Shown: positions 1 to 25,069 of the stretch, in pieces
How the letters are laid out: each line of letters opens with the position of its first letter
How positions within the stretch are numbered: position 1 is the first letter of the stretch
Source of the DNA: a virus
IMG/VR virus record: IMGVR_UViG_3300001979_000004
Coordinates: 1-25,069 of that record
Strand: one strand, 5' to 3'
DNA: 25,069 bases
Translations under genes and position numbers: made by a program
Notes under the pieces: generated by a model
Told to the model about the DNA's origin: nothing
Seen by the model: the letters and a program-made list of their open reading frames with translations, nothing else
Database searches by the model: none

Positions 1-1166
1 AGCTGACCAGCCTGCGGGCTGCGGAATGTTTTGGTGTTGATGAGGATGGTATCCCGCGCCGATTTCGCGGCGCGAAGGGCGCGCAGGGTTTCACGATATT
101 TCTCGCCATCCGACGCGGCGAAGAACTTCCCGAAATAGCCGCCAATGGCAAAGGCGCGGCGGGGCCGGATCGATGGCGCATGCACCACGAGTTCAGCCGT
201 GAAGGGAGCAACCCCGAAGCGGCTAACGCCCAAGTAGGAAGCTCCCCTTCGGCGCGGCACCATTTCCGGGTCCCAAATCACGATACGCTCGAAGACGCGC
301 GTTTCAGACCGCATGTTCGACCAGTATCGGCGGTGGAGCGGACGGCCGAAAAATGCCGCCCTGCCCGCTTCCGCCCGGCCGTATTGCGCTTCTGGCTGGA
401 CCGTCGCCGGCCGCATCCCATAACGGATGACCGGGGGCGAACCGTTCGCACGACGATAGGCAGCGACAGACCGATTGTGATCGAGCGTCACCCAAAAGCG
501 CAGCGTTCCGCCGAGATAGGTGACAGAACGCCGACGCTTTCGCCGCAGCAAGGCTCGCTCATACATCGCGTAGCCAAGGCCCGGAATGATGTCCGTCACC
601 TCTTCGACATTGATCGGCTGTTCTAGCCCGGCTTCAAAGAAGGCGATGCGCGGACGCATTCGCTCCGCCGCCTTGCTGTCGGCGACGAAGGATGCACCCA
701 AGGCGGAATAGGATCGAGCCGACAGGAAAAGCCGCTTGCCGGCACTCGACCGCAGAGCGCGGCTGTAGATGCGGATTTGCGGCATGCGGTCGGCAAGCGC
801 CGCGCGCTGCTCTTCCGACATGCCCCCCGATAGGAAGAACGTACCGGGCGGCCGGATCGCGCGAATGATCTCGCTTCCGACTATCCCGGCGTAAGCTTCG
901 AGACCGGCAAGCGTGCCCTTGATCCGATGATGATAGATAGCATCCGCGATCACCCGGCGCTGATGATGCACCGGCCATTTCGGATTCCAGATATCGACCG
1001 AATGCGCATGAGCAAGGACCGGCAGGAAGTGCACGGGCGCACGCATCGGGTCGAGATAGGCTTGCCAATCGATCCCAATCGCTTCCGTGCGCTCGCCGAC
1101 CGCCGCAAGCGCCTTTTCCATTGGCTCCGAACTTTGCGGCAGCAGATGCGTTTCCGCCGCGATCAC
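1..1166 (-). CDS. Phage tail protein I (P2 gpI-like), partial, C-terminus beyond the window
   Basis: The frame is open from GTG 1166 to the left edge, giving at least 388 residues. Residues about 8-105 fit the gpI family of P2-like phages: a start near LLPQSSEPMEKAL, a WxP-type turn (DIWNPKWPVHHQRR) and a late KGT motif (IKGTLAGLEAY). gpI is a baseplate wedge protein that works with gpJ. The start is inferred from the GTG that overlaps the TGA of the upstream J gene (GTGA). An internal ATG 16 codons later is the alternative. P2 gpI is roughly 180 residues, so the additional 200+ residues, rich in Arg and aromatics, form an extension of unknown role. Family assignment is good; the extension's function is unknown. 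Confidence 0.82.
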   Translation of the reverse strand, partial: MIAAETHLLPQSSEPMEKALAAVGERTEAIGIDWQAYLDPMRAPVHFLPVLAHAHSVDIWNPKWPVHHQRRVIADAIYHHRIKGTLAGLEAYAGIVGSEIIRAIRPPGTFFLSGGMSEEQRAALADRMPQIRIYSRALRSSAGKRLFLSARSYSALGASFVADSKAAERMRPRIAFFEAGLEQPINVEEVTDIIPGLGYAMYERALLRRKRRRSVTYLGGTLRFWVTLDHNRSVAAYRRANGSPPVIRYGMRPATVQPEAQYGRAEAGRAAFFGRPLHRRYWSNMRSETRVFERIVIWDPEMVPRRRGASYLGVSRFGVAPFTAELVVHAPSIRPRRAFAIGGYFGKFFAASDGEKYRETLRALRAAKSARDTILINTKTFRSPQAGQ

Positions 1167-2053
1167 ATCAGCACCCGATACGTCAGATTGATATCCGTCA
1201 GATATGGCGCGACGTTCGCACGCGCCGGCAGGTCGGCAACCGTGACAGGTTCGATACGCATCACGTTCGGCACGTAAGCCGCAGCCAGAAGTGCTGAGGC
1301 CGGGACCTCGGCCCCGATATGGTATCGGGCGACGCCGAAAGCTCTGACACTCTTAACCGCGGTATCAACAACCTGCGCAGGATCCGGGCCACGCGGCACG
1401 ATAAGTGTTGCCGAGAGTGTGTAGCGATCGATCTGCGCCGCCGAAACGGTCACATCGTCAGTAAGCGGCCGAACGTGCTTCGCGTCGAGCGCCTTTGCAA
1501 CCGAGAACACAGCGTCCACCGGAGCCGGCGACCCGGCAGCACCGAGCAGATAGACGAGAACCTTGCCGGCACCGCCGTTGACGACGCGTATATCATGCGC
1601 CTGCGGCCAAGCTTTCAGGGAAGCGGCAAGATAGCCGTCTTCCGACCCAGCAGCCGGCGCATCGAAACTTGCCAGATAACGGCGCAACAAGGCGTCGTCG
1701 TCTTCGCGAAAGCTGATGTTGCCGCGCTCGTCCAAGGTGACAATGCGCACAACGTTCGCACGGGAAACCGCGTTGTCCAGATCGGCACCCTTTGCAAAGG
1801 CCGGCAGCACCGACCGGATGCCGTCATTCACCCGCGAGCGCATCAGCACTTCGCGAAACGCATGCACTTCCTGATCGATCTTGATAGGATCGGTTTCTAG
1901 GTCGCCAACGTCGTAATCGAAACCGGCTTGTAGCGCCCGCTTGTCGAAGTCCGCCATGCGGCTCGCAAGGATCGCCTCGAAATCGAGTTTTTCGATTGCA
2001 TCGGGTTCCGGCAGGCGCGAAACGTCGATAATATCAGGCGTGTGAATAGCCAT
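1163..2053 (-). CDS. Baseplate assembly protein J (P2 gpJ-like)
   Basis: This encodes 296 residues, close to P2 gpJ (about 300). The N-terminus (DVSRLPEPDAIEKLDFEAILASRMADF) and the segment ending QEVHAFREVLMRSRVNDGIRSVLPAFAKGADLD are typical of the Baseplate_J family. So is the C-terminus, which reads as a pair of compact domains ending NLTYRVLM. The protein forms the outer wedge of the contractile tail baseplate. It lies three bases after the gpW-like gene and overlaps the tail protein I start, so W, J and I are probably translated together as in P2. A GGGGCC stretch lies 7-12 bases before the ATG. Nothing suggests damage. Confidence 0.93.
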   Translation of the reverse strand: MAIHTPDIIDVSRLPEPDAIEKLDFEAILASRMADFDKRALQAGFDYDVGDLETDPIKIDQEVHAFREVLMRSRVNDGIRSVLPAFAKGADLDNAVSRANVVRIVTLDERGNISFREDDDALLRRYLASFDAPAAGSEDGYLAASLKAWPQAHDIRVVNGGAGKVLVYLLGAAGSPAPVDAVFSVAKALDAKHVRPLTDDVTVSAAQIDRYTLSATLIVPRGPDPAQVVDTAVKSVRAFGVARYHIGAEVPASALLAAAYVPNVMRIEPVTVADLPARANVAPYLTDINLTYRVLM

Positions 2054-2055
2054 GG

Positions 2056-2433
2056 TCAGGCCCCGCTATAGATGACGCGGATGCTTGCGCTCTCCGAAAT
2101 GGAGTAGTCGCCGCGATGGCCGCGTGGGTAATAGGTTCCGAAGATTTCGAGGGTAATCGAGCCGTCCGCTTCCGCCCGTGTGACCCTGCCCGCTGACATA
2201 CGATAGCGAGGCTCCCATTCGAGAATTGCGCGTGCCGCTGCGGAATAGACAGCCAGAACATTACGGCGCGTCATCTTCGCGTCGATCAATTCCGGCAAGT
2301 CACTGCCGAAGTTTCGGCGCATGACCCGCGACCGTTTTGGGGTTTTCAATATCTTGCGCACCGACTGCTCGACATGGCCCCAATTGCTAAGGGACCTGCC
2401 GCTTGCGACGCTTAGTCCCGCCGAATCCGGCAT
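2056..2433 (-). CDS. Baseplate protein W (P2 gpW / T4 gp25-like)
   Basis: I chose ATG 2433 (protein MPDSAGLSVASG..., 125 residues) because AAAGAGGTG lies just upstream; the frame stays open for 19 more codons but without a good ribosome site. The sequence fits the gpW/gp25 family: a core with an LxxxPKRSRVMRRNFGSDLPELID block near the N-terminal third, then ILEWEPRY and a closing beta segment (SITLEIFGTYYPRG). These proteins are part of the baseplate wedge in contractile tails. Its start lies within the end of the upstream small gene (2387-2587), and the J gene follows directly. The RGDY motif near the end has no known role here. Confidence 0.9.
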   Translation of the reverse strand: MPDSAGLSVASGRSLSNWGHVEQSVRKILKTPKRSRVMRRNFGSDLPELIDAKMTRRNVLAVYSAAARAILEWEPRYRMSAGRVTRAEADGSITLEIFGTYYPRGHRGDYSISESASIRVIYSGA

Positions 2434-2587
2434 GGTCCGCACCTCTTTCTTGCTTGACAGGTGAAACGACATTGCCGAACGGCGGAGCAAGCTCCCGCGC
2501 CTGATCGGCGGTCAGCGATACGATTTCGCCAGACGCGCGCAATTGCCCGGCGATCTCGCAGCCGGTGCGAACCTTGAATTTCTGCAT
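2387..2587 (-). CDS. Small phage protein, unknown (DUF7210-like pattern)
   Basis: This is a 66-residue protein that starts at ATG 2587 with AGGT upstream and overlaps the gpW-like start by 47 bases. The pattern is a short beta segment (KFKVRTGCEIAG), a hydrophobic turn, then SLTADQARELAPPFGNVV. That resembles small phage proteins of the form 'lkpf...G.vi.Ls.eqA..L...g.v', sometimes filed as DUF7210. The last 20 residues are basic (TKRRKRQVP). I do not recognise a function. Placement between the spike gene and W, apart from the inserted + strand gene, suggests a minor baseplate or assembly role, which is inference only. Confidence 0.6.
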   Translation of the reverse strand: MQKFKVRTGCEIAGQLRASGEIVSLTADQARELAPPFGNVVSPVKQERGADHAGFGGTKRRKRQVP

Positions 2588-2772
2588 GGATTTGGGACCT
2601 AAGCTTGCACAGCCATTAGCTGCGTTGATAAGAGTGAAATGCCCTCAGCCAAGCCGGGAGATTAGACTTGGCGAGGGGAAAAGCTGCGGCTCCGAAAGGA
2701 GCAGACGGGTTGCTCCCACCCTCCCAGCACCAAACGCAGGCGACCGCTACACCAACTTTGATCTGTTTCCCG

Positions 2773-3195
2773 ATGTCAATTTATGCGTTCACCAAAGAAA
2801 AACTGCTCACGCATGGCGTTCACAGCTCCGCGAATGGCCGAGTAATTTTGAGCGACAAGCACCTTTTTCTCTTGTTCGTGAAGCTTGAGCGGGCACGAAG
2901 GTTGGCCGACTTTTGCGCGGTGCATTCTAGCGTTGAGGAGATCGCGTCCTATACTAGGAAGATTGGAAAGGTCCATCTTCTTATGTTTGCGTTTCTGTAT
3001 ATACGATTTACCGAAATGACGCCTCGCGTCATTCATGGTAGCGAACAGCTCGATAACGGCGATGTGCGATATATAAAGGACTATGGGAGCGCCGTTTCTC
3101 AACAGCAGATCGCAATCGGCGAGTGGGCAACGGCGATGTATGCTAAATACGAACGCCACTTTTTCAGAGCCATCTATTCCAATGGCGAAATGTAA
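2773..3195 (+). CDS. Unknown protein on the opposite strand within the tail operon (moron candidate)
   Basis: This gene runs against the surrounding tail operon and is visibly richer in A/T than its neighbours. From ATG 2773 it encodes 140 residues beginning MSIYAFTKEKLL. A TTG at 2668, preceded by GGAG at seven bases, would add 35 low-complexity residues and cannot be excluded. The predicted protein is soluble and mostly helical, with a hydrophobic stretch LLMFAFLYIRF in the middle and an aromatic end (TAMYAKYERHFFRAIY). I recognise no domain. A small hairpin (GGAGCA/TGCTCC, 2698-2716) lies upstream. An opposite-strand frame (2776-3159) exists but looks less protein-like. Its position and composition suggest an acquired gene expressed from the prophage; function unknown. 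Confidence 0.6.
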   Translation: MSIYAFTKEKLLTHGVHSSANGRVILSDKHLFLLFVKLERARRLADFCAVHSSVEEIASYTRKIGKVHLLMFAFLYIRFTEMTPRVIHGSEQLDNGDVRYIKDYGSAVSQQQIAIGEWATAMYAKYERHFFRAIYSNGEM

Positions 3196-3204
3196 AAGCC
3201 GAAC

Positions 3205-3756
3205 TTAGTCGGTGGCGAAGACGCTGGACGAGCCTTCGACAATAGGCCAAAGGCCCTTTGACGAGCCGGTCCCGACATCGACCCTATCACCGATGCGGGC
3301 GACTTTCTTGCCGCCCTCGCCGCCAAGCTGCACATTCGGCGATTGAACAATAACGGTTGCGCCTGTCACCTTGACCAGATCGGCCGAGGCTTCCACGACG
3401 GTATCGCCGATTTTGATATGCAGCGGCATATCCTTATTCTCGCGAGCGTTGGCATCGCTGTATGTGGAGAAATCTATTTGCGCATCCGCCATGTCTCCGC
3501 TTTCGGATACGACATCGACCTGCTCGCCCTTCTGATAAAGCACGTCCACCTTGACGCCACCCGCCGCAAGCGTCCGCGCCTTGATCCACGGCGAAAGGTA
3601 GGGTTTGCCGTTCTGATCGGACAGCTTGACCCGATACTTGCTCTTGTCGTCGCTGACTTCAGCAATCGTCCCTTTCCTACGGCGATTGCGGTTGCGGCGC
3701 TCAAGCTCGGCAATTCGGTGCATCATGTCCGAAAGCTGTTCAACGAGACTCGTCAT
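3205..3756 (-). CDS. Baseplate assembly protein V (P2 gpV-like tail spike)
   Basis: This 183-residue protein fits gpV, the trimeric membrane-piercing spike at the tip of P2-type tails (P2 gpV is 211 residues). The N-terminus has a short coiled-coil-like helix (SDMMHRIAELERRNRNRRRKG). An OB-fold-like segment follows (GTIAEVSDDKSKYRVKLSDQNG...SPWIKARTLAAGG), then the phrase GEQVDVVSESGDMADAQI and a repetitive beta region (HIKIGDTVVEASADLVKVTGATVIVQSPNVQLGGEGG). P2 gpV ends in an iron-binding HxH tip; I see no HxH pair here, so the tip may be simplified. The start overlaps the end of the preceding gene by four bases (ATGA). Confidence 0.88.
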   Translation of the reverse strand: MTSLVEQLSDMMHRIAELERRNRNRRRKGTIAEVSDDKSKYRVKLSDQNGKPYLSPWIKARTLAAGGVKVDVLYQKGEQVDVVSESGDMADAQIDFSTYSDANARENKDMPLHIKIGDTVVEASADLVKVTGATVIVQSPNVQLGGEGGKKVARIGDRVDVGTGSSKGLWPIVEGSSSVFATD

Positions 3757-4505
3757 CGCGTCACCTCAAATGCAGGCGTCATCAACATGGCATCCGCTTC
3801 GCTATAGATCATGCCAAATCGGCGCATAGCGGCTTGCAGCTCGTCCGCATCGCCCGAAACCTGCGCGCGCATAAGGGCGATGTTTTTCGCCATGTCCGGC
3901 GCGCTGGGAACTAGATCAGCCTCACACTTAGCGAAGAAGCGCGCCAAGGGGGAAGCAGGGGCGAGAGGCGTACCGCGAATGGGATCGGCGATCACTTCAG
4001 CGGTCAGCTTCATTCTATGAGCAGCGAGCCGCGTTCCGTTCGCATCGGCGCCAATGCGATCCCGCTCCGCAGAAACGAGGCGAAGACTGAGGGACCGGAA
4101 TAGCTCCGACCATTCGTTATCGGGGTCCGCAAGAACGTCGCTAATCTGCCGCATCGTGATATCAAGCTGAAACTCGAAATTCGCGTCCGTCGCAGGTAGC
4201 CCCTCGTAAATGACGCTTTCATCCGTCTCCGGGTCTGTCGCTACGTGCGGCGAGGCTATGCCGGCCTCAAAGATGATATCGACATTCCCATTCTTATTGA
4301 ACGCACGCAGGTCCAGCCCATCGGTCGCCTTGGATGCCCCGACATAAACCGAAATAAACGGCTTCTCTTTGGGCGTCCGCAACGCTCCGTCCGCGCCGAT
4401 ATCAAGCGTGCCAATCTCGCTATCGAGCACATTTTCGCCGACCATCGTTCGCCCTTTCAGGGCTTGGACGGCGGCGATGCGGATTGCAATGCAGGCAAGA
4501 GACAT
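3753..4505 (-). CDS. Phage structural protein, possibly tail terminator/completion
   Basis: This 250-residue protein has no family I can name with certainty. The first 60 residues (IAAVQALKGRTMVGENVLDSEIGTLD ... KPFISVYVGA) follow the pattern of tail terminator proteins: a helix, 'G..V.dS...L', then a beta strand reading 'PxIsVYt'. The middle contains FEFQLDITMRQISD and LSLRLVSAERDR, and the C-terminal third is helical (FFAKCEADLVPSAPDMAKNIALMRAQVSGDADELQAAMRRFGM). It lies between a head-tail joiner and the spike gene, the usual place for neck/tail completion proteins. At 250 residues it is longer than a lambda gpU-type terminator (about 130), so either an extra domain is present or the analogy is partial. 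Role inferred from context. Confidence 0.7.
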   Translation of the reverse strand: MSLACIAIRIAAVQALKGRTMVGENVLDSEIGTLDIGADGALRTPKEKPFISVYVGASKATDGLDLRAFNKNGNVDIIFEAGIASPHVATDPETDESVIYEGLPATDANFEFQLDITMRQISDVLADPDNEWSELFRSLSLRLVSAERDRIGADANGTRLAAHRMKLTAEVIADPIRGTPLAPASPLARFFAKCEADLVPSAPDMAKNIALMRAQVSGDADELQAAMRRFGMIYSEADAMLMTPAFEVTR

Positions 4506-4514
4506 GCGTCACAC

Positions 4515-4892
4515 TCACTTTTCCCGAAGAACGGCGACAATCAGGTTGCTATAGCGGTCGCTAATGGCGCTAATTTCCCAAACGGGTTCGCCGCTGCGAT
4601 CTATCGCGCGAACGGCATCTCCGGGTTGAAGTCTTGGGCCGTCGTAGGAGCTGCGGTCTAGGAAAAGCTCCGCCTCCCCCGCCGCAAGCCGGCTGCGAAA
4701 CGCTCCGGTCTGCCCAACGCCTATCGGTTTAGAATCGTCGCCACCCTCGCAGAGAGCTTCGCAGCGAACGATGATTTGCGGGCGCTCCGGGTCCGACTTT
4801 CCTCCCTTCATGAAGGAAAGCCGCACCCGCTCGCCAAAAGCGCCGCCAATCTTGCGATCAACGGCCGCTTCCAGTTTTCGCCAATCCACCAT
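4515..4892 (-). CDS. Head-tail joining protein, lambda FII-like
   Basis: ATG 4892 is chosen because it follows the TAA of the DUF2190 gene by one base; the upstream extension of this frame is a shadow of that gene. The 125-residue product begins MVDWRKLEAAVDRKIGGAFGERV and ends with a beta-rich part: RPQIIVRCEALCEGG, ELFLDRSSYDGPRLQPGDAVRAIDR, VWEISAISDRYSNLIVAVLREK. The ending 'L..GD.v...dr....W.i..i.....n.i...L' resembles the lambda gpFII/Gifsy-2 FII group, which forms the surface where the tail docks on the head. Position after capsid and decoration genes supports this. Identification rests on pattern and context. Confidence 0.7.
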   Translation of the reverse strand: MVDWRKLEAAVDRKIGGAFGERVRLSFMKGGKSDPERPQIIVRCEALCEGGDDSKPIGVGQTGAFRSRLAAGEAELFLDRSSYDGPRLQPGDAVRAIDRSGEPVWEISAISDRYSNLIVAVLREK

Positions 4893-4893
4893 C

Positions 4894-5214
4894 TTACTGA
4901 TGCAACAGCACGTCGCCGAAGGCGGACGGATTGGCGGCGATGCCGGCGGAATAGCCGATCTTGACTTTGCCGCCCGTGCTATCCGACGTGACAAGACCAG
5001 CGTCCCAATAGAGCGGCACCCCTTCGGCCCATGCCTGGGCTTCGACCTTGGGAAGTTCGAAGACGCCTTCACGGGCAAGGTTGACCTGCTCATCCTTCAA
5101 GGCAGCATGTGCCGCAACGCCGAAGAGCTTGCCGATAAGCACGCCCTCGCCGGACTTCACATCGGCGGGCGCGGTCAGTGGGAGTGTGCCGCCGGGCTGG
5201 ATATAGTTTTTCAT
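4894..5214 (-). CDS. DUF2190 family capsid decoration/cement protein
   Basis: This 106-residue protein matches the DUF2190 family by recognisable stretches: MKNYIQPGGTLPLTAPADVKSGEGVLIGKLFGVAAHAAL, then a Val/Ala rich beta region and the closing TGGKVKIGYSAGIAANPSAFGDVLLHQ. Family members are small trimeric proteins in phage heads that are thought to stabilise the expanded capsid. The gene follows the capsid gene after 73 bases, which contain a hairpin, and has AAGGA about ten bases before the ATG. Similar AAGGAAC sequences precede both this gene and the capsid gene, consistent with high late expression. Confidence 0.85.
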   Translation of the reverse strand: MKNYIQPGGTLPLTAPADVKSGEGVLIGKLFGVAAHAALKDEQVNLAREGVFELPKVEAQAWAEGVPLYWDAGLVTSDSTGGKVKIGYSAGIAANPSAFGDVLLHQ

Positions 5215-5246
5215 GGTGATCGTTCCTTATGAACAACGAAAACGTG

Positions 5247-5269
5247 AGGCGGACCCGAAGGACCCGCCT
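5247..5269 (-). promoter_or_regulatory. Hairpin between capsid and decoration genes
   Basis: A 23-base inverted repeat with ten-base arms, two of the pairs being G-T, and a three-base loop lies 18 bases after the capsid stop codon. There is no run of T directly after it on the transcribed strand. It may act as an mRNA processing or stability element, or a leaky attenuator setting the ratio of capsid to decoration protein, rather than a full terminator. Confidence 0.4.
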
Positions 5270-5287
5270 TTGTTTCGCGATGCCGCG

Positions 5288-6943
5288 TTAGGCCGGCTTG
5301 CCGGGATTATGGTAGCCAAAGCGGAAGTCGGTCGCGCCGCAGCCGAAGTCGTGTTCCACCGACATGCTGAAACCCTGCCGACCGAAAGGCTCGTCCATGC
5401 GAACGCGCGGCGCTTCGTAACCGTCGAGATAGCCCCAGCGGTAATTGGAACCGGACGCGGGATCGGCAAAGAGGTCCCAGCCCGGCCCTTCGATCTGCGA
5501 AGTTTCGACAAGCTCGAATTTGCCCGAGAAAATGTTGACCGTCGAAACCGTGGCCGGCGTGATGGAGGCCAGCAGCTTTTCCGCATTCGTGAGCTGATCG
5601 GGACCGACAAGCATGATGCGCGCCGGGTTCGCCAGCATCGGCCTGTCATCGATAGTCTTCTGTTTGCTCATGGCCTTGCGGCCCTCGCCGACGCTATCGA
5701 CGGAGATCGCCGAGGCAGCGCCGAGATTGCCGTGATCGGCATGGAAGATAGGCTTTCCATCTGCCAGCTTGCCATTGTAGGCGTCGGCATAGAAGGTGAC
5801 TTCCTCGAAGAGCGCGACCGAGGAACCGTAGCTTGTCAGAAGATCGGCGATAGCGCCGAGGTCGTCATTGATGAGCATCGGACGGCTGATGTTGAGCGCG
5901 ATGGCGTAGCTGAATACGCGCACCGATTCCTTGCCCTCGCCGAACGAGCCGTATTTGATTTCACCGTTCTCCAGCACCTTTTTCAGCATCGGGAAGTCGC
6001 CGACGCGAACGAGCGTATCCGGACGGAAGTCGCGGAAGTTTTTCTTCCGGGCAAACTTGCGGAATGTCGGCTGCGCGAGCGCATAGCGCTGCTCAAGCGT
6101 ACGGTTCACAGCACCTTCGAAGATTGCCGGGAAGTCGGAGGTTGCATGCGACGCACGCGTGAAAATGTCGTCGATGTCACGGGCGTTCAGCATGCGGCGA
6201 CCACGGAAATTGACGCTATCGGCAGCGATGTCGATAAGCCCCTGTCCCGTGAATTGCCGGGCAGCCGCAGATGGACCGTCCTTCGGCATGGGAGCGCCAA
6301 GCCCGTAGGAAAGCGCTTCGATACGGGCCGAGCGGATCGTTTCGCTTTGATCCTGCCCGACCTGCGCCCGTACATGGCTGTCAGTTTTAACCGACTGGTC
6401 CTTGTCGAACAGCTTTTCGAACAGCGCCGAGCGGAAAGCCTCTACCGACGTGCCAGCGCGGATGTGCTCGCGGCCGAAGTCAGAAACACCCGCGCGGGCT
6501 GCGAGTTCGTCAATCGTCGCCGACCGCGTGCGCTCGGCAAGAATGCCTTGCTGCTCGGCGTCGGCATTATGATTGAGCGGCGGCGTAACCGGCGCGTTGC
6601 GTGCAGCGTTTTCGAGCGTGGTAATCTCGCTGCGGACTTGTTCAATTTCCGCAAGGATACCGGCATGGTCCTGCTCGATAGCGCGAGCGGCCTCGCTCGA
6701 CAGGCCGTCCACCAGTTCGCTCCGCTTTTTCTCGGCGCGGCTGGTCAGGTCGGTCAACTTGCTGCGCAATGCCAGTATCGCCGGAGAGGCTTGGAGCATA
6801 TGGCTTAAGCCGCCGCCCTGCAAAATGGTGTCGTGACCGATCAGTGCCGAGGCGTGAGAAGGATCGGCGGAAATGATGATGAAGGCGAGGCCGAAGCAAA
6901 GAATTGCGGCGACGGTCGCGAAAACATATGCAGCCTTTTTCAT
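5288..6943 (-). CDS. Phage major capsid protein with unusual N-terminal signal-like segment
   Basis: This encodes the shell subunit. From ATG 6943 (AAGGAA nine bases upstream) it has 551 residues; an ATG eleven codons earlier is the other choice. Residues 1-33 look like a Sec signal or membrane anchor: two Lys, an 18-residue hydrophobic core, then a possible Ala-Ser-Ala cleavage site. About residues 55-105 form a coiled-coil scaffold-like segment (SKLTDLTSRAEKKRSELVDGL...EIEQVRSEITTLENA). The body carries capsid phrases such as SDFPAIFEGAVNRTL, LTSYGSSVALFEEVTFY, KPIFHADHGNLG, LVGPDQLTNAEKLLASITP, GYLDGYEAPRVRMDEPF and VEHDFGCGATDFRFGYHNPGK. In related phages this capsid type is often fused to the prohead protease, but here the protease is a separate gene 800 bases upstream. 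An internal ATG at 6799 would remove the signal-like part but has no visible ribosome site. Confidence 0.88.
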   Translation of the reverse strand: MKKAAYVFATVAAILCFGLAFIIISADPSHASALIGHDTILQGGGLSHMLQASPAILALRSKLTDLTSRAEKKRSELVDGLSSEAARAIEQDHAGILAEIEQVRSEITTLENAARNAPVTPPLNHNADAEQQGILAERTRSATIDELAARAGVSDFGREHIRAGTSVEAFRSALFEKLFDKDQSVKTDSHVRAQVGQDQSETIRSARIEALSYGLGAPMPKDGPSAAARQFTGQGLIDIAADSVNFRGRRMLNARDIDDIFTRASHATSDFPAIFEGAVNRTLEQRYALAQPTFRKFARKKNFRDFRPDTLVRVGDFPMLKKVLENGEIKYGSFGEGKESVRVFSYAIALNISRPMLINDDLGAIADLLTSYGSSVALFEEVTFYADAYNGKLADGKPIFHADHGNLGAASAISVDSVGEGRKAMSKQKTIDDRPMLANPARIMLVGPDQLTNAEKLLASITPATVSTVNIFSGKFELVETSQIEGPGWDLFADPASGSNYRWGYLDGYEAPRVRMDEPFGRQGFSMSVEHDFGCGATDFRFGYHNPGKPA

Positions 6944-7074
6944 GGCATGCGGTTCCTTATGTAGAGTACCGGGCAAAACAAGCGCCGTCGCCCTGCGTCC
7001 CGGCGGAGCGCAGGCGGCGAACTTTCAAATGGGAAAGCAGAGATTGAGCTGGACTCACCGTCCAAACGGCGAGG

Positions 7075-7240
7075 TCAGTTGAACTTTAAGCCGCATCCAT
7101 AGGATGTGGCGGCATTGGAGCTTCTTGAAATGCGGCCCTGGGACAGCGACTTCAGCGATTCCAACAGCTGTCTCGCACCAACCGCAAGGTCAGCAATCAA
7201 CCGATTTATTGCGGGTTCTCCTTTTGGTCTTTTAACCATG
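7075..7240 (-). CDS. Possible small protein upstream of capsid
   Basis: The stretch 6944-7306 lies between the capsid start and the + strand gene. A 54-codon frame from ATG 7240 (a second start 10 codons earlier is possible) encodes MVKRPKGEPAINRLIADLAVGARQ..., with an amphipathic helix in the middle. No convincing ribosome binding site precedes it, and an opposing + frame of similar length (7106-7303) exists. I see no other gene in this stretch. It may instead be leftover linker DNA from the insertion of the neighbouring + strand gene. Listed with low confidence. Confidence 0.25.
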
Positions 7241-7306
7241 ACCGTGTTCGGGCCATTGCGGGCGGTCACGTTTTTGGAGCATTATCAAAGCAGCTTGAGG
7301 TAGCTG

Positions 7307-7684
7307 GTGACAAAATTGCGTAGAAAACTCTTTGGCCGAGGATGGGAGCTCAGCGTCTTTGAGGATGACATTGGCTTGGTTCTCTCGCTCCCGGTCGATT
7401 CAGGTTTTTCGACACATAGCTTTGAATTTTACATCAAAAAGCCCGATCTCGAGGCCCTTCAGGGCAGTCAACTGCGGCACAAAGTATTGGAATTCATTCT
7501 GCATGAACGCCTTCAATGTCGAATGGATGAAGAAGCCCTTCGGAGGGTTGAAGAAGAAATAGGCCCAGTGATCCAGGCGGTTCTGCATGGAAATATAGCC
7601 CATCTTATTGAGGCGGTATCAGCCTCTCCGAATTCAGAGCGTATTCGGTATCGATTGAACGGGGCTGGATTAACTCTGGACTGA
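7307..7684 (+). CDS. Unknown protein on the opposite strand between protease and capsid genes (moron candidate)
   Basis: The start is GTG 7307, with GAGG seven bases upstream; the protein has 125 residues. It begins MTKLRRKLFGRGWELSVFEDDIGLVLSLPVDSG, a beta-strand-like section, and ends in helices (ALRRVEEEIGPVIQAVLHGNIAHLIEAV). There is no signal peptide, membrane segment or domain I can name. It runs against the late operon, and a hairpin that could serve as a terminator follows seven bases after its stop. Opposite orientation, own ribosome site and own terminator are the classical marks of a moron. Function unknown; immunity, superinfection exclusion and host fitness effects are all possible. 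Confidence 0.65.
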   Translation: MTKLRRKLFGRGWELSVFEDDIGLVLSLPVDSGFSTHSFEFYIKKPDLEALQGSQLRHKVLEFILHERLQCRMDEEALRRVEEEIGPVIQAVLHGNIAHLIEAVSASPNSERIRYRLNGAGLTLD

Positions 7685-7690
7685 ATGGCA

Positions 7691-7713
7691 GCAATTGGCG
7701 TGAAGCTAATTGC
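7691..7713 (+). terminator. Hairpin terminator candidate between converging genes
   Basis: GCAATTGGC (7691-7699) and GCTAATTGC (7705-7713) form a nine-base stem with one G-U pair and a five-base loop, followed on the + strand by CGTTTGCC. The T run is short, so strength is uncertain. It lies between the + strand gene ending at 7684 and the leftward protease gene ending at 7746. It could therefore act on either strand. If it stopped leftward transcripts, the capsid genes would depend on antitermination or their own promoter. Confidence 0.45.
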
Positions 7714-7745
7714 CGTTTGCCACCTTTCGGCCGTTACGGAAATTT

Positions 7746-8396
7746 TCATGCCGAGGATCGAAGCGCGGCTTCGGCCATTCGCATGCGGGTGGCGCGGATC
7801 AGATGCCTTTCCGGCTCGCCAATAAGCAGGGGAAAGGTTGCCTCGCTTGCGCGGACCTGCGCGCCGGGATCGGCGGGCACCGTCACAAAAGAAACCTCGT
7901 TCGGCGTCCAGCGCTCCACGAAAATCTTTTCAACGTCGCCCTTCTTCTGCGCTTCCTCGATTCGGATTTTGTCGATGGAGTAGCCGACGGACACATTCTT
8001 GATGATCTTGTCGGAGACCAGCCCAAACATGCGATCAGCGGCGGCATCAATGCCGGGCTTCGGAAACCGTATCGTGCACATGCCCTCGCCGCCTTCGACC
8101 CATGCGCGTTCCACAACGGCAACCTGCGAGAAGGTTGACCACCGGGAATGACTGTCGAGAACGGGAGCGCCGGCATTCATACGAGAGAGATCGAGTGCCC
8201 TTTCGCTGACGACAAGAATTTCGTCAAAAGGCACGGCCGTATCCCATCCGGTGTAACGGAGCCGGCGGACAGCCGCCCCCGTTGTAAACGCCAGCGTCAC
8301 CGCGCGCGCTTCGGCATCAATGGAGCTGTTAAGAGCCTCGCCGCGAAACTGCATCGGCAGACTCGTGGGTGCCTTTCGGACTTCAAGCTTCGTCAT
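7746..8396 (-). CDS. Prohead protease (HK97/S78-type serine protease)
   Basis: ATG 8396 gives 216 residues and overlaps the end of the portal gene by 14 bases; upstream codons of the frame are a portal shadow. The protein has the order of the U35/S78 prohead protease family: early beta hairpins (FRGEALNSSIDAEARAVTLAFTTGAAVRR), the phrase MNAGAPVLDSHSRWSTFSQVAVVERAWVEGGEGMCTIRFP with the probable catalytic His in DSHSR, then KIIKNVSVGYSIDKIRI with the Ser of VSVGY as likely nucleophile. WTPNEVSFVTVPADPGAQV is also typical. It cleaves scaffold and capsid segments in the prohead. In relatives it continues directly into the capsid protein, whereas here it stops after AEAALRSSA. Confidence 0.9.
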   Translation of the reverse strand: MTKLEVRKAPTSLPMQFRGEALNSSIDAEARAVTLAFTTGAAVRRLRYTGWDTAVPFDEILVVSERALDLSRMNAGAPVLDSHSRWSTFSQVAVVERAWVEGGEGMCTIRFPKPGIDAAADRMFGLVSDKIIKNVSVGYSIDKIRIEEAQKKGDVEKIFVERWTPNEVSFVTVPADPGAQVRASEATFPLLIGEPERHLIRATRMRMAEAALRSSA

Positions 8397-9921
8397 CGTC
8401 TTGGCTCTCTTCTGTCCTGTCGAGCGGGTCGTCATCCCATCCCTGTTGCAACTGGCCCGCCTGAGATACCCGGCGTGCGTCCGTATCGAAGACAAGCCCA
8501 AGCTTGTCTGTTTTATTTTGGAAGGCGGCGATTTCGGCAACCACCTCATCGGGGTCTTCGCCAGACTCCGCGATGACGGATGGATGCGACCGGAAGCCGG
8601 CGCGGACCTCTTTGATTTTCGCGTTTACGTCCTTCAAAGGGTCGGCAGAATAAAAGCGCGGCGGCGACCATTTAACAGGAACCTTCGGCGACTTGATCAA
8701 GCCGGCGAGATAAGCCGCCTCGCAAAACCAATCCCAAATGGGCTGCAACAGCATCGGAATAATGAACTTCCATTGCAGTTCGGAAATGATTTTCTTGAAG
8801 GCTTCAATGCCGATCTTGCCCGACGAATAGTTCACCTTGTCCAGCCTGCCAGTCAGGATGAAATACGGCATCCGCCAGCCGGCCGCGATGGTATGCAACA
8901 TCGAGACCTTGTAAGGATCGTATCCGCCGGTTGATGCCGGCTGCGAAAAATCGAGACGCCGGCCACCCACGGCATTGTAGAACGTGCCCGGTTCAAACTT
9001 CTCGACGCGCTCGCCACGGGCATTGTAAACGCCCGGCTGGATTGGCTTACCCGTTCCGTCATCCATCGGCGTACCGAGCATGTCGGCTTCCTCGCCGCCG
9101 CTCATCACGCCGACAAGGCATGATTCAAGGCGCTTTCGAACAAGCTCCGATTCCTCGTACTTCGCCAGATCGTGCATGTCGTCCATCGCCGGCACGCCCC
9201 ATGGCGTACCGCGAACCTGCGTTCGCTGCTTTTCGAAGACGTGAGCGATTTCCGAAGCCGGAACCGGCTTGGATACAACAGACGACAGTGGGTCGAAGAA
9301 GCTGTTGCCGGGATGAGAGCCGAACATCCAATAGGCACGTTTACGGCCGATGGCATCAAACTCGACACCCTGAATAATCTTGCCGCTTCCGGCAAGAATA
9401 CCTTCCTTCGTCGTGTCGATAAGGTCGGTTTCAATCACCTGCAATTGAAGCGGGACAGGCAAGCCATCCTCAAGCCGGCGACGACGACGACGCACCAAAC
9501 CATCGCCGGACTCGAACATGCCCCGGACGGCCAACGATTGCAGACCATAGAAATCTAGGTCGCCATCCGCATCGCAAACCTTGCTCCACTCGTCAAAAAG
9601 CTCGTTGACCTTTTTGTCCTTGGAGCGCGGTATTATCCCGTCGCCAATCGCATGGGAGACGAGCTGCGCGACAGCGTTCGCCGCGTAAGGATTGTTGCGA
9701 ACCAGATTGCGCATGCGGTCGCGAAGTGTGCGGCCGGCGCGGGATATTTCCGCGTCCGCCGACGTCGAGCGTGCACGCCTGCCGGATTTCAGGCGGCTGG
9801 TGTCGGCTGCGGCGTAGCTGCGCGACATGATGTCCATCGCGGCGCGGTGCTTGATACGCCGTAGGCCAGTTTCCGGCGCAAAATAGCCAATGGTCCGGTC
9901 AATCAGATTGGCGACACTCAT
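8383..9921 (-). CDS. Phage portal protein, lambda gpB family
   Basis: This 512-residue protein matches the lambda-type portal family (lambda gpB 533). Recognisable parts are the N-terminal ADTSRLKSGRRARSTSADAEISRAGRTLRDRMRNLVRNNPYAANAVAQLVSHAIGDGI, then FDEWSKVCDADGDLDFYGLQSLAVRGMFESGDGLV, QVIETDLIDT, DAIGRKRAYWMFGSHPG, EIAHVFEKQRTQVRGTPWGVPAMDDMHDL and the late RAGFRSHPSVIAESGEDPDEVVAEIA. Twelve copies form the ring at one vertex of the head through which DNA enters and leaves. Its ATG overlaps the stop of the gpW-like gene (TAATG). It ends in an acidic tail (TEESQDDDEA). Confidence 0.95.
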   Translation of the reverse strand: MSVANLIDRTIGYFAPETGLRRIKHRAAMDIMSRSYAAADTSRLKSGRRARSTSADAEISRAGRTLRDRMRNLVRNNPYAANAVAQLVSHAIGDGIIPRSKDKKVNELFDEWSKVCDADGDLDFYGLQSLAVRGMFESGDGLVRRRRRRLEDGLPVPLQLQVIETDLIDTTKEGILAGSGKIIQGVEFDAIGRKRAYWMFGSHPGNSFFDPLSSVVSKPVPASEIAHVFEKQRTQVRGTPWGVPAMDDMHDLAKYEESELVRKRLESCLVGVMSGGEEADMLGTPMDDGTGKPIQPGVYNARGERVEKFEPGTFYNAVGGRRLDFSQPASTGGYDPYKVSMLHTIAAGWRMPYFILTGRLDKVNYSSGKIGIEAFKKIISELQWKFIIPMLLQPIWDWFCEAAYLAGLIKSPKVPVKWSPPRFYSADPLKDVNAKIKEVRAGFRSHPSVIAESGEDPDEVVAEIAAFQNKTDKLGLVFDTDARRVSQAGQLQQGWDDDPLDRTEESQDDDEA

Positions 9922-10115
9922 TAGTCGAGCGCCGCGCGAATGATCGGTGCACGGGACGAGAGGCTGACCTTCAATGCCGCAAGCGCTTCCCGCATCTCTT
10001 TCAAAGAGTGATACTCCACTTCACGGCGGGTGCCCCCGGAGTGAAAAATCACCTTCCTCGCGCCCATGGCAATGGCGTCTTCGAGTGCGGTGATCTGATC
10101 GTCTTTCGTAGCCAT
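9921..10115 (-). CDS. Head-tail joining protein, lambda gpW-like
   Basis: ATG 10115, two bases after the terminase stop codon, gives 64 residues, close to lambda gpW (68). Two helices flank a beta hairpin: DQITALEDAIAMGARKVIFHSGGTRREVEYHSLKEMREALAALKV. This matches the gpW pattern 'L..le.Ai..G...v...g..v.y.s..el...l..L'. gpW binds the portal after packaging and holds DNA in the head. The position between terminase and portal is exactly that in lambda. Earlier in-frame starts lie inside the terminase gene and are less likely. Confidence 0.88.
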   Translation of the reverse strand: MATKDDQITALEDAIAMGARKVIFHSGGTRREVEYHSLKEMREALAALKVSLSSRAPIIRAALD

Positions 10116-10117
10116 CG

Positions 10118-11896
10118 CTATAACCACTCCGATGTTGCTATCTTCTGAGCTTGTGAGGATGCCGGCGCTTGCGGCGGCGTGGATAGCTCGCCCTCGCGAT
10201 GCGCCCAATTGGGATTGACCATTTGCCGGGCGGCAAAGGCATAGACCGTGCAGTCAAGCGCCTCGTGGCGGCGACCGGGCACCGGTACGAATTGGCGGCT
10301 CGACTGCCCGCGCACATAGCGAACAACCATCTGCTCGCCCGTGACCTGCTCATACCAAACGTCCGGCAAGTCCCTCGAAAAGCGCATGGACTTCGGGCGA
10401 GCGAGGCGACCAAATATGTTGCTCTTGATGCTTTCGACACCAACGATGAAGAGACGCCCGCCCTTTACGGTCGTCTTCGAACGCTCGATCCACGGCCGGT
10501 TTCCCGCCGCTCCCTTGATAGCAAAGATGCGACGATTGAAGCGAGGGAACGCATAACGATAGACCGTTTCCATGGTCTCGCCGTCCGAACTATCTATGCA
10601 GACGGCATCGACCTTGATCACGCCGCCGAGCGGGTGCTTCCACCGGGCAGACAGCGCAAGGTCCAGTTCGGTCCACGTCGAGTGATCGTCATAACGGCCC
10701 CAAATCACGGTATGCCCGAGAATGTAGGGGATGCCCGCCTTATCCCAACCCACGAAGGTCGCTTCTAGTCGATCATCCTGCACGTCAACGCCGACGGTGA
10801 TAATGAGGACGTCGATAGGGATATTCTCAAGCCCGAAATCTTCGGCGCGCGTCGCAAGCTCGATATCGTCCAGTTCGTCGCTTTCATCCTCCCATCCTTC
10901 GGCGAGGATCGTATTCACGAACGTTTGCAGCGTCGAAGGATCATTCTTGACGGTGACAAACTCGCGCGCCAAGCGGCCCCAGGACGCATTCGGCAGAAGC
11001 GAAATCAGGGCGTTCATGCGAAAGCCGGCATGGTCCTTGACTTCCGGTCGCAGTGCTCGCCAGCGCCCGGCGGCGACCATCGCCGGTTTGTGTCTCTCGT
11101 CTATGGCGCAACCGCACTCCGGACACACATAGTAAGCCTTCTCCGGCTCGCCCTCGGGCCAATGAATGTCGCTCCATTTCAATTCGTGAAAGTGACCGCA
11201 CTCCGGACAAGGCAACTCGTAAATGCGCTTGTCCGATTGCTCGTAGGCGCGCAAGACATGACTCGTCGCCTTGTAGACAGGCGTTGACCCCATGACGATT
11301 TTGCGATCTGCGAACGAAAGCGTACGCCGCTCGGCAAGCAGGATCGGCGAGCCCTCTTTCGTCGCATCCATGCCGTCCGCTTCGTCAATGAAGAGGATAC
11401 GAACGTTGTGACGACGAAGATTTCGCGGTGCCTTTGCCGCGATGACCTTGAGGAAGCCGCCGGGAAACCGCCGAGCTAGGAGCGTATTGCGACCGCCTTC
11501 GTCGGTATCTCCCGTCAGCAAACCCCGCAGCGCAGGCGATGCGTCAAAGATCGGCTCGACATCGGAAACCATATAGTCGCGGCAGTCGGCTTCTGTTGGC
11601 AGAAGCGATAGGATGGGCGACGGGTCGTTGTAGCAGAAGCTTGCCAGCGCGCTCGTGAGCAACGTCGTGAAGCCAACACGAACCGGCTTAACCAAGGTGA
11701 CGCGTTCGATTGCAGCGCTGCCGATAGCATCCGCAATCTCGACCTGCGGCGGCCAGAGCCGGACCATGCCCGTGAGCGATGACACGCCTTCGGGCAGGTA
11801 AACGGTCTTTTCAATCCACTCCGACAGCTTCAATTTTGGAGGCGGTAGCAGACTGTCCCACAGCGCCCGCCGCAATGTCGTCAGAGCTGATTCCAT
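10118..11896 (-). CDS. Terminase large subunit, GpA family
   Basis: This is the packaging motor and cos-cutting nuclease, about 592 residues from ATG 11896 (a GTG four codons earlier, 11908, is possible). Numbering from that GTG, the deviant Walker A is KPVRVGFTT near 74-82, as in lambda gpA (KSARVGYSK), and Walker B is ILFIDEAD near 171-178. A zinc-binding pair, CPEC near 234-237 and CPEC near 262-265, is usual in GpA proteins. The nuclease part follows with GVDVQDDRLEATFVGW, AVCIDSSDG and the closing RRHEALDCTVYAFAA. GpA-type terminases act on cos sites, so this phage should have cohesive ends. The start lies within the end of the small-subunit gene, which is compatible with coupled translation. 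Confidence 0.96.
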   Translation of the reverse strand: MESALTTLRRALWDSLLPPPKLKLSEWIEKTVYLPEGVSSLTGMVRLWPPQVEIADAIGSAAIERVTLVKPVRVGFTTLLTSALASFCYNDPSPILSLLPTEADCRDYMVSDVEPIFDASPALRGLLTGDTDEGGRNTLLARRFPGGFLKVIAAKAPRNLRRHNVRILFIDEADGMDATKEGSPILLAERRTLSFADRKIVMGSTPVYKATSHVLRAYEQSDKRIYELPCPECGHFHELKWSDIHWPEGEPEKAYYVCPECGCAIDERHKPAMVAAGRWRALRPEVKDHAGFRMNALISLLPNASWGRLAREFVTVKNDPSTLQTFVNTILAEGWEDESDELDDIELATRAEDFGLENIPIDVLIITVGVDVQDDRLEATFVGWDKAGIPYILGHTVIWGRYDDHSTWTELDLALSARWKHPLGGVIKVDAVCIDSSDGETMETVYRYAFPRFNRRIFAIKGAAGNRPWIERSKTTVKGGRLFIVGVESIKSNIFGRLARPKSMRFSRDLPDVWYEQVTGEQMVVRYVRGQSSRQFVPVPGRRHEALDCTVYAFAARQMVNPNWAHREGELSTPPQAPASSQAQKIATSEWL

Positions 11897-12545
11897 TGTC
11901 TTCGTCACCGAGTCCGGTAAGCGCCGATCTGATTTCGCGGTCGATCAGGTCAACGTCGTAAGTGGTGAGGTGTGGAAGGAGCTGGCGACAGCGCGAAGGG
12001 ACCGAAAGCATGCCGTTGCGGATGCGACGACCGAGCGAAGTCCATTCGTGCCGCACGTCAGCAATCGCAATCAGTTCCCGACGAAGCGCCGCATTCTTCA
12101 ACGCGGTTTGGTCGGCCTGCTCTCTCGCCAGACGCGTGCGCTCCGCAGTCAATACGTCGGAGCCGTCGCCGGTTCGTCCGGCTGCGACCATGCGAAGATG
12201 CTCGCAGTAGAGTTGAACCGACCGAGCCATGTCGAAGCGATTCCGTTCTGTCTTCGCAACGATTCCACGCTCGACAAAATCGGAGATCGCCCGCTTTGAA
12301 ACACCAAGCAATTCCGCCAACTCCGATGCGGTGATTTCGCCGTCGCCGGCGTCCGTCGTCTCGCCTTCCGGTGCTTCCGACTGCTCCAACAGCGTGGTTT
12401 GGTCCGCCGCTGCCTGTTTCTTGTGCGCTTTGGCCGCATAGCTTGGGCTGACATCGAATTTTTCGGCCGCATCGCGAACGGAATGGCCCTCATCCATGTA
12501 GGCGATGACCTGCAAACGAAGTTCTTCGGGGTAGCTCTTAGCCAT
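11811..12545 (-). CDS. Terminase small subunit, Nu1-like, with an extra N-terminal HTH domain
   Basis: This 244-residue protein joins two DNA-binding parts. Residues 1-45 (YPEELRLQVIAYMDEGHSVRDAAEKFDVSPSYAAKAHKKQ) read like the helix-turn-helix at the start of IS630-type transposases. After an acidic linker, residues 68-155 match Nu1-type small subunits: EITASELAELLGVSKRAISDFVERGIVAKTERNRFDMARSVQLYCEHLR and the helix ERTRLAREQADQTALKNAALRRELI. The Nu1 domain recognises cos and recruits the large subunit. Lambda Nu1 is 181 residues, so the extra N-terminal domain is real added length. The C-terminal region overlaps the terminase large gene by about 90 bases. The likely target site lies in 12546-12709. 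Confidence 0.88.
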   Translation of the reverse strand: MAKSYPEELRLQVIAYMDEGHSVRDAAEKFDVSPSYAAKAHKKQAAADQTTLLEQSEAPEGETTDAGDGEITASELAELLGVSKRAISDFVERGIVAKTERNRFDMARSVQLYCEHLRMVAAGRTGDGSDVLTAERTRLAREQADQTALKNAALRRELIAIADVRHEWTSLGRRIRNGMLSVPSRCRQLLPHLTTYDVDLIDREIRSALTGLGDEDNGISSDDIAAGAVGQSATASKIEAVGVD

Positions 12546-12660
12546 CTGATTCCGATTCCACCGAAAGAGCGGCGGAATCCCCTTATGATTTTTTTCACAG
12601 AGCGAAATCCCGCAGTCGCGCGCACCCGCTAATCGTCCTCTTTCGGGGGAAGGACCCGCC

Positions 12661-12693
12661 CGAGGGGGGCGGCGGGTGACGGTCGCCGAGGGG
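12661..12693. other. Possible cos site region
   Basis: The 164-base space before the small terminase gene has no reading frame and is very GC-rich. It contains GGGCGGCG (12667-12674), identical to the first eight bases of the lambda cohesive end. Directly after it comes the 13-base imperfect palindrome GGTGACGGTCGCC (12675-12687). Lambda cosN is also a GC-rich imperfect dyad next to the Nu1 gene. The short match could be chance in GC-rich DNA, and orientation relative to the terminase genes is not that of lambda, so this is only a candidate. Confidence 0.35.
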
Positions 12694-12709
12694 TCGAAGA
12701 GTCGGCCTG

Positions 12710-13279
12710 TCAGGGCACGAGCTTGGTCAATGCGGCTTCGACCCGCTCTTTGAGCAGCGGTGCCGCGACCCGATGGAAGGCGGCAGACGTTGCGCCCTTG
12801 GTCATCTCCTGCGGGATGAACACGCCAGAGCGGGCAAAGGTAATCTTCGTGCCCGCAGTGTTCAGACGGTAGAAGACATGCCCGTTGAAGTGAGAGACAA
12901 CCTTGCGGTCAGGGAACAAGGCACCACGCATGAACGTGCCGGGATAGAGCGTCGGCTTGCCGAATGGCCTCGCCACTACCCCCGCCGGGGTTTCCTTGGG
13001 GCGAAGGTACTTCAGGCGAATGTTGCCGCCCTTCGTCACCATCTCGTAGTAAAGCTTGCCCGGTCGCGCCGACGATGGATTGCCAATCGCCTTGACGATG
13101 GTCGCACGCGGCAGGCCGGTTTGCTTGGTCAGCTCGCGAACGACAACCGTCTTGGCGCGACCACCCACCTGATTGACGATGCGCGGCAAGACCTTCGGGA
13201 AACGGTCTTTCAGCTCCCCAATGCGCCTGCCGTATTCCGAAAGGTTACGGTCAACCCATTGCATGGATATCGCGGTCAT
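12710..13279 (-). CDS. Tail protein Z-like (lambda gpZ / prophage tail Z)
   Basis: ATG 13279 has AGGTGGGG eight bases upstream, which decides the start and gives 189 residues, close to lambda gpZ (192). The sequence matches the Prophage_tailZ pattern: a helix with FPKVLPRIVNQVGGRAKTVVVRELTKQTGLPRATIVKAIG, the beta stretch LYYEMVTKGGNIRLKYLRPKETPAGVVARPFGKPTLYPGTFMRG and a final GHVFYRLNT. gpZ is a tail completion protein in lambda. Here it lies upstream of the terminase genes instead of beside the tail terminator, which is unusual. It is the first gene after the terminator at 13307-13331. Confidence 0.85.
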   Translation of the reverse strand: MTAISMQWVDRNLSEYGRRIGELKDRFPKVLPRIVNQVGGRAKTVVVRELTKQTGLPRATIVKAIGNPSSARPGKLYYEMVTKGGNIRLKYLRPKETPAGVVARPFGKPTLYPGTFMRGALFPDRKVVSHFNGHVFYRLNTAGTKITFARSGVFIPQEMTKGATSAAFHRVAAPLLKERVEAALTKLVP

Positions 13280-13306
13280 CAGCAAAGCCCCACCTATGGA
13301 ACGCAG

Positions 13307-13331
13307 AAAAGGCGATCCCGTGGACCGCCTT
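13307..13331 (-). terminator. Intrinsic terminator between NusG-like gene and late operon
   Basis: On the minus strand, AAGGCGGTCC, loop ACG, then GGATCGCCTT form a ten-base stem with a single G-U pair, followed by TT and CTG so that TTTT trails the GC-rich core. This is the clearest intrinsic terminator in the window. It lies 28 bases ahead of the gpZ-like start, downstream of the NusG-like gene, where it would cut late transcription unless RNA polymerase is modified. The rest of the space to 13507 holds a small CTCTC/GAGAG hairpin (13382-13395) and no gene I can support. Confidence 0.8.
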
Positions 13332-13507
13332 CGATACGATGATGATTTTGGCAATGCAGTAGCACCGGCCTTGAATCGCTGCTCTCATTCGAGAGAGTCA
13401 AGGCAGGGTCCACCCGGCTTAACAGCGTGGAAGCTTTTGGCTCCGCTCGCCTGCCCCGAAGGTGGCGCGCTTGCACATGGACGGTAGATCATCCTGGCCA
13501 TTGCATC

Positions 13508-14185
13508 TCACAACTTTTCCAAGAGTGCAAGAGGGGCGTCTACAAGGTGCACCTTGCCGAAAAGTTCCAGCTTGACGACGGCACCCGTTGCCATGCGCTC
13601 GCCGCCGAACGAACGGCCCTTGCGCATTTTGCAGATGATCCCTGCCAACTTCGCGAAGGGGCCAAAGGTGAAGCGGACTGCATCGCCGCGACCGAACTGC
13701 TTGCAGTGATCCCGATCCGGCGCATCATCGAACGCCTTGAATCGAAGGATTTCTTGTTCGGAGACACGATGCGGCGAGATCATACCGCCGACGAAGCCAG
13801 CGACCCCGTCCACCCGGCAAATACCGCATACCGCAGCCGGCGAATAGACGATGTTGACCATCACATACCCAGGCAGTAGCGGGCGCATCACGTCAGCAAC
13901 CACCTTGCCGCGAACGACCTGTTGCCCGACGTTTTCGAGCGGCAAAAAAACCTTCACGCCGGCCTTGTGAAGTGCCTCTTCAACAACTTTTTCCTGCCTG
14001 TGCTTTGTCTCGAGCACGAACCATTCGCGCTTTCCCGGCTGATTTTCCGTCGCCATCGACAGCATCGTCGCCTTGATTCGCTTACGGTCGCGCACCTGAT
14101 CGAACAGCGATGCAAAGCGCGTCAGGTCGTAAGCCTCTGGATTGACCGGTTTGCTGGCAGCGTAGATTTTCACGTTATGCATCAT
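13508..14185 (-). CDS. Phage NusG/RfaH-like transcription antitermination protein
   Basis: ATG 14185 (or the adjacent ATG 14182) follows GAGGGA and gives about 225 residues. Residues about 52-150 are a NusG N-terminal domain: REWFVLETKHRQEKVVEEALHKAGVKVFLPLENV, then RPLLPGYVMVNIVYSPAAVCGICRVDGVAGFVGG, the RNA-polymerase-binding core. Residues about 178-225 are a KOW-type end (FGRGDAVRFTFGPFAKLAGIICKMRKG...VKLELFGKVHLVDAPLALLEKL). A leading 50 residues are extra. NusG paralogues such as RfaH act on particular operons by making polymerase ignore terminators. Last in the early operon and directly before a terminator and the late genes, this one is a strong candidate for the phage's late antiterminator, the job done by Q in lambda. 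Confidence 0.85.
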   Translation of the reverse strand: MMHNVKIYAASKPVNPEAYDLTRFASLFDQVRDRKRIKATMLSMATENQPGKREWFVLETKHRQEKVVEEALHKAGVKVFLPLENVGQQVVRGKVVADVMRPLLPGYVMVNIVYSPAAVCGICRVDGVAGFVGGMISPHRVSEQEILRFKAFDDAPDRDHCKQFGRGDAVRFTFGPFAKLAGIICKMRKGRSFGGERMATGAVVKLELFGKVHLVDAPLALLEKL

Positions 14186-15395
14186 CGGAATTTCCCTCGT
14201 TAACTTGCCGTTCAAAAGCAGACCACGCCTCACCAACCGCCATGTCCAAATCCGTGATTTCGGATGAGACAGGCGGGAAAAAGAACCACTCGATGCCAGA
14301 AGGAGCCGCCAACCACGGCAGGCCCATGCGAGCGAAAAAGCGCTCCCATGCCTCGCATAGCGCGCCGTTACGGCGAACGTTGTCGAAGCCTTCCGAGATC
14401 CGGAAAACGTTTGGAGTGACCGTCATGCCCTTACGGTCTTGAGCGCGCTCGTCCATGGTGTTGACCTTGGGCCAGCCATGCTTGGCGCGGCGTTCTCGCA
14501 GGATCGCTTCGGCCTTTTCGCCGCCTTCCGCCACAAGCGACCGCAGCAAAGGTGGCAATGCCGGCATGGTGGTCGAGGCCGGTTTCAGCAGCTCAGCGCA
14601 ACGCCCGGCATGCCACGCTCTGGTGAAGGGACCATGGACGCTTGGCAGGGCGACGTCCGATTTCGGGTCTTCGAGCTTTTCCCAATCGCGGCCGGTCAGA
14701 AACGCACCTGCCCACGGAACCGAGATTTTCGCTTTCTCGGCACGCTCGATGTAGGTCGGCGACTTTGCGATGCATTCGGCCCGCTGCTCCGGCGAGAGCT
14801 TCTGCCATGCCTTCCGGGCAGCATATTCGCTGTCCTTGTCCCGCGTCGGCCATTTGGCGTACCAGCGGCGAAAGGCACGCTCGACCGCTTCCGGCTTTTC
14901 GTCCGAACCTTCGTCGCGCGCATCTCTCTCTTGCTGATAATCAGTATTTGCTAGATGTAAGTTATTACTATGTGCCGATTTTGCCGGCGACGGTAAAACC
15001 GGCGACGGTTTTGCCGGCGCCGGCATTTCAGTCTGCGGTAGAATTGCAACACTTTCGCCGCCCTCGCCTGCCGTTCCGTCGTCCGCAACAGCACGCGGCT
15101 CGTCAAAGATGACCAGATTGGATGCACCGAACTTGCCATCCGCACGCGATTGCTCGCGCTCGGCATAGCCGAACTCGACAAGCTCGGCGATCATCTTCCG
15201 CGCCTTATCGCGCCCGCATCCGCCCTTCTTGATGATGTCGCCGATCACGACGGTCCAGTTGTCCGGCTTGGACAAGAGATAGCCGAGCAGCCAGCGCGCT
15301 TCCATGGAGAGCCGGTCATCCTCGAAGACGTGATTGGGAACGGCGGTATAGCGGGCGTTGCGCACGCCGCGCCGGATAGTTGCCTCGCTGCTCAC
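14175..15395 (-). CDS. Replication-initiator-like protein with N-terminal winged helix
   Basis: This gene starts at a GTG overlapping the upstream stop (GTGA) and encodes 406 residues. Residues 14-85 form a winged helix-turn-helix typical of phage replication O-like proteins: YTAVPNHVFEDDRLSMEARWLLGYLLSKPDNWTVVIGDIIKKGGCGRDKARKMIAELVEFGYAERE. A Pro/Ala-rich linker follows, then a helical section (RRWYAKWPTRDKDSEYAARKAWQKLSPEQRAECIAKSPTYIERA) common in rhizobial phage proteins of this type, and an undefined C-terminus. It probably binds the phage origin and loads host replication proteins. No repeated origin is obvious within the gene. Its end overlaps the NusG-like start, including that gene's ribosome site. 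Confidence 0.78.
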   Translation of the reverse strand: MSSEATIRRGVRNARYTAVPNHVFEDDRLSMEARWLLGYLLSKPDNWTVVIGDIIKKGGCGRDKARKMIAELVEFGYAEREQSRADGKFGASNLVIFDEPRAVADDGTAGEGGESVAILPQTEMPAPAKPSPVLPSPAKSAHSNNLHLANTDYQQERDARDEGSDEKPEAVERAFRRWYAKWPTRDKDSEYAARKAWQKLSPEQRAECIAKSPTYIERAEKAKISVPWAGAFLTGRDWEKLEDPKSDVALPSVHGPFTRAWHAGRCAELLKPASTTMPALPPLLRSLVAEGGEKAEAILRERRAKHGWPKVNTMDERAQDRKGMTVTPNVFRISEGFDNVRRNGALCEAWERFFARMGLPWLAAPSGIEWFFFPPVSSEITDLDMAVGEAWSAFERQVNEGNSDDA

Positions 15396-15685
15396 TGCCC
15401 GCCCCCTTTGCGCACGATATCGCGCAGAAACGCGCGCACGGCCTGTATGCCGAGAACAACCGTTTGCGGCAGTCCGCCGTCCGGCAGGCGCGTGGCATTG
15501 ATGGCAGCAAACTCGACATCGAGCGCCTGCACGCCAAGCGTAAAGCGGGCTTCCATGAGGATGCGGCGGATAGCGCTGCTATCCCGGTAAATGACGCCAG
15601 CGGGCACGCGCAAAAGCCAGTCCGCGCGCTGGGCGTCGGTTTGGCAATCGGCAAGCTCTTCAACAATGGGAAGCAATATGGTCAT
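15392..15685 (-). CDS. Unknown 97-residue early phage protein
   Basis: This small gene sits in the early operon with ATGA-type overlap to its upstream neighbour and GTGA overlap to the replication-like gene. The product is a mostly helical, soluble protein: ILLPIVEELADCQTDAQRADWLLRVPAGVIYRDSSAIRRILMEARFTLGVQALDVEFAAINATRLP... ending AVRAFLRDIVRKGGGQ. I recognise no domain or catalytic motif. The position suggests a role in replication or its control, but this is context only. Confidence 0.65.
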   Translation of the reverse strand: MTILLPIVEELADCQTDAQRADWLLRVPAGVIYRDSSAIRRILMEARFTLGVQALDVEFAAINATRLPDGGLPQTVVLGIQAVRAFLRDIVRKGGGQ

Positions 15686-16326
15686 CGGCCGACCTCGCGC
15701 TCTACCTTGCGAGCAAGCGCGCGATAGGCATCCATCCGCTTGCAGAGGTCGGTATGGGCGACCTTTTGCGCCTCTGTCGCCCTTTCGGCGGCTGCGCAGA
15801 TTTCCGCATAACCCCGAAACGCGGCTTCGATCTGCGCCATGCCGGCAAGCATCTCGTCAAAGAGCGGATTGGAAGCGGCCGGCCCGAAAAACTGCTCACG
15901 CACTTGCGCGACCCAATCGCGCGGCACGCCTAAATCCTTCGCCACGGCGGCATCCGTCCAGGGTGCTTTATAGGCGTCCTTGGCATAAACCTCGTCCAGC
16001 TTGTCGTTGATAATCCGGCGATCCTCGCGCGTCATGTCACGCGGCTTGTCGGCGCTGGACAAAGCGGGAATGTTAGCCATGACTGTCGATCCTTTACGTT
16101 TGGCCGGGCTGGCGTGGAGCGGGCAAAAATCCTTGCGCGGACCGTTGCCGACCACCCATCCCTTGTTCTGGAAATGTTGAGTTGCCGCGACCGGCGGCTT
16201 TCGGCTCGCCCCTGTCTGAAAGGGGAAGTAGGCAACCGCGCCGCAGCACGCGCACGCGATCTTCATGGCCTTCGTGGACTTATCGCCGTAGGAAATGGAT
16301 TCTTCTGGAAATTCGCGTTCGCTCAT
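15682..16326 (-). CDS. Unknown early phage protein with Cys-rich N-terminus
   Basis: ATG 16326 overlaps the preceding stop (ATGA) and gives 214 residues. The N-terminal 75 residues hold a possible zinc site: CACCGAVAYFPF and later FCPLHA, with an intervening GWVVGNGPRKD. The second part, from MANIPALSSADKP, has helices with a DNA-binding-like stretch (YKAPWTDAAVAKDLGVPRDWVAQVREQFFGPAASNPLFDEM) and a coiled C-terminus (AAERATEAQKVAHTDLCKRMDAYRALARKVERE). The ATG of MANIPALS (16080) has a usable upstream context, so two separate proteins from one frame are possible. Function unknown; a DNA-binding regulator or replication accessory is plausible. Confidence 0.62.
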   Translation of the reverse strand: MSEREFPEESISYGDKSTKAMKIACACCGAVAYFPFQTGASRKPPVAATQHFQNKGWVVGNGPRKDFCPLHASPAKRKGSTVMANIPALSSADKPRDMTREDRRIINDKLDEVYAKDAYKAPWTDAAVAKDLGVPRDWVAQVREQFFGPAASNPLFDEMLAGMAQIEAAFRGYAEICAAAERATEAQKVAHTDLCKRMDAYRALARKVEREVGR

Positions 16327-16871
16327 TGCCCCCTGCCTCGCTTCCACGCGTCGAAGTCCGCACGCAGGTCGAGAAAGGCCGTCTGCGCGCGCTCTTCGGT
16401 GTTGATCTGTGATTTGCTGGAAATGCCGAGCAGCTTTTTCAGCACGGTGTCGGCATGGTCTTTGTTATGGATTGCCCGGCTACCGTCGCGCCGTTCAAGA
16501 AAGCGATGGAACAGCTTTTCACTGCAAAGCATCGCGGCATTCGCTGCGAAATCGCCCTCGCGCAAGCCGTTTCTTTCACGGACCGGCGGTCGCCCCTGCC
16601 GTAAGGCGACGATGGCGCGGCGACGAAGCTCCAGAAACAGGACTACGTTTTCAAGCGCACCGCTGATCAGCTCGATATCTTCGGGAAGCGCTTCGGAGTG
16701 GATCGTGCAAAGCACGGCATTTTCGCCGGTTGCACGCCGTGCGACGATTCGGGTGCCCTCGCCTCCGGTGTCGATGGACCATTTGTCGCCTTGGCAGAAT
16801 GCGGCGATATCGCTCAATCGGGAAACGCGTATTTTTTCGCGCTCGCGTGCGGCTTGCGCTGGCGTCATCAT
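16323..16871 (-). CDS. Unknown early phage protein, 182 residues
   Basis: Start ATG 16871 (a second ATG follows directly) overlaps the stop of the methyltransferase gene. The sequence begins MMTPAQAAREREKIRVSRLSDIAAFCQGDKWSIDTGGEGTRIVARRATGENAVLCTI, a mixed strand/helix section. A helix-rich middle follows (EDIELISGALENVVLFLELRRRAIVALRQG) and then EGDFAANAAMLCSEKLFHRFLERR. I recognise no catalytic motif. Overlaps on both sides make it a true member of the early operon. Confidence 0.65.
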   Translation of the reverse strand: MMTPAQAAREREKIRVSRLSDIAAFCQGDKWSIDTGGEGTRIVARRATGENAVLCTIHSEALPEDIELISGALENVVLFLELRRRAIVALRQGRPPVRERNGLREGDFAANAAMLCSEKLFHRFLERRDGSRAIHNKDHADTVLKKLLGISSKSQINTEERAQTAFLDLRADFDAWKRGRGQ

Positions 16872-18265
16872 GCCGCCTCGCTTTCCGCCGCCACGACGGT
16901 TTCAGCCGGCAAGTAGTGTTTCCAGTCAACGCGCCGGATTACCGTGCTATCGCCGTAGCTGCCATCGTCCCGCACCTCCCACACGAACCACGCAGCATTC
17001 ATGCGGCTGCTGGCCTTTTTCCCTTCCCATCCGTCCCGGTGCATCATCGGGAGCCGCCTCTTGAAGACGTGGACACGGGCCGGCGGACAATCGTCCATGA
17101 CGAAATTGCGGTCGTCATCCTCGAAGCCGCAAAGGAAATTGAGATTGAGCAAGAGCGCCATCTTGCGCGGTCGGAAAATCCGCAATGCATGGGCGACAAA
17201 GGCGTTGACGACTTCGCCATAGGGCGGGTTCGTCACGATGTCGTAAGACCCGCATTCCGGCGGCTGCGACGTCAGGAAGTCCTGCACCGCTTGCAATTCG
17301 CCGTGTTGGTCCGCCGTGCCGTAATCGACCAGATCGGCGAGAACGACGCCATAACCCGCGCTTTCGAGCATTCGGGAAATCGCGCCTCGCCCGCAGGCAG
17401 GCTCAAGCACGGTCGCCGTAAAGGTTTCGAGTGCGAGAAGCGTATGCATGGCTTCCGCCGGGGTCTCATAGAGATTGTTGCCGCGCTCTTCTTTCGTCGC
17501 GCTCGCGGTGCCGACCGCCGCGCGAAGATTGGCGCGCGTCGGCTCTAGTCCAGCGGATAGACGCGCCTGAATAGCGCGCTCGACAATGCCCGGCTCGCGA
17601 TGTTCTGCCGCCGCCAGCTTCCGCGCGTTGTGGATTTCCTTGTACGAAAGACCGGTATCATCCGCCGAAAAACCCTTTCCATCGGAAAGGGTTTTCGGGC
17701 GACCGCCCTTCGATGCCTGCCCGGCTGATTGGGCTTCATCCCACTTATCGGCAATGAGGATTTTCGCCCGCGTTTCAATCAACAGCGCATCCGCCTGCAT
17801 ACGGCGGGCTTTGGCGATCAGCTTTTCCGTTGCGCCGACCTGCTCGGCGAATTGCGCCGCCGTCTTGGCTGTTGCATAAGCGACCGAGGCCACGATGCGG
17901 GCGTTGACGATATCGCCTTCGTCCAGCAGCGCCCGCGCACGCTCGACCGTGGCGACCAGCCCGGATGCATCGGTGGCGGGAAGGATATCCGGAAATTTAT
18001 TCGGAATATCCGCAGCCGCCGGCAGATCGCCGGGCTCCGCTATGCCTTGCAGCAAGGCAAGCAATTCGCGGGCGCGGTCAGTCGGATAGTAGGTCTTCGC
18101 GTCTTTCTTGTCGCGCGTAAGATAGCGGTTGCCAACGGCATTGTTAGCCGCTGTCACATGCCTTGGCTCTGTCGCGGTCACGACGCCTTCGTTGACCGCG
18201 GTCGTGATGAGCGCGAGCGCGTTCGGGCCGGGCTTTGGAAGCTTGACAGGTGCGTAACCGGCCAT
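16868..18265 (-). CDS. Adenine-specific DNA methyltransferase with N-terminal regulatory-like domain
   Basis: ATG 18265 overlaps the upstream stop (ATGA) and gives 465 residues. The C-terminal 180 residues are a class I methyltransferase: motif I LEPACGRGAISRM near 287 binds S-adenosylmethionine, and NPPY near 346-349 is the catalytic motif for N6-adenine. YETP near 270 is typical of phage enzymes of this kind. Residues 1-250 are additional. The start resembles MAGYAPVKLPKPGPNALALITTAVNEG, and further on are helices with GATEKLIAKARRMQADALLIETRAKILIADKWDEAQ and LSYKEIHNARKLAAAEHREPGIVERAIQARL, the latter seen in ParB-like or KorB-like DNA-binding proteins. The enzyme may protect phage DNA from host restriction or affect regulation. 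No partner nuclease gene is present. The recognition site cannot be predicted. Confidence 0.85.
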   Translation of the reverse strand: MAGYAPVKLPKPGPNALALITTAVNEGVVTATEPRHVTAANNAVGNRYLTRDKKDAKTYYPTDRARELLALLQGIAEPGDLPAAADIPNKFPDILPATDASGLVATVERARALLDEGDIVNARIVASVAYATAKTAAQFAEQVGATEKLIAKARRMQADALLIETRAKILIADKWDEAQSAGQASKGGRPKTLSDGKGFSADDTGLSYKEIHNARKLAAAEHREPGIVERAIQARLSAGLEPTRANLRAAVGTASATKEERGNNLYETPAEAMHTLLALETFTATVLEPACGRGAISRMLESAGYGVVLADLVDYGTADQHGELQAVQDFLTSQPPECGSYDIVTNPPYGEVVNAFVAHALRIFRPRKMALLLNLNFLCGFEDDDRNFVMDDCPPARVHVFKRRLPMMHRDGWEGKKASSRMNAAWFVWEVRDDGSYGDSTVIRRVDWKHYLPAETVVAAESEAA

Positions 18266-18513
18266 CAGATCGCCCTCATCAATCGATCGAGGTAGGCTTG
18301 CCCGAGGCCAGTCAGCTTCGCAGTCCGTTCGTCTTCGCAAATATGGAGATAGCCGCAGCGGCGGCATTCCTGCGCGAGTTGGCGACGACCGAGGCCGGTT
18401 GCGATTTCGACGCGCCCGCCGGAAAGCTGCACCTCACGCAGAAAACCCCTTGCGCGTTCGGACAAGGGGCGGGACATCAATTCATCAATGGCGGGATCGG
18501 TTAGAGGCTTCAT
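18265..18513 (-). CDS. Small winged-helix-like early protein
   Basis: This gene encodes 82 residues between the CII-like and methyltransferase genes, with four-base or one-base overlaps on both sides. The protein (LSERARGFLREVQLSGGRVEIATGLGRRQLAQECRRCGYLHICEDERTAKLTGLGQAYLDRLM) has the helix-helix-wing pattern of a compact winged helix, with two Cys at 50 and 58. It may be a DNA-binding regulator. No family can be named. Confidence 0.6.
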   Translation of the reverse strand: MKPLTDPAIDELMSRPLSERARGFLREVQLSGGRVEIATGLGRRQLAQECRRCGYLHICEDERTAKLTGLGQAYLDRLMRAI

Positions 18514-19007
18514 TGTCCGCCTCCAACCACATGAAAGCCGACCTTTTGTCCGCCGAGGGCTTTTACGTTGGCGAGCGCCTTGCGATACTCGGCAATGACG
18601 ATTTCCAGCTCCGCCGCATCCCGGTCCATTTTGGTCGCTTCCGCAGGCGTCACCACCAGATCGGCAATCGCTACAGCTCCGCCCGAAATCATGTCGCCGG
18701 CCTTGCGAACTGCGTCAGAGTAAGCGGCGATCAGGCTGTAATCCGCCCCGCGCTGGCCTTCCGGCTCCACAAGGCGCTTGCCGTGCAACTCCGCCATCGC
18801 TGAGGTGACGACCTGCACGCCACAATCCGATTCCAGGGCGTAGACGGCATGCAATGGCATCATTTCCGGGTCCGTCGCATTGTTCATGCGCCCGATATGA
18901 CTTTTCGAGATCGAAGAGATTTCTGCAGCTCGCTCAATGCCGCCAACGAGGCGGATGAGATCGCGTTGCGCTGCCTTGATGCGGTGAAACCATGCGGTTG
19001 ATATCAT
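18510..19007 (-). CDS. CII/CP76-like phage regulatory protein
   Basis: This 165-residue protein starts at ATG 19007, with AAAGG about nine bases upstream. Residues 12-62 resemble the Phage_CP76 (CII-like) group: AAQRDLIRLVGGIERAAEISSISKSHIGRMNNATDPEMMPLHAVYALESDCG, a helix-turn-helix that reads DNA. The C-terminal half is helical (DRDAAELEIVIAEYRKALANVKALGG). These proteins control the lysis-lysogeny choice or early transcription. A perfect dyad (19019-19035) lies right before the ribosome binding site, so expression is likely repressed or self-regulated there. It heads the early operon. Confidence 0.75.
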   Translation of the reverse strand: MISTAWFHRIKAAQRDLIRLVGGIERAAEISSISKSHIGRMNNATDPEMMPLHAVYALESDCGVQVVTSAMAELHGKRLVEPEGQRGADYSLIAAYSDAVRKAGDMISGGAVAIADLVVTPAEATKMDRDAAELEIVIAEYRKALANVKALGGQKVGFHVVGGGQ

Positions 19008-19018
19008 AAGACAAAGCC

Positions 19019-19062
19019 TTTCCCGCGCCGGGAAAATCCCAGCGTTTTTCCCGTGGTGGGAA
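19019..19062. promoter_or_regulatory. Pair of TTCCC-N5-GGGAA operators ahead of the early operon
   Basis: TTTCCC-GCGCC-GGGAAA (19019-19035) is a perfect six-base-arm dyad, and TTCCC-GTGGT-GGGAA (19048-19062) is a five-base-arm dyad. Their centres are 28 bases apart, on roughly the same face of the helix if measured as 2.7 turns, so not exactly. A third copy of the CCCGCGCCGGG core lies at 19129-19139. They sit just upstream of the CII-like gene. The most likely ligands are the CII-like or Cro-like protein, or a host factor. No clear -10/-35 pair could be settled. Confidence 0.6.
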
Positions 19063-19097
19063 TTGATCGAAGGTGAGAAATTCAGGGCGTTACGAAG

Positions 19098-19220
19098 CTA
19101 CGGTGGCCCACATGCAAAACGAGATTTCCCCGCGCCGGGCGGCAGATGAGAATGCGCCACGGCGCGGGGTGCAGCAGGCCGGGAGGATTGGCCGCGCAAA
19201 TGAGAAAGAAGGCTGCTCAT
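19098..19220 (-). CDS. Possible 40-residue protein after the Cro-like gene
   Basis: ATG 19220 overlaps the Cro-like stop (ATGA) and has a full AGGAGG seven bases upstream. The product (MSSLLSHLRGQSSRPAAPRAV...RFACGPP) is short and Arg/Pro-rich. The ribosome site lies within coding sequence of the previous gene (codons for QEA), so it may be coincidence, but the coupling is the same as elsewhere in this operon. The third CCCGCGCCGGG core lies inside it. Unknown function. Confidence 0.4.
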   Translation of the reverse strand: MSSLLSHLRGQSSRPAAPRAVAHSHLPPGAGKSRFACGPP

Positions 19221-19447
19221 TCTGCGGCCTCCTGAAATTGAGATGCCGCCACAAACGAGCGGACGATAGAACCTGCCGTCAGGCGTCCGCCTGATACATC
19301 CTCAATCCGCACCAAGAGCGACGGACGCGGTAAGACGCGACAAGCCTCCCACTTGGAAACCATCCCTTTGGTCGCGCCAACGCGCTTCCCAAACGCATCT
19401 TGCGTCAAGTTGTGTTCACGCCGGTATTTCGCAATCGGATGTTCCAT
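19217..19447 (-). CDS. Cro-like XRE-family regulator
   Basis: This 76-residue protein is almost entirely a helix-turn-helix of the HTH_3 class: IAKYRREHNLTQDAFGKRVGATKGMVSKWEACRVLPRPSLLVRIEDVSGGRLT. Position and direction, divergent from the repressor-like gene at 19543, fit a Cro role: it would favour the lytic path by blocking the repressor. The operator-like TAAGTTTCATAAGTTG (19455-19470) is eight bases upstream of its start and would cover its promoter. Which of the two XRE genes is 'CI' and which is 'Cro' is inferred from direction. Confidence 0.8.
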   Translation of the reverse strand: MEHPIAKYRREHNLTQDAFGKRVGATKGMVSKWEACRVLPRPSLLVRIEDVSGGRLTAGSIVRSFVAASQFQEAAE

Positions 19448-19454
19448 ATCGCAC

Positions 19455-19490
19455 TAAGTTTCATAAGTTGACACTTTTTGCAAGAGAATT
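19455..19490. promoter_or_regulatory. Operator A and promoter region between the two regulators
   Basis: TAAGTTTCATAAGTTG (19455-19470) is the exact reverse complement of 20133-20148. A consensus -35 (TTGACA, 19468-19473) for rightward transcription to the repressor overlaps its right edge, but the -10 is not clear. AAGTTGAAAC also lies right before the repressor ATG. Binding here would control both divergent genes. Confidence 0.65.
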
Positions 19491-19542
19491 GGTGTCATGC
19501 TGCGCTAACGCTTTCCACCTGCCTCGCGAGTAAAGTTGAAAC

Positions 19543-19893
19543 ATGAGCAACGTTAGCCGTATTCACTCGAATAAGACGCCCCAGAGAATCCACTATATTC
19601 CTGAGTGGGCGGAGATGCGTCACCTTAAGCAAGTGAACATCGCTGAAGAGCTGAACGTTGACAAAGGACTGGTTTCTAAGTGGTTCAAGGGCACATTGCC
19701 CAAGCCTGAATATCTGGAAAAGTTAGCAGCCCTGTTCGGTACAGACGTGCACGGACTATTCCGCGAACCTCACGATGATTGGCTTGCGAAATTTTTCCGG
19801 GACAAGACCGAAGAGCAAAAAGACCGGGCAATATCGATGCTCAAACTGTTCTTTGACCAGCAAGCCAATGGCACCGGCACGGACGGCAAATAG
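19543..19893 (+). CDS. Phage repressor-like XRE regulator (CI-type candidate)
   Basis: This 116-residue protein has an XRE helix-turn-helix at about residues 18-75: YIPEWAEMRHLKQVNIAEELNVDKGLVSKWFKGTLPKPEYLEKLAALFG. A short C-terminal tail with WLAKFFRDKTEEQKDRAISMLKLFFDQQ follows and may serve dimerisation. It lacks the peptidase-like domain of LexA-type repressors, so induction by RecA-mediated cleavage is unlikely. It reads away from the Cro-like gene and is the only regulator on the + strand here, which fits a lysogeny keeper. The TTATGAAAC operators on both sides (19455 and 20093-20148) are its probable targets. Confidence 0.8.
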   Translation: MSNVSRIHSNKTPQRIHYIPEWAEMRHLKQVNIAEELNVDKGLVSKWFKGTLPKPEYLEKLAALFGTDVHGLFREPHDDWLAKFFRDKTEEQKDRAISMLKLFFDQQANGTGTDGK

Positions 19894-20092
19894 CTCAACT
19901 AGTCGAATACTAGCCAGCGCCGACCCAACGGCAGAATCATGCAGTTGCGCTCCCCACCGCAATTGAGAGACGCTTCCGATTAAGAAGCCATCGCAATGCG
20001 GTCAAAAATCGCCGCCATCACCACCCTAGCCGCACCCATCAACATATCCGCGACCAAACGGATTCGCGACAGTTTCATGCTGCACTCAAAAA
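19894..20092. other. Non-coding space after repressor, with a weak 32-codon minus frame
   Basis: Between the repressor stop and the operator cluster I see no clearly coded gene. A minus-strand frame from ATG 20078 to 19980 encodes MKLSRIRLVADMLMGAARVV..., a short hydrophobic-amphipathic peptide. It would be read from the operator cluster outward, but its ribosome site is weak. A degenerate operator half (AGTTTCATGCTGCA, 20071-20084) overlaps its start. Treat as undecided. Confidence 0.3.
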
Positions 20093-20148
20093 AGTTGCAA
20101 TTTATGAAACTTTTGACCCTTGTCAAAAGTTGCAACTTATGAAACTTA
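20093..20148. promoter_or_regulatory. Operators B and C over the rightward early promoter
   Basis: Site B contains CAATTTATGAAACTTT (20098-20113) and site C contains CAACTTATGAAACTTA (20133-20148), the latter an exact reversed copy of operator A. The 12-base palindrome AAGTTGCAACTT (20127-20138) lies within C. A rightward promoter is likely here: TTGACC (20113-20118), 18 bases, then TTATGA (20137-20142). Site C covers its -10, so the repressor could silence the xis operon in a lysogen. Confidence 0.65.
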
Positions 20149-20228
20149 TTTATCCATCCCAAGCGCAGAGAGCGCAGGGACACCGCCGGACGACAGAAGA
20201 ACCGGCACCCAAACGGATGGAGAGAGCA

Positions 20229-20393
20229 ATGCGCAATATTGCGAAAGAGATGGCCGATCTGGCACGCGAACGCGGCGTCGGCTTTACCGAGGCCGACCTA
20301 CGGGCAGAGGGCTTCACTAAAGACGAAATCACAAAGCACGCCCCTAAGGCGGCTGAAATGCTGCGCGCAGCAGAAACCGCACGCGCCGCCTGA
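20229..20393 (+). CDS. Small unknown protein in the rightward operon
   Basis: ATG 20229, with GGAG about six bases upstream, is preferred to earlier in-frame TTG/ATG codons that lie in the promoter-operator region. The 54-residue protein (MRNIAKEMADLARERGVGFTEADLRAEGFTKDEITKHAPKAAEMLRAAE...) is helical and soluble. A Lys/Glu-rich helical pair with GFT repeats is a common small-phage-protein look, but I know no function. First gene after the promoter at 20113-20142. Confidence 0.6.
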   Translation: MRNIAKEMADLARERGVGFTEADLRAEGFTKDEITKHAPKAAEMLRAAETARAA

Positions 20394-20413
20394 TCTGGCA
20401 TCCGCTTTGGTTT

Positions 20414-20429
20414 CCGGCCTTCGGGCCGG
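20414..20429 (+). terminator. UUCG hairpin, possible attenuator
   Basis: CCGGCC-TTCG-GGCCGG is a six-base perfect stem with a stable UUCG loop, followed by TTTCCC. It lies 21 bases after the small gene that ends at 20393. The T run is short; it may reduce or process transcripts of the downstream genes rather than stop all of them. Confidence 0.5.
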
Positions 20430-20459
20430 TTTCCCGAACGGATGAACGGAGATCACATC

Positions 20460-20600
20460 ATGTTCCGCATTTCCCCAATGATCATCGCACCCGCCAGCCT
20501 GCCAAGGCTGCATCAGGAGGTGCGTGCGCTCTGCGTTGCAATCGGTCTCATCACCGCCGCCATGGCCCTCGCCCTGCTGGCAACCACGCTACCGCTTTAA
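20460..20600 (+). CDS. Small single-pass membrane protein
   Basis: A 46-codon frame from ATG 20460, with GGAG about nine bases upstream, encodes MFRISPMIIAPASLPRLHQE followed by a membrane segment of about 20 residues, mostly Ala, Leu, Ile and Val, ending ATTLPL. Basic residues before the segment predict the C-terminus outside. It follows the UUCG hairpin. The role is unknown. Small membrane proteins of temperate phages often affect lysis or superinfection, but nothing here decides that. Confidence 0.55.
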   Translation: MFRISPMIIAPASLPRLHQEVRALCVAIGLITAAMALALLATTLPL

Positions 20601-20780
20601 CAATGGCATCAAAGAACCAGCCAAATCGCACTACGGAACGACTCGCTCTTCCGCGTCGAGCCCTATGACGACTCCGCCTTCACCACCACCGCAGCGAACG
20701 CGCTGCAAGCCGAGCAAAAGGCTCGCCGCCAGCGCCCCGGCTTCATTGAATCCGTCAGCATTGTGAAAGGACCCGCTAGA
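20601..20780 (+). other. Open coding-like frame without a normal start, between TM protein and xis-like gene
   Basis: From the TAA at 20598 the same frame runs on for 54 codons with no ATG, GTG or TTG until GTG 20763, then enters the excisionase-like gene. Its translation ([25 protein letters not shown]...[19 protein letters not shown]) looks like real protein. A second frame has ATG 20603 ([12 protein letters not shown]..., stop 20668) and a following ATGA-coupled frame (20665-20766). One indel or a frameshift joining ATG 20603 to the first frame would make an intact gene. It may be a broken gene or a programmed frameshift. Confidence 0.4.
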
Positions 20781-21041
20781 ATGATGACCACTGAGACAAA
20801 CAGCAGCAATTCGATGCCCGCGCAACGCCCGCGCCTGCGCCGAAGCGACGTGCCGAATTATCTTGCCTCCAAACATGGCATCGACATTGCTGTATCAACG
20901 CTTGCCAAAATGGCGACAGTTGGCGGTGGGCCAACTATGCAGTACAGCGGACGCATCCCGCTATACCATGTTCGCGACTTAGACACCTGGGCAGAACAGC
21001 GCCTTTCAAAGGCCGTTCGCTCAACTTCTGAACTAAAGTGA
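20781..21041 (+). CDS. Excisionase-like DNA-binding protein
   Basis: ATG 20781, with AAAGGA at nine to ten bases, gives 86 residues; a GTG six codons earlier is the alternative. The core [61 protein letters not shown] matches the MerR/AlpA-like winged-helix used by small phage excisionases and helper DNA-binding proteins. Such proteins bend the attachment site and direct the integrase to excise. Being the last gene of the rightward operon before the integrase end supports this, although the defence pair now separates the two. Confidence 0.72.
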
Positions 21042-21165
21042 GCATTTATAGAGGTGCCTCCGATCCATTTCTAGATCAGCATCGAAAACACCATTAAGTT
21101 AGCCCCAATGGAGACGCACCAGAGATGCAGATGATTCACGCGTCCCTTAACAGATACGCACGAAA

Positions 21166-22002
21166 TCAAAGCAGTGATGCAAAGCGGCTGACATCCCTGG
21201 GAACAAGCAAGATGAGAATGCGACCTATGACCTCATCTGACAGTGACCTAGCCCCCTTGAATTTTAATATAGACCACGCGATTAGAATTACGAAATCATG
21301 ACCTCTACAAAACAGGCGTGGATCACCATCAAATTTCCCCCCCCATTCTAGCGCACTCTTCCATATTTCATCGATCCGATCGGCTGCTTTACTGTTAATT
21401 AGTGTGCGCTGCACGTATGTCTTATAGTCAAGTGCAACGGCTCCATCTTTTACCGAAAGATACCTTTCGAAATCGATATAATCTAGATCCAGCTTTGCAT
21501 TCCGAGCAGCGGTGCGAAGAGCAAATAACATCTTTAAGGTACTGCGGAAACTTGCATAGAAACGCTCCCAGTTTTTCACCTTCGCTTTCCCTGCATTGTT
21601 CACCAGCTCGCCAACGAAAACCTCTTCAAAGAAATATGTCTCGATATCACAAAATTCTGTCCAGAGCAGACCATTGCCTACCTCTAGCTCCCCAAGCCAA
21701 TGATCGACATCTCTGTCGACTACAAATCTCACGTTCTCCCTCTGATTTACCTGCGAAAGCTCTCGGCAGAGAATAATAAGCTTTTGCTTATTGCCACTCG
21801 TGAGCTTATGATCTTCAAATAATTTCTTATCAATTTGGACGACGTCGGCAGTATAGATCGCCCTTTTTTCAGTAGAACCATGCTCATATGCGCAAGCTAA
21901 GATGTCTTTATCAAACTGCCCTTCGACAAACACGTCGGTTAAGGTAGGTTCGAGTTCGTATCGTGTGCGCAGCTCATCAATAGTCCATCGAGGCATCTCC
22001 AT
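21166..22002 (-). CDS. ariB: DUF4435/TOPRIM-like protein, AriB of a PARIS-like defence system
   Basis: This 278-residue protein has the TOPRIM-type features of DUF4435: VFVEGQFDKDIL with Glu27 and Asp31/33 near the start, and FVVDRDVDHWLG with Asp96/98/100, the acidic metal-binding residues. A further acidic FCDIETYFFEEVF segment is typical. In PARIS, AriB is the effector: released from AriA when a phage anti-restriction protein is sensed, it cuts tRNA (reported for Escherichia coli tRNA-Lys) and stops growth. The ATG overlaps the ATPase stop (TGATG), so the pair is coupled. It is clearly A/T-richer than the surrounding phage genes, fitting separate acquisition. The rest of the molecule is not strongly diagnostic, and OLD-like systems use different nucleases. 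Confidence 0.78.
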   Translation of the reverse strand: MEMPRWTIDELRTRYELEPTLTDVFVEGQFDKDILACAYEHGSTEKRAIYTADVVQIDKKLFEDHKLTSGNKQKLIILCRELSQVNQRENVRFVVDRDVDHWLGELEVGNGLLWTEFCDIETYFFEEVFVGELVNNAGKAKVKNWERFYASFRSTLKMLFALRTAARNAKLDLDYIDFERYLSVKDGAVALDYKTYVQRTLINSKAADRIDEIWKSALEWGGKFDGDPRLFCRGHDFVILIAWSILKFKGARSLSDEVIGRILILLVPRDVSRFASLL

Positions 22003-23459
22003 CAGTAATTATTCTCCAACTTCACAACCTTATCGCGATGCTGGGAAATCAGCTCCAGAGAATGCGAAGCCAAGATAAACTGGATATCTGACCCCGACGT
22101 GATCTCCGTTAGGGACTGCAATAATTGTCGTTGCCATTTAACATTGAGAGAAATTTCGGGTTCATCGATCATAAATACGCTCGGTCGGTCGCGCGCAGTA
22201 AGAGCATAGCAAAACATCAGTATAAGCTGCTGCTCACCCGATGAAAGCTGGGAAGGCTCAAGTTTTTTAGTCGTTGTTACTATAGAAAACCCTTGAGTTA
22301 ATTTATAAATAATTTTCTTTCCGGTCAAAAACGTATTTATATTCTTAACGAATCTATCCAGTATATCGTATATTTGGGTTAACGCATCCAACCTCGACGA
22401 CACGCTCTGAATGTACGGCTTGATCAGCTCCGCCGAGAGCTCTCGTTGCTCGTTCGAATTGGACCGAAGTGACGCTTTAAATGCCTCCATGTCCAAGGCA
22501 GTCGCTAACTCATACTCCTCCATTTGGCGGGTTCGAAGTTCAATGTTTTCAAGCTTGTCAATGAGGGTTTCGAAAACGCTAGGCGATTTCGGCGAGCTTC
22601 CTTGATTATAATCACTCGAAAGGTGATGCAAAACGTCGACATAAACAGAATGAACGTTTGTCGACCCTTGGTTGGTGCTCAGAACGGCGCGGCGCTGAAC
22701 CCAGCGAGAAGCAGATACCATAGCTTGCGTTAGCGCAATCTCCCGCGCTCTGTTCACGAGATCATTTATACGCTTTGGCTCGTTATGTGTAATCGCACGC
22801 CGTAACTCCAATTCGTCGCTCGCATCGGCGACGGCATCACTATCAAGCCGTCGCTCAGCATTCACATAAAACATCGTTGGCGCAAGCTCGCTCAGGAGCT
22901 GAATGTAAGCTCGTTCACCCCGCTTGACGCCATCACTTGGTGCCCGGGACGCTGATAATTCGTCAGTTATCAATTGAAGGGCGCGCGGCGAAATCCTATT
23001 CGGATCAAAACCTTTTTCATTAAGGTATAGTGTAATTTCATTACTAGTAAGGCCGTCTGTCGCCGCAGAATTAAGATACCAATTCAACTCTTCGGTGCGG
23101 CCCTGATTATACAGCCACTCACTCAGTAACTGTCCGTCTCTTTCGATGGTCAACTTCATTGGCCCAGACGAGTAATCACCTTCCTCTGATAGGGACAGTC
23201 GCTCCGCTCTGAAGAGAACACCTGTGCTAAGCTTTACGGATAGCAGCCGAAACGCAACGGCTTTAAGAGCACTTCGATGGCTGCGATTGGTCCCAGCGGA
23301 TAGTAGATGAAATGCGAGACGGAGAATTGTGCTTTTTCCTACCCCATTATCACCATATAGTATGGCCGCGTTCGAAAAGTCACTTCGAGCGGGCAATTCA
23401 TATGAAAACTGATTAAATAAGTTCTGTACTGCTATTTGTGTTATGATGCTTTGACTCAT
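22002..23459 (-). CDS. ariA: ABC-type (SMC-like) ATPase, AriA of a PARIS-like defence system
   Basis: This 485-residue ATPase has all expected ABC/SMC motifs: Walker A GDNGVGKST at 36-44, signature LSSGEQQ at 405-411, Walker B VFMIDEPE at 428-435 and an H-loop (ASHS) at 464-467. The middle holds helices and a conserved RRLDSDAVADASDE stretch and lacks the long coiled coils of true SMC proteins. In PARIS, AriA assembles into a multimer that holds the DUF4435 partner and senses phage anti-restriction proteins such as Ocr. It begins after AGGAGG at five bases, a strong site. A possible promoter lies at 23483-23510. Together with ariB, this is a self-contained unit inserted between the excisionase and integrase genes, the usual cargo position. 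Confidence 0.8.
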   Translation of the reverse strand: MSQSIITQIAVQNLFNQFSYELPARSDFSNAAILYGDNGVGKSTILRLAFHLLSAGTNRSHRSALKAVAFRLLSVKLSTGVLFRAERLSLSEEGDYSSGPMKLTIERDGQLLSEWLYNQGRTEELNWYLNSAATDGLTSNEITLYLNEKGFDPNRISPRALQLITDELSASRAPSDGVKRGERAYIQLLSELAPTMFYVNAERRLDSDAVADASDELELRRAITHNEPKRINDLVNRAREIALTQAMVSASRWVQRRAVLSTNQGSTNVHSVYVDVLHHLSSDYNQGSSPKSPSVFETLIDKLENIELRTRQMEEYELATALDMEAFKASLRSNSNEQRELSAELIKPYIQSVSSRLDALTQIYDILDRFVKNINTFLTGKKIIYKLTQGFSIVTTTKKLEPSQLSSGEQQLILMFCYALTARDRPSVFMIDEPEISLNVKWQRQLLQSLTEITSGSDIQFILASHSLELISQHRDKVVKLENNY

Positions 23460-23482
23460 CCGCCCCTCCTAAAACACAACCC

Positions 23483-23510
23483 AAGATATCTTTTTACTTC
23501 GATAGAGCAA
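23483..23510 (-). promoter_or_regulatory. Possible promoter of the defence pair
   Basis: On the minus strand, TTGCTC (23510-23505), a 16-base spacer and TATCTT (23488-23483) make a plausible sigma-70-type promoter, 23 bases before the ATPase start with its AGGAGG. It is the best candidate in the 118 bases between the integrase and ATPase genes. It would allow expression in the lysogen, independent of phage regulators. Confidence 0.4.
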
Positions 23511-23577
23511 GTCTCCTTGCACGCGAGCTTTGTCGAAACATCTCGGCGATGTGACTGAAGTAGAATGGCAAACTCTG

Positions 23578-24810
23578 CTAATCGCAAACCATCATTCCGA
23601 AAATTTCGCGAGAAACCTTTTCAGCAGCTGCGATCAGTACGCTATCGAGGTGATGAACATATCGTTGCGTGACATTGCCAGCCGCATGCCCCAAGAGCGC
23701 TGAAATGGTGATCTCGGTAAATCCGAGATCACCCGCCACACTGGCATAAGAATGTCGTAGCGTGTGCGATGTCACGCCTTCTAGCCCGGCACGTTCCGTC
23801 AATCGGTCAAGCGCATCGTCCAATGCAGTATAGTGGCCGTTCTCGCTTCGTGGCCCAGGCAACACGAATGGATTTTCGCCCTCCCGCGAAACGCAATCAA
23901 GCACGTCAAAGACGACGCTTCCAACGGGACGAATAGAAGCATCCTCTTTGGAATCAGCGAGCCTTAGACAGCTTCCTGCCTTATCAAGCTCAGACCACAT
24001 CAGGCCCGCAATCTCGCTCAAACGAAATCCGGTCAGTAGAAACAGTTTAGTGCCGACAACGCCTTGCCACAGTTCGTCGTCCGCAGTTTCAAGAACCTTT
24101 CCGAGCGCCCGATACTCCTTCGGAGTGAGTCGTCGCGTGCGCTTGCCAACTGCTGGCTTTTTAATGCCGCGTGCGGGATTGGCCGGGATGATCCCTTCAG
24201 AAACGGCATAGGTGAGGATAGCACTAAGAAGGGTTACCGCTTGCGATGCGGTTCCTGCCCCGCCAGTGACAACCGCCCTTCCCCGGAGCTTTCCCGTTTT
24301 CTCGTCCGCTGCTGTCTTGCCTGTCGTCACATCACGCATCATTTTGATGGCATCAGCAGTTGTCAGTTCCTGCACAAGCCGATTGCCTATCAGCGGGATG
24401 ATATGGCGGTTTGCCCGCCCCTTATCAACGTACAAGGTTGACGACTTTTTCGGCTTCCCGCGCTTGCCGAATACAAGCCCCTTATCAGCCGCCTCGAAAT
24501 ACATCTCGCAAAGCTCTTTGACCGTAAGCGCCTTGCGCCGTGTCGAACGGTCAAGCTGCGGGTCATCCCCGCGAGCCACGTCACCTAGAACGCCCTTCGC
24601 TTCCTTACGAGCTTCTTCGACGGTCAACGGGCCGTGTGCGCCGATCTTGAATCGGCGGGTCTGCTTGCCGGCACGATACTGTGCGACGTAGGTCTTGCGA
24701 CCGCTAGGCCAGACCCGGACGCCGAAGCCCGGCAACTCGTCATCCCACTCAAAATAGTCTTTGTCGCGCACCTGCAGGGCGTCTATCATTCTCTTCGTCA
24801 GTTTCGCCAA
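23578..24810 (-). CDS. int: Tyrosine-family integrase (DUF4102 arm-binding type)
   Basis: I prefer TTG 24810 (protein MAKLTKRMIDALQ..., 410 residues), because GAGG lies about eight bases upstream and the family normally starts in this way; ATG 24840 or 24861 would add leader residues. Residues 1-90 are the DUF4102 arm-binding domain (LPGFGVRVWPSGRKTYVAQYRAG). Catalytic residues, numbered from TTG, are Arg263 (TGFRLSEI), Lys288, His349 and Arg352 (HTLRH), His375 (LLGHA) and Tyr384 (TQRYVHH), all present. The enzyme exchanges phage and host DNA at the tRNA site nearby. It is transcribed away from the attachment site. Repeats AGGAAGCA near its start may be its arm-type sites. Confidence 0.95.
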   Translation of the reverse strand: MAKLTKRMIDALQVRDKDYFEWDDELPGFGVRVWPSGRKTYVAQYRAGKQTRRFKIGAHGPLTVEEARKEAKGVLGDVARGDDPQLDRSTRRKALTVKELCEMYFEAADKGLVFGKRGKPKKSSTLYVDKGRANRHIIPLIGNRLVQELTTADAIKMMRDVTTGKTAADEKTGKLRGRAVVTGGAGTASQAVTLLSAILTYAVSEGIIPANPARGIKKPAVGKRTRRLTPKEYRALGKVLETADDELWQGVVGTKLFLLTGFRLSEIAGLMWSELDKAGSCLRLADSKEDASIRPVGSVVFDVLDCVSREGENPFVLPGPRSENGHYTALDDALDRLTERAGLEGVTSHTLRHSYASVAGDLGFTEITISALLGHAAGNVTQRYVHHLDSVLIAAAEKVSREIFGMMVCD

Positions 24811-24831
24811 GCCAGCAACCTCACCCGTTAC

Positions 24832-24957
24832 AGGAAGCATATAGGAAGCAGAAGGAAGCAAATCGCGGTAAATTTGATCCAGACCGTTGTAATTGCGGAA
24901 AGAGCTTACCGCTTGATCTGGATAGCAAAATCAAAATGGAGTAAACAAGAGGAAGCA
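24832..24957. repeat. Four AGGAAGCA repeats near the attachment site, possible integrase arm sites
   Basis: AGGAAGCA occurs at 24832-24839, 24843-24850, 24853-24860 and 24950-24957. The first three are spaced 10-11 bases, one helical turn, which is typical for integrase arm-type sites. They partly overlap the extended N-terminal frame of the integrase, a further argument for the TTG 24810 start. The interval 24861-24949 holds no gene. Confidence 0.55.
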
Positions 24958-24975
24958 GCGGAAAATCGTTCACAC

Positions 24976-25022
24976 CTGCCTTCCGATTCCAAAGGTCACA
25001 GGTTCGAATCCTGTCGGGTGCG
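24976..25022 (+). other. Attachment-site remnant: 3' part of a tRNA gene, most like tRNA-Arg(CCG)
   Basis: The 3' half of a tRNA is clear: variable loop AGGTC (24993-24997), T-stem/loop ACAGG-TTCGAAT-CCTGT (24998-25014), acceptor strand CGGGTGC (25015-25021) and discriminator G. The 7 bases before the degenerate stem read TTCCGAT (24981-24987), with CCG in the anticodon position, and CTGCC just before. The acceptor strand fits Arg tRNAs of this group. No D-arm or 5' acceptor strand (GCACCCG) occurs here, and bases 24988-24992 do not pair with 24976-24980, so it is not a functional gene. In the common arrangement the intact tRNA lies at the other end of the prophage, outside the left edge. No CCA follows. 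Confidence 0.72.
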
Positions 25023-25069
25023 GTTCCGATCTTACTGAAATCATTGAGCTTTCTCTTTATTCTGCTGAT
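25023..25069. other. Probable host chromosome beyond the attachment site
   Basis: The last 47 bases follow the tRNA fragment, have no gene visible, and include a T-rich run (CTTTCTCTTTATT) that could be the terminator region of the original tRNA gene. Called host DNA only because it lies beyond the tRNA-type attachment remnant. Confidence 0.5.

Follow-up and report, generated by a model that had tools for sequence, protein, structure and literature searches.

In phage lambda, a product of the early region, the Q protein, takes RNA polymerase past a terminator that precedes the late genes, and the N protein uses an RNA site (nut) in the transcript. Specialised paralogues within the NusG superfamily also serve as antiterminators. 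The exopolysaccharide operons of Bacillus contain EAR, a large structured RNA that is linked to processive antitermination, and no NusG paralogue is known to be a partner of EAR. The NusG paralogue LoaP binds a hairpin in leader RNA, dfn, with the result that an intrinsic terminator is read through (PMC12691694). In phage HK022, the put RNA is about 70 nt long, consists of two stem-loops, belongs to the early genes, occurs in two copies and requires no phage protein for its action (PMC9378689).

The locus described here lies in a viral sequence record that is 25,069 bases long and is referred to below as the window. It contains a gene for a NusG paralogue that is followed by a conserved structured RNA, an intrinsic terminator and the late genes of the phage. 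One prophage survey goes no further than to list a gene annotated as transcription antiterminator for every phiLM21-like prophage (PMC12429752). The RNA, its linkage to NusG and a phage late operon controlled by a NusG protein were not found in the open-licence literature, where absence is not proof. What is already known is the annotation of the gene as an antiterminator in databases, together with the kind of mechanism, in which a NusG paralogue and an RNA bring about processive antitermination; what is new is an RNA family, absent from Rfam, in temperate phages of rhizobia.

Gene organization of the prophage

The window represents a prophage-type genome in which early and late genes lie on the minus strand. 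Counted from the repressor region, the first gene encodes a Cro-like regulator, and it is followed by genes for a CII-like activator (18510-19007; phrog_101), a DNA methyltransferase, a replication initiator (14175..15395, minus strand; phrog_270, 2e-33) and the NusG paralogue, a protein of 225 amino acids (13508..14185, minus strand; Pfam NusG, 70.2 bits; phrog_6386, 1.9e-33). The replication initiator gene is directly upstream of nusG, and since the start of nusG overlaps its end, the operon of the initiator closes with nusG. Together with the match to the NGN domain, this overlap agrees with the initial annotation, which had placed a NusG-type gene at the end of the early operon. The first late gene encodes a gpZ-like tail completion or Neck1 protein (12710..13279, minus strand; phrog_27, 2.3e-16), and the late operon continues with the genes for the small terminase subunit TerS (11811..12545, minus strand; phrog_57, 5e-32) and the large subunit TerL, which is of the gpA type (10118..11908, minus strand; PF05876 and PF20454). 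The presence of these three genes on the same strand bears out the earlier suggestion that the late genes follow the terminator.

The records of the related phages PPF1 and Rivra open immediately upstream of the gene for the small terminase subunit and close immediately behind the minor-tail or HNH genes. Since these deposited genomes begin and end at the place that corresponds to 12546-12709 in the window, between the first late gene and the TerS gene, this interval probably holds the cos site, and the presumed site would then fall inside the late transcription unit, as it does in lambda. The same interval is GC-rich. Elsewhere, beside the integrase gene, the prophage carries a two-gene pair (21166-23459, minus strand) that resembles the PARIS anti-phage defence, one gene encoding an AAA_21/AAA_15 ATPase of 485 amino acids (PADLOC AriA, 2.6e-24) and the other a protein of 278 amino acids with a match to AriB (3.3e-9).

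A conserved RNA between nusG and the terminator

The interval between nusG and the terminator is not an ordinary spacer and encodes a conserved structured RNA (13356..13494, minus strand), which extends from a GGATGA anchor to a helix termed P8, is conserved in 22 close loci and in distant phages, and shows covariation. The anchor (13489..13494, minus strand), conserved as GGAYGA, is followed by the 5' strand of helix Pa (TCTACC; 13483..13488, minus strand), which shows compensatory changes with the 3' strand of that helix (GGTGGA; 13409..13414, minus strand). Pa encloses a branched domain (P2-P4; 13415..13482, minus strand) that varies in sequence between classes and was recovered with RNAalifold in one class and also in close relatives, and the 3' strand of Pa is followed by a conserved CCC. 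Helix P6 is formed by GCCTTGA (13398..13404, minus strand) and TCAAGGC (13368..13374, minus strand) and has helix P7 between its strands (CTCTC-GAAT-GAGAG; 13382..13395, minus strand), with covariation in both helices. The last helix, P8 (GC-TACT-GC; 13356..13363, minus strand), has a GNRA-like tetraloop in many relatives and is too conserved for covariation to be informative.

In the close set, which consists of 23 viral loci obtained by protein search with NusG proteins that are 65-89% identical, the mean column identity over the approximately 200 nt past the NusG stop codon is 83%, compared with 82% for the proteins themselves. The core of the RNA consists of GCCYTGA, a hairpin, CGAYTCARGGY, AGTGC, a tetraloop and GC, and the same core is present in phages whose NusG is merely 25-37% identical, namely Sinorhizobium phage phi3LM21, Nostoc phage Nsp-JY10, Mesorhizobium phage vB_MseS-P1, Rhizobium phage PPF1 and Agrobacterium phage Rivra. 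These five phages and phi2LM21 also have the order of the cassette in common. The 'Nostoc phage Nsp-JY10' (locus L026, PP395642.1) carries the same NusG-RNA cassette as phages of Rhizobiaceae; the cyanobacterium given as its host may be an error, and that the true host was a rhizobial contaminant is a guess. Searches of Rfam 15 gave no family match in the window or the RNA element, nor at the RNA of eight further loci, and a known riboswitch or other known RNA family was rejected as the identity of the element.

Covariation was assessed in 81 non-redundant regions in which the register of pairing was set by sequence anchors and not by pairing. In these regions, the five to six nucleotides directly after GGAYGA pair with those directly before the conserved CCC, as in TCTACC/GGTAGA, GCTGA/TCAGC, TCCGA/TCGGA, TGCGG/CCGCA, TCCCA/TGGGA, GTAGGA/TCCTAC, GCCAG/CTGGC and GATGA/TCATC. 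Of the Pa cells, 82% are paired, compared with 59% (maximum 64%) when whole strands were swapped among sequences. When Pa, P6 and P7 were considered together in 38 diverse rows, 88.3% of cells were paired (76.5% in shuffled rows), 98 cells were changed on both sides (31.7 in shuffled rows) and covariation was 0.407 (0.186 in shuffled rows), each value being reached in 0 of 500 shuffles; relatedness stays in these shuffles, and P8 and most of P6 vary so little that they are beyond covariation testing. Shifted registers, which served as a control, gave 20-54% pairing. For a class of 25 sequences, RNAalifold independently recovered Pa, the inner branched domain, P6/P7 and P8. When 69 divergent sequences were aligned globally with MAFFT, the same program gave almost no structure (-4.8 kcal/mol), which is why the anchor-fixed comparison was needed. 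An antiterminator pairing of GGAUGAUC with the 3' arm of the terminator, suggested by RNAalifold for close relatives, was rejected as a general mechanism because the anchor is conserved even where the terminator differs or is absent.

The initial annotation had singled out the hairpin at 13382-13395 as the candidate signal for recruitment of an RfaH-like factor. The hairpin is present and, as helix P7, is conserved and covaries, with changes on both sides in four of its five pairs. Taken alone, however, it is weak (z=-1.6), and the signal would be the folded RNA of about 130 nt rather than a DNA hairpin on an exposed strand.

Linkage of the RNA and NusG

Association of the RNA with NusG was examined from both directions. 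Viral contigs were scanned for the RNA core with a degenerate pattern of 23 bases, with no reference to the protein, and at least 119 stretches were found. Among the matches listed, taken together with loci from the comparisons above, 136 loci have enough upstream DNA, and in every one of them an HMM recognised a NusG open reading frame on the same strand that ends 90-153 nt upstream. In the opposite direction, a match to the RNA model was present directly downstream of NusG in 92 of 93 loci from two NusG subgroups in viral contigs, and in the sole exception (L224) the sequence ends 114 nt after the NusG gene. No RNA match was obtained in two records of fecal phages whose NusG is distant; these records belong to another group.

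In bacterial genomes, a covariance model of the RNA (R1) gave 48 matches in 44 of 396 Rhizobiaceae genomes (about 11% of the sample). At higher taxonomic ranks, two strong matches were found among 397 genomes of the order and only the starting genome was matched among 385 genomes of the class. NusG was directly upstream of every strong match whose locus was examined in bacterial genomes (30 of 30) and was absent at 10 of 10 weak matches of 22-27 bits; these weak matches are the only instances of the RNA without NusG and are taken as noise. Three genomes (G877, G908 and G1162) have two or three RNA matches each, on separate contigs or far apart, which suggests that several prophages with the same switch reside in one host. 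Per phage, the RNA is a single-copy element, since exactly one RNA was found in each of 28 phage records and no extra copies occur elsewhere in those genomes.

Distances among the RNAs and among the NusG proteins are correlated (Mantel r=0.72, null maximum 0.16), with linkage itself contributing to the correlation. Between close relatives, NusG and the RNA are kept while the identity of the replication initiator falls from about 85% to about 35% or that of TerL from about 90% to 23%. As judged by these comparisons, NusG, the RNA and a terminator form one cassette at the boundary of early and late genes in more than 100 phages, and the NusG-RNA pair stays together as flanking genes get exchanged. 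The initial annotation had called for a search of related prophages for the order NusG, terminator and late genes and for conservation of the interval, and it is this common cassette that the search revealed.

It is conceivable that the RNA alone brings about antitermination by binding RNA polymerase, and that NusG has a general role in elongation on phage DNA or in protection from Rho. Such an arrangement has a precedent in put, a folded phage RNA that works without a phage protein (PMC9378689), and the structure of the element described here is conserved far beyond the needs of a simple loading hairpin. An independent RNA would not require a NusG gene directly upstream, however, and the RNA is never found without one, nor is the NusG of this group found without the RNA where this can be tested. 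As the types of RNA and NusG also vary together, action of the RNA alone is unlikely.

The terminator and the late genes

The intrinsic terminator that separates the RNA from the first late gene (13308..13332, minus strand) has the sequence AAGGCGGTCC-ACG-GGATCGCCTT-TTCTG. Its stem consists of 10 perfect base pairs at 13309-13331, or 11 base pairs at 13308-13332 if a G.U pair is included, and its stability of -16.7 kcal/mol was equalled by none of 200 shuffles, so that the ten-base-stem terminator of the initial annotation is well supported. The GC-rich stem, the short loop and the short T-tract represented by the tail TTCTG are those of an intrinsic terminator. A generic scan for promoters and terminators missed the hairpin at 13308-13332 because of its strict T-tract rule and was uninformative.

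In related loci, a terminator-like hairpin was found within 140 nt past the RNA in 84 of 132 cases, compared with 52 of 2640 random windows from the same loci, in a strict count that misses weaker T-tracts. Four loci (L026, L087, L141 and L147) have a terminator of unrelated sequence at the same place. Inspection by eye revealed no terminator close after the RNA in seven loci (L027, L058, L060, L094, L103, L109 and L126), and readthrough of that one hairpin therefore cannot be the sole role there. In several of these seven loci an open reading frame begins about 20 nt past the RNA.

The gene next after the RNA in relatives encodes an HNH endonuclease, a gpZ-like protein or a minor tail protein, and the genes for TerS and TerL follow. 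TerL is on the same strand in all 43 loci that have 3 kb of downstream DNA, 26 of the proteins being of the gpA type and 17 of another type. A single class of the RNA is found before several different first late genes. In two loci (L020 and L021), an HNH-type gene replaces the gpZ gene directly past the terminator, after position 6684, with NusG, the RNA and the terminator kept, so that the boundary of the exchanged module is the terminator itself.

In the window, 28 nt separate the terminator stem from the ATG of the first late gene (13279), and these contain the Shine-Dalgarno-like AGGTGGGG. The terminator is so near the first late start codon that not much space is left behind it for a promoter, and expression of this gene therefore most plausibly needs readthrough. 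This spacing bears on the possibility that the RNA serves the nusG mRNA as a 3' element for autoregulation or stabilisation and that the late genes have an activated promoter of their own. In every case the nusG transcript has the RNA in its 3' untranslated part, and the linkage, taken by itself, would be equally compatible with autoregulation of nusG. The RNA always precedes late genes, however, and the terminator abuts the first late gene in most loci, leaving in the window only the 28 or so nucleotides for a promoter; moreover, the function of the NusG family is in elongation, not mRNA stability. A role confined to the nusG mRNA is accordingly very unlikely.

The NusG paralogue

The NGN domain of the phage protein matches the Pfam NusG profile with E=2e-19 and a score of 70.2 bits, for which the cut-off is 22.2 bits, and residues 45-225 match positions 5-179 of the 179 positions in the PHROG 6386 'transcription antiterminator' profile. 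An AlphaFold2 model computed with 52 relatives (pLDDT 89, pTM 0.79) predicts an N-terminal extension with a helix at residues 21-43, an NGN domain and a KOW-like C-terminal beta-barrel. By its profile matches and predicted fold, the protein is a member of the NusG/Spt5 superfamily with an NGN domain and a KOW-type C-terminal domain. Its scores are below the NCBIfam cut-offs for housekeeping NusG (TIGR00922, 46.6 versus 135.7 bits), RfaH (TIGR01955, 47.8 versus 144.5 bits), LoaP (NF033641, 38.8 versus 125 bits) and UpxY (NF033644, 62.2 versus 100 bits). Five host genomes of relatives each encode a separate housekeeping NusG of about 104 bits in addition to the phage NusG of 53-76 bits.

The structural comparison with RfaH that had been proposed gave a divided result, in that Foldseek matches the predicted protein to RfaH as well as to NusG, but the fold predicted for the C-terminal domain is a beta-barrel. 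The barrel is predicted with high confidence, and fold switching to an autoinhibited alpha-helical state of the RfaH type is compatible with the prediction. Matches to the ops site with one mismatch number four in the window, compared with 4.15 expected by chance, and an ops-like DNA signal was rejected on that count. RfaH-like recruitment of an autoinhibited paralogue by a hairpin of the non-template DNA strand within a paused bubble, rather than by RNA, is most improbable: the NGN fold resembles that of RfaH and short conserved anchors, GGAYGA among them, could be recognised as DNA, but the covarying strands of Pa are separated by about 40-110 nt, which is more than a single transcription bubble would span, the C-terminal domain is a predicted beta-barrel, the RfaH cut-off is missed and ops sites do not exceed chance. 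The likeness to RfaH drawn in the initial annotation is not supported on these grounds, and a folded RNA would take the place of the DNA signal.

A proposed switch for the late genes

Given the precedent of LoaP, the membership of the protein in the NusG superfamily and a folded, single-copy RNA that has so far not been separable from the gene, RNA-directed processive antitermination is proposed. It is likely, from the sequence comparisons above, that the phage NusG paralogue together with the nascent RNA is a processive antiterminator of the late operon that resembles LoaP rather than RfaH. Somewhat less confidently, we favour the view that a polymerase made persistently resistant to termination by a NusG paralogue and a large RNA of a new family, folded during transcription, represents a new class of late switch, one that would replace lambda Q and a nut- or put-type site and would form a self-contained module before unrelated sets of late genes.

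In this proposal, the early transcript would pass through the replication initiator gene and nusG into the RNA of about 130 nt. The RNA would fold behind RNA polymerase, with Pa closing the branched domain and P6/P7 and P8 forming afterwards. As long as there is too little phage NusG, polymerase would halt at the intrinsic terminator before the first late gene. After enough NusG has built up, it would load on the elongation complex with the aid of the folded RNA, and the modified complex would read through the terminator, the presumed cos interval and the operon for terminase, head and tail. We infer the binding of NusG to the RNA, antitermination by the resulting complex, its processivity and the location of the promoter. 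Since Pa begins 22 nt after the start of the nusG stop codon, the promoter must be inside nusG or further upstream, and it could be the early promoter or one within or upstream of nusG. In phages that lack a nearby terminator, the processive complex may act at later terminators.

The proposal provides a testable answer to the question of how these phages switch on late genes without a Q protein. If it is correct, RNA-directed antitermination by NusG proteins, which is known from LoaP in Bacillus, extends to phages of Alphaproteobacteria. As the RNA is far more elaborate than the LoaP hairpin, it could reveal the way in which a particular RNA is recognised by an NGN-KOW factor, and the compact NusG-RNA pair would be a candidate readthrough tool for rhizobia.

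Comparison with known systems

RfaH and ActX share with the phage protein membership in the NusG family as paralogues and, in the proposed role, the target-restricted activation of a long operon. They differ in their recruitment by ops DNA and their alpha-helical C-terminal domain, neither of which was found for the phage NusG, and the phage protein misses the RfaH cut-off. The phage RNA differs from EAR in that it is without any Rfam match. The put RNA of HK022 is similar as a folded nascent phage RNA that alters the response of RNA polymerase to terminators, which is here a proposed activity, but the NusG-linked RNA is a single-copy element that stands before the late genes and is always accompanied by NusG. 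With lambda Q the cassette has in common an early product and a terminator before the late genes, and with N and nut an RNA site in the transcript; the proteins are unrelated, however, and the phage cassette uses a NusG paralogue and a large structured RNA.

LoaP and dfn differ from the phage cassette in several respects. The dfn element is one small hairpin of the UNCG type, whereas the phage RNA is a multi-helix element of about 130 nt; the target of LoaP is an antibiotic operon rather than phage late genes, and the two systems occur in different bacterial phyla. In addition, the phage nusG is directly upstream of its own RNA, and its product scores 38.8 bits with the LoaP model, for which the cut-off is 125. 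Both systems nevertheless combine a NusG paralogue with a hairpin-containing leader RNA and an intrinsic terminator before a long operon, and in both the paralogue is encoded beside its target, which for the phage is a proposed one.

Follow-up and report, generated by a model that had tools for sequence, protein, structure and literature searches.

The gene pair beside the integrase in the virus record IMGVR_UViG_3300001979_000004 is very probably an abortive-infection system of the PARIS type that a temperate phage carries as cargo; the host of this phage probably belongs to the Hyphomicrobiales. The record was analysed over its whole 25,069 bases, which are called the window here. The two genes are translationally coupled and conserved together, differ in composition from the phage genes, occupy a cargo position, and have the motifs and predicted folds of the PARIS proteins AriA and AriB; judged by sequence kinship and modelled fold, the pair is PARIS by descent. 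What is new is a supported nine-row PARIS branch that has kept its Toprim acids, and the slot next to the integrase in which the pair lies. The preliminary description of this DNA had proposed that the known range of the system would be widened by its presence in an alphaproteobacterium. This did not hold, as PARIS was predicted in Sulfitobacter (PMC10221251, excerpts) and a pair is present in the Sinorhizobium phage Aussie; since alphaproteobacterial PARIS is already known, the finding is not a new system but a divergent branch of one already described, in a phage slot that is new. Overall, 5.2% of genomes, spread over diverse clades, were reported to have PARIS (PMC9122126, excerpts). In excerpts of the literature on PARIS, defence hotspots and rhizobial prophages no description of the branch or the slot was found, and the term "PARIS" had 0 occurrences in three papers on rhizobial or Hyphomicrobiales prophages (PMC12429752, PMC11476347, PMC11080155).

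Phage and host

The gene content of the window is that of a tailed temperate phage, of which it covers a part: genes for terminase, portal, head protease, baseplate and tail are present, and so are those for a DNA methyltransferase, a tyrosine integrase and regulators of the repressor and CII types. One regulator (19543-19893) gave a weak match to the PADLOC model RmrA (5e-5). The DNA has low similarity to phages, the sole near match being about 470 bases of the Sinorhizobium phage phi3LM21 (78.7%), and the methyltransferase is nearest to those of Rhizobium and Sinorhizobium phages; from these two likenesses the host is probably a member of the Hyphomicrobiales, a soil bacterium of the rhizobium group. 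Relatives of the integrase were found on 10 contigs, at 63-95% identity. The 31 bases of the tRNA-Arg 3' end (Table 1) lie inside an ARAGORN-called, complete tRNA-Arg(ccg) gene in seven of the 11 fetched stretches, there being no complete tRNA gene in the window, and they are the probable attachment site of the phage.

Table 1. Features of the window, and contents of the corresponding slot in six contigs of the same layout
Feature	Position	Strand	Remarks
ariA-like gene, 485 aa	22002..23459	-	ABC/AAA_21-type ATPase; presumed sensor holding the nuclease inactive
ariB-like gene, 278 aa	21166..22002	-	Toprim nuclease; presumed tRNA-cleaving effector
TGATG junction	22000..22004	-	ariA stop and ariB start share one base; translational coupling
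Ribosome-binding site AGGAGG	23460..23474	-	5 nt ahead of the ariA ATG
Tyrosine integrase (int)	23578..24861	-	Phage_integrase 4.6e-17; PHROG integrase 1.6e-53; one border of the cargo slot
Small excisionase-like gene	20763..21041	+	other slot border; no family match; homologue downstream of related integrases
tRNA-Arg(CCG) 3' end, 31 bases	24991..25021	+	probable attachment site near right end of window
L058 slot			Eco57I-type methylase with weak HSDR_N end
L059 slot			RmrA
L060 slot			SIR2 and HerA
L061 slot			GmrSD_N protein; the GmrSD_N proteins of L061 and L062 match NsnA and PD-T4-2_A
L062 slot			GmrSD_N protein and HEPN protein
L063 slot			no defence-type match

The gene pair

Both open reading frames of the pair, and its position between the integrase and the small gene, were confirmed as first described, together with the one-base overlap read as translational coupling and the strong ribosome site of its own. 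The possible promoter was not recovered, since a sigma-70 scan found no minus-strand site upstream of ariA in 23460-23577; its total over 20700-25069 was 6, which is within chance (3.7 +/- 1.9 in shuffles). The greater A+T richness of the pair was borne out, GC being 0.466 in ariA and 0.449 in ariB compared with 0.577-0.614 in six phage genes and 0.557 in int, and third-position GC being 0.479 and 0.455 compared with 0.660-0.719 in six phage genes. This low GC, both overall and at third positions, fits cargo gained from elsewhere, and the pair is retained as phage-borne cargo.

Relatives of the pair come from Alteromonas, a Comamonadaceae bacterium, Pseudomonas, Variovorax and viral contigs, with 45-51% identity in AriA and 33-38% in AriB. 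An AriB-like gene stands directly after the AriA-like gene in all seven distinct informative relatives (L002 = L003, L004, L005, L006, L007, L008 and L051; L052, which ends right after ariA, was left out), and this conserved order argues that the reading frames are genes and not chance. L008, from Variovorax sp. SG517 (4974-6382), has an ariA-like frame split in two and an open ariB-like frame downstream of it, which may reflect decay or a sequencing error.

Kinship with PARIS

The Walker A, ABC signature, Walker B and H-loop that had been noticed in the ATPase are invariant in 8/8 AriA-like proteins (Walker A at 36-44, except position 40; LSSGEQQ at 405-411; DEPE at 432-435; H466). Its best PADLOC model was AriA (84.2 bits, 2.6e-24), compared with 61.1 bits for the best PtuA model and further scores against mad3 and AbiLi models, and AriA was the top PDB sequence match both for the window protein and for its family profile. 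ATPase model scores taken alone are weak evidence that discriminates poorly in this group, since the AriA of a Yersinia phage pair (L057) scores 93.3 bits with a PtuA model and 89.6 with AriA (PADLOC). The predicted structure, of only fair quality (pLDDT 74.1, pTM 0.66), was matched to PARIS AriA (8ux9_C) with Z 22.9 and an rmsd of 4.2 over 357 residues, and the next family, retron PtuA, came 7 Z units lower at 15.9.

The sole PADLOC match of the partner was AriB (3.3e-9). Its model (pLDDT 83.6) was superimposed on PARIS AriB (8ux9_A) with Z 17.1 and an rmsd of 3.9 over 258 of 278 residues at 19% identity, the next folds being the C-terminal region of OLD (Z 6.2) and GajA (Z 4.3). Both predicted folds thus match the PARIS proteins well above the next families. 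Foldseek placed the AriB model at 5.8e-9, and the only two chains below 0.001 were both AriB. A profile-profile comparison of the branch with nine AriBs from outside it (three from phage records, six from genomes) gave 96.9% and E 1.3e-10 over 224 columns, a figure that comes without a negative-control comparison. Sequence searches of the PDB gave a single, marginal match of the window AriB, to E. coli AriB (0.023), and the family profile matched AriB at 0.086 and the unrelated KRR1 protein at 0.091; the AriB of L051 had no PDB match, and likewise none was found for the DUF4435-positive AriB of L057.

The partner had also been described as having the TOPRIM-type acidic motifs of DUF4435. The acids are there, E27, D31, D96, D98 and E121 being invariant in 8/8 AriB-like proteins, but Pfam lists no DUF4435 (PF14491) match for the window AriB up to the limit of E 10, and none of the eight clade members reaches 27 bits (best 20.0). 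Hence the profile expectations stood for the ATPase, which is best matched by AriA and not by OLD or Gabija, and fell for the DUF4435 similarity of its partner. The discoverers of PARIS used a rule of AAA_15 at 32 bits or above, or AAA_21 at 27 bits or above, with a neighbour having DUF4435 at 27 bits or above (PMC9122126, excerpts). Under this rule the window ATPase passes with either model (AAA_21 82.8 bits, AAA_15 52.4 bits) and the DUF4435 part fails. The cut-off is better seen as a detection threshold than as a functional criterion, since two of ten AriBs from other branches also miss it, with no match in L053 and 23.0 bits in L025, the other eight reaching 27 bits. On the evidence of the PADLOC AriB model, the profile-profile comparison and the predicted fold, the window AriB is akin to the DUF4435 AriBs. 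The PADLOC AriB model matches five of the seven clade members tested, and found nothing in genome G002, which has a member. The viral contig L053 (1314-3550) holds a pair with a PADLOC AriB match of 8.2e-11 and no DUF4435, another PARIS type missed by the rule.

In a concatenated tree with 42 rows the window falls in a group of nine rows with an SH-aLRT of 100, whose neighbours are L016 (99) and then L035, L046 and L057 (88, not starred). Three of these neighbours (L016, L035 and L057) were scanned by Pfam and have DUF4435 above the cut-off. The tree was built by a quick method without bootstrap and its root is for drawing only; 28 of the 30 PADLOC AriB loci were used, L043 and L044 being left out as longer single proteins, and fused proteins were split into a head and a tail part that overlap. 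A long-branch warning was given for L020, L053, L037, L039, L036, L046 and L041, and together with the quick method this leaves the branch order outside the nine-row group unsure. Taken together, best profiles, fold, profile-profile comparison and tree place the pair in PARIS, and its first identification as being of the AriA-AriB kind is upheld by best profile, fold and gene order; the case for PARIS rests on fold and kinship.

The window AriB as a single sequence found no relative among viral contigs, an AriB alignment found no contig there beyond those known, and the AriB of L053 as a query found only itself; an AriA alignment added L051, L052 and L053. A tblastn of AriB against 50,697 phage records and 72,556 plasmid records gave nothing at E<=1. 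With AriA as the tblastn query, eight of the phage records were matched, over short C-terminal stretches, and 35 of the plasmid records; a single plasmid match spans 80% or more of the query, with an identity of 23.8%. The A1 AriB profile, searched in 398 genomes of the phylum of G002, matched G002 (a source genome), G190 and G339. The G190 match is L016, a distant pair in the same gene order, and the G339 match (L017, E 5e-4) was dropped as chance, for it lies inside a 799-codon frame that is histidine kinase-like by eye. The PADLOC AriB model was matched in 33 of 398 genomes drawn from this phylum, so a PARIS-type AriB as such is common.

Catalytic and tRNA-contact residues

It was shown that E. 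coli AriB cuts tRNA-Lys(UUU), tRNA-Thr(UGU) and, less so, tRNA-Asn(GUU), that E26 is required for cleavage (E26A is inactive), and that K60 and K64 hold the anticodon loop, K60A/K64A jointly abolishing defence (PMC12409363, excerpts). In all three MAFFT modes E26 aligns with E27 of the window protein and D88/E90/E122 with D96/D98/E121, and the columns of K60 and K64 contain H/Y/L and S/T/E in the eight members. phmmer instead pairs K60 and K64 with window K59 and E63, in columns that are also variable in the clade, so the placement is uncertain. The column of R28 holds Q/L/S/E/V/F, and a T68-x-G70-N71-K72-Q73 motif (68-73) is invariant in 8/8 clade members. As far as the alignments tried can tell, the counterparts of K60 and K64 are conserved in the branch under none of them, and the Toprim acids are kept. 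The requirement for K60 and K64 is not known to be general in PARIS. Altered RNA recognition in the branch is plausible, and since the anticodon-loop lysines are not conserved, a different tRNA set would be expected.

The cargo slot

A homologue of the small gene was found downstream of the related int in 11 of 11 contigs (ten with a related integrase, L058-L067, and L077 from the attachment-site search), with 49% identity in L067 and at 638-4,418 bp from int. The gene had been called excisionase-like; profile searches including Pfam, PADLOC and PHROG gave no family match, and the name now has its position downstream of related integrases as its one support. No ariA or ariB was found by tblastn at 1e-4 in these loci.

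Six contigs (L058-L063) share the layout of the window, in that the small gene and int lie on opposite strands; their slots measure 1,199-4,157 bp. Ten proteins from these slots were scanned, leaving aside other slot reading frames and the contigs L064-L067 and L077, and six of the ten had PADLOC matches, which gives a defence-type gene in five of the six contigs (Table 1); no background rate for genes outside the slot accompanies this count, and models of methyltransferases and regulators can pick up ordinary genes of phages, as the RmrA match in the window illustrates. Because five of six contigs of the same layout hold other defence-type genes, the slot is read as a probable interchangeable defence hotspot.

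Two slot proteins have no Pfam or PADLOC match at 0.001. One is a 348 aa protein in L063 (1280-2326), A+T-rich in a slot with GC 0.42 and a candidate defence gene; the other, of 299 aa, lies beside the RmrA-type regulator-protease in L059 (3836-4735) and is a candidate partner. L064-L067 and L077 have int and the excisionase-like gene on one strand. In L064-L066 and L077 the slot of about 640 bp has only a conserved short reading frame of 155-157 aa, Arc-type repressor-like by eye, which is possibly the ancestral state.

Discussion

E. coli PARIS is activated by an anti-restriction protein such as Ocr, and its tRNA nicks fall in the anticodon arm, at positions 40/41. In published work AriA was found to detect a phage protein and to let go of AriB, which then forms dimers and nicks the tRNAs of the host (PMC11455837; PMC12409363, excerpts). 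By homology we infer complex formation, trigger, tRNA cleavage and protection for the present branch, PARIS-like abortive infection by tRNA cleavage being the most likely mode of action. AriA would assemble through its ABC ATPase parts and keep AriB inactive, much as the AriA hexamer sequesters AriB in PARIS, until AriA is bound by a protein that an incoming phage brings in. This would set AriB free to dimerise and nick certain host tRNAs through a putative two-metal Toprim site of E27, D96, D98 and E121; translation would stop, the infected cell would be shut down, and the competing phage could not multiply.

It is improbable that the pair is a PARIS-like sensor-effector pair whose Toprim-fold AriB acts on another substrate, either DNA or another RNA. 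Some OLD-family Toprim nucleases act on DNA, and such a role could be argued from the Toprim fold common to OLD and GajA (Z 4.3-6.2), from the lack of a conserved counterpart of the tRNA-gripping lysines, and from the mixed R28 column; yet the whole length of the protein, including parts outside the Toprim core, has the predicted fold of AriB. It is very unlikely that the pair is a phage addiction or superinfection-exclusion module of the toxin-antitoxin type, with no defence role against other phages. Addiction modules also occur near integrases, as this pair does. AriA restrains AriB in PARIS (PMC11455837), but deletion of either gene was non-toxic in the PARIS of E. coli B185 (PMC9122126, excerpts). 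Furthermore, related phages have other defence-type genes in the same slot. Membership in another ATPase-nuclease defence family (OLD, Gabija, Septu/PtuAB, retron PtuAB or AbiL) is scarcely credible, for although the ATPase also scores against PtuA, mad3 and AbiLi, and for one genuine PARIS ATPase (L057) a PtuA model gives a higher score than AriA, AriA models and, by 7 Z units, AriA structures are best for the window ATPase, the sole PADLOC match and whole-length fold of the partner are AriB, and the Toprim domain is a separate protein here and not within the ATPase chain as in OLD and GajA. OLD and Gabija were thus rejected on the best profiles, AriA and AriB, and on the AriB fold (17.1 versus 6.2 and 4.3), and Septu and retron PtuAB, which have the HNH nuclease PtuB as partner, because this partner matches AriB only and has 258 of 278 residues in the AriB fold.

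Within PARIS a bolder proposal can be made, which we consider possible though doubtful as a whole: that this is a separate lineage with re-tooled RNA recognition, in which the two-metal Toprim site would be kept, the K60/K64 tweezers replaced by T-x-G-N-K-Q, a different tRNA set cut and a non-Ocr trigger used, and which would sit in an interchangeable slot beside the tRNA-Arg integrase of rhizobial-type phages and escape the DUF4435 rule.

Like E. coli PARIS (PDB 8ux9, 8v45-8v49), the window pair consists of an ABC ATPase and a separate Toprim protein, with the fold shared over the whole length of AriB and most of AriA and with the same catalytic acids, and both are cargo of a phage or phage satellite (PMC9122126, excerpts). 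Unlike it, the window AriB, 19% identical in the structural alignment, is below the DUF4435 cut-off, and its clade is without conserved counterparts of K60, K64 and R28 and has the invariant T-x-G-N-K-Q (8/8). The Yersinia phage vB_YenM_31.17 (OM140653.1, L057 2164-4313), a temperate member of the Peduoviridae, also carries a PARIS-type pair (PADLOC AriB 1.3e-23), between its CI repressor and integrase, but its AriB has DUF4435 at 87.3 bits, it belongs to another tree branch, and its genes are annotated as an ATPase and a hypothetical protein. The Sinorhizobium phage Aussie (OR786373.1, L056 566-2775) is likewise a rhizobial temperate phage with AriA followed by AriB and a one-base overlap (AAA_21 69.1 bits, DUF4435 61.6 bits in Pfam), the pair standing near its c repressor; it differs in having a transposase instead of a tRNA-site integrase (PMC12429752, excerpts), in tree branch, and in that both genes are annotated as hypothetical. 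In the hotspots of P2 and P4 a slot at a fixed place is likewise filled by defence genes that can replace one another, including PARIS (Rousset et al. 2022, PMC9122126, excerpts), whereas the present one has a tRNA-Arg integrase on one side and an excisionase-like gene on the other, in rhizobial-type phages.

As the branch falls below the DUF4435 rule, surveys based on DUF4435 would miss it and PARIS would be undercounted. With the same catalytic acids and probably different contacts to the anticodon loop, the branch may serve as an experiment of nature on tRNA choice by AriB. In rhizobial-type phages the slot is a further probable defence hotspot, and may be a place to seek further systems in agriculturally important bacteria.
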